Assembly: GCF_033115175.1 (NCBI RefSeq)
Contig: NC_084837.1
Coordinates: 12,166,266-12,230,265 of the forward strand
Source: Lepus europaeus
Lineage: Eukaryota > Chordata > Mammalia > Lagomorpha > Leporidae
DNA length: 64,000 nucleotides
Direction: 5' to 3'
Shown here one piece after another: positions 1 to 64,000 of the stretch (positions are counted from its first letter, which is position 1; the number at the start of each line of letters is the position of its first letter). Both the position numbers and the translations under genes were made by a program. The notes beneath the pieces were generated by a model, which saw only the letters and a list, made by a program, of their open reading frames with translations, made no database searches and was not told where the DNA came from.

Positions 1-1539
1 TCCTCATACTTTTCTTCCCAGGGGACACTCGGGGACCTGCACTGGTTGCACTGAGACAGACTCCCACACAAGGGGGAGCCAGGCCCAGGGAATGCTGCTG
101 GTCTCTCTGACTTGCTGCTTGGACACACGACAGAGCACAGGGCAGTTCCTGCAGGGCCTGAGAAGGTGGGCAAAGAGGTACAAAGCAGGCCCTGGGGTGG
201 ACAGAGCCAACACCAGCAGCCACCAGGGACGCTGGGGGCAGCACGGCCTCCTGGAACCCTTCTCCTTGGCTGACTCCTAGCTCCACCTCATCTCTGGGAG
301 GAAACCCACAGAGCTGCTGACAGCAGCTGCCTCTGGGTTGGAGACTGGGTGGCTGGCCAGCGCGCAAGACACACTTCCCGCCTGGGTACCTGTATGTGTC
401 CCTTGTGTTTTGTACTGTGTGCATGTGTGACCTATTCAAAGAGAGATCAATTAAATAGATTTAAAGTCCCTGTCTACCAGTGTCGCCAAAAGGGAAAAAC
501 TCTGGGGAACTCGGCGAGCGTGTCCCCTTCCTGGACTGTTTTCTTTGCATCTTAAGGATCTGAGAGGTTCTGGAGTAAGGAATCACGTTGGATCTGCTTA
601 AACCTGGATTTTTCAAATTCGTTCAACCGCATAGCTGTTTTTTCACAGACTCTGTATAAATAGACCTGACTATAAACAGCCAGCTGTGTGTTTTATGCCG
701 CAAGTCTTGGGTCTGTGCCACTGACAACATAGCTCCAGTTACGCCCATAACACCAGGCACAGGGGCCAGGGGGAAGGACCCGGAGAGGGGGCAGTGGTGT
801 GGCAGGAGTGAGGACTGAAGGAGTATGGAAGGGGCTCTCCAGGGAGAAAATCCCCAGTCCAGCCCAGATTTCCCAGGGCCAAGCCTGTTGTCATTCGTTC
901 CTTCATTCTTACGTCACTCCTTCAGCATCCCCTGCGTTTGTGATCCAGGCCTAGCAAGCACACTGTGCACACTCGGGACTCACCCCTGGTGAGGAAGGTG
1001 TGCAGCCAGCCAGCAGCCCCTGTGAGCTTAGGAACACCTGTTCCAGAAAGTGCGAGCAGTGGGAGGCCACGTGAGAAAGTGCAGATGAGGGCGCCGCACT
1101 GGGGAGCCCAGGGCCCTGGGGAGCCGAGAGCAGGCAAGGGGGTTGGAGCCAGGGCAGGCTGTGCTGGATGCTGCCGCATCCCAGCCCACACTCACCCCGG
1201 GGCTTTGTTTGGGCCTTCTGGGCTTCCTCCGTTTCCCAGGCTTCTTATGCACTGGCTTCTGGTGAGTCCTACTAGGAACTACACACTCGCTGATGGGAGG
1301 GGGCCCGAAGAATCAGCAGGTGCAGTGGTGGTACAGGGGCACCTGGGTCGATGTGCAGAATGTCAGCTGTCTCGGGCCTCACGGGAGCCTCAGGGGCTGC
1401 CCGTGCACCTGGCACTGAAGGGCGTGTGGATGTGCACCTTGCGGCTGGTGTTCTTGTTCACCTTTGCTTTTGCTTAATAAAGGACCCACCACCTTGTCTT
1501 CCCCGCTGGCACATGTGTGTTGAGAGCATAGCCCATGTG
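1..1539. other. GC-rich unique DNA, no gene seen
   Basis: Short open frames on both strands lack known motifs and splice context. An AT-rich stretch lies at 420-700. Nothing else recognised. Confidence 0.5.
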
Positions 1540-2250
1540 CTTATCAGCCAGGGCTACCACAGCCAGGTACCATAGATGCGGGGCGGGGGCCTCTGTTCAC
1601 TCATCATTCTGGAGGCTGGAGGTCCAAGGTCAAGGTGTCAGCAGGGTTGACTTCTCCTGAGAGCCTTCCCGTGGGCTTGCAGGGGACTACCCTCCTTGGG
1701 TCCTTGAGTGAGCTTTTCTCTGGGCATGCACGCCCCTCCTCTGTGTGTCCCAACCTCCTCCTCTTATAGTGACTCCACTCAGCTCGGTTCAGAGCTCATC
1801 CTAACAACCTCATTTTTTTGGTGTGTTTATTTGTTTGTTTGTTTTAAAGATTTATTTATTATTTGAAAGGCAGAGTTACAGGGGGCAGACGTGGGAGAGA
1901 GAGGGAGAGAAAGAGAGAGAGGTCTTCCATCTGCTGGTTCGCTCCCCAAATGGCCACAGTGAAGCCAGGAGCCAGGAACTCCCACATAGGTGCAGGGACC
2001 CAAGCACTTGGGCCATCATCTACTGCCTCCAAGGTGCCTTAGCAGGGAGCTGGATTGGAAGCAGAGCAGCCGGGACTCGGACTCAGAACTCTAACAGGTG
2101 CTCATAAGGGGTGTTGCTATCAAAGCGCCTTTACACGCTGCACCACAAGGCCGGCCCCTTAATGATCTCTAAAGGCTCACCTCCAAACACAGTTGCATTC
2201 TGAGGTCCTAGGGAATAGAGCTTCCGCATTACAGTTTCAGCCCTAACTGT
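1540..2250. mobile_element. Old interspersed repeat split by a SINE
   Basis: The flanks (1540-1812, 2159-2250) resemble a common ancient mammalian repeat (CATTCTGGAGGCTGGAGGTCC, later CAGTTGCATTCTGAGGTCCT). Similar pieces occur at 35475-35590/35945-36190 and perhaps at 41045-41225 and 62330-62700. I cannot name the family with confidence. Confidence 0.5.
1846..2158 (-). mobile_element. C-SINE
   Basis: Antisense full-length lagomorph C-SINE: AT-rich tail complement, GA-rich block, body, and a head ending GGCCGGCCCC. It splits an older interspersed repeat (1540-1812 and 2159-2250). Confidence 0.9.
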
Positions 2251-2960
2251 CTCTTCGGCTACTGCAGGCTAGGCCAGGACAGCCTGGGGCAAGGTGGGGC
2301 TGCAGGGGTGGGAAGGGTGTGACAGAAAGCGCCATCAAAGCAGACCTGGAGACTCAGCGGGGTGGGGGGCCAAGCGCAGAGTGGGGCGGGCACTGGCAGC
2401 AGCAGGAACAGCACAGTTCAGGGCACCGGGCAGTGAAGGGCACCCCAGCTTCGGGGAGAATGGCCAGAGAGGCTGTACGAAGGGGCTCTGCTGGCAGCAG
2501 CACACCCAGCTACCAGGGACCCAACCTCCCAAAGGATGCAGCATTGTACACAGGGCCTTGGGTCTCCTGTAGGCTTCTGAGCGGGGACACACCGGTGAGA
2601 AGGGCCAGCCCAGCAAGAGTGCTCACCCCACGGCAGCCGGGCCCAGGCTGTGTGTGCCCCAGCGTAGGGTCTGGTTAAACCTCCTGCTCAGCCGTCAGTC
2701 AGCCGTGTGAGCTGGGAACGTCCCATGCACGATTCTTCAGGGGCGGGGGACGTGGCACAGCAGAGGTACGGGCGCTGGGTGCCTTCTTGTAGGGCTCCTG
2801 TGTGTGCTCGTTCCTCTGCAGTGAGGCAGGTGCGCTGGAGCTTCCCCAGGACTGCGATCTGGAGCTGCCAGGAGGGGCAGGTGCTGGGCCCTGCCTGCAG
2901 GAGCCAGAAGCCAGTGGTGGGTGCACCCTGGACCACTCAGCCCCCGCCTCTCTATGCATC

Positions 2961-3298
2961 CATTTTTTAAATTAATTAATTTATTTATTTTTTATTTTGA
3001 CAGGCAGAGTTACACAGTGAGAGAGACAGAGAGAAAGATCCTCCTTCCGATGGTTCACCCCCCAAATGGCCACTATGGCCGGCGCGCTGCGCCAATCCAA
3101 AGCCAGGAGCCAGGTGCTTCCTCCTGGTCTCCCATGTGGGTGCAGGAGCCCAAGCACCTAGGCCACCCTCCACTGCCTTCCCAGGCCACAGCAGAGAGCT
3201 GGTTTGGAAGAGGAGCAACCAGGATTAGAACCTGGCACCCATATGGGATGCCAGAGCCGCAGGCGGAGGATTAACCAAGTGAGCCACAGCGCCGGCCC
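2961..3298 (-). mobile_element. C-SINE (GACAGGCAGAGT subtype)
   Basis: Antisense full-length copy with target repeat CTATGCATC at 2952-2960 and 3299-3307. Confidence 0.9.
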
Positions 3299-3440
3299 CT
3301 ATGCATCAATTTTCAAGCTCAGGCTCCCAGCACTCAAGGCCCTTGCGACCCTGCAGAAGCACTGTGGTGGAGCCTGGGGTAGGGGGACAAGCTGGGTGTG
3401 TAAGAAGGAAGACCTGTTTGTCTTTCAAACTGCCTCTGAA

Positions 3441-3782
3441 GGGACGGTGCTGTGACATAATGGGTAAAGTCGCCACCTGCAGTGCCAGCATCCTATATGG
3501 GTGCTGGTTCAAGTCCCATCTGCTCCTCTTCCGATCCAGCTCTCTGCTATGGCCTGGGAAAGCAGTGGAAGATGGCCCAAGTCCTTGGGCCCCTGCACCC
3601 ATGTGGGAGTCCTGGAAGAAGCTCCTGGCTCCTGGCTTCAGATCGGCACAGCTCTGGCAGCTGCAGCCATTTAGGGAGTGAACCAGTGGATGGAAGACCC
3701 CCCACTCTCCCTCTCTCCCTCTCTTCCTCTGCCTATCTGTAATTCTGCCTTTCAAATAAATAAATAAGTCTTTAAAAAAAAA
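3441..3782 (+). mobile_element. C-SINE
   Basis: Sense copy from the tRNA-derived head (GGTAAAGTCGCCACCTGC) to the AATAAATAAATAAG tail and A-run. Confidence 0.9.
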
Positions 3783-4228
3783 CTGGCTCCAAGTGTTGTG
3801 CAGGATCCACAAGGGGAGGGCTTGGAGCTCATTTTCACCATCTGCCCCTGATCCAGGGACGGCCCAGGCAAGTGTGGAATTGCAGGTGCAATGCTGCTTG
3901 TGGAAAAAAGCTCTGCTGGCTCAAGAGAGAGGGAGACAGAGTGGAAAAAGGAGAAAAAGAGAGAGAGCTGGATGGGAGATGGTGAGGGAGAGGGAGAGAC
4001 AAGTCCATGGCTTTCTACAGCAACCTAGCAGGCAGTTCCACCCCACCTCTCCCCACAATTCGGATTTTATACCACTACACCCTCAGGGCACAGCTGTGCA
4101 GGTCAGGCAAGCCCTGGGTGACTGCTTACTGTCCAAGCGGAACAACAAAAGGGGGCCACACTGTGGGAGACTCGTGGGCATTTAGCAAAAATCAGATCTG
4201 CACCTGACTCTGAATCTGTAGCCATCTA

Positions 4229-4550
4229 ATTTTTTTTTTTTTTTTAGAAATTTTTAATTTATTTGAAAGGCAGAGTTACAGAGAGAAAGAGGTCTTCCAT
4301 CCGCTGGTTCACTCCCCAGTTGGCCACAATAGCCGGAGCTGCGCTGATCTGAAGCCAGGAGCCAGGAGCTTCTTCCAGGTCTCCCACATAGGTGCAGGGG
4401 CCCAAGGACTTGAGCCATCTTCCACTGCTTTCCAGGCCATAGCAGAGAGCTGGATGGAAAGAGGATCAGCCAGGACTCGAACGGGCACCCATATAGGATG
4501 CCGGCATTGCAGGTGGTGACTTTACCCGCTACATCACAGTGCCAACTCCT
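4229..4550 (-). mobile_element. C-SINE
   Basis: Antisense full-length copy with target repeat GCCATCTA at 4221-4228 and 4551-4558. Confidence 0.9.
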
Positions 4551-6620
4551 GCCATCTACTCTTATCACATGTGCAAACATGGCTGCATTTAGACTTTGGA
4601 AGGAAACACAAGCATATATGTGTTTCCTCTAAATAAATCACGTTCTACGGTATGCATGTGTGTCTGCACGTGTGTGCACATGTATGTGCATGTCTGTGGG
4701 TCTCTGAGAGCCACCCCTTCAGTACCACTCAGCCCTCTTTGGGGTCCACTCCCTCCGAGTCAGATTTGCAGGGCCAGGGTTGGGGGTCACATTTCTACAG
4801 GGCTTTGCTCCTACATAGCCTTGTCAGCTGGGTCCAGAGATCCGCTCCTGACTCCTGGGTAGCACGGAGCTAGTTCCTCTTACAGAGAAGTGAGCCCCGT
4901 GCCCTGGGACCTCCTTTCCAGGGGCTGCCACACCCTGTCCTTGGGCCCCGTGGAGCTCCAGTGTGACTTCCTAGCCCAACTTCTTCTTTCGGTGCAAGAC
5001 CGGCTAGAATTGGTGAATTGTGAAAGGCCTGTATCCTGTGTAGATTTTTTTTTTTTTTAAACAGAATTTCTCTGGCTCTAGAAAATCTGGCCTAAGTGCA
5101 AAAGCCCTGGGAAGGGTGAGAACATTTGAACCTTGCGTGTCTCTCCAGAGAGGCAGGACCCAGAGGGTGTGCGAGGGGCTTTACCAGGGCAGCAGCTCAC
5201 ACATTGTGGCAGCTAAGAAGTCCCGTGACAGCTCATCTGCACACTAGAGACCCTGGGATGCTGGGAGCATGGCACAGTGGGACCCCGGAGCCCTCAGAGC
5301 CAGGGGAACCTAGGGAGTGGCTCTCAGCCGGAGGCCTGAAGGCTGAGACCCGCCGAGGGGGCTGCTCGCGCTGAGTCCTGGAATCCAAGGGCCAGAGAGC
5401 CCGCAGTCCGGACGTACGAAGCCGGAAACCAGCGTGTCCACCCATGCCGAGGGGGTCTTCGCACCTGTGCTGGTCTCTGCAAACAGCTCGCAGACACGCT
5501 CTAACTACCTGGTCAGGTTTGTAGGCATCCCTCAACCCCGTCAGGTAGGCACTGAGGTTTGCCATCGCACCCCCCAGCACGGCCTCATTCACCCAGCGAG
5601 CTGCGCCTGGGGCTGCATTCCTCCTGCGAAGCTGCCATGCCCTCCAGGCTTCAACTCTGTCCTGCATCTCTTGGCCCAGAGACGAGAAATTCCCAGTGCC
5701 ACTGCGCGCACCCACACCACGGACCCCAGCCCTCCAAAGGCCCCAGCTTAGTGCCGGGAAGGGGAAACCATGGCAACGCCTCCTTCCCACTGGTGCCAAC
5801 TTCCGGAACCTCAGGCCTAGCCAGCAACTCAGCCCAGGGCCTGAAAAGGCTCCAGTGAGCCTCACGTTTGAGCCCAGAGCCCTGCCTTGCCTGGGCCCCA
5901 CCCTTTGTGCCCCGACCCACGCTCCAGGCACCCAGCCAGCCAGGCATGGCCCTGGTGCGCGCGCTCGCTCTCTCTCTCTCTCTCCCCCTGCTGTTTCCTC
6001 CGATCTCCTCCCTCCTAGGACCCAGCCGGCTGTGTCCTGCTCAGCCCGTCCCCCTCCTTGTCCCACCTGCTCAGGGTAGGCCCGTGACGCCTTCCTCTTG
6101 GTGCCTTCTGAGCACCGACGCTGAGCCTGGCTTGAAGCCAGGGTTCCGTAAATGCTGGTTGAACCGAAACCCACTGTGGTTGCAAGTTCCTGAGCTGGTC
6201 TGTGTTCTCGTTCCCACGCCCTGGGCTCAGTCACGTGCTGGGGACCCGACCGGCCATGTCTGGGCTCCCTCCCCGTGGCCAGGACACTGTCTTCCCAGGG
6301 GGACAGGGGCCCCTGCGGGGGGCACTTCCCTCCCCACATCAGGGCTGCAGGCTGTGGTTGGCTCGGCAGAGGGGCAGACCCTCCTGCCCCTGCTTCTGAC
6401 CTGAGCTCAGAGCCCGCTGTTGGGGGGCGGGGAGGCAGGGGGCGGGAGCCCGCTTGTCACGCATCCCAGCAGCCCTGCTCTGGCCTCCTTCCTGTGTCTG
6501 CTGTGGGCGGCCCTCAGGAAATGCGCACTTAGACTGAGGCCTGCATTCAGTTCCCAGCTGAGGAGCCAGCAGAGCCCTGAGGAGTGGTGCCCGAAAAGCT
6601 TAGGCTTTAAAAGGGAGGAG
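4551..6620. other. GC-rich unique DNA, no gene supported
   Basis: Moderately CpG-containing at 5230-6100 with a (CT)n at 5966-5984. The 368-codon minus-strand open stretch (5233-6339) has composition-driven Gly/Ala/Arg/Ser content and no domain I recognise. An exon or promoter cannot be excluded. Confidence 0.45.
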
Positions 6621-6800
6621 GGGGCCCAATGTTGTAGCGTAGCGGGTGAGGCCGCCACCTGCAGTGTCAGCATCCCATATGGGCACTGGTTCAAGTTCCA
6701 GCTGCTCCATTCCCATCCAGCTCTCTGCTCCGGCCTGGGAAAGCAGTGGAAGAGGGTCCAAGTGCTTGGGCCCCTGCACCCACATGGGAGAGGCCATCCC
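6621..6800 (+). mobile_element. C-SINE, 3'-truncated
   Basis: Sense head and middle only. It stops near CACATGGGAGAGGCC, without the CT-rich block or tail. Confidence 0.85.
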
Positions 6801-7544
6801 AGAGGCCTCCAGTAACAATGGTTCAGGCCCAGCATTCTCTGAGCTCTCAACACTGGGACCACTGTTGTGCAGTGAGAAGGGCTAGAGCTGCTCCCCAGCT
6901 AGCCACGGTTAGGGTCACGTAGCCCAAATGACCAGGGAGGCTTGAAAAGTGGGGCTGTCAGAACGGGGTGGGACCCTAGCCACTCCAGCCGCAGTGAAGT
7001 GGTGGGCCCAGGTGCTGGGGGCAAGGACCATGTAGGTTCTTTGTGTCTGCAGCCTAGCAGGGCAGGATCAGCTAGGGTAGAAGCATCAGGACTGGGAGAT
7101 GGCTGTGGGTGGGGGTGGAGGCTCCGGGAGCCTGTGTGGAGGTCTCAGGGTCTGAAGCCCCTTCCTGGGCTAAAGGGCATTCACTTCAAGGCGTAGGAGC
7201 CTGGGATATAGGTCTAAGCAGCCCTTGATGCCTTGAGCCCCAGGCCAGGGTTCCTGCCCCACTTCCCAGCTCACCTGTCCCCGCCCCCAGGATCTCCTGG
7301 GTCTTAGAAGTGAGTCAACAAGTAGTGAACACCTGGCACCTGGCAGAGATCCCTGGGCGGCCCTCGGAAGGGGAGGCAAAGGGGTCAGCTGAGGCTGTGT
7401 GTGGTGGGGGAGGGGCCTGGAGGTAGAACAGGTGGAGCTGACTTCCAGGAAGCCAGGACATGATGTGGCCCGGTCCCGCCTGGCAGGGCATCAGGGAGGG
7501 GCTACTGGTTACAGTCTGGGAGCCTTCTCCAGTGAAGAAGCCAG
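6801..7544. other. GC-rich unique DNA before the minisatellite
   Basis: No repeat, gene or RNA motif recognised. Confidence 0.5.
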
Positions 7545-7970
7545 TGCAGGGTGGTGGCAGTGCCGGGTGGGGGTGGCAATACAGGGTGGTGGCAGTGCCA
7601 GGTGGGGGTGGCAGTGCAGGGTGGTGTGAGTGCAGGGTGAGGGTGGCAGTGCAGGGTGGGGGTGGCAGTGCAGGGTGGTGTGAGTGCAGGGTGAGGGTGG
7701 CAGTGCAGGGTGGGGGTGGCAGTGCAGGTCAATGGGTGTCAGTGCAAGGTGGTGGCAGTGCTGGGTGGGGGTGGCAGTGCAGGTCAATGGGTGTCAGTGC
7801 AGGGTGGTGGCAGTGCAGGGTGGGGGTGGCAATACAGGGTGGTGGCAGTGCCGGGTGGGGGTGGCAATACAGGGTGGTGGCAGTGCCAGGTGGGAGTGGC
7901 AGTGCAGGGTGGTGTCAGTGCAGGGCGCTGGGTGTCAGTGCAGGGCAGTGGGTGGCTGTGCAGGAGGCAT
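7545..7970. repeat. G-rich minisatellite (VNTR)
   Basis: About 425 bp of imperfect ~17-20-bp units (GGTGGCAGTGCAGGG and relatives) in higher-order pairs, some separated by a GTCAATGGGTGTCAGTGCA variant. All frames read through it, giving misleading repetitive ORFs on both strands. The G-rich strand has many GGG/GGGG runs able to form quadruplexes. Array length is probably polymorphic. Confidence 0.9.
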
Positions 7971-10251
7971 TCGCTGTGTTCTGATCTTGCTAGATCACCC
8001 CTGGGCCAGCCTGACCCTCCACTCACGCCCTGTGGGGGCCACGGGGGCTTTCATGGCTGCACTACAGGCTCAGAAGGAGCCCACAGACTGGCAGGGAGCA
8101 GCACCCTGCCCCAGGCCCCCAGCCGCTCCCCTGATGAGACTGTGTTGACACCGCGGAGAGAGGCGGCTCTGCCAGGCATTACACCAGAAGCGAAACGTTG
8201 CCTAACCCAGAGGAGAAACCACAAGAGGAAAACACTCAGCGTCACTGCAGCTGGGCCTCACCATCTGCTGTGTTCCTGTTCCCTGAAGATCCCCCGTGCC
8301 CGAGGAAGAGTGGCGTTTGCTTAGGGACACTGGGACCCGGGCTCCAAGTTGTCCGCATTCTGCAATCTGGGCGGCCCTGACTGAGCCGAGCTGCACACCT
8401 GCACCTGCTCTGGGGCCCCCGCCTGGCCTGGAGCCTCCGCCCACCCACTTCCCCTGCATGGGACGCTGCTGTGTCGCCACAGGGCTCCGTGGGCACGGGG
8501 ATCCGAGGCTGCAGAGCTGGGTGGGTAGATAAACAACAGCGTGGGGAGGAGGCCTGGGGGTGGGGTTAGTAGGGGGAGTTGCGGCAAAGGTGGCGTCAGG
8601 AACTCAGGCGGTGCTTCTGTTTCCCCAGAGGTACCTGTCTCACATTGGCAGTTTGGGGTGGACCCCGTTCTCTGCTCTTGGGGGTTCATGAACTTTTACC
8701 CTGGGTGTCCAGAGGCTCAGCTGTCCCCCCCCCCCTCAGACACATCTGGTCAGTCCTCCTGACCACTCCCACCCCTGACCCCAGCCCAGACCCTCTTGTT
8801 TCAGGGAAGGGGGCACTTGTGGGGTGGGCGCTGGAGGCCTGGTTATGGCAGGGCCAGGGATCAACTCAGTCTTCAGAGGGGGCAGGCAGGTGCCCTCCAG
8901 GGAGGCCACACCCCCGAGGATTCTCCCTGTCCACTGCTGGCTTCCAGGCGCTGCCCAAGCGGCTGTCCCCACTCCACGGCTGCTGGTTGGCAGCCTTGCC
9001 CAAACCCTGGAATCCGGCAGGCCTGCTGCCATGAAGGATCTGTGCTACACATGTACACACTTACACGCGCACACCTACGTGCACACATACGTACATATAC
9101 ACGCGTACCAGGCACTCCCGGGAGCTCTGGGTGTGCCTCTCCTTTACATGCCCTCACTTTGCGGATGCCGGCGTCTGTGCCACTCACTGTCCACGAAGCC
9201 AGTTAAGGTCACACCCGTGCTGTGTCCTCAGGGTGGTGGCCTGGCACTTCCTGACCCAAGTTTGATCCGATTAGCCCCCTGCTGTCTGGTCGTCGCCCTC
9301 GTCAACACCTGGCACCTTGAGGCTGAAGGCCTCTGGGGAGACGGCAGTGGCCGCTCCTGGCTGCTGCACCTGCGCGTCTGAACGCACGTCCCTAGTGACC
9401 GGCCTGGGAATTGGCAGTGTCCTCGAATAGGAGGGGACGCGTGCCAACACCGGTTTCACTACAGATCAGTCCCGGAGGGGCCGAGTCTGGCCCTGAAGAA
9501 GCTTTTTCTCAGCAGAAACAGGTGGAATGGGACTGCACTCCATGGGAGGACGCATTTGACCGAAGTGCCAGGGTGCTGCACTCGGTGCCTCCCTCCAGCT
9601 GTGTGCAAGGAGCCGGAAGAGCTCACAGCCCTAGAGCGGGCACACCTCAATGGCTTCCGCTCTGTGCTGGTCGCAGGGACGAGTCGTGGCTATGGTATGT
9701 TGGAGAGGCTCCTTAAAGGTAGAAGAGGGGCAGCACAGATGGGGAAGGTGAACGTACCCTGGATTGCCCATGCCTCGCCAGGACACACCCAGGAAGCAGG
9801 AAGGTGGGCCTCCAGAACCGCCCCTTGCCTCTGTCAAAGGCACACAAAGCCGGACACGTGCCGAAGGGGCCAGGGCCGCATTCAGTGACAGCTAGCACAT
9901 TCGCCAACAGGGAAGCAAGTGCAGCGAGAACGGAGCTCAGCCTCCCCAAATAAAAGGCAGGCAAAGATCCCAGGCTGCGGTGTGTCCGGGGCCAGGGCAT
10001 GGTCAGGGCCGGTCCCTGTGACTGGGCCACCTGTGGGCACTCACTGTGCTTATCCAGAGGAGCAGCAGCTCTTTCTGCACCGAGGCCGAGGTGCCTGTTA
10101 GAGCCCTCCCCTCCCACGGCACGCATGGAGGCAAGAGCCGGAGCGGGAGCTTCTCCCTGACCTTTGCTCGTCAGCGAGGCGGCCCCCAGGTCCTCACGGA
10201 GGTGGCCCCGGGGGCAGGAAGATGTCCATCCTCGAAGGGGCAGAGCAGGGG
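7971..10251. other. GC-rich unique DNA between minisatellite and provirus A
   Basis: No coding signal recognised. An ACAC/ACGT-rich alternating tract lies at 9045-9110. Confidence 0.5.
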
Positions 10252-10820
10252 TGTTGGGCCCCTCAGTAGTAGAGATGCCCACTTGCTCGAGAGGACGCCC
10301 AAAAACCCAGACTCCAAACCAGCTGATGCAAAAAGCATGAGGTATTTATTGTACGTTTGCGCAAACGGGCCCCTCACCTCAGGCAGTGAGGAGCCTTGAG
10401 CGGCAGTTTTACACAGGTTATATAGACAACGAATTAGCATATTCCTAACGCATGCATAGGATTGGTCAGTTCAGAGGGACCGTTAGCATATGGGAGAATG
10501 CTGGCGAAGAATGCTGGTGGAGAGTGCTGGTATAAAATGCAGAGGTGGCACGGGATTGGTTGGTTCGGAGGGACAATTAGCATACCGGAGAATGCTGAGG
10601 GAGAGTGCTAAGGTGTTACAGGATTGGCCGGTCGCAGTGACATCATAAGTGTGCGCCTAGAGACCCTCCGAAGGGAGGGGCAGCTCTGCTCTGGGGCGCG
10701 CCCAGAGGTTTCCTGGAGGGGAAGGGCAGTTCTGCTCTGGGTAGCATCTAACCTCTTAAGAAGCCCCTGATATTTGCCCAGGCCTAGTTTCCTGTCCCTC
10801 TCCCCCATAAGGGTCCTTCA
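10252..10820 (-). repeat. Provirus A 3' LTR (569 bp)
   Basis: Same length and layout as the 5' LTR: TATATAA at 10418-10424, AATAAA at 10345-10350 (minus strand), CCAAT-containing U3 repeats at about 10455-10640. It bears no relation to the LTR of provirus B. Confidence 0.95.
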
Positions 10821-10839
10821 TTCCCTCCTTTTCTCTTTG
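10821..10839 (-). promoter_or_regulatory. Provirus A polypurine tract
   Basis: The minus strand reads CAAAGAGAAAAGGAGGGAA up to the 3' LTR boundary, a standard plus-strand primer tract. Confidence 0.85.
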
Positions 10840-11131
10840 CACAGATTTTAATCCTAAAATCTATTGGACCTCGGAGATCTTTGAAGCTTGACACTGGTAC
10901 TGTTGAGTCAGCACCCGGGTTTGGAGTTAAACTTGCCAAGCTAGGCGAAAGGGTGGCTGGCAAGAGGGGTGGTCTGGGGAGAGCCTGCCTCACTGGAGGG
11001 AGGGAACTCTGTTCTTGCTGGACTGGGTTGAGTCCCACTGACTGGGGACTGGGAGCCATACACGCCCCAATAGTTAAGACTATTTTTAGGGATTTTTGTC
11101 AAATTATTCTGGTCAGGTACATCCCAGGTAT
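10840..11131 (-). other. Provirus A tail between env stop and polypurine tract
   Basis: About 290 bp in the place of most of env. I see no transmembrane-subunit motif. The last 40 bp before the polypurine tract (ATTTTAGGATTAAAAT-like on the minus strand) resemble the same position in provirus B, so the two families share ancestry near the 3' end although their LTRs differ. Confidence 0.5.
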
Positions 11132-11368
11132 CTAACCCAGTAACCAGTTGACATACGTTCGGGTATAAGGTGGGCCACCATGCCCTGGGGGTATGTAACC
11201 ACTAACAGACCAGGCCACCCGTCCTGTGGGGGAAATTACTTCCCACGTTAACAATTGTGGAGCATGGGGATTGGAAAAACAATGGGGAAAGGCCAGGAAC
11301 ATCACAAATATTAAACAGTTTTTGAAAGTCTTAGCTTGAGCGGGTTCTGAGTGCGCTGGAGCTTCCAT
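11132..11368 (-). pseudogene. env: env: signal peptide and start of surface subunit
   Basis: 78 codons from a real ATG at 11368. A charged start is followed by a hydrophobic signal peptide (about residues 17-32) and the first residues of a gammaretroviral surface protein (NPHAPQLLTWEVISPTG). A stop follows at 11132 and the rest of SU and all of TM are missing. It cannot act in entry; whether a short secreted peptide is made is unknown. Confidence 0.85.
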
Positions 11369-11550
11369 TTGGCTGGTCTATCCGGATCCTCGGGGCCCTG
11401 GGGAGGTGGTGCTCGCTTCACGTGTGAGGCGTGGACCCACGCAGCGATTCCGTCGACCTTGAGAGCGGTGGGAGTTGTCAACAGCACAGTGAAAGGGCCT
11501 TGCCACCGGGGCTCTAGAGTTTTAGATTCGGATGCATGGGCCAATGGCAA
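11311..11550 (-). pseudogene. pol: pol: integrase C-terminal domain
   Basis: About 79 codons with no start codon, matching the C-terminal SH3-like domain and tail of gammaretroviral integrase ([33 protein letters not shown]). The upstream catalytic core is deleted. The reading frame ends at 11311 and overlaps the env start by 58 nt in another frame, the usual gammaretroviral pol-env overlap. Confidence 0.9.
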
Positions 11551-11559
11551 GGATTAAAA

Positions 11560-12858
11560 GCAGGGCAAGAAGCAGTCCAAGAAGAGAGAAGAGGTAGGGA
11601 AAGAGTCCATTAAGGCTCATCCAAAAGAGGCTTTTTTGGAGTACACACTAGATTACCTTGGAAACCAGAAATAAACACCTTGAACATAAGAGTTAGCACA
11701 CAAAATCCGCACATAACTTAGAACTATTTAACAGAGCTAAAAAGAGCTTACATGACCTAACTTTAGAAATGGCAGAGTAACCCACTAAGCAGACACTGTT
11801 AAAGAGAGACACTATAGTTTTTGCAAAAGCAGATCTGTAAAAGAAACAAGTTTAAAGCATATTAAGGACATATAAAAACTTGTAAGACCACCTTAGCTGG
11901 AAAGCAAAAACACGAATACAACATAGGTCCGACATCATCTACAATATTTTAACACACTGCATAATTTAAATAGACTTAAACAGTTGTTACTTTAACAAAT
12001 TTAGAGTCCCATCCTTTGAGAGTTCCAGGGATCCTACTGGAAGTCCCAAAGTTGTTAGACTCCATTTGAGAATTTAAACTGTTAGAGAGTCAACCGCCTA
12101 GCCAAAAACTAGTACGTATAACCTGAATATTTTAACCAAAGCTGTGGGGTAGATCTGATCAGAGTTAGGTAATCACTTAAACATTAAAGGCAGACAAATC
12201 CAATAAAACACGAAACCTTCAAGACACGTGCAAACTCTTAGATAAGTTAACTACAGCAGCACAGAAAAGAGCTGGTCATCAGCATAGAAGCCCGTTGCTT
12301 AGGACAGGGAAACACATCTGAAACAAAACGGCAGGGAATGAGAGGCTTCCGTAGTGCTGGAGAAAAAGTTTCATTAACTGCAAATAAAGACTCATTAGGT
12401 TGGAAAGGGTTAATGGATGAAGGTTTTTGTTCCTTTAGGTAAGGCCAGTGGTAGCCAAAGGCATTTTTTCTTCCTAGTGAGGACAGCATTGAATTGTAAA
12501 TGGAGAGGAAAAAAGCAGCCCAAGGACTAGTCTCCCCTAGAGTATCCGGCTGTGGTCTGCAAGGGTGCAACAGGCTACACTGACTGGAAGAGAGTGCAGA
12601 GAAAGGCCGTGGTCCCCCATTTACAGGGAAGACTGTGCACGTCGGGGCCTAGTAGGACTGGCTGTGAGGTTGGGTAGGCACGCTGTTTACAAGATGGCGG
12701 CGGGTGATTTAAGGGAGGGGAATAACCAAAAAGGGGTGGCCACATGGGCGGAATTGGAGGCGCAGTGCCTTGAGGCAGTGTTGGGCTTTTAGGGGTTGCT
12801 GCCACACCTGAAGGCTCCACCTTAGTTTTAACTGCCTCTGGGGATTTACGAGCCTCCC
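11560..12858 (-). other. 1.3-kb unassigned segment of provirus A
   Basis: It occupies the place of nucleocapsid, protease, reverse transcriptase, RNase H and most of integrase, but I recognise none of their motifs. From 11560 to 12250 it is A/T-rich with stops in all frames; 12560-12830 is GC-richer and holds an AAGATGGCGGC YY1-type motif at 12691-12701 (plus strand). It may be a captured or VL30-like non-coding segment. The minus-strand open stretch 12247-12570 shows no family resemblance. Confidence 0.6.
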
Positions 12859-13446
12859 TCAGGCCAGTGCAGGCCTTCCCTTTCCTCCTGCTCCTTGTGG
12901 ATCCTTTTTGTTGTAAATCCTTTCTGCCTCCTTCATTAAATCTTGTATAGTATATCCCTGAAGCCCCTCTAGCCGCTGCAATTTATTGCGGATGTCCGGC
13001 GCTGACTGTCCTATAAAGGACATGATTACATCTCCCTGCCGGTCCTCTGCCAGGGGGTCAAACGGGGTGTACATACGGTAGGCTTCCATTAATCTTTCTA
13101 GGAAGCCTGCCGGCGTTTCCTCAGCCCCCTGCACTACTGCACGTACCTTGGCCAAATTGGTGGGGCGCTTTCCAGCCCCTCTGAGACCCGCAAGGAGAAC
13201 CTGGCGGTAAAGACGAAGTCGCTCCCTACCAGCAACGGTGGTGTAGTCCCAATCAGGACGGGTTAAGGGAAACGCCTCCTCGATTTCGTTTGGCAGTAGG
13301 GTCGGTCGGCCATCTGCTCCAGGGACGTTTTTCCGTGCCTCGAGGTAGACGCGCTGCTTTTTCTCAGTAGTGAGGAGGGTCTGCAGAAGCTGCTGACAAT
13401 CATCCCAGGTGGGCTGATGAGTCAATAAAATTGACTCGATCAGCCC
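12859..13446 (-). pseudogene. gag: gag capsid fragment
   Basis: About 190 codons of gammaretroviral capsid with no start of its own (an in-frame TAG lies just upstream and the first tracked codon is TTG). It contains the major homology region ([14 protein letters not shown] near 13140-13180) and the region after it ([25 protein letters not shown]). The N-terminal capsid domain is cut short and nucleocapsid is missing. The frame stays open although it can only be translated through readthrough or an upstream fusion. Confidence 0.9.
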
Positions 13447-13480
13447 AGTCAGAGCCTAGGGGTCTTGAGAGAAAGAGGGG

Positions 13481-13816
13481 TTATGGGTTTTCCAATTGTA
13501 AAGATCGGAAGCAGAGAATGGCCAGTACTGCATCTGGCCAGCCACCGAGCGAAGAGGAAAAGCCTGCGAAGTCCAGACGCTTCCCGAGCCCCCTGCCTGC
13601 CCCCGACGGAGGCGCAGGCGGCTGGAGGGCGGGGAAGGCGCTGAGACTTCTTCCCCTGCCCTCGTGGAATCGCGCGCGTTCTCGAACGTCCTTCCAGTGA
13701 TCTAGAGTGAGACTTAAAGGGGTGGTTATTTGTTGACCCTTGCGTGTAAGGATTTCAGCCCAAACAAAAAGAACAGCCAATGCACAGACATATACAGTAA
13801 GCAAGACAAAACACAT
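13481..13816 (-). pseudogene. gag: Broken gag matrix with upstream hydrophobic leader
   Basis: A 111-codon frame starts at an ATG at 13816 and encodes a very hydrophobic segment (residues 2-20, CFVLLTVYVCALAVLFVWA) leading without a stop into a gammaretroviral matrix start ([15 protein letters not shown], from residue 27). The codon at the usual Gag start (13739-13741) is AAG, so ordinary Gag cannot start there and only the leader-bearing form is open. An N-terminal hydrophobic extension recalls glycosylated Gag of murine-type gammaretroviruses. The frame soon turns into a Gly/Pro/Ser-rich p12-like stretch and stops at 13481; capsid resumes in another frame after a deletion. Confidence 0.75.
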
Positions 13817-14152
13817 GGCTAGGACAAATCGAACGCTATTGCGCTATTTTTGGGAGCGGCTGCCTGACCAGCCCTCCCCGGGAAGGAGGGAGACTTAGTC
13901 TCCGACCCACCTCCAGACCACCCCGAGTGCGTCTTCCGGGGGAACAGACCGAGGGTTTCCCCTCATAACCCGGAGCGTCCTCCGGGTAACGGGCCAGGGG
14001 TTGCTGGGCACGCCTGCCTCCCCCACTGGTCCCACAGAGTCAGGTCAGATACTGGCCAGTCAGAATACTCAAGACGAAGACAACAACAGACAGAAAACAC
14101 TTAATTATACCTCCAACTGGTCCGCAGAGAATGGGTCTGAGGGCGACCTCGA
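13817..14152 (-). other. Provirus A leader (5' untranslated region)
   Basis: GC-rich leader between the primer site and the first ATG in the gag frame. It contains a possible splice donor GGAG|GTATAA at 14111/14110, at the same place as the stronger donor of provirus B. The packaging signal would lie here. Confidence 0.6.
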
Positions 14153-14170
14153 GCCCCACGTTGGGCGCCA
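14153..14170 (-). promoter_or_regulatory. Primer binding site, tRNA-Lys1,2 type
   Basis: Two bases inside the 5' LTR the minus strand reads TGGCGCCCAACGTGGGGC, complementary to the 3' end of tRNA-Lys1,2. That primer is better known from beta-like and lentiviral elements, yet the gag, integrase and env remnants here are gammaretrovirus-like. Confidence 0.9.
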
Positions 14171-14172
14171 AA

Positions 14173-14741
14173 TGTTGGGCCCCTCAGTAGTAGAGATGCC
14201 CACTTGCTCGAGAGGACGCCCAAAAACCCAGACTCCAAACCAGCTGATGCAAAAAGCATGAGGTATTTATTGTACGTTTGCGCAAACGGGCCCCTCACCT
14301 CAGGCAGTGAGGAGCCTTGAGCGGCAGTTTTACACAGGTTATATAGACAACGAATTAGCATATTCCTAACGCATGCATAGGATTGGTCAGTTCAGAGGGA
14401 CCGTTAGCATATGGGAGAATGCTGGCGAAGAATGCTGGTGGAGAGTGCTGGTATAAAATGCAGAGGTGGCACGGGATTGGTTGGTTCGGAGGGACAATTA
14501 GCATACCGGAGAATGCTGAGGGAGAGTGCTAAGGTGTTACAGGATTGGCCGGTCGCAGTGACATCATAAGTGTGCGCCTAGAGACCCTCCGAAGGGAGGG
14601 GCAGCTCTGCTCTGGGGCGCGCCCAGAGGTTTCCTGGAGGGGAAGGGCAGTTCTGCTCTGGGTAGCATCTAACCTCTTAAGAAGCCCCTGATATTTGCCC
14701 AGGCCTAGTTTCCTGTCCCTCTCCCCCATAAGGGTCCTTCA
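14173..14741 (-). repeat. Provirus A 5' LTR (569 bp)
   Basis: Ends with TG/CA and matches 10252-10820 throughout by eye. On the minus strand there is a TATATAA box at 14339-14345 and AATAAA at 14266-14271. U3 holds two to three repeats built around a CCAAT motif and an AGCATTCTCC-like motif (about 14376-14560), likely enhancer or promoter elements. Confidence 0.95.
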
Positions 14742-15756
14742 GGGGTTCACAGTGCGAGCTTTCTCCAGCGACTGCTCTACGTAAGGGCATTCGTGCCCTC
14801 ACTGCCTAGCGCCAGGTTTTACCTGGAACAAAGAGTAAATTCTGGCAGCATTTAAGGGGGGCAGGGGTGCAGCCATGTAGCAATACTAGTGGTTTTAGTC
14901 TCTTAGTGGGCAGATGGGGAGACAGGCAGGGAAAGCATTTGTGCTGAGAGTCTGCAGTGTTTAGGCCAAGGGTGAAGCCTAGTTGAGAGAATTTGCTCAG
15001 AGAGAGAGAGAGAGAGAGAGAGACTTATATCACCCTCTGCTTCTGCTGGACCTATGGGTGCCTGCCCTTGCAAGGACATGGCCCCTGCCCAGCCAGTGGT
15101 CCTCTGAGCACTGCTGTTCCCGTCAGGTGCCATTACAATGCACAGGGACCCTTGGCGGCCAAAGGCGTGCTCAGAGGGGGCTTTGAGGGGCACGTGTGTC
15201 TGTCGGGCACCCCAGGACTGCAGGCCAGGCCCAGCGCTGGCCAGGCATTGAGGAGACGGCACTCTCACCATCTACCTGTAGTGCTGCCTCCCCCTCGTGC
15301 CCCAGCGCCTACAAACTCCCGCTGTCTCACCAGTCGGGCCGTCCCAAGGCCACCATGCTAGCGGAGTCCGAGCTAACGGGGGTGGGGGTGAGGTGAAGGG
15401 GCCACGGGAGCACTAGATGGCTGGCAGAAGCCTTCTTGAACCTCCCAATCCAGTCGGAACACAGTGAAAACTGTGTCCCCACTCAGCGCCAGACGACGGC
15501 AGTGGCACAGCCACAGATTCGTGAGACACACTAGATCATGCTTTAGGGTGGCAGACTGTATAGCCACGTGCAACAGAAGTACCTGAGACCCACCAGGGAG
15601 TCCGTGCTGTCCCAGGGAACGTGGGAGAGGCCGGCTGTCACCATGATACAGGCCCCCTTCCAGAGAATGCTGTCACCGATGAAGATGATGTGGCAGCTTT
15701 CAGAGCTACATGGTGACCTTGTTTCTTGGACATTTTAATCAGAAAGAAACTCTGAA
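14742..15756. other. Unique DNA between provirus A and a SINE
   Basis: Contains a (GA)n run at 14999-15022; nothing else recognised. Confidence 0.5.
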
Positions 15757-16106
15757 GGGGGCCAGCATTGCAGCACAGAGGTTAGCAGCTGTCTGGGATA
15801 CTGGCATCCCATATTGCAGTGTCAGCTCCGGTCTTGGCTGCTCCGCTTCAGATCCAGCTCCATGCTGATGAGCATGGGAAGCTGCAGGCGATGGCCCAAG
15901 CGTTTGGGTTCTTGCCACCTACATGAGTGACCAGGATGGAGTTCCTGGCTCCTGTCTTCAGCCTGGCCCACTCCTGAGTCCCGCAGCCCTTCGGGGAGTA
16001 AACCAGTGGATGAAAGATGCATCTCTCTCTCTCTCCCTTCTTCCCTCCCTTTATCTCTCTGTCTCTGTCCATCTCTCTGCCTTTCAAATGAATGAATCTC
16101 TTAAAG
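15757..16106 (+). mobile_element. C-SINE
   Basis: Sense, fairly diverged copy with a CT-rich block (16021-16080) and AATGAATGAATC tail. It lies between the two proviruses. Confidence 0.9.
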
Positions 16107-16304
16107 GGGGCTGGGTGATAAATGAGTGAGAAAGCTAAGGGAGCAATGGAAAAAGGAGTTACACCCAGAGATCCAGAGCCACCTGCCCCCCAACGCCCAC
16201 TTGCACTGCTTCTGTAACTAACGAAGCTGCTGTCATTGTCATCGCAGGAGCCACCCCCACACTGCCATCATCGGCACCGCAGCCAGCAGCTGAGTGCCTT
16301 CTCC

Positions 16305-16923
16305 TGTAGGACCCCAAAAATTGGTGTCCTATAGAGAGAGACCCCCAGAAGCACGAATTCCAGTCCAACCGATGCAATAAAAGCAAGAGGAAGTTTATTA
16401 CATCTGCGCAGATGGGCCAACTCTAAGCACAACAACACTCTCTGGTGCAGTGTGAGAAGAGAGGCGACAATCATCAACCGCACAGCGTATTTAAGATTGA
16501 AAACCACAATATTAGCATATCTCCACATCATTGCCAAAAATCACAAGATAAACCACAGCATGACAAATTCTCATAAGATGCATGACAAACTTCCAGGGTG
16601 AGGGGACAGAAGACCTTAAGTAGGCATAAACACGGGGTCATCATGACCAAAAACTTAACATAGCTCCTAAAATAATTATCACATGCTCCATTATCTCATA
16701 AAAGCATTAGCACATTCATCACATGTTACAAGGTCAGCTAAAGTCTAGTTATCTTAAACAAAATGCATTTTGCAAGCCAAAGCATTTTGCACAGAAGCAA
16801 AATATGCAGTTAGCTCAAGCAACTTCATTTTAACCCTTTCTATCTTAATTTTACATTCCAATTTAACCCCATCCTATCTTAATTTCACATTCCAATTTAA
16901 CCCCATCCTATCTTAATTTCACA
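16305..16923 (-). repeat. Provirus B 3' LTR (619 bp)
   Basis: Second copy of the LTR, same length and apparently the same sequence as 21304-21922. The AATAAA signal lies at 16394-16399 (minus strand), which would end both genomic and spliced transcripts. The ~34-bp tandem units are at 16836-16921. The 4-bp target repeat CTCC lies just outside at 16301-16304. Confidence 0.95.
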
Positions 16924-16940
16924 TTCCCCCCTTTTCTTTT
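16924..16940 (-). promoter_or_regulatory. Provirus B polypurine tract
   Basis: On the minus strand the 17 bases AAAAGAAAAGGGGGGAA abut the 3' LTR start, the expected plus-strand primer of reverse transcription. The 80 bp between it and the JDP2-like stop are AT-rich and carry no env transmembrane coding. Confidence 0.85.
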
Positions 16941-17018
16941 GGACAAATTTTAATCTTAAAATTTAAGTGAAATTATGGGGATAAGTTATACCATTTGCAC
17001 CGCAGCCAGCCATTAATA

Positions 17019-17537
17019 TTAGATCCAAGGGGCAGGGACACTGTCGGTGCGAACAATGCAGGTGGGGCGGCGCCGGTTCAGTACGAGAATCAGCTGCTGC
17101 CGCTCCTGCTCCAGCTCCCTGACCTGTATCTTTAGTACCGCGTTTCTGAACTCCAGCCGCTCAAACTCCCGCTGCAGGGTCTCCGTGCGCTCCTTCCTCC
17201 GGGCCCACACCGCCTTGTTCTGTTCCAAGCGCCTTTTCCTCCGCTCCTCCTGTTCGTCGAGCTTACTTTTTACAGGTTGGGGCCTCTTGTCCAGGTTTAC
17301 CTCGTCTTTCTCATGCTCCGCCTTCTTTACCACTTCTTTCTTTCTTAAGTCCTTGGTGGTGACCTCGGTGCTGATGTCCACGGCTGCGTCAGGCATGCCC
17401 AGCTTTATCTCCAGCAAGGGCACGATTATGGTCCCAATGCATTTCAGCTCCTTTACGATCAGAGCCGAGCCAGGCCGTCCGGTCAGGGGGTCTTGCCCTG
17501 GCAGAGAGCTCGTGGTCACAAAAGGGTCTGAAATCAT
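17019..17537 (-). CDS. JDP2-like: Captured JDP2-like bZIP protein with a prothymosin-alpha-like insert
   Basis: Open frame of 172 codons from the ATG at 17537; it continues in frame upstream, and the codon matching the host start is GTG at 17555. N-terminal (SDPFVTTSSLPG, DPLTGRPGSAL) and C-terminal (KRPQPVKSKLDEQEERRKRR, RPTCIVRTDSV) parts match Jun dimerization protein 2, a nuclear AP-1 repressor that pairs with Jun and C/EBP-family proteins. Between them a ~36-residue insert starts MPDAAVDISTEVTTKDL, like the thymosin alpha-1 part of prothymosin-alpha. Numbering from the GTG codon, the zipper is intact (L127, L134, L141, L148, L155), but the basic region is damaged: after N113 four residues are missing and the two conserved alanines are V116 and W117. 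The host C-terminal tail is replaced after TDSV by PAPWI and a stop. Dimerisation without normal DNA binding, that is a dominant-negative, is inferred. Confidence 0.9.
   Translation of the reverse strand: MISDPFVTTSSLPGQDPLTGRPGSALIVKELKCIGTIIVPLLEIKLGMPDAAVDISTEVTTKDLRKKEVVKKAEHEKDEVNLDKRPQPVKSKLDEQEERRKRRLEQNKAVWARRKERTETLQREFERLEFRNAVLKIQVRELEQERQQLILVLNRRRPTCIVRTDSVPAPWI
17289..17396 (-). other. Prothymosin-alpha (thymosin alpha-1)-like segment inside the JDP2-like frame
   Basis: 36 in-frame codons starting MPDAAVDISTEVTTKDL and continuing with a charged KKEVVKKAEHEKDE-type stretch. Order and spacing match the acidic N-terminus of prothymosin-alpha, including a Met where that protein starts. 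Several acidic residues are replaced by lysine. It interrupts JDP2 similarity exactly between KLG and KRPQPVK. A third host mRNA as donor is the simplest explanation. Confidence 0.75.
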
Positions 17538-17597
17538 AGCAGGCCGGCCAGGCACAGGATCTGAAACGAGTGTGGGAGCACAAAACTTTTTCTTTAT

Positions 17598-17615
17598 CCT
17601 GCAACAAAGGAGGGG
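17598..17615 (-). promoter_or_regulatory. 3' splice site ahead of the JDP2-like frame
   Basis: The minus strand reads CTCCTTTGTTGCAG followed by GATAAAG, with the exon starting at 17598. The JDP2-like coding frame follows without an intervening stop. It could be joined to the leader donor at 21246, giving a second subgenomic mRNA. Confidence 0.6.
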
Positions 17616-18144
17616 AGCCGGGTAGGAATACTAAACAGTCTTAAAGAGTCCCATCCCGAGCGGATTCCAAGAGCCACTCCCCTCAAGATAAGACTCTTAA
17701 AAGACCGTCCAGTTGTAGCTTTGGTGTTGTCCAAGTTTAAGCTGATAGGCGGCAGCCGGCCGCCTCCCCATGCGCCCACCAAATCCGCTGCCAGACACAG
17801 GTTTACAGGCACATCTCTGTGCCCTGCAGCAGATTCTATGAGCACAAAAGCAAGTCTACAGGGTAGGGGAAGTATGTTCCGCGGGATAGAAAAATTACAC
17901 AAAGGCATCAGAATTTAAAAACAGAAAATACAACAGAGACAAAAACAGAAAGCACATCATACAAATTTGGATCAATACCCGGTGCCTGTTCAGCTGAATC
18001 GACCCAAATACTTTTACACACCCTCTTCGACTTACTGTAAACATTTTACCATTTTCATTCTAGTCTAAACTAGCCATCCGGATTTAGAAACCATGTCCTT
18101 TCCTTTAGCCCTTTTTACCAACGATACTCTTTTCTTTTATGTCC
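17602..18144 (-). other. Spacer between the two captured bZIP frames
   Basis: About 540 bp without a recognised domain. The minus-strand open stretch at 17594-17908 has no family resemblance I can see. The half nearer the C/EBP-epsilon-like frame is AT-rich. It may hold captured untranslated sequence or residual viral DNA. Its end supplies the pyrimidine tract for the next 3' splice site. Confidence 0.4.
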
Positions 18145-18816
18145 TTAACTTTTAATTTCTGTACTGACCAATGACAACAAATTTATAATAGCTTTCAAAC
18201 ACCTGCGCAGGATATCCAGCTCCTGCGTGAGCTGCCTCACGCGGCTGCGCAGCTGCTCATTTTCTGCCATGTACTGTTGCATCTCCAGGATGCGCCGCTT
18301 GGTCTTGTCCCTGCTCTTGCGCACGGCGATATTGTTGCGCTCCCGCCGCAGCCGGTATTCCAGGCTGTCCTTTACTTCCTCCTTGTCCTCCTGCGAGGGG
18401 TCAGCCGGGGAGGGCGCCTTGAGGGGGCTGTTGGGGGGCACGATGGTGGCCACGGGGGCCTCGGGGACGCCCAGGGGCTGGCCTGGTGCCGTCAGGGTTG
18501 GGGGCAGGTGCACAGGGGGCACAGTGGTGGCCAAGGGGGCCTCGGGGACACACAGGGGCTGGCCTGGTGCCGTCAAGGTCGGAGGCAGGTGCACAGCCAT
18601 CTGCCCGCAGTGTGCCACCTGGTACTGCAGGGGATTATAGCTGCCCCGGCTGCCACCTCGGCTGCCCTCTGGCCCCCGGAGTTTCTCCCGGAGCTTCTCC
18701 TTCACAGCCCCAGTCCCAGGGTCGTTGTTAGGTGCCGACTCCATGCCAGAGAGGTCGGAGAGCAAAGCTGGGGACTGCTCCTCTTGGAAGCCTTCGAAGC
18801 CCCGGGAGGCGAACAT
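18145..18816 (-). CDS. CEBPE-like: Captured C/EBP-epsilon-like bZIP protein
   Basis: Uninterrupted 223-codon frame inside provirus B. Residues 47-74 ([23 protein letters not shown]) and 150-205 ([20 protein letters not shown], then a leucine zipper) resemble mammalian C/EBP-epsilon, a granulocyte transcription factor. The basic region keeps N161, A164, V165, S168 and R169, the DNA-contact positions. Zipper positions are Y182, L189, L196 and L203. Compared with the host family as I know it, most of the N-terminal activation region is missing (a short LLSDL-like piece remains at 18-22), a 27-residue Pro-rich unit is duplicated (75-101 and 102-128), four residues are absent just after the basic region, and the C-terminus after residue 205 is unrelated. 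It has no introns, as expected of capture from mRNA. A nuclear DNA-binding or dimerising modulator is inferred; a repressor or dominant-negative role is plausible because the activation domain is reduced. Confidence 0.9.
18433..18594 (-). repeat. 81-bp tandem duplication inside the C/EBP-epsilon-like frame
   Basis: Two adjacent 81-bp copies encode 27 residues each (75-101, 102-128), both containing [12 protein letters not shown] and PEAP. They differ at a handful of positions, so the duplication is older than this insertion. It keeps the reading frame and lengthens the Pro-rich linker before the bZIP domain. Confidence 0.85.
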
Positions 18817-18826
18817 TTAAGCAAAG

Positions 18827-18856
18827 CCTGGCGGGGTAGGGAAGTTGCAAAAGAAT
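18827..18856 (-). promoter_or_regulatory. 3' splice site ahead of the C/EBP-epsilon-like frame
   Basis: On the minus strand a pyrimidine-rich run ends CTACCCCGCCAG, with the exon starting at 18827, only 11 nt before the ATG at 18816. Joined to the leader donor at 21246 it would put this ATG first in a subgenomic mRNA, as env is placed in simple retroviruses. Confidence 0.65.
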
Positions 18857-19139
18857 TACAACCGATCTACCGCGAGTGTGGGTTTCCATACGCAGTTTAT
18901 ATACAGAAGCCTGAACGCAGCGCAAGTCAGCACTGCCCAATTTGTTATAGTGCTGTGCCTTTCGCTGCATCCACGCCCCCGCATCCAGCCCAGACTAGAT
19001 CAATTGGGAAAACAAATATAGTCTAACACCCATGGTATTATAATCCCCCAAATAAAAACCGTCGGCGACACCTCGACCCAGTCCCCAGTGCCAGATCTCC
19101 GTTATGGTCAAAACCTCCCCTAACTGAATAAAGCTTTCT
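18831..19139 (-). other. Unassigned segment between pol remnant and C/EBP-epsilon-like frame
   Basis: About 310 bp with no recognised retroviral or host coding motif. Its downstream end is the pyrimidine-rich tract of the 3' splice site at 18828. It may be residual pol-env intergenic sequence or untranslated sequence captured with the host gene; I cannot tell which. Confidence 0.4.
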
Positions 19140-19610
19140 TTAGCTAGACCCCCTGCACCCTGGCCACCTCTGGCTTGCCCGGGAGACAAAGCTGGGTCCA
19201 TTATCTGACCCCAGTACCTTTGGTTGTCCAAATCGGGGAAACATTGGCGCTTCGTCGGAAAAGCCTTTGTCTGTTCTGAGTTCCCCATGGGTAGTGGCGA
19301 AAGCGTACCTGCTGTTCTTGTGCATTTTCACCCACTCCTATTTCTTGGCTGCACGGAGTGCTTGGTTCATAGCGATCAGCTCTGCCTGCCGAGCAAGGTT
19401 CTCGGAAGGGGGGTTGGAGATAGAAACCCATACCACTGACCTCGTTCGACCGCCTCTCACTGTTGTCCCCGTTGTACTCCGGAAGCTAGGGGGATGTCGG
19501 CTCACGTGGGCCCGTCCCGGACACCGCAGGAGGTGATAGAGTATTATCCACAGGAACCTGGGCAGGGCCTGCATTCCCAACAATATCCCCAGCCGTGTGA
19601 CGGACCACAC
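19140..19610 (-). pseudogene. pol: Pol remnant: RNase H joined to integrase core
   Basis: Minus-strand frames show two pol landmarks out of their normal spacing. An RNase H stretch (ARQAELIA near 19380, then NSRYAFATTHG near 19300 in a shifted frame) is followed within about 20 residues by an integrase-core motif (GSDNGPSF near 19200, containing a catalytic-core aspartate). The end of RNase H, the zinc-binding part of integrase and everything after the core are gone. At least one frameshift separates the two RNase H parts (19338 and 19331 belong to different frames). The remnant is non-functional and shows that the ancestor was an ordinary gammaretrovirus-like pol carrier. Confidence 0.75.
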
Positions 19611-20086
19611 ATATCCCAGCGAGGGAGGAGCTGCTGTCGCCCAGCCTCACCACTCCGCTGCTGCCGTCTTTCCTCTCGCTGGCTTGCAGAGGCCGTTTTT
19701 GGTCAGTTCAGTCCCGTGTGGCAGACGTGCACCACTGGATTTCCGTTGTTAGTCGGATCTTAAGCAAACCTGTCCTTCTGGGCACTTCTCTGTGCTTTTG
19801 TCGGTCTCCCGGGGTCCCTGCCTATTCTGATTTTCCCTTACTCTGCTTCCCTTGAACTGTGGTGGCCAGAATCCTAATTAGTTTCTGTTTCTTAGCCCAT
19901 CTTAAACTTCCCCTTTTGTTTTTAACTAAATAACTTTAACCCCTTCAGCTAATCTCTTCAGGAGAGTCTGGCAGTAGAGTCTGAGTCTCCTACAAAGTTT
20001 CATTTAAGTATAATGTTAGTAAAACAGGCCCTGCAAGTCCTGTCAGGGCTTGTGATCCTAGTTATATGGAGGAGGAGGACGGCCAG
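19611..20086 (-). other. Provirus B segment without recognisable coding
   Basis: Lies between the gag stop and the RNase H remnant, where capsid, protease and reverse transcriptase would sit. I see no reverse transcriptase or protease motif in any minus-strand frame. It probably contains the deletion junction(s) that removed most of gag-pol. Confidence 0.5.
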
Positions 20087-20710
20087 TTAGAACGGGCCGG
20101 GGGTCCTTCCTCCTCTATCTTTTCTTACGCAGTCTTCAAAAGGCAAAAGATCTTCCTGCTCGCCTGGGAGAGCTAAGGGTTTTTCAGGTTTGAGGGTGTC
20201 CAATTCCTGCAATGGGTAGAGGGTTGAAGTAGGGTTTTTGCCCTGGTCTGCAAGTTCCGATACTAGGGGTGTTGCGGGTAAAATCGGAGGGGGTTTGGGG
20301 CTCGACGCCACCCCCAGAGCAACTGCTGACAATTCAGAACTGGGCTTCATTCTCAGGGCGGCGGTGGGTATAGCAGGATCGAGCTCTGCCACCGCCCTGT
20401 TAGAAAGGAGGAAAGGTTTTACCCAGTCTGGGGGGTTTTTCGCCAGGTCCTCCCACACAAAGATGTAGGGCACTTGTTTCGGGCGCCCTTCTTTACCTCC
20501 CTTGCAGACCTGGCTCTTCACCTGTAAGATAATTTGAGAGTCAAAAGTCCCATCCCGTGGCCACCCGATGTTTAAGGCTGGCCACTCGGACGTACAAAAA
20601 CTTGTCCAGTTCTTCTTCTGCACTCTTATAGACAAGTTTTGGGCCCGTTCCCGGACCTCTCTCCAATGACCTAGAGTAAGACTCAAAGGTGTAGTTAATT
20701 CCTGTCCCAT
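20087..20710 (-). pseudogene. gag: Truncated gag (matrix and start of p12-like region)
   Basis: Open frame of 207 codons starting at the ATG at 20710, where the protein begins MGQELTTPLSLTL: glycine-2 for myristoylation, then a gammaretroviral matrix start. A proline-rich stretch follows (about residues 120-200), then a stop at 20087. Capsid and nucleocapsid are missing. The MA domain would have directed Gag to the plasma membrane; without capsid the product cannot assemble. An in-frame stop lies shortly before the ATG, so no glyco-Gag leader is in this frame, although a hydrophobic peptide is encoded in another frame at 20680-20780. In transducing retroviruses the start of gag and the nearby packaging region are commonly retained, which fits what remains here. 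Confidence 0.85.
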
Positions 20711-21240
20711 GTTGGAGGGGAAAGGCAATTAAGGTTAGTATATTAAAACACAGAAAACAACCACAAGACTCACAAATCACAAGACTTCACAAAGACACTG
20801 CGCACAACACTGGAACGAGACCTGCGCGCCCTAATGAGACGAGACCTGCGCGCAACAAAACTGAAACCAAAACGGGAGTGGCTGCTGCCACCAGCTCTTC
20901 TCCCGGGAAAGAAACCCTACTGAATCCTAACCAGAGCTTCCGATGAGAGCGAAGCGGCTGCCACCCGCCACGCTCCCCAGGTAAGCTTAGTGATGGGAGC
21001 GAAGCGGCTGCCACCCGCCAGGCCCCCCCCAGAATACCGCCAATGGAGCGTCCTCCAAGGGCCTGAGCCAGGGGTCTTGACACGTCTGTCCTTCCTACTA
21101 CTGGCTCTTTTCAGATACAGGTCCTGCAGGCACAACCTCAGTAAAACATGAACCTCCGGTACGTCAAGCGCCCCGGGAAAAAAATAAAAAATCAACAAAA
21201 TCAACAGAACACAAAAGAAAAACACTTAAAACAGCAAAAA

Positions 21241-21249
21241 CTTACCTCC
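21241..21249 (-). promoter_or_regulatory. Leader 5' splice donor
   Basis: The minus strand reads GGAG|GTAAGT with the exon ending at 21246, a consensus 5' splice site about 40 nt beyond the primer site. It is the natural donor for subgenomic mRNAs of the downstream host-derived frames. Provirus A has a weaker homologous site (GGAG|GTATAA at about 14110). Confidence 0.75.
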
Positions 21250-21284
21250 GATTGGAAAATGGAGCGTGGGTCTGGGGTCTCCAA

Positions 21285-21302
21285 ATCCCGGACGAGCCCC
21301 CA
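21285..21302 (-). promoter_or_regulatory. Primer binding site, tRNA-Pro type
   Basis: One base inside the 5' LTR the minus strand reads TGGGGGCTCGTCCGGGAT, complementary to the 3' end of tRNA-Pro, the usual primer of murine-type gammaretroviruses. It fixes the orientation of the element and identifies 21304-21922 as the 5' LTR. Confidence 0.95.
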
Positions 21303-21303
21303 A

Positions 21304-21922
21304 TGTAGGACCCCAAAAATTGGTGTCCTATAGAGAGAGACCCCCAGAAGCACGAATTCCAGTCCAACCGATGCAATAAAAGCAAGAGGAAGTTTATTAC
21401 ATCTGCGCAGATGGGCCAACTCTAAGCACAACAACACTCTCTGGTGCAGTGTGAGAAGAGAGGCGACAATCATCAACCGCACAGCGTATTTAAGATTGAA
21501 AACCACAATATTAGCATATCTCCACATCATTGCCAAAAATCACAAGATAAACCACAGCATGACAAATTCTCATAAGATGCATGACAAACTTCCAGGGTGA
21601 GGGGACAGAAGACCTTAAGTAGGCATAAACACGGGGTCATCATGACCAAAAACTTAACATAGCTCCTAAAATAATTATCACATGCTCCATTATCTCATAA
21701 AAGCATTAGCACATTCATCACATGTTACAAGGTCAGCTAAAGTCTAGTTATCTTAAACAAAATGCATTTTGCAAGCCAAAGCATTTTGCACAGAAGCAAA
21801 ATATGCAGTTAGCTCAAGCAACTTCATTTTAACCCTTTCTATCTTAATTTTACATTCCAATTTAACCCCATCCTATCTTAATTTCACATTCCAATTTAAC
21901 CCCATCCTATCTTAATTTCACA
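21304..21922 (-). repeat. Provirus B 5' LTR (619 bp)
   Basis: Begins TG and ends CA in viral sense, and matches 16305-16923 along its full length by eye. On the minus strand it carries a TATA-like TTAAATA near 21487-21494 and an AATAAA polyadenylation signal at 21393-21398, in the usual U3-R order. The outer U3 end holds about three tandem copies of a ~34-bp unit (21835-21920), a possible enhancer repeat. Confidence 0.95.
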
Positions 21923-22124
21923 CTCCCTATCTCCCACCTTCGTGCCTCCATCTGGGGCTTCCCCTGGGCAGCACCTAATCAGAACCAGCTGTGAGGAGCC
22001 GGGGAAATGCAGTGTGTAGGCTTGTCACCCCTTGGTGCCAAGGAGAGCTGGAGGGAACAGAGCTGAGAGCCAACGGCACACCTCCGAAACGGAGCCACCA
22101 GGTTAATTGCACCACCCCTGCTTT

Positions 22125-22452
22125 TTCTTTTTCTTTTCTTTCTTTTTCTTTTCTTTTTTTTTTTTTTTAAGATTTATTTATTTATTTGAAAGGCAGAGTT
22201 ACAGAGAGGCAGAGGCAGAGGGAGGTCTTCCATCCGCTGGTTCACTCCCCAAATGACCGCAACAGCTGGAGCTGCGCCAATCCAAAGCCAGGAGCCGGGA
22301 GCTTCTTCCAGGTCTCCCACATGGGTACAGGGGTCCAAGCACTTGGACCATCTTCCACTGCTTTCCCAGGCCAGAGCAGAGAGCTGGATCAGAAGTGGAG
22401 CAACCGGATCTCGAACCGGTGCCCCTATGGGATGCTGGCACTGCAGGTGGCC
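22125..22452 (-). mobile_element. C-SINE with CT-rich tail, truncated head
   Basis: Antisense copy beginning with a (TTTTC)n/T-run and ending within the head at CTGCAGGTGGCC. Confidence 0.85.
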
Positions 22453-24552
22453 AGGGAGCAGCAGACACAGGCACCTTCCTTAGGAGGCCCAAATGTCACC
22501 TGGGCTGGCCTGGGACAAAGAGGCATGATGGAATCCTCGGGTGACCTGGGCCTCCAGCAGGGCACGGGCTTCAGAAACCTCAAGTGTAAAGCGGAGCTAA
22601 AAATAACACGAGCTCAGAGCAGAGGAGGAAGCAGCATATGGCGCTGGTGGGGACTCCGTTGGGGGAGGGGGCCTGAAAGCTGTGTTGGGGACTCCCATCG
22701 TGTTTGCAGGGCCTGGCACGAAGCAAAGTTCTGAACCCACTGGGCGACGCCGTGTGGGAGCAGGTGGGCTTCCGAGGCAGGCACCGGCTAGCCCGGCGAG
22801 GGGGCGGGAGGGCTGTGCTCTTTATTAGGGGAGCTGCGGGTGATGCCCATGGCAGAGGCCAGGCAGGCCCAGATGGCAGGGGCCTGGCTGCCAGGTTTTG
22901 GACTTGGAGATTGAAAGAAAAGCTTCAGGAAGCTCTGTGGAAGGCTAACTCAACAGTGGCAGTTGAAAGGGTAAACTAAGCCACAATGCTGGAGGGGGAG
23001 GGGAGGTGGTCTCTACCAGGAGACTTGGGTGTGATCCAGGCGGGGCTGCGCCTCTGGGCCTCTGGCGTGGGCAGGTGGAATCCCATGCATTTGCCTGGGG
23101 CCTCCCCCTGCCTCCTCCACCCTTGCTACCCGCCTCCAGCCTGTCATTCCCAAACAAGCTCAAGGCCTCAGGACAGACAGGCTCAGTATTTCCCGTGCTA
23201 GGGGGAGCTTCACCCCAGCCAGGAACCTGCACGGGCAGGGTGGCTGCCACGCTGCTCGGCCCTGGGGGGAGGAGACTATTTTGGGTTCTGAACCAGGTTG
23301 AACAGATTCTGCCTCTCGAGGAGCTTCTGTCGGCAGCCCGGGAGCTCCATCTGCTCTGGGGCACGGGCTGCAGGCTTCATCACATGGTCCCTCAAACCCC
23401 AAGCGCTCTGCCCAGGTCTGCCTGAGCCTGCCCCACTTTCAACCGGGTCTCATGGGCAGCAGCAGTACCGGGCTGGGGGCTCTGCCTTCGTTACCCTGCT
23501 TCATCCTCATGAAACCCAGGGGCCAGGGGTAGGTGCCATTTCAGTCCCCTTTCACACATGGGGAAGCTTTGGCTTATAGCAGTTCCATGACCTAGGCTAG
23601 CTTGCCGTGGAACAGGCCCCACGCAAAGGGACCCATGCTGCCATTCTGGGCCTCCGTGGGGTCAGGAACAGCCTCCGGACCTGATAGGACCCAGATCCAC
23701 GATTCCCCGGAGAAGAAAGGAGCCAAGGTGCACTTGGCCTTACGGCAGGAGGAGGAGCCACCTGCCGGCCCCCCACAGCTGAGGGCTGGGGCTGTGTTCC
23801 TCACAGGCCAGCTCAGGCACACACATCATCTGGGACCTTCCCTCTGGGTGTTCACTGAGCCTTTAGGGTCTGGGACACTGCCGAGAAAATGGCGTGGCTT
23901 AGCCTCCTGAAATTTTCAACAAGTTCAACTTTATACCAGCACCCAAGAGGGCAGAAGCTTTCCTTAGCACAATATGCTGATGCACCTGGGCTGCCACAGC
24001 TGGCAGGAGCAGTCACAGGTCCCAGGAGGCCCATGGCTGTAGGATGTGCTAGGCAGGAGCTGCAGAGCCCTCTGTTCTGGGCACCCCAGCGCGGGCTGTG
24101 TTCACAAAGTCCCAGACGGGGCCTTTGTATTGGGTGGGGCAGGCAGGGGGAGCCCCTCCACTCTTGGTCACTCTACCCCCACTTCTCAGAGACCACCAGG
24201 TCTGGAGGCTGGGGCCTGGCCTGCAGGGATAGGAAGGCTGGATTTGGCCAAGTCCAGGTGCCCCAGGCTCATTAGTCCTCCTGGTGGGGTCTCTGGCCCT
24301 CTGGCTCTGGAATTCCCCCTTGGAAGGTTCAAGGCAGGGTGGAAGTCCAGGGTGGAAGGCAGTTCCTGAAGCCTGGGTGGAGTCAGGTGGCTCCAGCTTC
24401 CCCAAGGGGCTGCTGAGGGCAAAGGGTGGTTTGGAGGGTGTGTGAGGCCAGCCCACTTGTAACATCTACTCCACATGGAGGTGCTGCTCGAGGGCCTGTG
24501 GGGGAGAGGAGCTGCCAATCATATCTGGGGGTAGGAGACACTTTCAGGTAGT
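22453..24552. other. GC-rich unique DNA
   Basis: No gene recognised. Includes the source block (24145-24360) of the duplicate at 24832-25047. Confidence 0.5.
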
Positions 24553-24700
24553 TTACAGAAAATGGAATGAAGAGAAAAGTTTATTTTGGTGCAAAGAATT
24601 TTAAAATTCATGCACGACAGGTGTCCAAAAAGTTCATGGGAGATGGATTTTATGAAAAACTGCATGGATTTAAAATTTTTAATCAAAATGAACATTTTTA
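24553..24700. mobile_element. Unnamed short interspersed element, copy 1
   Basis: AT-rich segment sharing AAGTTTATTTTGG[TC][GA]CAA and AAA[AC][AC]TTCATGG-type motifs with 56087-56225. Family not identified. Confidence 0.4.
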
Positions 24701-24726
24701 TCTTATTTATTTATTTATTTATTTTT

Positions 24727-25178
24727 AAAGATTAATTTATTTATTTGAAAGCCAGAGTTACAGAGAAAGAAATTTTCCACCTGCTGGAACTCCATCTGGG
24801 TCTCCCACGTGGGTGGCAGGGGTAAAAGTGGGCAGGGAGAGCTCCTCCACTCTTGGTCACTCCACCCCCACTTCTCAGAGACCACCAGGCCTAGAGGCCG
24901 GGGCCTGGCAGGCAGGGGCAGGGAAGGTAGACTTGGCCATGTCTGGGTGCCCCAGGCTCATACCTTTCTCCTGTTGGGGTCTCTGGCTCTCTGACACTGG
25001 AATTCCTTCTTGAAAAGTTCAAGGCAGGGTGAACCTCCAGGGTGGAAGGATGGTCATCTTCTGCTTTCCCAGGTGCAAGGATCGAATTGGAAGTGGAGCA
25101 GCCAGGACTTAAACCAGGGCCCATATGGGATGCTGGCATCGTAAGTGGCAACTCTACTTGCTATGCCACAATGCTGGC
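24727..25178 (-). mobile_element. C-SINE interrupted by a duplicated block
   Basis: Antisense tail half at 24727-24825 and head half at 25048-25178, separated by the copied segment at 24832-25047. Confidence 0.8.
24832..25047. repeat. Local duplicate of 24145-24360 lodged inside a SINE
   Basis: A ~215-bp block matches 24145-24360 at most positions (shared CTCCACTCTTGGTCACT, CACTTCTCAGAGACCACCAG, AAGGCAGGGT). It replaces a short middle part of an antisense C-SINE, whose two ends flank it at 24727-24825 and 25048-25178. Confidence 0.8.
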
Positions 25179-25218
25179 CCATAAATTTATCTTTTAACTC
25201 CATTTCCTTTTTTTTATA

Positions 25219-25524
25219 TAAGATTTATTTATTTATTTGAGATGCAGAATTACAGAAAGAGAGGGAGAGCGAGATCTTCCATGTACTGGTATACTCCCCA
25301 ATGACTGCAATGGCCAGAGCTGGGTCAATCTGAAGCCAGGAGCCAAGAGCTTCTCCCAGATCTCCCAAGTGGGTTCAGGGGCCCAAGCACTTGGCCCATC
25401 CTCTGCTGCTTTCCCAGGCCACTAGCCAAGAGCTAAATAGGAAGTGGAGCAGCCGGGACCCAAACTAGCACCCAAATGGAATGTAGGCACCACAGGCAGA
25501 GGCTTAACCCACAGCGCCAGCCCC
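25219..25524 (-). mobile_element. C-SINE
   Basis: Antisense full-length copy. The flanks AACTCCATTTC and AACTCCACTTT look like a slightly decayed target repeat. Confidence 0.9.
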
Positions 25525-25959
25525 AGAACTCCACTTTCAACAAACTCTTTGAAGTGCCCTGTGTGCAGGTCAGAAGTGACCATGCTGGGCTATGACAGCA
25601 GAGGGGCCTCACCCATGACTCAGGGTCAGCTGCAGTCTCCAGGCCACATCTGCGTGGCTGTTGGCTCTCAGGTGTCTCTCATGGTTCCTGGACCCTGTCC
25701 TTGGGACCTGTGATCTGACATCGGGCAGTGGTCTACACAGACACAGGCCATTTCTGATGGGACTGGCATGAAGCTTTGGGCCGGGCTAGCAGGATCTGAC
25801 TGGCTGTCATGTTCAATATTGTCCCTGAGACCCTCTGAGGTCTGTCTGGTTGATCCCCCAAGAGGTATTGTCCTCATCTCACCCCCCCCCCCGCCCCGCC
25901 CCCGCCAGGCTGTGACTCCACTGTCCATGGAAATAGGATCTGTAAAAAGGTTGGAATAA

Positions 25960-27345
25960 GGCTTATTCAGGGTCTTGGGAAGTGTTCCAAAGTGATCAAA
26001 TTCTAGTCCGAATTTGCATATTATGCAGTGGCCATAGCTGAACCTGTGATGATGTTGTGCTACAACTCTGGCCCAGATCATGCTTAGAACATGGTTGGAA
26101 TTAACAGCTGCTGTACACAATGATTTGCCATCAGGGAGACCCACAGGCCAGTCCACTGCATTGGTTTTCAATGTGGAAAGCATGGGCTTCAACAGAAGCC
26201 AGCTTATGAGAGCCTTGGCAGCTCTGCCAGCTAAGAGTTGGGTCACTGGAGACGGAACTGCCCTGGAGTTGAAGGACTCCTAGGTCAGAGCCAAAGACCT
26301 TGTTGGCTCTAAGCTGAAAAGCCCTTCATTCTGCCCAGCTTCCAAAGTGACCACTGCTGTGGAGGGGACAGCCAAGTAGGGTCTAGCATTGCAGGCAGAA
26401 CTGTAAACTTCCTGTAAGAGATGCCACCTGACGTCACCTGGCCAGCTCTCCTCCCAGGCCAGTGAGGTAAAGGAAGTCATCAGGGTGCCTTCCTAAGGAT
26501 GTTCACACCTCCCTAACGGGGTGCCCCATGTGAAGAGATAGATAGGTCTGGGCCTCATAACTGGCAAGGCCTTAAAGCCCACCTGATTATTATCAGGCCC
26601 TTTCTGTCAGTTTCTATCCGCCTCTCAATAAGAAAACTTGCTCGTGGGTTAGACAGCACCCTTCTTGGGTCCTCCAATGACTCTATCCTTTGTTTTAGAC
26701 CCTGTGAGTTTAAATGCTTTGTTAGATTTGTTCTCTCCAGACCTGCAACAGTGAAACTCTAAGTGGCCGTGTACATGAAGACTCGTCCCCTCCAGAAGCC
26801 ACCTCCTGCTGGAACCCGGTCTTGACTCCCCTTCCCAACATGCGTAAAGCAGCCAGAGCAATCATCACCCAGTTCCCCTAATAGAAGTTAGGGTCCATTC
26901 TTCTCGAGAGGGGAATACGAGGAGTCAGGTGGGTTAATAGGCAGTCAGTGGAAACTGGGGTGCATTTTCTTAGGAATCCCCCAATTTTACCATGAGAATT
27001 GCAAGAGAGTGGTGATTCCACCCCCCAGGGCTCATAGTTTGTTGGGAAAATAAGTCACCAGTCCCACCCTGCTGGATGGTTTTTTCTTTTATCAAGAGCA
27101 AGCCAGACAGGATAAAGGATTGCAAATCAGGTCTTTTGATGGGTTTTGTCCCCTGCTTGTAACTGAATGTCAAACTGTGGTCAAAGTTTTTTGTTTTTTT
27201 TTTTTTCAAAATTGCTCTTAAAAACTCTACTGACGCCTAAGGTTAGGGTCTTTCCTCCCTTGGAGCTCCCTCCATGCTGCTCTGGCTGGAGGTCTTTGAC
27301 TCTAATAAATCTTGCTTTTAAATCTAACAACAAAAAAAAGGAACA
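25960..27345. other. Possible degenerate LTR/ERV-derived stretch
   Basis: Low-GC repeat-like sequence without open frames. The end (27180-27325) has an LTR-like R/U5 look: a T-run, promoter-distal sequence and AATAAATCTTGC near 27304. I could not define ends or target repeats, so the classification is tentative. Confidence 0.3.
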
Positions 27346-28118
27346 TGGTTGACTAAGGAGAGGGGGAAGGCTGTTGAAAAGCAGGCTACTGATTTTGACT
27401 TTAAGGAGGGCATTCCTGGGGATGGATAAGGAGTGCATAGATAAGAACAAAGGACTGAGCCAGGCTGTAGGCCACCCCGCCCCGCCCCTGCCCATGGCTA
27501 AGATAAAAACCAAAGCCTGGCAGACAGACCTGTTCCTGCTGGGTCAGTGGCCCAGTGCAGCCACTCCTCAGACAAAGACTCAGCCCGGTGTTTCTCCTGA
27601 GTGCCTTGGGGGCTGCTTAGGGTTAGGTGTCCTATATGGCCAGGTCTCTCCCTGGGACTGTCCAGGCCCCCAGGCCGGCTTCCTGCAGGTCCTCTTGTGC
27701 CACCTGCATCCTCTACTCTTCTTGGCTTTCCAGGACATTTCACCCCTCCACTGGCTTCCACCACAACTGGGGTCTGAGAGTCACATTAAGCCCATGGAAT
27801 CTGCGTGTGCTGAGCCTACAGAGCAAGCTGGCTGTGGGTAGAATGTAATGTTCTGGAACTGTCTGTCCTGTGGAGCAAATGGATGAGCCAGACCCCTTTC
27901 AGTAGAGGTCTGCTGATATGCCTACAGGAATGCACACTGCTCTGACCCCCTTGTTAAGCAGGAAAGGGTGACATCCCCCCCTTGGGCAGCCACGTGCTGC
28001 TCCCAGGAGCCAGAGAGGCAATCTGCCACACCTAAGACATTGCCTACAGGCAGCTGCAAAGGTGGCTGCTTAGCTAAGTGTGTACAGTCCATGGAAGACT
28101 GCTCACACGTCTGATTTT
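27346..28118. other. Unique DNA, no gene seen
   Basis: A 155-codon plus-strand open stretch (27374-27841) lacks a recognisable family and looks like chance. Confidence 0.45.
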
Positions 28119-29093
28119 TTAAAAAATATTTATTTATTTGAAAGGCAGAGTTACAGAGGGGGAGAGAGAGAGAATCTTCCATCTGCTGGTTCACTCCCTA
28201 AATGGCTGCAACAGTCAAGGCTGAGCCAGGCTAAAGCCAGGAGCTTCATCTGGGTCTCCCACGCTGGTGCAGGGGCCCAAGCAATTGGGCCATCTTCTAC
28301 TGCTTTCCTAGGCCATCAGCAGGCAGCTGGATCAGAAGTGGAGCAGCCAGGACAGGAACTGAAGTAGGCAGGCATACAGGTTGGAGTTGATCAGATTTGT
28401 GAACTGGAAGACCACGCCCCTGTGTGACGTCATGCTCCTACCTGATGCCTTTGCCATACCCTTGTGTGGCCTCGTTCCCCTACCTGGCCGTACTGGGGTA
28501 CCCACCAGCCAGTCAGGTTAATTGACCACTCCCCATTGGAGTGGGTTAAAAGCCGGGACACAGTGTGCCCGCCCTGCTCTTTCTCCCTGGCTTCTTGCTA
28601 GGAAGGGGCTTGCTGTAGCCCCGCGCCTCCAGGGCGCATGGCCTTCAGGCCATGTGCTCTAGGCTTCCTGGCCTAGATGCTCATCCACGTGGCTGGTTCC
28701 TGGTGCTCGGTATGAACCTCCATTCGCTTCTCTCTCCTAAATAAAGCTCTCACTCTCCTATGCACCTTTCTTACATAAATAAAAGCTTAAAACGTACCAT
28801 GCTGCCTCGTTTACCTGTGCCAGTATTTAGAATTCTTCTCTAAATATTAGGCAAGAACCCTCTTGGGCTTATTAATATCGGGGATTTAGTAATAAGCCCG
28901 TGGTGAAATCGTAAGGCAACCCAAATTCTGGTAGTGCATGTGGCACCCCGGCTAGCGTTTCTATGGAACTTTAAGGAGCCACATTTTAGTATGAATTTTA
29001 GGGGGTTATGTCCGATATCAGAACCGGTGCCCGTATGGGATGCCAGCACTGCAGGTTAAGACTTTAACCTGCTGAGCCACAGTGCTGGCCCTA
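28119..29093 (-). mobile_element. C-SINE split by the solo LTR
   Basis: Antisense copy whose body (28119-28359) and head (29021-29093) are separated by the LTR at 28360-29020. Confidence 0.85.
28360..29020 (+). mobile_element. Solo LTR inserted into a SINE (661 bp)
   Basis: Starts TGAAGTAGG, ends GATATCA, and is flanked by the 4-bp repeat GAAC (28356-28359 and 29021-29024). The flanks are two halves of one antisense C-SINE. On the plus strand a TTAAAAGCC TATA-like box lies near 28546 and an AATAAA at about 28740, then U5-like DNA. The 4-bp duplication suggests a class I ERV. Its sequence is unlike either proviral LTR in this window. Confidence 0.8.
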
Positions 29094-29134
29094 TAATTTT
29101 TTAAATATTTAATTATTTATCTTAAATGTAGGGT

Positions 29135-29166
<32 letters not shown>

Positions 29167-29396
29167 TCGATCTTCTGTTTGCTGGTTCACTCCCTAAATG
29201 GCCATAACACCCAGGACTAGGCCAGGCTGAAGCCAGGAGCCAGGGGCCCAAGCACTTGGGCCATCCTCCTCTGCTTTCCCAGGTGCATTAGCAAGGATTG
29301 ATCAGAAGTGGAGCAGCCAGGACACGAATGGGTGCCCATATGGTATGCTGATGATACAGACTGTCGCTTTAAACCATGAGCCGCAGCACTGGCCCC
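29094..29396 (-). mobile_element. C-SINE with (TA)n/(GA)n
   Basis: Antisense copy abutting the previous SINE; TATATATATATA then GAGAGA at 29135-29165. The outer flanks of the two-SINE block (CGTCTGATTT and CATCTGATTT) look like one target repeat. Confidence 0.85.
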
Positions 29397-30600
29397 ACAT
29401 CTGATTTCTATAATGCCCAGACCAGTGAATTAAGTGGGGATAGGATCACCCATGAAACTACTGGAGTTATGACCCCACGGTGCAGCCGGGATGTGACACG
29501 GTTTAATTTCGTGTGTTCTCCTGACCGTGGAGAGGCAGTTTCAGAGACTTGCACTTGGCTCCCCCAGCCGGGACAGCTCTGACCCCTCAGGTTGAGGGAT
29601 CCCTGTGGGGCTGTGTGACTGCCAAGGATCTCTGTGCAAGGGTTGTCTGCAGGAAGAGAAGAACCAACCCAGCGCACATGGGGAGCCGGAGCTGGTTCTT
29701 GTGCTCCTCCCAGACAGGGAGCTGAATGCATCTGTGAATCCAGTCCTCACGCCCCACAGTCCGGAAGCGTTCTGCATGGCCCTCTGCCCCAGGCATGGAG
29801 ACCTGGGGACAGCCATGGGGGAAGCCTGGAGGAGTTGCTGCTGCTGCACCTGCCGTGGGGTGGCACAGAAGCAGCCTCTCCGGCGCTAAGAGCTCTGGCT
29901 CAGGCAGGCCCCAAAACCGTCCGAGCGATGGCGCATGGGGGTAGAGGGTGGCTGCCCTTCCTGACCATCCACCCCGGGGGTTATTTACGGCACAGTGACT
30001 GGGCTCTAGGAGGCACCTCCCCAGCTCTCTGCACTGCCCACCTGACCGGCCACTTGCAGTGAGTTGCACCCACCCTGCTTCTGATGGTGAAGTGCCACCG
30101 TCTCTCCTTTCCTCCACTTGGCTCCCCGTGTGGTTAGCCCCGACTCCCCGTGTGGTTAGCCCCGACCCCCAGAGGGCAGCCCCTCGGAGCTTCTCAACAA
30201 CACTTTCCCCCTCACTAGGCTCTGTCATGTTGGCAAATAGGGGCCGTGGACCCTCGGCCTCCTCCTGGGTTTCCCAGCCTCTCTCGGAGCCTGTGGTCTC
30301 TTCCTTGCAGTTACGGTGTCTCTGTCCACACTGTGTGGGCTGGGCTGTCCCAGGTATCCCAAGAGCCACCTTAGCATGTGGCAGTGCCATCTCCCGGGAC
30401 CCTGCTGGGCTGTGCCCCCAGGGCCGGCTGTCCCTCATCTTGTCTTGTCCCTTCCTTGCTCCAGGACCCAGTTCAGGCATGTGATGCTGGTCTTCCAGGT
30501 CCAGCTTGGGCCTGCGGCTCCTTTGGCATAAACCCCGCCCCTCCCATTCTGGCATGTGCTGCAATTGAGGACATTGAATGGAGCAGGAAAAGCCAGTCCC
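29397..30600. other. GC-rich unique DNA
   Basis: Overlapping long open stretches on both strands (largest on minus, 29587-30666) have no domain; composition explains them. Confidence 0.45.
30121..30167. repeat. Small tandem duplication
   Basis: Two copies of a ~23-bp unit (CTCCCCGTGTGGTTAGCCCCGA) in tandem. Confidence 0.85.
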
Positions 30601-30846
30601 ACAGGACAAATCCCACAAGCTTCCACTCCTGTGAGGTATTGAGATATGGAGAAAATTTAAAGTCACAGAGACAGAATGTAGAATGATGGTTGCAGGGGGC
30701 TGGCTGGGGGGTGGTAATGTTGAATGAGTACAGAGTTTCAGTTTTGCAAAAATGAAGACAGTTTGGACATGACTACAGAATAATGTGAATGTACATAAGA
30801 TGGTAAGTTTTAGGTTATGTGCATTTTACTATAATTAAAAAAAAAA
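30601..30846 (+). mobile_element. LINE-1 3' end (old)
   Basis: Sense 3'-UTR-like sequence (AGAATGATGGTTGCAGGGGCTGG-type, then TAGAGTTTCAGTTTTGCAAAA-type and GTTATGTGCATTTTACTATAATT-type stretches) ending in an A-run, typical of old mammalian L1 ends. Confidence 0.75.
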
Positions 30847-33800
30847 ACAAAACTCTCCATTAGCAGGGCCCGCACCTCCCCCCATGGGCTGCACTGGGAT
30901 TTGACTTGGCTTTCCTGAGGGATTGTGGCCTTGGCTTGCCACATTGGCACCTGCCACACCTGAGGCTGCTGTGTGAATAGGGAGGGAGGCACTGGCACCC
31001 AGCAGGAAGGAGAGGTCACAACCAAGCGATGTGGTGTGGCCAGGCAGCTAGCATAGATCTGAGTGAACTAGCAGACCATGCCAGCCCCCGGTGGGTGTAA
31101 TGCTATCCCTCTACTTGTCAATCAATCCCCCCTTTCCCAGGATGCACCTGCTTCATCTAGGACCTAAAAGGGGGGTTTTATGGAGGTTTCATAAAATTCC
31201 CAGGTGGCTTCAGGCACGCAGACACCACAACGCCTACCCCATACAAGAGGCCAACACCAGCTGTGAGGGAGCCCTCTCTCTTTTGCCACACAGGCCACAG
31301 CTAAAGGTGCTACTCTGGTGCTCCTCCCCCAATTCCATCTCCCTTCTGACAGTCCTCTGGCCCAGTCCTAGTGGGTGTCTGTCTGAGTGGGGCAACCACA
31401 CTCACGCACGTGTGTGTGTGTGTGTGTTCACTTTCTCACCTCTTGGATGAACCGTGTTGCCCCTTTGTGCACCTCGTACGAGTCTGCACTTAGGAATCGT
31501 ATCTTTGTGAGATGAGGACCTGCAGAAAGAACGGAGTGCTCATGCCCGAAACATGAAGTCTCCTTGTACTCCCAGGGCTCTGAAGCCCAGGTTCTCCCCT
31601 GCGACTCCCAGACCTCCGGAGCCCAGGCAGCCCTGGACTTGCTTTGGCCCCCTGCGGAGGCCGGGCATCCCACCACTCCTGTGAGCACTTCTGAGCCTTG
31701 TCCCCCTGCCCACAGCCTCCCTTCCAGCCCCCAGACCTCCCAAGGGCCAGAGATTGGGCTTTCACATTTGATTAAGTTCAGCGTTTCCCATCTCATCATC
31801 ATCTCTTTTATGCATTCATGTATGTATTTGTTTGAGAGAGAGAGAGAGAGAGAGATCCTGTCTACTGGCTCTTTTCCCAAATACTAGAATAGGGCTGGGC
31901 AGGGCAGAAGCCAGCAGCCAGGAGCCCAATCCAGGTCTCCATGGGAGAAACGGGAACCCAAGTACTTGAGCCATCAGCCCCGCCTCCCAGGGTCTGCATT
32001 AGCAGGAAGTGGGGTCAGGTGCCAGAGCCAGGATGGAACCCCAACACTCCAATTATGGGATGCAGGTGTCCTGACCGCCAGGCCACAAGCCTGCTGCTTC
32101 CTCACCCCTGTGTAGCTCTGAGTGTGCCCTCTGGGTACGTCCCTCCGGCTTGTCTCATGTCCCTCCAGAGGGTGACAGTCGCTCCACTCCATAGGTCCCT
32201 GCTACCTCCTGCGATGTCAGAGAGAAGCTGCTTCCCACCAGACACCAATGTCCCCACTGAGGAGGACAGGCTGGGATGGTGGCAGAGGGGGACCAGGAGG
32301 CCCTGCTTGCCCTCCAGAGCTGTCCCAGGTGTTGGACAGGGCCTGGGCCTGTGCACTGATGACCTTGCTGGGTCACTGGCTACAAGTAGCCCCTAGGGGA
32401 TGTGGGATGTTATCTTGGGAGGCCCTTCAAGCCAAGATAATCCTGGGGCGGGGCAAGACCAAGGCACCTGCTGTTGATTCCCAACAGATGGGCCAGGGCA
32501 TCTGGGTGGGCGCCTGGGCCTCCACGCCCCTTTGCTTCCCTTCTGCCTCCAGTCCTCAGTCTGCGCTGTGGTGTGGCTGCCCCCAGCAGCCTGGGTGCAC
32601 ATGTGTCCCCAGGCGTTGAGTTCTGCAGCAGCACCCCCAGCCCAGCCCCCAGCGTGCCAGCACCCCAGAGCCCTCAGCAGAAGGCGCACTGGCCTTAGGA
32701 AGACCCTGCAGACCGGCCGAGCTGCCCCCAGGCACACCAGGCCCACACTCACCAAGGGGCCACTTGTGCTCTGCAGGCACCATCTTGGACTCTGCATCAT
32801 TTCACCCTTGGATCTGTGTTTTCTAAGTGAAATGCATGGGACAAGGCAGCCTTTATGGGGTCCCCTGTCCACCAGCTCCTCCCCCCACCTCCCAGTAAGG
32901 GTTCTAGGCCACCCTCCCGGCCATCGATCCACAGGCACCTGCACCTCACCCAGGTGGGTGTACAGCACCCCACATGGATCCCCAGATCCCCGAGTCCAAG
33001 GGAGAGCCGTAGGCAACAACAAAGGGGAGCCCATAGCTGCTGTTGGAGCCCTCCACTCCCGTTCTCACTGCCCGCCTTGCCCTGCGGTGGGATCTGCCTG
33101 GGTCTGCACATTCCTTTCTTATCAGACCCCTGAAGGAACGCAGCTGTGAAACTTGGCCAGCAAGACTGCCTGTCTCCCCGGCTCAGCTTCCTCACCAGGA
33201 AAAGGGTCAGCCCTTCCCTGCTTCCATACCTGCACTTACGATTCCAGGCCCCAGAGCTCGAAGGGAACACAAGCCACAAGCACAACTCCGGACCACCCTT
33301 GGGTGCCAGGCCAGAAGAGGGCCAGTTGTCCCTATTGGAGCTGTGTGTGTGTGTGTGTGTGTGTGAGACTCATCTTCTCTGTTTTCCCCTCAGGATGTGA
33401 CACATGCATGCTGGCTCCTGGCGCCAGCTCCAGAACTCCAAACAGGTGCTCTCCCACATGCCTTGGGCTCAGGGAGTCCCTGGAGCGTCACTCCCACCCC
33501 CACGCCTCAATGCAGGCCCAGCGCTCTATGCCGAGCCGAACATTCTTGATGGATGGTGGCTGCGCAGGCTGCTCAGCAGAGGAAGTCGTGCCCAGTGAGT
33601 ACCCAGCCACAGCTGGGCACGCGCTGCAGTGACACACGCTGTGGGGGGCACAGCCTGGCCTGCACCCTGGGGTGGGGCGCCTCCCTGATGATCCCTCTCT
33701 CGGCCCCCTGGGAGGGGTGGGAGCACACAGGGCGATTGTCTCTGATCACGTGCTGGGGAGAGAGCCACATAGACCTGCGGCCGGGGGCAGGGGCGATGAA

Positions 33801-34199
33801 AACAGCCCTTTGTCCAGGGCCCCGTCTGCCACACACTGGGCTTGTGTTTCTTGCTTTATGACAATCGGGCGAAACATTAGCCCAGGCCATCAATTATTCA
33901 GATCTCATTGCGAGGTCAGAACACAGCCACTCCATCCTGCCTCCACCCAGAGAGAGCGAGAAAGCCAGGGGATGGGTTCCAGAAGAGAAGCTGTGGGAAT
34001 TCAGACAGGTCTCTGGGCTGGGGCCTAAGCCTTCCACACTGTCAGCTCTCAGCTGCCCGCCCCTCTGGTTCTAACCCTCCTCTGTCCACTCCAGCCAGAC
34101 GCTGCTCAGGCTTGCTGGGGCTTTGGATGCCACTGAATGCCCAAAGCATCACTCCAATGAAGGGAAGGCTCGGAGATGGCAGGAATACAGCAACACTGT
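30847..34199. other. GC-rich unique DNA with one SINE
   Basis: Apart from the SINE at 31805-32095, (TG)n at 31408-31425 and (TG)n at 33341-33365, no feature recognised. 33838-33905 is a compact AT-richer block of non-repeat appearance. Confidence 0.45.
31805..32095 (-). mobile_element. C-SINE, diverged
   Basis: Antisense old copy: GTATTTGTTTGAGAGAGAG start, conserved CCAGGAGCC body, head much decayed. Confidence 0.75.
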
Positions 34200-34455
34200 T
34201 CCCCAACACGCACACACACACACGGAAACACACACCACACATGCGCAACCATGCACGCACACACCACACATATGCACGCACCCACACTTGTGCACACATG
34301 CAACACATTCACACACAGACCACGCACACCCATAACCCACTTAGGCAGACACACCCATCACACACCACACATATGCCACACGTGCACACACATCTGACAA
34401 ACAGCCCACACACATACACACACATACAAACACCACACACGCTCACATGCATCCC
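34200..34455. repeat. Degenerate (CA)n tract
   Basis: About 255 bp of CACAC interrupted by CATGC, ACCACACAT and similar. Alternating purine-pyrimidine DNA with Z-DNA potential, and the source of the His/Thr-rich ORFs seen here. Confidence 0.9.
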
Positions 34456-34679
34456 GCCTATGTGGCACCCACTGTCCTCTCTGGCTCCATCTACTTGGAC
34501 TTCCCCTGCTGTCCTGCCCAGCAGTCCCTCTGCAGCTGTCCCCGAGCCTCTTCCGTGTGTCCCTGGCACGTGGCTCTCAGAGGTACCCACCTTTCCCGTT
34601 CGGAGTGTTTCAAGCCATACCTTTCCCGTTCAGCTGCAACCGGAGATCCTGAAAGACTGCATTTTCCCTATCATTCAGT

Positions 34680-35480
34680 TCCAACAACTTTCTAACTCTC
34701 CTTGTTGTTTCTCCTTTGATCTGGGGAATTTTTAGAAGTGTTTTGTGTAACTTCTACATACTTGGGGACTATCCAGACATCTTGGTATGATTGATTTCCA
34801 CTTTAATTCCCCTGTGGTCAGATGACATTCTTGGTGTTATTTCCAGCCCTTTTAAATGTATTGAGTGTTGTTTTACGATCCTGCACGTGGTAGGTTTTGG
34901 TCACATGCCCACCTGCTGTCTGCAGCTGGAGGGAGAAACTTTCTGTAAATGTCCATTAGGTTGAGCTGGTGGAGATATTGTTCACGACTTCTGTATCCCA
35001 ACTGCTTTTGTGTCTATGGAGTATTGAAATCTCCCACTGTAAGAGTGGATTTATTTGCCTCTCCTGTTAGCTCTGTCATTTTTTGCCTTATGTATTTTGA
35101 AGTTCTCTTGTTACATGTGTGGATACTTTTAAAAAATATTTATTTATTTGAAAGGCAGTGAGAGAGAGAGAAACTATTAACCACCTGTGGGCTAACTCTC
35201 CAAACAGCTGCAACAGCTGAGGCTGGACCAGGCTGAAGTCAGGACCAGGAACTCCATCTGGATCTCCCGCATGGGTGACAGGGACCCAAGCCATTGGGCC
35301 ATCCTTTGCTGCTTCCCAGGCACATTGGCAGGGAGCTGGATGGGAAGTGGAACAGCCAGGACTTGAACCGGTGCTCTGATATATAAAGGATGGGGCTGTT
35401 GAAAGTAGCGGCTTCATTTGAGGTTCCACAATGCCTGCCCCATATATGCAAGAACATTTAGGATGATATTTCAGGTACCT
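34680..35480 (-). mobile_element. LINE-1 ORF2 remnant, antisense
   Basis: Decayed antisense L1 ORF2 (CCCCTGTGGTCAGATGACATTCTT-like, TCTCCCACTGTAAGAGTGG-like, TTTTGCCTTATGTATTTTGAAG-like). Interrupted by the SINE at 35128-35440, after which a short L1 piece resumes. Confidence 0.75.
35128..35440 (-). mobile_element. C-SINE
   Basis: Antisense diverged copy inserted in the L1 remnant. Confidence 0.85.
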
Positions 35481-35600
35481 TGGGCTGCTGCAGCAAAATG
35501 CTAGATGGTGGCTTAAACAGAAAGTGACTCTCTCAGGGTTCTGAAGGCTGGAAGTTCAAGATCAAGTGCTGGCTCTTCCTGGACTGCAGACGCCTCCTTT

Positions 35601-35945
35601 CTCTCTCTCTCTCTCTTTCTTTCTTTTTTCTTTTTTCTTTTTTTTTTTTTTAATTTATTTGATAGATAGAGTTAGTGAGAGAGAGAGACAGAGAGAAAGG
35701 TCTTCCTTTAGTTGGTTCACCACCCCCCCCTCAATGGCCGCTACGGCTGGAACTATGCTGATCCAGGTGCTTCCTCCTTGTCTCCCATGCAGGTGCAGGG
35801 GCCCAAGCACTTGGGCCATCTTCCACTGCCCTCCTGGGCCATAGCAGAGAGCTGGACTGGAAGAGGAGCAACTGGGACTAGAACCTGGTGCCCATATGGA
35901 ATGCCAGCACCACAGGCGTAGGATTAACCAAGTGGCGCTGGCCCC
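35601..35945 (-). mobile_element. C-SINE with CT/T-rich tail
   Basis: Antisense copy. The flanks CAGACGCCTCCTT and CAGACACCTCCTT look like a target repeat inside the old interspersed repeat. Confidence 0.85.
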
Positions 35946-36004
35946 CAGACACCTCCTTCCCCAGTGTGCTGGCCCAGCCCTTCCTCTGCACACACGGGAG
36001 ACAG

Positions 36005-36042
<38 letters not shown>

Positions 36043-36080
36043 CCCGCTCTCTCTTGCTCTCTCGCTCTCTCTCTCCCTCT
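36005..36080. repeat. (CT)n microsatellite
   Basis: Pure CT run at about 36008-36040, then interrupted CT. Confidence 0.9.
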
Positions 36081-36219
36081 TCTTACAAGGACATAGATCC
36101 TTCCATGTTAGGGCCCTGCTCTTATGACCTCGCTTGGCCTGAATCACCTCCTATAAGTCCTATCTCCAATCCAGGTGTCTTGGAGTGGGCTTCAGTGTAA
36201 GGGGGCGGGGCACAGTCCT

Positions 36220-37480
36220 GTCACAGCGGACAGGTGCGTCGTGCGGATGAATCGACAGTTTTATCGACATGAAATGCCCCTCCTTGTTTATAGTAATGTT
36301 GTTTTTTTCTGTCTATACTAAAGAAACAATTTGAATTATCCTATTACTTATAGTAGCTATTAGTGTCCCTGTGATATGTGTTTCTGTATCCTTTCACTGT
36401 TTACCTCCATGGGATTTATATTAAATTTTGTCTCTTGTAGATAACACATTTTTTAAAATTTTATTTAAGTTCTACAAGTTTCAAGTATTTCATGTACAGA
36501 TTTAGGAACATAGTGTTACTTCCTACCCTGCCCTCCCTCCCGCCCGCCCACTCTCCAACCCTTCTCCTCCTCTCTCTCCTATTCCCACCCTGAATTTTTA
36601 CAAAGATCTATTTTCAGTTTACTTAGTACTCACAAAGTTAATACGAAGTGAAGAGTCCAACAAATAATATGAAGAAAAAACTGTTCCTCTGTGGAAGAGA
36701 CAAGGGCTGTAACAGTCATCAAATATCAACATGTCCATTTCACTCCTGTACATTATATTTCAGGTATTCTATTAGTTACCTTGGATCCAGGAAAGCATAT
36801 GATATCTGTCTTTTGAGATTCGTTTATTTCACTAAGTATGATGGTTTCCAGTTGCATTCATTTTGTTGCAAAAGACAAGATTTTTTTTTTTTTTTTTTTT
36901 TGACAGGCAGAGTGGACAGTGAGAGAGAGACAGAGAGAAAGATCTTCCTTTGCCGTTGGTTCACCCTCCAATGGCCACCGTGGCTGGCATGCTGCGGCCG
37001 GCACACCACGCTGATCCGAAGCCAGGAGCCAGGTGCTTCTCCTGGTCTCCCATGCGGGTGCAGGGCCCAAGGACCTGGGCCATCCTCCACTGCACTCCCT
37101 GGCCACAGCAGAGAGCTGGCCTGGAAGAGGAGCAACCGGGACAGAACTGGAGCCCCAACCGGGACTAGAACCTGGTGTGCTGGCGCCACAAGGTGGAGGA
37201 TTAGCCTATTGAGCTGCGGCACCACTCTTTTTTTTTTTTTTTTTTTTTTTTTTTACAGCTGAGTAGTACTCCATAGGATAACATATTTTTCAAATTCAGT
37301 ACAAACTTCTCTCTTTTAGTTTTTTTAAGTTGTCAACATAGTTGACTTTAAGTTCTGCCCATCTTGCTACTTGTCTTCTGTTTGTCCATCTGTTCCTTTT
37401 TTCTCCGTTTCCATCTTATTTGAATTGCATGTTTTTAGATGAGAATTTTGATCTTTGTTACTGATGTATTAGCTATTCTT
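36220..37480 (-). mobile_element. LINE-1 remnants, antisense
   Basis: 36220-36450 resembles antisense ORF2 (TTTTGTCTCTTGTAGATAACA). 36451-36880 with 37229-37285 is a separate L1-like tract (ATGGTTTCCAGTTGCATTCA, CAGCTGAGTAGTACTCCATA) split by a SINE. 37286-37480 is further L1-like AT-rich sequence. Confidence 0.7.
36881..37228 (-). mobile_element. C-SINE (GACAGGCAGAGT subtype)
   Basis: Antisense copy starting with a T-run, inserted in the L1 remnant. A second T-run follows it at 37229-37254. Confidence 0.9.
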
Positions 37481-37506
37481 TTTTTTTTTTTGAAGATTTA
37501 TTTATT

Positions 37507-37840
37507 GGGGCTGGCACTGTGCCATAGCAGGTAAAGCCGCCATTTGCAGTGCAGGCATCCCATATGGGTGCTGGTTCGAGTCCTGGCTGCTCCTCTTCCA
37601 ATCTAGCTCTCTGTTATGGCTTAGGAAAGCAGCAGAAGATGGCTCAAGTCTTTGGGCCCCTGTACCTGCATGGGAGATGGGAGAAAGCTCCTGGCTCTGG
37701 CTTCGGATCAGCGCAGCTCCGGCCATTGTGGCCAACTGGGGGAGTGAACCAATGGATGGAAGATGTCTCTCTTCTCTCTGCCTCTCCTTCTCTCTCTGTG
37801 TAGCTCGTTCAAATAAATAAATAAATCATTTTTAAAAAAA
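37507..37840 (+). mobile_element. C-SINE
   Basis: Sense full-length copy placed directly after a stub of an antisense SINE start (37494-37506). Confidence 0.9.
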
Positions 37841-38148
37841 GGATTTATTTATTTACTTGATGCATAATTACAAACAGAGAGAGAGAGATCTTCCATTCGC
37901 TGGTTCACTCCCCCAAATGGCAACAACAGCCAGAGCTGAGCCGATCTGAAGCCAGGAGCCAGAAGCTTCTTTCAGGTCTCCCACTTGGGTGCAGGAGCCA
38001 AAGCACTTCAGCCATCTTCTACTGTTTCTCCAAGCCATCAGCAGGGACTGGATCAGAAGTGGGGCAGCTAGGACTTGAACTAGTGTCCTTATGGGATGCT
38101 GGCACTGCAGGCGATGGCTTTACCTGTTTACCGCAGCACCAGCTCCTG
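37841..38148 (-). mobile_element. C-SINE
   Basis: Antisense copy back-to-back with the previous one, ending CCGCAGCACCAGCTCC. The pair forms a large inverted repeat. Confidence 0.85.
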
Positions 38149-38370
38149 CTCTGCTTCTGATCCAGCTCCCTGCTAATGTGCCTGGGAACGCAGCAGAAGA
38201 TGGTCTAAGTACTTGGGCCCCTGCACCCATGTGGGAGACCCAGTTGGAGTTCCTGGCTCCTGGCTTTGGCTTGGCCAGCCCTTGCCATTGTGGTCATTTG
38301 GGGAGTGAACCAGCAGATGGAAGATACCTCTTTCTCTCAACTACCTTTCAAATAAATAAATCTTCAAAAA
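38149..38370 (+). mobile_element. C-SINE, 5'-truncated
   Basis: Sense copy lacking its head, from TCTGATCCAGCTCCC to the AATAAATAAATC tail. Confidence 0.85.
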
Positions 38371-38572
38371 ATTAATGAGGATTAAAAAAACTTAATTTTT
38401 TCTCATTCAAAAATTTCTTCAGAAGAAAATAGACTATTTAAAATAACAAAAATATCAGCGTATCCTGGGGTATATTACATATGTGCTCAATAACAACAGG
38501 ATGGAAGGAATAATAATAGGATAACAAAGAATGGAAGAGGGAAATTATTACTGTAAAGTTTTACTGTTTTTT

Positions 38573-38904
38573 TTAAATAAGATGTATGTGTTTATTTGAA
38601 ATTCAGAGTTACAGAGAAAAAGGGAGAGATGGAGAGAGGGAGCTCTTCCATCTGCTAGTTTACTCCCCCGATGACCACAAGAGCTAGGGCTGAGCCAGGC
38701 TGAAGCCAGGAGCCAGGAGCTTCATCAGGGTCTCCCATGTGAGTGACAGGGACCCAAGCACTTGGGCCATATTCTGCTTTTTTTCCCAGGCCATTAGCAG
38801 AGAGCTAAATCAGAAGTGGAGCAGCCTGGACTTGGACTGGCACTCAAATGGGATGCTGGTATTTCAGGTGGCAGCTTTACCTGCCAGGCCACAACACAGG
38901 CCCC
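38573..38904 (-). mobile_element. C-SINE
   Basis: Antisense diverged copy. Confidence 0.85.
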
Positions 38905-39015
38905 AAGGTTTTACTTCTTATGTGAGCAAGTCTACTATTATTTTGATAAGTTAATGCTGGGTATATTGTAAATTCTAAAGCCAGTACTGAAATAATAAAG
39001 ATAATAAGTGTAGCT

Positions 39016-39252
39016 GAGGCCAGTGCTGTGGTGTAGTGGGCTAAGCATCCCATATGGGTGACGGTTCAAATCTTGGCTGCTCCACTTCCATCCAGCTCTC
39101 TGCTATGGCCTGGGAAAGCAGTAGAAGATGCCCCAAGTCCTTGTGCCCCTGCACCCATGTGGGATACCTGGAGGAAGCTCCTGGCTCCTGGCTTTGGATC
39201 AGTCCAGCTCTGGCATTGTGGCCATCTGGGGAGTGAACCAGCAGATGGAAGA

Positions 39253-39283
<31 letters not shown>

Positions 39284-39345
39284 TACTTTCTCTCTTCATT
39301 TGCCTCTCTCTAACTCTGCTTTTCAAATAAATAAATATTAAAAAG
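39016..39345 (+). mobile_element. C-SINE
   Basis: Sense copy with a (CT)n block at 39256-39285 and AAAGAAAGAAAG tail. A fragment of an antisense SINE head follows at 39352-39448. Confidence 0.85.
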
Positions 39346-39454
39346 AAAGAAAGAAGCAGAGCAACTGGGACTAGAACCTGTGCTCTGATAACGGGATGGT
39401 CATATCACAGCTAGCGGCTTAACCCACTGTGCCACAGTGCCGACCCCTCTCCCC

Positions 39455-40440
39455 AGGAATTTGAAGATATGCATTTGACAGTCTTCTGCCCTGCATGGGT
39501 TCTGATGGTCATTATTATTTTTGTTTGCTATATATAATATACCTTTAAAAGATAGGCTTTACATTTTAGAGCAGTTTTAGGTTCACAGCACAGTTGAGTG
39601 GAAGGTACAGGTGTTTCCTGTACATCCGCTGGCCCTAACCATGCATAGCTGGCCCACACCATCCTTCCTCATTTGGCTGTGCCTTTGTTATCATTGATGA
39701 ACCTGTAGTATCAACCAGAACCCATAGCTGACATGGGGTTCATTCTTGGTCAGGTACATTCTAAGGGTTTGGACAGACATGTAATAACGACATGAATCCA
39801 CCATCACAGAGGCATACAGAATATGTTCACTGCCCTCAAGAACCACTGCCCTCCACCCCTTAGGCCCTTCTTCCACAACCTTAGCAACCCCTGAGCTTTT
39901 CCTTGTCTCCTTGGTTTTGCTTTTTGGAGAATATTGTAGAGTTGACATCATTCAGTTTGCAGCCTGAAAAGATTGGCTGCTTTCACTTAGTAACATGCAT
40001 TGAAGAGTCCCCTAGGTCTTTTCCTGGCTGGACATCTCTTTTCTTAGCACTGGAGAAACCCACTTGATTCAGCCATTGACCCACTAAAGGGGATGTCTCG
40101 GTTGCCTCCAAGTTTTGGTGACAGTGAATAAAGCTGTAGCAGGTTTTTGCGCAGAGGTAAGTGGACAGCTCCTTTGAGTGAATATGAAGGAGCACGTTCT
40201 GGCTCGTCGTAGAACAGGCTTCATTTTGTAAGAAACCACAAACTGTCTTCCTGAGCAGCCACCTCACCACCGGCAGTGAGTGAGAGTTGCCACTGCTCTA
40301 CGTCCCCACCAGCATTTGTGTTGTCAGTGCCCTGGACTTTGGTCATCCTAACAGGTGTGTAGTTGTTATGACTTGCATTTCCCTGATGACACAAGGAGCA
40401 TCTTTCAGTGTGGGTTTGCCGTCTGCGTATTCTCTGGTGA
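39455..40440 (-). mobile_element. LINE-1 3' region (old), antisense
   Basis: About 1 kb resembling the antisense 3' region of old mammalian L1 (TTTTAGGTTCACAGCACAG, CACCATCACAGAGGCATAC, TTTCACTTAGTAACATGCAT, ATGAATAAAGCTGT-like segments in the usual order). No open frame. Confidence 0.75.
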
Positions 40441-41240
40441 GAGATGTAACACGCCTTTTATCTCTGGCTGATTTTGAAATTTTCTCTTCATCACAGATTT
40501 TCAGCAATTTGAATGTAATGATCTTAGATTTCATTGCACTTTTAGATCTCTGTGTTTTATTTTCCCGAGCACTTTCAGTCACTGTTTCTTCACACATTTT
40601 ATCTGCCCATGGTGTCTCAGCTGCAGAGAAGTGACACCACTTGACAGGGACCACAGGTGCACCCTTCCCAGCCATTCTTCTTCCTGTGCTCCCAGCGGAC
40701 ATTTCTGGTACTTTGTCTTCTAGGTGACTTCCATGTCTTCTGCCATGACTCATCTTCCGTTAAGTCCAGGTTTATTTTCAGACTTATATTATTTCTAAGT
40801 TGACATATGGTTCAACAGAATTTTCTGTTTTGGGTGTACAGTGTATGAGTTTTCAAACATGTTCAGCTTCTCGTATCTGCCTCTCAGCCAGAACACCAGG
40901 TAGCTCCACTGCCCCCCAGGCTCCTGTGCTGACTTCCCACAGTCACATTGCTGCCGGCATCCACCGCCTGGAAACCCCGATCTGTTCTCTAGAGATGATA
41001 CGGTTTTGTAATTTCTAGAATGTCATTGCTCTAGCCCATTTTGCGTTGGTATCACAAGTTACTCAAGGCTGGGAAACTTACAAAGAGTTTTTGGTTCAGA
41101 ACTCTGGTGACTGGAAGGTCCAAACAGCACGGTGCCAGTGCCCAAGGCATCACAGCCTATAGGAGGTGAGCAGAAACTGGCTGCAGGCAGAGGGGCCAAA
41201 CTTGCTTTATAAAATCCACTCTTGAGAGAAGTATTTTTTT
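40441..41240. other. AT-rich stretch, probably L1-derived then unique
   Basis: No coding signal. 40441-40660 may continue the L1; 41045-41225 resembles the old interspersed repeat family seen at 1540-2250. The rest shows nothing recognisable. Confidence 0.4.
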
Positions 41241-41241
41241 A

Positions 41242-41955
41242 AAGATTTATTTATTTATTTGAAAGATAGAGTTATCTTTTTTTTTAAAATTTTTTTGACA
41301 GCCAGAGTGGACAGTGAGATGAGAGATAGAGTTATGGAGAAACATAGAGCCAGCGCCGCGGCTCACTAGGCTAATCCTCCGCCTTGCGGCGCCGGCACAC
41401 CGGGTTCTAGTCCCGGTTGGGGCACCGATCCTGTCCCGGTTGCCCCTCTTCCAGGCCAGCTCTCTGCTGTGGCTAGGGAGTGCAGTGGAGGATGGCCCAA
41501 GTCCTTGGGCCCTGCACCCCATGGGAGACCAGGAGAAGCACCTGGCTCCTGCCATCGGAACAGCGCGGTGCGCCGGCCGCAGCGCGCTACCGCGGCGGCC
41601 ATTGGAGGGTGAACCAACGACAAAAGGAAGACCTTTCTCTCTGTCTCTCTCTCTCACTATCCACTCTGCCTGTCAAAAAAAAAAAAAAAAAAAGAAAGAA
41701 ACATAGAGACACACAGAGAAAGAGATCTTCTATCTGCTAATTCATTCCCCCAGAGGGCTGCAAGGGCTGGGGCTGGGCCAGGTCCACCTCCCGTGTGGGT
41801 GTCAGGGGCCTGAGGACCTGGGCCATCTTCAGCTGCTTTCCCTAGCATATTGAAGGGAGCTGGATTGAAAGTGGAGCAGCTAGGACTCAAACCTGAACTC
41901 CTATGGATGCCAGAATCAATTGTTTTTTGCTTAAACTGCTGCACCATGCACCCAG
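41242..41955 (-). mobile_element. C-SINE (outer of a nested set)
   Basis: Antisense copy interrupted twice: by a ~50-bp truncated SINE piece (41275-41324, flanked by GATAGAGTTAT at 41264-41274 and 41325-41335) and by the full copy at 41350-41697. Confidence 0.85.
41350..41697 (+). mobile_element. C-SINE (CTCACTAGGCTAATCCTCC subtype), young
   Basis: Sense copy with a long A-run and perfect 11-bp target repeat GAAACATAGAG (41339-41349, 41698-41708). CpG dinucleotides survive, consistent with recent insertion. Confidence 0.9.
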
Positions 41956-42245
41956 TTATGATGTATTTTATTAAAACGTATTTCCAAATTCTCATTGAAA
42001 ATAAAACATTCTCAGATATTTTGGGGGTTGTTTATATCTATGTTTGTAAAGGATATGTGTCAGCCTTTTCCCATACTGTTGTCTGGTTTTGGTATCTGCG
42101 TATCTATAGTCTCATAAATTGAGTTCAGAAGAGTTTCCTCCTATTTTTAAAGACATTCTGTGGAATTGTATTATTTATTATGTAAATGTTCAATGAAATT
42201 CATCAATGAAACTGTTTGAACTGGAGATTTCTTTTTGTTAACAGA
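41956..42245 (-). mobile_element. LINE-1 ORF2 remnant, antisense
   Basis: Antisense ORF2-like sequence (GGTATCTGCGTATCTATAGTCTCATAAATTG-like, TTTGAACTGGAGATTTC-like), many indels, no open frame. Confidence 0.7.
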
Positions 42246-42953
42246 GGTGGAGGTAGGTAAGATAGGTTCTTGTCTTTATGCAAGAAAAAAATGCAGACTT
42301 GAGACAGAGAGCAGTGGTGAACAAGGCAGCAAGGTTGAAGGGGGCAGGGTGCCCACAAGAACGGATGGGCATCTCTTTAGGCAGACTCTGAGAGGCGGTG
42401 CCCAGTCACTCAGAGTGGGGAAAGCAAGGTTACATGGTTTAGTGGAGAGAATGCACCTGTGGCTCAGGACAGAGCTGAGAGCTGAGCGTGCAGTTTGTAT
42501 TCAGTCTGGGGCTTATAAGGGAAAGGGGTCCAACACCTCAGAGTTTCTCCTTCCAGCTCCCTTTCCTCCAGGACGAAGGGCTTGCTGAGTGTGAACCAGG
42601 TGAAATTCTGCCCAGGTTTCACTGCTCCGTGCTATCAGACTGGGGCCCACCTGGCGCCAGGCAGAGGTGCTTCTGCTAGGGTGCCTTTCTTTGGGGAAAG
42701 CTGTGAAGGTCTCCTTGCCCAGTGTTACCAGGCTGGATGACCCATTTGGTGCTGAGAGAGGATTCTCCTGGGGAGCTTCCCTTGGGGGGAAGGCTGAGAC
42801 CCCTGGAAAGTTATCAGGTATGGGCAGGACCTTGTAGTGTGAAATCCTATGCATCTGTTAACATTCCTCTCAGAAGAAATTTTGTTTTCTTTGCCCCACC
42901 CCCATGCCTACACACATACGTAGGCTAGTTTCTAACGTCCCACCTAACGTTTT
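42246..42953. other. Unique DNA, no feature seen
   Basis: No repeat or coding motif recognised. Confidence 0.45.
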
Positions 42954-42965
42954 CCAAGCTATCTT

Positions 42966-43299
42966 TTTTTTTTTTTTTTTTTGACAGGCAGAGTGGATAG
43001 TGAGAGAGAGAGAGACAAAGAGAAAGGTCTTCCTTTTCCATTGGTTCACCCTCCAAGGGCCGCTGTGGCTGGCGCACCGCACCGATCTGAAGCCAGGAGC
43101 CAGGTGCTTCTCCTGGTCTCCCATGCAGGTGCAGGGCCCAAGGACTTGGGCCATCCTCCACTGCACTCCCGGGCCACAGCAGAGAGCTGGCCTGAAGAGG
43201 GGCAACCGGGACAGAATCCAGCACCCTGACCGGGACTAGAACCCCGTGTGCTGGCGCTGCAGGCGGAGGATTAGCCTATTGAGCTGTGGCACCAGCCCT
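42966..43299 (-). mobile_element. C-SINE (GACAGGCAGAGT subtype), young
   Basis: Antisense copy with 12-bp target repeat CCAAGCTATCTT (42954-42965, 43300-43311). Confidence 0.9.
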
Positions 43300-43370
43300 C
43301 CAAGCTATCTTAACCACAAATTCAACTTTAACCCAAATGATGTAGGACTACTCAAGTTGGCTTTTTCTTG

Positions 43371-44110
43371 GGTAGGTTTTGGTAGTTTCTAGCATTGGTT
43401 CGTTTAATCTGTTATCAAATGTATATGCACAGAGCTGTTCACGGGATTCACATATTACCTTTTTAGTGCCTGTATCATGTGCGGTAGTTGCTGCACTGTT
43501 GGAGCTGTCCTGTTGGAAATGTGCCAAGTTTCTTCCATCTGTAAGTTTGTGTCTTTCACCACACTTGGGATGTTTGTAACCAATCTTTCATCAGATACTA
43601 GTTGAACACCACCACCAGTCTTTCTCTCCTTCTGCAGCTTGAATGATACAAACACTGGGCCTTCCAGTTATCCCACAGTGTCCTGCTGCTCTGTCTGTTA
43701 ACTCCTTTTTCTCTCTGTTCAAATCATTTCTATTCACTTCTCTCTGTTCAAGTTTACTCACTGTCTGTGTTCCATTCTGTGGCTACACCCATGCAGTGAG
43801 TGATTTTATTTATCTTGTTTGTCATAGCTTTCAGTTCTATAATTTTCATTCGATTTTTATTTTCTACTTTGCTGAGATTTTCAGTCCTTCCTTTTATCTC
43901 TAGAGTTCCTGTTGACTCTCTGAAGGAGGATTATAATAGCTGTTGGAAGTCTGATAATTCCATCTGTGTGGCTTCAGGGTGGGTGCCTTTGTTTTTTCCC
44001 TCATAGGCTGAGATTCTTCTAATTCTTCAAATGCAAGGCGTTTGGGGTTGCAGCCTGGACAATTTGAATATTATGAGGCCTTACTTATGCGCCTTATTTA
44101 AATCCTAAAG
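43371..44110 (-). mobile_element. LINE-1 remnants, antisense
   Basis: 43371-43470 resembles antisense ORF2 (TTTTGGTAGTTTCTAGCATTGG). 43740-44110 resembles the antisense 3' region (GATTCTTCTAATTCTTCAAATG, TGGACAATTTGAATATTATG). Confidence 0.7.
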
Positions 44111-44934
44111 AGAACATTGAGGAGCAGGCAGTTCTGACTCACAGTCTGTGGGCTGTGGCTCCAATGTTAGTCCCATTTGGACAGACTTGGCGAAAGTACT
44201 GGGATCCGTTCTTACGCATTGTGCACGCTCCTTCCAGATCTATCTTCAAGTTAGCTCCATTCTCACAGCCTGTGGTGTTACTTAGGGGCAGATCCAGGCC
44301 TCTGAGCCCAGAGTTCCTCCCTCTCCCACCACCCCCCACCCCCACCCCCACCACTACCACCATCCTTATCCTGTGGCCAGAAAGTCAGGGCTTTGGCTTC
44401 CCACTCCGCGGCCCAATTCCCGTGCCTGCAACTGCACCCAGGGCCTGTCTGTGGGAGGCCATCAGGAGAGGAGTCACAGATGTCACCCCATGTTCTTGGT
44501 GCCGTGGCTGGTTCGGGCAGGCACCTTCCCACCAGCCACCGTTACAGCTGTGGTCACACTGCTGAGGTGGGATTGCGAGGGGCTGTGGGGAGAGAGGAGA
44601 GAAGAATGACCGGGACATCTTCTCTTCACTCTCCGAGTTAGGAGTCCTCCTTCCTGCACCTGAGGTCGGGAGCTCCTCTGTGCCTCTCCGGGTGTGAGAG
44701 GCTTTGAAATGCGGCATGAGCGACTCCAGAGGAAAAGCAAAAGGGAAACAGGAGCTCTGGCATCATGCCCCCCTCCCCCTCCTCCCCCCACTTACCTCTG
44801 AGTCCTCAGACAGCAATGTGAGCCTGTCCCAGAGTCAGCTTCCCTCAGGGGAGAGACAGGGTGGAGGGTGCTGGCTGCGCGTTGCCCAGGTCGGAAACCT
44901 CCATCCTGTGAAACTTCGATTTCAAAGTCCACAT
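44111..44934. other. Unique DNA with a CCACC-rich tract
   Basis: CCACC repeats at 44325-44360; nothing else recognised. Confidence 0.45.
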
Positions 44935-45245
44935 TTGCCCAGCTCTGGAGCTGCCATCAGTTTCCTTCATTCACGGTTTCAATGTCTCCTTTCATTGTGT
45001 TTGTATTTGTCTTTAGGTTCTTGAAGCCAGGGACGGCTAATTCCGTCATCACCTATCACTCTCAATTTGTTTTTCTTTTGGTTATGGGTCATGTTTTCCT
45101 GTCCTTTTGCACGTCTAGTAATTGTTATTGCCTACTGGACTCAGGAACCTCACATTGTTGAATACCCAGATTCTGTTATTTTATTTAGAGAGTCTTGTGT
45201 CTGTTTAGAGAGACACTTAAATTCTTTGTGCATCAATTGAACCTC
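44935..45245 (-). mobile_element. LINE-1 3' region remnant, antisense
   Basis: AT-rich sequence like antisense L1 3' UTR (GGTTATGGGTCATGTTTTCCTG, TTTTGCACGTCTAGTAATTG). Confidence 0.6.
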
Positions 45246-45735
45246 ACAGCTGTCTGTTCAAGTCCCAGCTGCTGCACTTTTGATCCAGCTCCTTGCTAAT
45301 GCGCCTGGGAAAGCACAGTGGAAGATGGCCCAAGTGCTTGGGCCCCTTACCCACGTGGAACCAGTCCTGGCTCCAGGCTTCAGCTTAAAGACTAAGCAAC
45401 TATTCGATGATAGGCTTTGGGATGGGCATTTGGCAGAGCTGTTAAGATGTTATGTTGCTGTTAAGGTGCCCACATCCCGTATTGGAGTGCTTGGGTGCAA
45501 GTCCCTGCTCTGCTTCCAATTCCAGCTTCCTGCTGATGTGCACCCTGGGATGCAACAGGTGATGGCTCAAGTCCTTGGGTCCTTGTCACCTATGTGGGAG
45601 ATGCAGATTGAGTTCTGGGTTGCTGGCATTGTCCTGCCCCAGCTCTTGCTGTTATAGACATTTGGGGAAAGAATCAGTAGATGGAAGATCTCTCTCTCTC
45701 TGCCTTTCAAATTCAATAAATAAATAATATTTCTA
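45246..45735 (+). mobile_element. Two adjacent sense SINE copies, diverged
   Basis: 45246-45390 is a truncated C-SINE middle. 45418-45735 is an older full copy with a different head (GGGCATTTGGCAGAGCTGTTAAG) and an AATAAATAAATAAT tail. Confidence 0.75.
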
Positions 45736-45822
45736 ACAGTATCTGTAATGGACTTTGAAAGCAAATTTGCAGTCCTTATTGTTATTACAAAAGTGATACT
45801 CACTCTTTGTTGAAATGTGGGG

Positions 45823-46501
45823 CATAGGGGTCAGAGTTGTGGTATAAAAGGTAAAACCGGCCGGCGCTGTGGCTTAACAGGCTAATCCTCCCTTGCGGCT
45901 CTGGCACACCAGGTTCTAGTCCCGGTTGGGGCGCCGGATTCCATCCCGGTGGCCCCTCTTCCAGTCCAGCTCTCTGCTGTGGCCCGGGAAGGCAGTGAAG
46001 GATGGCCCAAGTGCTTGGGCCCTGCACCCGCATGGGAGACTAGGAGAAGCACCTGGCTCCTGGCTTCGGATCAGCACAATGCGCCAGCCGCAGCTGCCAT
46101 TAGAGGGTGAACCAACGGCAAAAAGGAAGACCTTTCTCTCTGTCTCTCTCTCTCACTATCCACTCTGCCTGTCAAAAAAAAAAAAAAAAAAAGGTAAAAC
46201 CGCCATCTGCACCACTGGTATCCCATATGGGTGTTGATTAGAGGCCTAGATGCTCCACTTCTGATCCAGCTCCCTGTTATTGCACCTGGGAAATCAGCAG
46301 AAAACGGCCCAAGTGCATGGGCCCCTGCACCCATATGGGAAACCAGGAAGAAGCTCCTGGCTCTTGGCTTCAGCCTGGCCTAGTCCTGGCCATTGCAGCC
46401 ATCTGGGGAGTGAGCCTGTGGATGGAAGCGTGCTCTCTCTCTCTCTCTCTTTCCAACTCTAACTTTCAAATAAATAAATAAATCTTTGGGTAAAGAAAAA
46501 A
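45823..46501 (+). mobile_element. C-SINE (outer) split by a younger SINE
   Basis: Sense head at 45823-45858, remainder at 46193-46501 with a CT block and AATAAATAAATAAATC tail. Confidence 0.85.
45859..46192 (+). mobile_element. C-SINE (GGCTAATCCTCC subtype), nested
   Basis: Sense copy with 9-bp target repeat GGTAAAACC (45850-45858, 46193-46201), inserted in the same orientation as its host SINE. Confidence 0.9.
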
Positions 46502-49500
46502 AAAAAAAGAGCATCATGGCAAACTCCCTCTGCAAGAAGAATCACCCAGGACTTTACTGTCATGGCTAAACCTGCATCCGCTCTTACCAAATATCCAACT
46601 CTTCTCTAAAAGTGAATGCACAGGGCGTGACTTGTGAAGGATTGTTTCTGAGTCTCACCAGCAGGAGGAACTGATGGGAGAAAGGGGGAGAAGAGTTTTG
46701 GCAAATACTTGCCCGCTGCTCTGGGTACAAGTTCCCAGATTCCGGCTCGCGGCTGAGTCGGTGGCACGGGTGGGGGCCGCCTGAGAAGCCTCTGCGGGCT
46801 GCGCTTGCTGGGGATGGCAGGGACGTGCCTTGTTTCCCTCCCGCTTGCGTGAGGCACGGAGAGAATCCGTCCACCATGGCGCCCGCTCCTCCGGCAGCCT
46901 GCCACCTGCTTGAGGTGGGTGGCACACAGGAGCCCTCAGGACCAGCTGTCCCAGGAGTCAGTCTTTCTGGATGCATCCATTTGTGATGCTTGTGCTCATT
47001 TCCTATCAGGAAGATACTTGAAGCAGGCTCAAATAAAGACAGCAATTCATGGATACTATTGCACAGATAATTTTTCAGAGGCAAGTTATAAAAAGAGGCT
47101 AACTTGCACTATGAGACTTGAGACAGTGAGTGGTTAGTTGCTGTGAGTAAAAAATAAAAATAAAAAAAGGAAAATGAGAGTACCTTAAACTCTGGCTATC
47201 TAACCCCTAACAGAAGCCCTAGGGGTGGACACGGTTCCGAAGTCAGAGCAGGGATGATGTGTGCGCCCCAGCAGCACAGAGAGCGCCACCTGTTACCACG
47301 CACGTCTGAGTTTCTACAGTGAAACAGGTGAATATTCCGACTCTGCCTGTCTGGCAACGTTGCTGTTGCCACCAACTTGGGGGAAAAGCCTCGGTTTGCA
47401 CACTGCCCGTCTGTAATCCAAGCAGCTAATCTATCCCTGGGGAGGCAGGAATGTTTTCCCAGCTTGGCTCCTAATACCATGTGAACCTCCAAGATGTTGC
47501 ACCACAAGCAGGCAAGCTCGCTTGTGGAGTTCTTTTTTTTTTAACCAAAAAAATGCGATTTCAACAAACTTTACCCTAGGCTCCTGGAGGGGCATCTGGC
47601 CTGCCGCCAGCACACAGGGGAGAGAGGGAGGGGGCAGGGCAGGGCCTAAAGGGGGCGACCCTCTGCCCTTCAGCAACACATGGGTGGGGGCACAGAGGTG
47701 GCGGGGCCTGAATACTGGGAGGATGGGGGAGGCTCTGCAGGGGCAGGGCCGGCTGCAGGGCGAGTCTGGCTATGGGTGTTCAGCTGGGTCTGGAGCAGGA
47801 AGCTCCATGCTCCAGGCTCCAGGGCCATCCCTTGGGCGTGGCCCTCTTCCCTCCTTGGGGTGTGGCCTGACCCCCTGGGAGATGTGGTGAGAGATGTGAC
47901 AGTCCAGCAGCACACAGCAACCCGCTTCTCCCCAGGGGTCTCTTTTATCAGAGAGGAGCCCCCAGCAGACTTGTGTTCAGACCTCCCGTGCAGGCCCCAG
48001 CCCCCAGTAAGAGGGTGAGAGCAGAGGGGTCGGCAGTGACTGCTCAGATCCCTGAGTTCCTCGGGGAGGAAGCGTGGGCCTCACACCACCCGGAGAAGAG
48101 GACAACCCTGGGCCAGCCAGCCAGGGCCAGGGGCCAGGTGCAGGGGGGCCAAGCAGAGACGGAGGGAGGGTGCTCTTGCAGCCCTGGGTGGGGGTGCTAG
48201 GACACCAGCAGACACTGCCAGAGCAGCAGCTGTGCCTCTAGCACTTGGGAAGAGGCTAGAAGCCCCCCTCCCCCACACCGCACCTATATTGGAGCTGTTG
48301 CCTCAGCCTGGAGGGCTCCCAGGGAGGCTGCAGGGCCTGGGGTCCCACAAGAGGGAGGAGGGGTGCAGGTGCAGCCCCCCACTGAAGACCCAACAAAGCT
48401 CCCTTCAGGGCTGCAGGCAGGGCACCCCCCCCCCACCTCTGCATGGGCTGTGTGCTTCTGGGCTGCAGAACTGGGGGGCCCTTCCCTCAACACTCCAGAC
48501 ACCAAACGGGGGTCCTACAATTAATTCTGACCTGGTCCACCTGGAGAGACCCTCAGGTCCTGCAGAGTGGGCACAGTCCCTCAAGGACACACACACCACC
48601 CCCACCCCCCACCCCCCCCCCACCCCCACCCCCCGCCTCTGATGCCCTTGTTGTCCCTGTGCTGGGTGACTCACGGAACTCACACTTGCTGGTTTATTAC
48701 GAACCGAGGATGTTATAAAGGAACCAGATAAAGAGCCAGGTGTCCGGGTCTGGAGGGCAAGGTGCACAGGAAGGGGTGCAGGGCTGCCCCGCCCACTGGG
48801 CACGCCACCCTCCAGGAGCCACCCCTTGGAACTGGGGCTCTGGAAAGAAGTCCTCTTGGGTGTTTGTGGAGGAACAACTGATTGCGCCATTGGCTGCGGT
48901 GAGCAGCTCAGCCCAGCCCCTCTTCCTGCCCCAGAGGCCGAGGAGCTGGGACTGAAAGCTCCACCCCTCTGCTCACAGTTTCCCAGCGAACATGGAGGGG
49001 GCCCCCAGCCCCAGTCACCTCCTTAGCATGCAAGAGGCAGTTCCTGTCTTCAGCAATTCCCTAAGTTTGGGAGCTGCACGCAGGAAGGGGTGAAAACTAC
49101 AAAGAGCCAAGATTGGCTTCTGGTTACAACACGGAGTCACAGGTGCCCTTAGGGGACCCTGCTGGGCGGGGCCAAACAACTGGGTGTGATATCCTCCCTC
49201 CGTCTACCTTGACCCTAGCAGGCCAAGGTAGCAGGCCCACCACTGTGCACACCTGTGGGGTGGCCTGTGTAGGCCTGGGGGGTGGGGCGACTAGCAGAGA
49301 AATTCCAGGTGCCCATGCCTGCTGCTTGGCCCAGAAGTTGCACAGGGCAGGCCCGGGAGCTGCTCAGGGTGGGCACAGACCCCTCGCCAGTGGGGAAGGA
49401 CACTGCAGGAGGGAGACACCAGGACAGGGCTCCTCTTGCTGGCTGAGGGTGGCGCTGGCCTCCCTGCAGCAGGTGACATCAAGATGGAGGGAGATCCGGG

Positions 49501-49895
49501 GTCTGGCCTGGGCCAGGAGGAAGACAGTGCCTCTTCACCCAGATGGGCATGCATTCCTTTTGTATGAGTTTGGGGCATTTGTAAGCATTTCTTAAGCGGC
49601 TTCCTCTTCTCTCTGTAGGGGGTGCCTCCCCCTACACCGGCCACCCCACCCCCACCCCACCCCTCGGTTATTCTGGAGCACAGGTAGTGCTGTTTGGAGG
49701 CTTGCAAAGGAGAGGATTCCCCAGGAGCAGAGCCTCCGAGCAGCACCTGTGGTGTTTGCTGTCTTGCTGTGAATTGGCTAGCGCCTTAAACACGCCTTGG
49801 GTTGCTCCTGGAGGTCAAAGCTCTGAGGGCCGGGAGTCCTGTCCCCCTTCAGCCAGGTAGGCCCAAGCCAAGGCCCTGAGTTAAAACCACCTGTT
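46502..49895. other. GC-rich unique DNA
   Basis: No gene supported. A GGCAAC-6 bp-GTTGCC inverted motif (RFX-like half-sites) is at 47353-47370, poly-C at 48590-48640. Confidence 0.45.
48590..48640. repeat. Poly-C-rich tract
   Basis: Near-pure (CCCCCA)n; the G-rich complement could form quadruplexes. Similar C-runs occur at 25880-25905 and 58420-58482. Confidence 0.8.
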
Positions 49896-50204
49896 GCGGG
49901 CCCGGTGCTATGGTGTAGCAAGTGAAGCCGCCACCGGCACTGCCAGCATCCCATATGGGTGCCCAGTTCGAGTCCCGGCTGCTCCACTTCCGATCCGGCT
50001 CTCTGCTTTGGCCTGGGAAGGCAGTAGAGGATGGCCCAAGTCCTTGGACCCCCTGCAAGAAGCTCCTGGCTCCTGGTTTCAGATAGACACAGCTCTGGCC
50101 ATTGCAGCCATCTGGAGCGTGAACCAGCAGATGGAAGACCTCTCTCTCTGCCTCTACCTCTCTGTAACTCTGCCTTTCAAATAAATAAATAAATCTTAAA
50201 AAAT
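49896..50204 (+). mobile_element. C-SINE
   Basis: Sense full-length copy flanked by CACCTGT (49888-49894 and after the A-rich tail). Confidence 0.9.
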
Positions 50205-53200
50205 AAACACCTGTCGGCAGGAAGGGAGGGAGCATGGGGCTGGCCGGGGCTGGGGCAGGCCCAAGTTTGGCTCTGCTCCACTGGTGGGCCCTTCCTGTGT
50301 CCCCTACGCCTCACTCTGTGCCTTGGGGCTGAACCCCTTAACCCTGACAATGCTGGGCTCGAAAGCAGAAGAAGGCAGTGCTAGAGACAAAAGGACCAGG
50401 CTCTGGGGTGCCCCCAGTCACCCTGGGTGACCGGCTCCTCCCCCTCGACCTGCCTGGCTCACAGGGTTAGCGGTCAGGATGCAGAGGCCCGGGGAGGAGG
50501 AAGGCGGCAGGGCACACCCGTCCGGCGCGCCCACCCCCTGCGGTCATGTGCTGGCCGCCACAGAGGCCCACAATGGGGCTTTGTACGGCAGCTGGCTCAG
50601 AGCACACAGTCCGGTGTCTGGGCAGCCCTGGCCAGCCGGTGGTGCCAGGCCTGACTGCCAGAGATGCCGGGCTGAGGGTGGGGGATTCGCCCTGCTCAAC
50701 CCCTCCAGGGCCCGGGGCCAGTGCTCTCCAGGAAACACCTGGGCTGGCCTCAGGGCCACTGGGAGCCCCTGGGGCTGGGGCAGGGGAGCGGGAACCTTCC
50801 ACAGAGGCCTGGCTTCAGTGTCCCCACGGGCAGGGCCACCCACTCCAGCCTGCCTCTGGGATTCCCCAAAGAGCCCCCCAGCCCCGCCCCTCTTCTCCTC
50901 CCTCCCCCGTGAAATGGGAAAAAAAGATGACAAGATGACAGAGCGGTCGGATTTTATAATGCTGTTTGCACTTTTTGGAAACATGTGTTTTAAAAAATGT
51001 TTGAATGTGATCACATTCTTTTTAAATGAAGTGATTGTGGTAGATGGGGGAGGCTGATGTGTGGCAACACCCTTAATTGGCAAAATAAAAAGTTGGCAAT
51101 TCGGTTTTCATTTTTTCCTTTTAATTTAATTCATGAAGCCCCAGCCATGGACCCCTCAGCGCTGGCAGGGTCACTGGGCAGGTGCACGTGGGGTGGAGGC
51201 CCCTGGTATTAAGGAACTGGGTTGAGGTGGGGGGTTCTTTTGGGTCCAGGGTCCCTCCCCTCTTTACCAGGGATGCCCTGTGGTGCTCTCCTCTGGCCTG
51301 CGTGGGGCAGGTCTGGGAGTTAGGGCAGGATCAGGGGCTCTCAGGAAACTCCCTGCTGGGTTCTCCCCTGGACAAGTATGGGTGGTGTCCATCGGGTGGT
51401 GTCTGTCACCGGCAATCTGCACCCACCCTCTTCAGCAGTCTGGAACAGGCCTCATCTCACCTAAGTAGCTAGGCTGGCAGCAGAGACAAATCGCAGGGAC
51501 CAGCCCCTGCCTCGTGGGACCGCGGCTCTGTGTGGGGGGAGGGGACAGCTCCTGTGGCCATCTGCACCAAGGCTTTCCTACAGCCCGGCCCACCCGATCT
51601 TATCAGGCCTGAGCTGCCCCTGGGGATCAGGCGGCTTGGAGAGAGGGCCTCCGGGGAAAATGGCTGAACCAGGCTGGGGGATGTCTGTTCTGGTTCTTCT
51701 TTTCAAATGACACGCTGGTGTGTCCCACCATTTAAGAAGAAAAACCCTCAGATATTTTTATTTCCTTTTTGAATGGGATTTGCATGGAGGTTTTTAAAAA
51801 TGCAAACGAGGCCTTTCTATTTGGGCCTGATTCTCACAGGGTGTTTAACCCATTTCGTGCTGTGAATAATTAGGTAAAGTAGTTGCCCAGACGGATGGGG
51901 AGAAACACGCCAGGCCTGAGGGCTCCCTGCTCTGGGAAATAACAGAGTGGTGGCGCATTCAGGGACACCAGGCAAGAAAGTTCGGGGCTTGGTCTTTCTG
52001 TGTGTGATAGCTGGGGGGTGTTGGGTGGGAGTCAGCACAGCCTCAGTGGACACTGGCACCCCTGTGTGGGAGCCCCAAGCCCAGCCCCAGGAAGTTGACC
52101 ATCTAATAGGAAACCCAGTGGGCAAATGGACAGAAACAGCCAGGAGCAGTCGCACAGTGCCCAGGTTACTGGGAGAACAGAAAGAAGAGGCGCAGATGTG
52201 TGTGCCTGGGGAGGGACAGGTTGGGGCCAGCACCTGGGGAGTCCGTGAGGAATGTCCATCCTGCAAAGTGCAGCCTGCTGCCTGGACAGAGGGTCCTGCT
52301 GTGTTCCCCAACCCGGCTGGCTGTGCGCGCAAATAACCCAGGAGTCCCTGCCAGGAAGTCAGGTGTGGCTGGTAGAGTGGCTGCCGGCAGGCGGTGGAAG
52401 CCAACCCGAGGCCAGCAGGTCCCGAACAGCCTGGGAAGTGCAAGTGTGGGAGCTTTCTCATCTGTAAAGTGGAGACTTGGTGGGGGGAGGGAGGATAAAA
52501 TTAGGCACAGAGCAGATCAAATTCGAAGATACCCAAGGAAATCATGTCACTGGAATCTTCTGAGAGTGCAAGGCTGCTGGGAGGGGGCAGGGTGGGCATG
52601 AGTGCCAGGCACCGAGGGGGCAGAAGGGCACAGCGGGACAGAGTTCAGACCAGGGCTGGAGTGCTGGGCTGCGTGCCCAGGGTGGCCACACCACCTTCCC
52701 CTGAGCAGCGGGTGTCCCTGCTTGGCCTGGTTTGGCCATGAGAGAGAGAGAGCCCTCCTGTTGCCAAGGAGCCCCAGAGCTTTCTGTGTCAGAGATGAGT
52801 GGGGGGCCCTGACCCCTTGTTTTCTCTACAGCACCCTGTGCGCAGCTGGGGTGAACAGGTGCCCTTGGCTTCCAGGTGTCGGACAGGGAGGAATGGACAA
52901 AGTTCTCCTAGACGGGCCGGGGGCGTGCTGAGTCAAGCGCTGTGAGTACTGAACTAAGCAGGGGGTGCTGAGCGACCCCCTTGGATGGATCTCCGACGGG
53001 GTGGCCTCACAGCCACGGGCCCACAGCTGTCCTGGAAGCCCCAGAATGCCTGTGGGAGTGGCCTGGGAGGCAGCATTTCAGCAAAGAAGCATCCTCTCAA
53101 CGAGGACCAGCCTAAGGCAAAGTTTGATGTCTGAATGACAGATGCTTAATCTCTCACAATGTTTCTAGAGCTTTTGGTCAAGAGCAGGGGAACTTTTGGA

Positions 53201-53685
53201 AGGGAGTTATAAAGGGGACCCCTTTCCAGACGAGACTTTTCCAGGGCCCCTAAACCAGAGGAATCACCCCGCCTTAACCCTCACCCCACTCCAACAAGGT
53301 GGGGTTGTGCCAGCAGCCCCTAGCCGAGCCACGCCGCAGCCTAGCCCGGGCCACCTGGTTAGAAGGGAGACTTCAGGCTCCTGGACCCCTACCTCTCCAG
53401 CCCGCTCCCCCCTCCCAAATCCGGGAGCAGGAGATAGAGCTCTTCCTGCAATGGGAGATGGTACGTTACCACGGGGGTCTGGGAAAGGGGGTGGGCACAC
53501 AAATCCATCGCGGGGTTTGGGGCTTGTCTCTAACTCCCCTCACCCCTAACCGACAGGAGATGAGGCCCAAGAGGGCACCTTTCAAAGCTGCTGCGCAAGA
53601 GGTGGTTTTACCCGAAAGCATCAAGGATTTGACCAGCTGTTCAGCAGACTCGCGTGTTTGAGATTTTACTTTTTATCTGATTTTA
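50205..53685. other. GC-rich DNA with AT-rich islands
   Basis: Two compact AT-rich islands (50930-51135 and 51720-51900) stand out from GC-rich surroundings and are not recognised repeats. No gene seen. Confidence 0.45.
51720..51900. promoter_or_regulatory. AT-rich island with a POU octamer
   Basis: A compact AT-rich block in GC-rich DNA with a perfect octamer ATTTGCAT (51778-51785), a second near-octamer on the other strand (51800-51807) and AATAATTAGG homeodomain-like sequence. No repeat recognised; a possible conserved non-coding element. Confidence 0.35.
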
Positions 53686-53974
53686 TTTGATTTTTTATTT
53701 TATTTATTTGAAAGAGTTCCAGAGAGGAGGAGACACACACACACACAAACACACAGAATCTTCCACCCTCTGGTTCACCCCCCAGATGGCCACAACATCA
53801 GAGGCTGGGCCAGGCCAATGCTGGGAGCCTCATCTGGGTCCAACTTGGACCAACTTCTTCTGCTCTTTCCCAGGCACTAAGAGGGAGCTGGATCAGAAGC
53901 AGAGCAGCTGGGACATAAACAGGTGCCAGGGTCACAGGCAGTGACTTCAGGTGACCACCACGGTGCCAGCCCCT
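53686..53974 (-). mobile_element. C-SINE
   Basis: Antisense copy with an (AC)n insertion at 53733-53752. Confidence 0.85.
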
Positions 53975-53984
53975 ATAATTGTCT

Positions 53985-53985
53985 G

Positions 53986-54057
<72 letters not shown>

Positions 54058-54352
54058 TTTGACAGGCAGAGTGGACAGTGAGAGAGAGAGACAGAGAGAA
54101 AGGTCTTCCTTTTGCCGTTGGTTCACCCTCCAATGGCCGCCGTGGCTGGCGCGCTGAGGCCGGCGCACCGCGCTGATCCAATGGCAGGAGCCAGTTGCTT
54201 CTCCTGGTCTCCCATGGGGTGCAGGGCCCAAGGACCTGGGCCATCCTCCACTGCCTTCCTGGGCCATAGCAGAGAGCTGGCCTGGAAGAGGGGCAACCGG
54301 GACAGAATCCAGCTTCCCGACCGGGACTAGAACCCGGTGTGTGTCGGCACCG
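53985..54352 (-). mobile_element. C-SINE with (CTTT)n tail
   Basis: Antisense copy; its A-rich tail has become a ~65-bp pure (CTTT)n microsatellite at 53992-54056, likely polymorphic. The long Lys/Glu-rich ORF here is an artefact of this repeat. Confidence 0.9.
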
Positions 54353-55585
54353 CATAATTGTTTTTCTAAAAGGTGTTTGAAGTGATTCACTGTGGCATTT
54401 GGGGTGCCCCCACCCACCTGAACACAGCTTGAAAATTAACTGTTGAAGACTGACCCATCCTGACCTCCAGCCCAGCCCCTCTGAACTTCTATCCCAGCTG
54501 AGGGCTGTGACCTTAGCCCTGTAGCCCTCATGGGTGGGCGCCGGTGGTGGGCAGGGGAGACCAGGTTCTGACATGGTGATGGGCGGACAGTATAGTCTGT
54601 GTGTCAGCAGTGGGGACGAGACAGGAAGGCTGCTCCCTGGAGACTGCCCCCAACCCAGCCAGGCATAGATAGGAGAGGGAGGGCGCACAGGCCGAGAACC
54701 TGTGGATGGAAGACTGTGGGGGTACAGCTGTAGAAACTGGCAGGGACAGCACTGCGGCCCTCCAAGGCCCCAGACAGTCATGTGTGCCCCTGGCCCTGAC
54801 AGGGACCTGCAAGGACAGAAGGAAACTGCCTGCTGGGCTGGTGGGGCTGTGCTGAGCTGGCCACACCCAGAGGGCAGGGTTCATCTGCTGCCTGGGAGGG
54901 GGGTCATGGTCCAACCAGCACCGTCGTCGCTGGTGTGTGACATGAGGTCAGCTTTGTGCCACGGGGCAGGGCTGGCAGTCAGCTGGTGCCTTCCCCTGTT
55001 GGGGGGGGGGGGTGATAGAATGACTTTGCAGTCTCCCAGCTGGAAGGGCTGGGCTGAGGAGCTTGGAGAACACATGGACAGCAGGAGGAGGACTCACACC
55101 TGGGCCTGCGCACCTGTGAGCAGCTGGGCCACATTGCCCAAGCAGCCCGGGCTACCACCCTGCCCAAGTGAAGTGCAATCTGCCACCTTCCTCTTCTCCA
55201 GTCATTATTTATTTATCCGGAAGGTGCTTTGGTGACAGAAATTCAGGACTGCACACGGGCGTCTCTAATGAGGGCAGTTGAGAGCAGAGAAGGGGACGAG
55301 GCTCTCCCTCTGGGCCGACGGGAAACGCTAACAGCCTTGGTGCTGGCAAAGCTCTGTGGCTCCTTCAAAGCACGCTCCTGGCCTCTCTCTCGATGTCTCC
55401 TCCCAGCCATCGCAGCGCAGGAGTGAGGCAGGTGAGGTCCTCGTTTTACAGGTGGGGAGACTGAGGCCTGGGAGCCGTTGCTCCCTATGTCACAGAGGCA
55501 CCTGCCCCAGAAGCCCTGCTGGTGGCCTGCAGCCTCTTCCTGTGCCCTGACTGCTGCCCGCCCCTGAAAATTACAGCTGCCTGTT

Positions 55586-55599
55586 GTTGCCATGGCGAC
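55586..55599 (+). promoter_or_regulatory. RFX X-box-like palindrome
   Basis: GTTGCCATGGCGAC matches the RFX-family X-box (GTNRCC ATGG YAAC type) with one deviation. A weaker related site, AAACCATGGCAAC, is at 5766-5778. Confidence 0.45.
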
Positions 55600-56086
55600 C
55601 GGTTGTGTTATTCCATCCTGCCGGGCTGCGGGCCCCACCTCTCCCAAGATGTTCTGCGTGTGCAGGAAGCAGCCTCCATTGCTAAGGGTTTGCGTGTGTG
55701 TGACAGAGATGGCCCTGCCACGTCTCCTCCTCCCCCAGCCCCCGCTGCAGCATGGAGCACAGGTGTAAGGCCACTGTACCCCCATGCAGGACGCTGTGTG
55801 TCTCCCAGCTCCATGTGAGGTCGGTTCCCTGGGTCAGCACAGAGAGGCCGCGTGCTTGCTTCAGCAACAGTTCTCTGTGGATGGACCATAATCTATGTAA
55901 CCAAGCCCTGTGGGTGGACATTTGGGCCATGTCCAGTTTTTGGCTGTTGGGCACAAATCTGCAAAGAGCAACCTTGAACGTATGTGAGTTTGCACCTGTG
56001 AGAACCTTTGCAGGCTGCTTGTTTTTAAGTTCCTAGAAGCTGCCTGCCTGGAACCGAGTGTGTGCATTTCCAAGTTTGGTAAGTAC

Positions 56087-56225
56087 AAGGGACCTCAAAA
56101 ACTTCATGGAAAAAAAAGGAATTAAAAGGTAAGTTTATTTTGGCACAAGGATGTTGACATCGATACAAAGTCTTCTCACAGTATGCATTCTCCGCAAATT
56201 TTTGAAGACCCCCAAGTTGCTGTTG
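56087..56225. mobile_element. Unnamed short interspersed element, copy 2
   Basis: Shares the motifs of 24553-24700 (CAAAAACTTCATGGAAAA, GTAAGTTTATTTTGGCACAA). Family not identified. Confidence 0.4.
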
Positions 56226-56941
56226 AATGTTATCACCCACACCCCAGGTGTCCCTCCACCCCCAACAGTCGGTTCATCTCAATGATTGTATTTCATTTCC
56301 CCAGGGTCTAAATAGAGGCTATTCCAATTCTCACTTGAGACAAGCAGAGTGAGGCTTGACAAGTGCAGAAACTCACCAAATCACAGCTTAGGTCAGGGTG
56401 GTGGGACCAGGAGGGAACTGAGTCTCTAGGCCCAGGGCTCCGGCCATTCTCTATGGGCACAGGGGCCCACCCTGGCATCCTGCTGCACCCAGAGGGCACC
56501 GGGCTGGCGGGCTGTGCCTAGCCCTCCTCACCTGCTCCCCAAACCCTGTCAAGCTCTGGATGCGCCCTCCTCACGTTCTGCCAGGTGCCTCTGGCAGTGG
56601 GCACTGCTGGCCCCTCCGAGGCACTCCCTCTGAGGCACTGGGCTGGACTTGAGGCTGGCCTGGGCGTGGGCCACCCTGCTGGTGCTGTTCTCTGGCCTTC
56701 GAGGCTATTCCCAGGGCCCAGCGCCTCTTGGCTCTGAGAGTCAGGACAGAGTCCCAGGACCGGCTTGGTGCTGGCCTGTACTCACCCGGCCAGGATCAAG
56801 GGAGGACAATGGGAGAGGCTGGGCAGGCTCTGGGAACCCAGGCACGCCCCGCCTCTCTCGCCCAGGGCTCCCTCCTTCTGAATCACAAAGCAGTTAGCAG
56901 ACTGGGGAGGGAGCGGGGAGGGTAACCTCCGCCCGCATTTG

Positions 56942-57090
56942 CATGACAAAAGCAATCGCCCAACGGCTCTCGGCGGCTTTGTTGAGAGTCTGCTCGCGGC
57001 CTTGCTCCGGCACAGCCTCGGGAATTGTTCCCTGGCACAGGTCGTTCCTGGGCTCCACAGCCGCCCTGCCGACAAAAGCCACATTGTGGG
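56942..57090. promoter_or_regulatory. Cluster of SOX-like motifs with an inverted pair
   Basis: ACAAAAG-CCA-CATTGTG at 57072-57088 is an inverted pair with 3-bp spacing, the arrangement of SOX9-type dimer sites. Single SOX-like motifs lie at 56977-56983 (CTTTGTT), 57023-57029 (AATTGTT) and 56945-56952. Candidate enhancer only. Confidence 0.35.
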
Positions 57091-58419
57091 GCCAGCGGCA
57101 GCTGCCAGCACCTGCTCCCTCCGCCGCTGTGCTGCTTGGGGGCCTAGGGCTCCGGGTGCTCCTGCCGCCTCTGCTGGGGACATGGCCAGGGGCAGACCCA
57201 GCACGGTGGGTGTGGGGGACCTGCAGCGATGTCCCAGGGCTGGGTGGCGGTGAGGTAAAGATTGCAAGGCCATGAGTGACCTTGGTCCCAAAGAGGAAAG
57301 CCAGCTGTGTCCTCCTGGCTGCAGTGTCGCATTTCTCTGTAGAGGATTTCTGTGCTCTTCAGGTGGGGATCAAGCTCAGAGAGGTCCACGGGCTGGCCAC
57401 AGGACACACAGCACAGCTGAGTGTGAGGGCCTGCGCCCTCAGCGTGCTCCTCTCTGCAGGCCCCGAGTCCCTGGGCATCGCAACCTTCTCTCCCCCAACC
57501 CCGACCCAGACCCCTGCTCCCCCTGCATGGCATGCGGTGCAAGTACCAGGCCCTCCACCCTTGCCACGCCCCTGGCAACCCAGCCTCCCTTCCTCCCTCC
57601 AGCTGGGTGGTACTCCCCACTCAAGAGCATACCTCCAGGCTCCGGGCTGCCCTTGGGTGGCGTGTCCTCCACACTCAATTCCCTGTGTCCCTTCTGGACC
57701 CAGGAACTTGTGCCTGTGTCCTGGCTGAGCGCCTGCATTTCGGCACCTGGCACTTAGCCCGGAGGTCTCACCTTGGCCACAGCTGTGGAACTGAATTAAC
57801 TGCGATGCAAATGAGAATGTGGCAGCCACTCTGACTTAACAGGAGAGATGTTCACACACCCATGCGTCTGCGGCTAACCTGCAGGGGCAAGAGGCCAGGG
57901 GACCCACACGTCCACGGGAAGTGGCCCTTCTTGATGCCTCACAAAGAGCTGAACGGTATGCAGGACCACGGCCTGGTACTGGGGCACGCAGTCAGCCTCC
58001 AGAGACCCCAGGGCTAGGTGCCTCCTCCTTGCTCCCCGCACTCTCCTGCCGGAGCCCACAGACACTCCACCAGGCAGAACAGACCCCACGGCAGGAAGCC
58101 ACGCCGTGGAAGGTCCACACCTGTCAGGTGGGGAAACCGGGGCTGAGTTCAGGCCTCAGGAGAAATGGGCCATGGCCTTTCCCAGAGAGAATCGGTGGCC
58201 AGAAAGGGCGTGGGGAAGTCCCCGAGGACAGGCTGGGCCCAGAGGGGAGCAGGGGCAGGGGCCAGGGCAGACCCGCCCGGGGAAGGAGGACTTGAGCTCT
58301 TGATGCCAGCTTTTCCACAGTGCGGAACCCTTCCTTCACATGGCGGGGAAACAGAGCAGCCTGCATGGCTGGAGCAAGGACTGGCCAGGGCTCTCCGTTT
58401 CCATCGGGTGGGGAGGGGC

Positions 58420-58482
58420 GGGGTCCCCCCCACTTCCCCACCTCCCCCCCCCACTTCCCCACCTCCCTCCCCCCCCGTCCCA
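58420..58482. repeat. C-rich imperfect repeat
   Basis: Repeats of CCCCACTTCCCCACCTCC on the plus strand, polypyrimidine with triplex or quadruplex potential. Confidence 0.75.
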
Positions 58483-58724
58483 CCTGCCTGGAGGCTCACT
58501 GAGGGCAGCAGAGCCACCTGGGACAAGCTCACAGCTGCCATTCCTGGGATCAGCGAGCTGGCAGTCCCTACCAGGAAACCCCTGGGAAATCAACCCCGAA
58601 GAAGCAGGTGGAGGCCCCCGGGGTGAAGGGTGCATATGGAATAAAGAACGCTCCATCTTCTGCTCCTCCGTGCTAGGAAAATAAAACCCACACATCAGAG
58701 CAACCGCTTAAAGGGCACTTGGGG

Positions 58725-59045
58725 GCTGGTGTTGTGGCACAGCGGGTTAAGCTGCCACCTGTGATAGCAACAGCCCATATTAGAGTTGGAGTCGCGGCTG
58801 CTCCACTTCCGATCCAGCTCCCGGCTAATACTCCTGAGAAAGCAGCAGAAGATGGCACAAGTATCTGGACACCTGCCCCTCATGTGGGAGACCTGGATGG
58901 AGCTCCAGGCTCACCCAGCCTTGACCACTGCAGCCATTTGGGGAGTGAACCAGCAGATGGAAGAGCTCTCTCTCCGTCTCTCAACCTCTTTCTGTCACCA
59001 GGCCTTTCAATTTTGTAAAATAAATCCTTTTATTTTTTTAAATAA
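58725..59045 (+). mobile_element. C-SINE
   Basis: Sense copy from GGGGCTGGTGTTGTGGCAC to an AATAAATCC tail. Confidence 0.85.
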
Positions 59046-59116
59046 AATATGTGGAACTTGAATGAGTTCCCAGCTTGTCCCAGGTTGTCCAACATCTTGG
59101 ATCAGAAAGCGGGATT

Positions 59117-59447
59117 TGGGGGCCAGTGCTGTGGCGTAGCAGGTGAAACTGCTGCCTGCAGAGCCAGCATCCCATATGGCGCTGGTTTGAGTCTCGGCTG
59201 CTCCACTTCCCACCCAGCTCTCTGCTATGGCCTGGGAAAGCAGTAGAAGATGGCCCAAGTGCTTAGGCCCCTGCACCCACGGAAGAAACTCCTGGCTCCT
59301 GGCTGCGGATTGGCGCAGCTCTGACCATTGCAGCCAATTGGGGAGTCAACCAGAGGACGGAAGACCTCTCTCTCTCTCTCTCTGCCTCTCTTCTCTGTGT
59401 AACTCTTTCAAATAAATAAATAAATAAATATTTTTTAAAAATAAAGC
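59117..59447 (+). mobile_element. C-SINE
   Basis: Sense copy with (CT)n and (AATA)n tail. Confidence 0.9.
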
Positions 59448-59455
59448 AGGATTTT

Positions 59456-59751
59456 AAAAATTATTTTATTTACTTGAAAGAGTTACACAGAAAGAGAAGT
59501 CTTCCATCCACTGGTTCACCCCCAAGTTGGCCATAACAGCCTGAGTTGCGTTGATCTGAAGCCAGGAGCCAGGAGCTTCCTCCGGGTCTTCCCATATGGG
59601 TTCAGGGGCCCAAGGACTTGGGCCATCTTCTACTGCTTTCTCAGTCCATAGCAGAGAGCTGGATGGGAAGTGGAGCAGCCGGGACTCAAACCAGCACCCA
59701 TATGGGATGCCGACACTGCAGGTGGCAGCTTTACCCACAGTGCTGGCCCCA
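59456..59751 (-). mobile_element. C-SINE
   Basis: Antisense copy facing the previous one, so 59117-59751 is a large inverted repeat able to fold back in RNA. Confidence 0.9.
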
Positions 59752-61501
59752 GAAAGCAGGACTTGTAACAAGACATTCAGGTGCCCACACTGGACGGGCT
59801 GGCCCAGGGGACACGTCCAGCCCCTTTCCCCTGCTGCCAGGGCTGGCGAATCAGACGCTTCTCTGGTCCACCCTGTTGCTGGCAAGGTCAGTACTCGCCG
59901 TGGCCAGCAGGTGAGGCAGAGTTCTGGGAGAGCGCCTTCTGCCCACCAAGGGTTCAGGTCCCTTGCTTTCGCCACCTGCCCTGGGCCTCTCACCTTGACT
60001 GCAGCCCTGGAGCTGGAGGGGTGTCCAGAGCAGACAGCAACACTGCACAGCTGCGGGAGGGGCAGGTGGAAGGAGTGGGGTCTTACTCCTCCGGCACTGG
60101 GAAGGTCGCCTCCCCAGGTCCTGGGGTGGGAGGCCCCTGACTGTGTTCTGTTCCTTGCAGCCCATAAAACTTCTGCCTGATCAGCTGGGCTCTAACCCGG
60201 GCCCTGGGTCTGGCATCGGCGGGTGGGGCCTTCTGTGTCAGAACTGGGCGGCTTCTGTGCCCGACGTGGGTTTCTATGGGCTCTGGGGACTGCAAGTCCA
60301 AGACCCACGTGTGCTGGGCGGCTTTCCTCCTGGTGTGTGATGGCCGCCTTCTTGCTGGTCCTCGAGTGGTGGGGAGTTCTCCTCCAGCCCCGACCCTGTC
60401 CTGTTTCTTCTCATGACCTTCAAGAACGAATCACTTCTGAAAAGCCCTGCTCCAGGCATCATCATGTGCATTTGCAGGCCAGGCAGGGGGTGGGGAGGAC
60501 GCAGTTCGGTCCAAGGGCATTCACACAGTTGAGCCATCTCAGGAACCAGGCGGGAGCCGGAGATGCCCCAGTGTCGGCGTCACCGAGGGGTGGGCAGATG
60601 CCACAGACGGTTTCCCACCAACCAGTGATTTCTCCCACAGGTAACACCCCGCCTCCTGGAGGGCAGCTCGGAGGAGGAGGGGGGTTGTTCCCAGGGTCCT
60701 TTGGTCTTAGCTGCAAGAGAGGGTGGGCGGGTGCAGAAGCAGGTGCAGGGCTTAGTGGGCCCTGGGCCTGTAGTCAGTCCCTTGTGACTGCGCGGCCCAG
60801 AGGATGTCCTAGAGGGGTCACCACGTGACTTCCAAATGGCTTGTCGCAGACCTGCCTTGCTCTCCTGCGACATTTCCTTCACAGAGCCCTCTGCCCTTGT
60901 GGGGCAGCCGCGCAGCCTAGAGAGAGGTCTCCTTGGGGAGCAAGCCAGTCCCCACCCTCACGGCCCTGAAGAGCCGGACTGTGTGGGTGCTGTCTGGGAA
61001 GCGGGTCCCCAGCGGACCCTGCATGAAGCGGAGAAGCGCTGTCCTCCCTTGTCCGGACGCAGCGTTATGAGCAGGACAAGCGGCTGCTGTCCTAAGCGCC
61101 GAGCCCTGGGTGGTTCCGCACAGCAGTGTGAGCTCAGGTTCCAGACGAGGCGAGCAGAGGTGCCCTGTGTGCATTCCCATGGGGGCGTGGTGCAGACCGG
61201 ACTCCAGGATTTCCGTGTGGGGCTCTCAGGGACTGGAGCTGCGGGAGGGCCAAGCAGACCCGGGCTCCGGCTGACAGTGCAGGGGATGGAGACACCACCT
61301 AACCTTTCAGAGGCGCTGTGTGCTGGGTCCTGTGGGGGAGGGCCTGTGCCACTCAGGGCCTGACAGCGTCAGAGGGACGGCAGTGCTAAGAGCTGCTCTA
61401 GGTGAGCCCCTGTCTCTCTCGTACTGGAGCACGGCCCCTCCTGGCTTCCCCCCAGCCCTGCTCGCCAGGCAGACATCAATTATCTCTCTCTCTCCTTCTT
61501 T
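59752..61501. other. GC-rich unique DNA
   Basis: No coding or repeat signature recognised. Confidence 0.45.
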
Positions 61502-61815
61502 TTAAAAGGTTATTTAGTTATTTATTTGAAGGGCAGAGTTACAGAGAGAGAGAGGGTTAGAGAGAGACAGAGAGAGGTCTTCCATCAGCTGGTTCACTCT
61601 CCAAAAGGCCTCAATGGCTGGGGCTGGGCCAGGTGGAACCCAGGAGCCAGGAGCTTCTTCCAGGTCTCCCACGTGAGTGCAGGGGCCCAAAGACTTGGGC
61701 CACCTTCTGCTGCTTTCCCAGGCCATAGCAGAGAGCTGGATTGGAAAAGGAGCAGCAGGGACACCAAGTGGCACCACAGGCGGAGGTTTGTCCTACTATG
61801 TCACAGCACCGGCCC
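61502..61815 (-). mobile_element. C-SINE
   Basis: Antisense copy ending CAGCACCGGCCC. Confidence 0.9.
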
Positions 61816-63387
61816 GATACCAATCATGGTTACAGTGCATAACAATACCCATCCCCGAAGGCCATAGTTGCTTGGACCAGGAATGGGACCCAGACTCCAG
61901 AGTTGGCTCACCCTTAGCTGGCCTATGACTTAAGCACAAGAGGTCAAGTTGAAATGGATGATAGTGAGTATCTGGGCCACGGAGCAACTTAATTCACAGA
62001 TCCCAAGAAAACTAGGCCGTTTGCAGAAGGACATGATGTAGGAAGTGCCATGATGATGGTTTCCGCACAAATCAGTTTTGAAGAAAGAACTATAATGAGT
62101 TTATTATGTAGGTTCTGATAGAAATGCTGGCTTAAATTTATCAAGAACTGTCGATTCTCACCCTGTAAAAGCATTCAGTATTAGAAAGTCCATGTAAGTT
62201 ACAGGAGGCTGCGTGACATCACTGGAAACTCAGGCTCCATTCAGTCTCTGTTTGGATTTATAGAATATGTTTATAGTTTCAGGGTTGCCTCATGGCCACA
62301 AAATGGCTGCTGGAGCACCAGTGCATTGGTCAGCTTTGCATTACTACAACTAAAATACTGGAGAGAAGCTTCTTAGGAAAGGTTGATCCTGGCTTACTGT
62401 TTTGGAGGCTCACAGGCCAACACCAGGCACAGTCCCATTTGTCTGGCATCTGATGAGGGCAGAATGCTTATGGAGGGAGAATCACATGGGGATCTCAACC
62501 CAGAGAGAGAGACAGACAGACAGTGCTAGGCTGAACTTGGCTAGAATAATCAACCCTCTCACGAGAACTGCCTTCCAAGGGAAGCCCTCAGTGACCTAGG
62601 GATCTCCCACCAGGTCCACCTCCCCATAATTAGGTCAAATCTTCACCCTGAAGTCATCAACCCCTAAATGATTCCCATCATATTTGAGACTTGGGGCTTA
62701 CCTGTCCACATGAGCTAAGAGAGCCAAGTCCATAATTACACGTCGTCCGCACCTGCCGCCTCCCCCCACCCCGACCAAAACACACTTTTTCGACATGGAA
62801 AGGTGGTGTCTAACTCCCCTCCTTTGAATCTGGTCTAGACTCCTCACTCAGAAGAGCTGACTCAGGACACGGAGCGAGTGGGGCTCGGGCCCTTCTGCAG
62901 CCGGCCCTAAGCAGGAGGGCTGCCTCTCCCTCCCCTCCCCACCACACCCCGCCCTCCTCCCTCTTGTCCACCTGCTCTCCAGCAGGCCAGCCAGCTGCCA
63001 GGTTTGGGCAGGAAGGAACTGAGGTTTCTCACTGGCAAGGGTTGCCAACTTGTAGCCGCACAAGCCAGCTATGGAGGAAGCAGATCCCCCAGCCCCGGTC
63101 AGGCCTCAGGTGACTGTCCCAGCCAGGATCCCGGCTGCAAAGTCCAGGGAAAGACCCCAGCCAGGGTCCTCCGGCCCAGCCGCACCCATCACCACAGAAA
63201 CTGGGAGAGTAGCAGTAAGTGGTAATTGCCGTTTTGAGCCGTTAACATCTGGGGGAATTTTGTTAGGCGGCAACAGTCACCAGTGAGCAGTGGTTGTTGC
63301 ACAAGCCAAGAGAGGACAGCAGAGAAAGGATGGCAGGAGAGAGCAAAGTGGTTCTTTTCTTGAGATTATCCACAGTTTTTTTGTTTT
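61816..63387. other. Unique DNA with an old repeat
   Basis: 62330-62700 resembles the old interspersed repeat family seen near 1540. Nothing else recognised. Confidence 0.45.
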
Positions 63388-63406
63388 GTTTTGTTTTTAG
63401 ATAGAG

Positions 63407-63450
<44 letters not shown>

Positions 63451-63672
63451 TCCATCCTCTGGTTCCCTCCCCAGATGGCTGCAATGGCTGGGCTGAGCCA
63501 GGTGGCACAGCCAAGAGCCAGGAGCTTCTTTCAGATCTCCCACGTGGGTGGTAGGGACCCAAACACTTGCACCGTCTTCCACTGTTTTCCCATTAGCAGG
63601 GAGCTGGCTCAGAAGTGGGGCCGCTGACACAGGAACCAGCGCCCACATGTCGCAGGCAGCAGCCTTAAGTAG
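63388..63672 (-). mobile_element. C-SINE with long (GA)n
   Basis: Antisense diverged copy with a ~38-bp pure (GA)n at 63411-63448. Confidence 0.8.
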
Positions 63673-64000
63673 GCCTCCCATAAGGAAGTGGGCAATGTGT
63701 GGAATTTTGGAGAGTGGGCCAGAGGGGCCTTGTCTGGGACCACCACTGCTCCTGTCCCCTCCCTGAGGAGGGGTCTGGGCTGCCAGGGCCCCCAGTGCAC
63801 ATTGGCCTGCGAGGAGAGTGGCACAGAGGTGGGCACCTGCTCTGCGTCAGAGGAAGCTGTGAGGGGGCAGAGGGCCCCTTCCCCCATCCCCGGGACCGTC
63901 CACACAGCCAGGATTATCACTGGTCGATCCCCGCAGGGCTGGAGGGCTGCGTTTTCCCTCGACTGAACACCAGTAGGGTCTCCGTTGCTCAGGGCCACGT
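63673..64000. other. GC-rich DNA at the window end
   Basis: No feature recognised; any gene would continue outside the window. Confidence 0.4.

What the first reader, a model, noticed from the sequence alone, without database searches (positions are those of the whole stretch)
16305..21922. Endogenous retrovirus carrying two captured host bZIP transcription factors
Between intact LTRs, with primer site, polypurine tract and 4-bp target repeats, the space normally holding pol and env carries two intact frames of clear host origin: C/EBP-epsilon-like and JDP2-like. Viral fos, jun and maf are known single bZIP captures, and a few transforming viruses carry two oncogenes. I know of no described element with this pair. 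Host JDP2 and C/EBP proteins are reported to heterodimerise, so the two products may act together. Both are far from the host sequences yet open, which suggests selection during viral replication before this insertion.
Basis: partly seen in the sequence, partly recalled or inferred. Interest (0 to 1): 0.97.

Follow-up and report, generated by a model that had tools for sequence, protein, structure and literature searches.

The report
Hare retroviruses carrying stolen transcription-factor genes
A young, many-copy family of defective retroviruses in the hare genome carries altered copies of two host gene-control proteins (C/EBP-epsilon and JDP2, the latter with a piece of a third gene, prothymosin, inserted), which look kept for pairing with the host's own proteins rather than for ordinary gene control.

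Summary
Confirmed, and larger than claimed. The minus-strand element has identical 619-bp LTRs, a 4-bp target duplication, a proline-type primer site, a polypurine tract and a gammaretroviral matrix frame; pol is scraps. One frame derives from spliced CEBPE mRNA (about 84% DNA identity to the hare's own gene, intron absent). The other is JDP2-like with a prothymosin piece inserted, so three host genes contribute. Contig lengths point to Lepus europaeus. Of 38 other loci fetched from this genome, 32 match both frames. Ten LTR pairs differ at 3 of 6,203 aligned sites. The CEBPE frame shows purifying selection among copies (omega 0.49; wrong frames about 1); JDP2's signal is weak. All 32 readable CEBPE rows lack four residues joining basic region and zipper, and 13 of 32 also lack the DNA-contact block; all 28 readable JDP2 rows lack the equivalent block. 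Zipper-core residues hardly change. Best reading: a non-autonomous transducing gammaretrovirus family, mobilised in trans by LTR-sharing full-length relatives, whose products act as zipper decoys. Family and capture are shown; mobilisation and decoy action are inferred. Ten answered literature searches listed no description of it.

The parts
21304..21922 (-). 5' LTR (619 bp)
   Evidence: identical to 16305-16923 at 619/619 positions; TG...CA ends
16305..16923 (-). 3' LTR (619 bp)
21923..21926 (.). 4-bp target duplication CTCC, upstream side of the element
16301..16304 (.). 4-bp target duplication CTCC, downstream side of the element
21285..21302 (-). primer-binding site TGGGGGCTCGTCCGGGAT (tRNA-Pro type; the label is recalled)
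21241..21247 (-). splice-donor-like AGGTAAG in the leader
   Evidence: consensus match only
20087..20710 (-). gag matrix frame, starts MGQ, then closes
   Evidence: PF01140 E 9.6e-46; PDB 1mn8 'Core protein p15' E 2.8e-38
19143..19646 (-). pol remnants: integrase piece (19143-19337) and an RNase H-like piece (19341-19646)
   Evidence: rve E 0.0014 for 19143-19337, below Pfam's cutoff, and no Pfam hit for 19341-19646; no PDB hit for the latter; its RNase H label is from reading the translation
18828..18830 (-). splice-acceptor-like CAG just upstream of the CEBPE start codon
   Evidence: such sites occur 3.4 per kb on this strand of the window
18145..18816 (-). CEBPE-derived frame, 223 aa; pieces within 18204-18725 align to the hare CEBPE gene
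18434..18595 (-). 81-bp in-frame tandem duplication inside the CEBPE-derived frame
   Evidence: 5 synonymous and 3 non-synonymous differences between the two units
17019..17537 (-). JDP2-derived frame, from ATG to stop, with PTMA insert
17292..17393 (-). prothymosin-alpha (thymosin alpha-1) segment inside the JDP2 frame
16924..16940 (-). polypurine tract
   Evidence: 16925-16966 is 97.6% identical to an LTR-sharing longer relative

Best explanation
A recently inserted, non-autonomous gammaretroviral provirus of the hare. It belongs to a family that captured spliced CEBPE mRNA, and later or separately JDP2 and PTMA sequence, in place of most of gag, pol and env. LTR-driven RNA is packaged and copied in trans by LTR-sharing full-length relatives. 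The two proteins would be made from spliced RNAs. They keep their leucine zippers but have lost DNA-contact residues or the phase between basic region and zipper, so they most likely act as dominant-negative dimerisation decoys for host C/EBP and AP-1/ATF factors, changing the differentiation or stress response of infected (probably myeloid) cells in the virus's favour. Shown: provirus anatomy, capture of CEBPE from mRNA, multicopy linked family, youth, frame-specific constraint on CEBPE. Inferred: trans mobilisation, splicing, decoy action, cell type.
For: Anatomy. Capture from mRNA: the window matches hare CEBPE exons 1 and 2 with the 444-base intron absent; the JDP2 frame runs through the exon edges suggested by the rabbit isoform P0225. 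Mobility: both frames matched in 32 of 38 other fetched loci, with readable target repeats at 6 of 9 sampled loci; C1 and C5 are DNA-identical to the window through both frames. Youth: 3 mismatches in 6,203 aligned LTR sites over 10 pairs. Trans source: LTR pairs 97-99% identical to the window's, about 7.5 kb start to start, with open PR-RT, IN and Env pieces. Selection on CEBPE: omega 0.486, 2dlnL 39.97 against omega 1; pooled pN/pS 0.54 against 1.02 and 0.97 in the wrong frames; of 38 full-span matches listed, 37 have no stop; 13-15 stops expected under neutrality on the tree of the included rows (those rows were chosen as long open frames). Decoy: losses at the DNA-contact block or linker in all readable rows; zipper a/d positions 7 of 7 unchanged in CEBPE and d leucines 5 of 5 in JDP2.
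Against: The window's own CEBPE copy keeps the DNA-contact block (as do 19 of 32 readable rows) and lacks only the linker residues; a sister lineage (group B) keeps both. Zipper-core conservation is not significant alone (p 0.052 and 0.14). The spacer between the frames diverges about as much as CEBPE dN in 8 of 12 loci compared, more in 4 of 12, so dN is not below that yardstick in most. For JDP2, CpG-masked pN/pS (0.69) is no lower than one wrong frame (0.65). From host to captured CEBPE dN is near dS in the 7 rows compared. No C/EBP or AP-1 site excess in the LTR. No expression data.
Confidence: 0.55

Rival explanations
1. Classic transforming capture: the proteins still bind DNA and act as growth-altering activators or repressors, like v-fos, v-jun or v-maf.
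For: The basic region of the window's CEBPE copy is intact except for the linker; bZIP_2 is still recognised in 9 of 9 other CEBPE-like members tested. Group B keeps basic region and linker.
Against: JDP2 contact block lost in 28 of 28 readable rows; P0003 and 7 of 7 other JDP2-like members reach no bZIP cutoff in Pfam while 2 of 2 host JDP2 do. Four residues removed between basic region and zipper should break their phase (recalled principle).
Confidence: 0.25
2. Passenger cDNAs: captured by chance and carried along because the insertions are young; the proteins do nothing for the virus.
For: LTR pairs are nearly identical, so single insertions have had no time to decay; spacer and CEBPE dN diverge alike in 8 of 12 loci; the JDP2 selection signal is weak.
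Against: CEBPE frame-specific constraint; 37 of 38 full-span matches listed carry no stop despite divergence down to 79%.
Confidence: 0.15
3. Host domestication: the hare uses these LTR-driven bZIPs as its own regulators or antiviral factors.
For: Proteins are listed as annotated in Lepus europaeus.
Against: Many recent, near-identical mobile copies rather than one conserved locus.
Confidence: 0.04
4. Independent retrocopies of CEBPE and JDP2 inserted into an older ERV.
For: Both are intronless as far as tested (for CEBPE; for JDP2).
Against: Host C-terminal ends are missing from both; sequence outside the CEBPE part is shared with group B elements on both sides; the pair recurs at 32 of 38 other fetched loci. 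I did not run a separate scan for poly-A tails or inner target repeats.
Confidence: 0.01

Closest known systems
Acutely transforming retroviruses with bZIP oncogenes (v-fos, v-jun, v-maf; recalled; v-jun and v-maf seen as reference titles)
   Same: Host bZIP cDNA replaces viral genes in a helper-dependent provirus
   Different: Here endogenous, many germline copies, two bZIP genes plus a PTMA piece, DNA-contact or linker residues lost, gammaretrovirus of hare
CrocERV29 (KIT-ligand) and CrocERV31 (nectin3), crocodilian ERVs (PMC4299795, abstract and sections 9 and 15 read)
   Same: ERV groups with host mRNA captured; several open copies, in-frame indels and reported purifying selection for KIT-ligand
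   Different: One captured gene each, not transcription factors; the surrounding CrocERV29 frames are broken; [quoted passage not shown]
Two-oncogene viruses (MH2, AEV, E26; recalled)
   Same: Two host genes in one provirus
   Different: Exogenous avian isolates; different genes; not a germline family
VL30/ETn-type non-autonomous LTR elements (recalled)
   Same: Mobilised in trans, germline copies
   Different: Those carry no host-protein frames of this kind
Engineered dominant-negative bZIPs (A-C/EBP type recalled; principle in PMC9954556, passages read)
   Same: Keep zipper, cannot bind DNA as dimers
   Different: Designed constructs; here natural deletions

Membership tests
Gammaretroviral (class I) ERV | Gammaretroviral gag/pol proteins | tested here: met
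   MA PF01140 E 9.6e-46; MLV-type IN and Env pieces in an LTR-sharing relative
Gammaretroviral (class I) ERV | LTRs TG..CA, target repeat, tRNA primer site, polypurine tract | tested here: met
Transducing retrovirus | Host sequence captured from spliced mRNA | tested here: met
   CEBPE intron of 444 bases absent; for JDP2 only inferred from the exon edges of P0225
Transducing retrovirus | Viral genes replaced, so helper needed | tested here: inconclusive
   Window keeps only MA and pol scraps; LTR-sharing relatives carry open pol/env pieces; dependence and mobilisation not tested
Transducing retrovirus (acute transforming) | Cell transformation | not testable with these tools
   -
C/EBP family (CEBPE product) | bZIP with basic region, linker and zipper as in CEBPE | tested here: inconclusive
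   bZIP_2 met, but KVLE linker missing in 32 of 32 readable rows
JDP2 / AP-1 bZIP family | bZIP domain recognised, conserved contact block (CRNK) present | tested here: not met
   No bZIP family at Pfam cutoff in P0003 and 7 relatives; block absent in 28 of 28 readable rows
Dominant-negative bZIP | Dimerises but does not bind DNA | not testable with these tools
   sequence only

The most novel reading that the evidence does not exclude
A recently and perhaps still active germline-invading retrovirus family that turned two host dimerising transcription factors (plus a prothymosin piece) into paired zipper decoys, with the same four DNA-contact positions deleted in both proteins (throughout the readable JDP2 rows, in part of the CEBPE rows); a natural dominant-negative strategy against C/EBP and AP-1 networks.
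Probability: 0.35. Interest if true: 0.95.

Novelty: new variant of a known kind. Interest (0 to 1): 0.88.

Why it matters
Retroviral capture of host genes is mostly known (recalled) from rare laboratory or tumour isolates. Here a whole radiation of captures sits in a mammalian germline with many open copies, intermediates and mosaics, so the steps from cellular gene to viral gene (loss of activation region, loss of DNA contacts, PTMA insertion, duplication) can be compared copy by copy. It also raises the question why hares tolerate young LTR-driven proteins that may interfere with C/EBP and AP-1.

Tried and rejected
LTR autoregulation by the captured bZIPs: no excess of AP-1, CRE or C/EBP sites in the LTR against 200 shuffles. 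Relatives in IMG/VR: none for P0003, the only query tried there. Named Lepus gag proteins: none among 46 MA hits, but full-length Gag lies outside that search's length limits. AlphaFold on the CEBPE-derived protein gave one helix 152-222 and a disordered rest, pTM 0.29; it does not speak to DNA binding. Rfam and ARAGORN: nothing in the window. Purifying selection on JDP2 is not robust to CpG masking. A retrocopy origin was rejected because host ends are missing and flanks are shared. Part of the copy number may be haplotype duplicates on unplaced contigs (possibly C163 with C10, C621 with C392; not tested); 16 of the 33 paired loci (window included) lie on contigs over 10 Mb.
Full report
What is there. 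The element runs on the minus strand from 21922 to 16305. Its two 619-bp LTRs are identical at every position and are flanked by CTCC on both sides; a proline-type primer site follows the 5' LTR and a polypurine tract precedes the 3' LTR (the tRNA label is recalled). A gag matrix frame begins MGQ (PF01140, E 9.6e-46; PDB 1mn8 'Core protein p15', E 2.8e-38). Between it and the first captured frame only scraps of pol remain, interrupted by stops; one scrap matches the integrase core at E 0.0014, below Pfam's cutoff.

First captured frame. 18145-18816 encodes 223 residues. It matches C/EBP structures (E 2.3e-13) and the best-ranked mammalian CEBPE proteins at 57-59%. The hare's own CEBPE gene lies elsewhere in the same genome (L047) with two exons and a 444-base intron. 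The window aligns to both exons at about 84% DNA identity without the intron, so a spliced mRNA was captured. Most of the N-terminal part is gone, the host C-terminus is replaced, and an 81-bp stretch is duplicated in tandem. The two duplicate units differ by 5 synonymous and 3 non-synonymous changes.

Second captured frame. 17019-17537 is JDP2-like; its closest relative is a Lepus europaeus 'jun dimerization protein 2-like' protein at 99%. Inside it sits a piece of prothymosin alpha: the PDB's thymosin alpha-1 matches residues 80-105 of the translated frame at E 4.6e-4, and one relative (P0134) reaches PF03247 at E 1.2e-11. P0129 shows only a remnant and P0130-P0133 lack the piece; I read this as repeated loss, which is inference. 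The frame passes without interruption through the exon edges suggested by the rabbit isoform P0225.

Host. Contig lengths of the window's genome equal the 'longest contig' values of nine Lepus europaeus proteins (P0008, P0010, P0011, P0013, P0014, P0129-P0132; for example 977,600, 95,895,056 and 33,560,193; compare); three others (P0015, P0128, P0134) come within 18 kb of a large contig but are not equal. I take the genome to be European brown hare. The named relatives of the two frames ranked above the host genes are all Lepus europaeus; one CEBPE relative (P0009) has no name. No rabbit protein of this kind was listed, but broken copies would not show in that search.

A family. A six-frame search of this genome with the CEBPE-derived protein gave 120 matching stretches; 8 are full length at 100% identity, the window's own among them (150 of 213 candidates scored). 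Of 38 listed stretches that span query residues 1 to 203 or beyond, 37 have no stop and 1 has three. The JDP2-derived protein gave 52 stretches. I fetched 38 other loci, chosen from these matches: 32 of 38 match both frames, 5 of 38 have no JDP2 match and 1 only a 47% fragment. Some are partial: both frames were long enough for the codon alignments in 27 of the 33 paired loci, window included. Of those 33, 16 lie on contigs over 10 Mb; some small contigs may be haplotype duplicates. C1 and C5 are identical to the window through CEBPE, spacer and JDP2 (0/669, 0/610, 0/519). Six of nine sampled loci show readable target repeats: CTGC (C20), GATT (C19), CTGC with other flanks (C1), GTGC with one extra base (C5), five-base GTAGT (C12), CTAT (C17); in C10, C621 and C392 I could not read one. 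Over ten LTR pairs 3 of 6,203 aligned sites differ. At a recalled rate of 2.5e-9 per site and year that is about 0.1 million years; the rate for hares is unknown.

Relatives. LTR pairs 97-99% identical to the window's stand about 7.5 kb apart start to start, one pair 6.8 kb (40 of 1,415 candidates scored). I fetched pieces of four such proviruses and scanned pieces of three: open PR-RT in 2 of 2, IN and Env start in one, Env in another; the fourth piece (L082) was only compared with the window and gave no match. They are plausible trans sources; mobilisation was not tested. Elements with LTRs 95-98% identical and 6.1-6.4 kb apart carry a different CEBPE-derived frame that keeps the linker and the contact block (group B: L067, L071; similar frames in L068, L070, L072, L073), and a still more diverged frame exists (L069). 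Group B shares sequence with the window outside the CEBPE part on both sides, so one CEBPE capture before the split is likely.

What the changes do. All 32 readable CEBPE rows (of 34) lack KVLE between basic region and zipper; 13 of those 32 also lack the KSRD block, 19 keep it. All 28 readable JDP2 rows (of 30) lack the aligned CRNK block, and 3 of 28 have lost further basic residues. By alignment the same four positions are deleted in both proteins; that they contact DNA is recalled from C/EBP and AP-1 structures. Zipper a/d positions are unchanged in 7 of 7 (CEBPE, 10 rows) while 8 of 16 other positions changed (p 0.052); JDP2 d leucines are unchanged in 5 of 5, but the a/d contrast is not significant (p 0.14). 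P0003 and 7 relatives reach no bZIP cutoff in Pfam, while 2 of 2 host JDP2 do.

Selection. For CEBPE (34 rows, 28 distinct, 216 codons) omega is 0.486 and omega 1 is rejected (2dlnL 39.97); for JDP2 (30 rows, 27 distinct, 173 codons) omega is 0.534 (2dlnL 14.72). Rows were kept only if a long open frame with a recognisable start was found: of 39 sequences (38 loci and the window) 34 entered the CEBPE set and 30 the JDP2 set, the latter leaving out the six loci without a full JDP2 match and three others. Wrong-frame controls: CEBPE pooled pN/pS 0.54 against 1.02 and 0.97, with CpG masked 0.50 against 1.06 and 0.81; JDP2 0.56 against 0.74 and 1.21, masked 0.69 against 0.65 and 1.53. Constraint on CEBPE is therefore supported and on JDP2 weak. 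Against it: the spacer's distance is close to CEBPE dN in 8 of 12 loci compared and larger in 4 of 12. Under neutrality 13-15 stops are expected on the whole CEBPE tree, 5-6 on its inner branches, and 6-7 on the JDP2 tree; the included rows have none, by choice of open frames. Between the hare gene and 7 captured copies dN (0.23-0.26) is near dS (0.18-0.31), which suggests an early relaxed or adaptive phase.

How it most likely works. LTR transcription; splicing from a donor at 21247 to acceptor-like sites at 18828 (11 bases before the CEBPE start codon) and at 17599 or 17561 before the JDP2 start (consensus matches only, background 3.4 per kb); two zipper proteins that pair with host C/EBP and AP-1/ATF factors and keep them off DNA. 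The dominant-negative principle for such factors is described in PMC9954556 (passages seen). Spread is in trans. Splicing, decoy action and trans spread are inference.

Known work. Capture of host mRNA by ERVs is described for crocodilian ERVs with KIT-ligand and nectin3, with in-frame indels and purifying selection for the KIT-ligand frames (PMC4299795: abstract and sections 9 and 15 read). v-jun and v-maf were seen only as reference titles (PMC1972398). Ten answered searches for this element, for hare ERVs and for captured bZIPs listed nothing that describes it. Each listed 1 to 20 papers, in three cases out of several hundred that held the terms; I read titles and abstract starts, and the library holds open-licence papers only.

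Verdict. The capture and the multicopy family are real (about 0.97). The decoy mechanism is the best reading (about 0.55). A new variant of a known kind.

Noticed in passing
10252-14741: A second young ERV on the minus strand: 569-bp LTRs 100% identical, GGGG target duplication, a lysine-type primer site (label recalled), Gag MA E 1.2e-7 and Gag p30 E 7.9e-97, inner region only about 3.35 kb.
   Followed up: partly
L067, L068, L070-L073: Sister lineage (group B) with a different CEBPE-derived frame that keeps linker and contact block; several copies, no JDP2 match listed at those loci.
   Followed up: partly
L069 (C23:24.1 Mb) and matches on C23, C24, C27: A third, very diverged CEBPE-like frame (about 45-50% to the window's), several copies.
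   Followed up: no
L075 (C103:99300-100500): C103 holds the CEBPE frame at regular 4,364-base spacing (99650, 104014, 108378, 112742, 117106); C634 also has several copies.
   Followed up: no
L080 (C27:22999600-23000600): CEBPE-derived frame that looks like a mosaic of group B with the proline-rich stretch of the window's group.
   Followed up: no
L076 (C57) and matches on C83, C279: Short open frames of 72 aa that keep only a 31-residue JDP2-like tail, repeated at several places.
   Followed up: no
L074 (C91:175900-176800): An older-looking, more diverged JDP2-like frame (44.5% to the window's over 200 residues) with a second match on C102.
   Followed up: no
16827-16927 and 21826-21926: 34-bp tandem repeats at the U3 start of the LTR; aligned LTR lengths of nine other copies run from 536 to 686 bases.
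   Followed up: no
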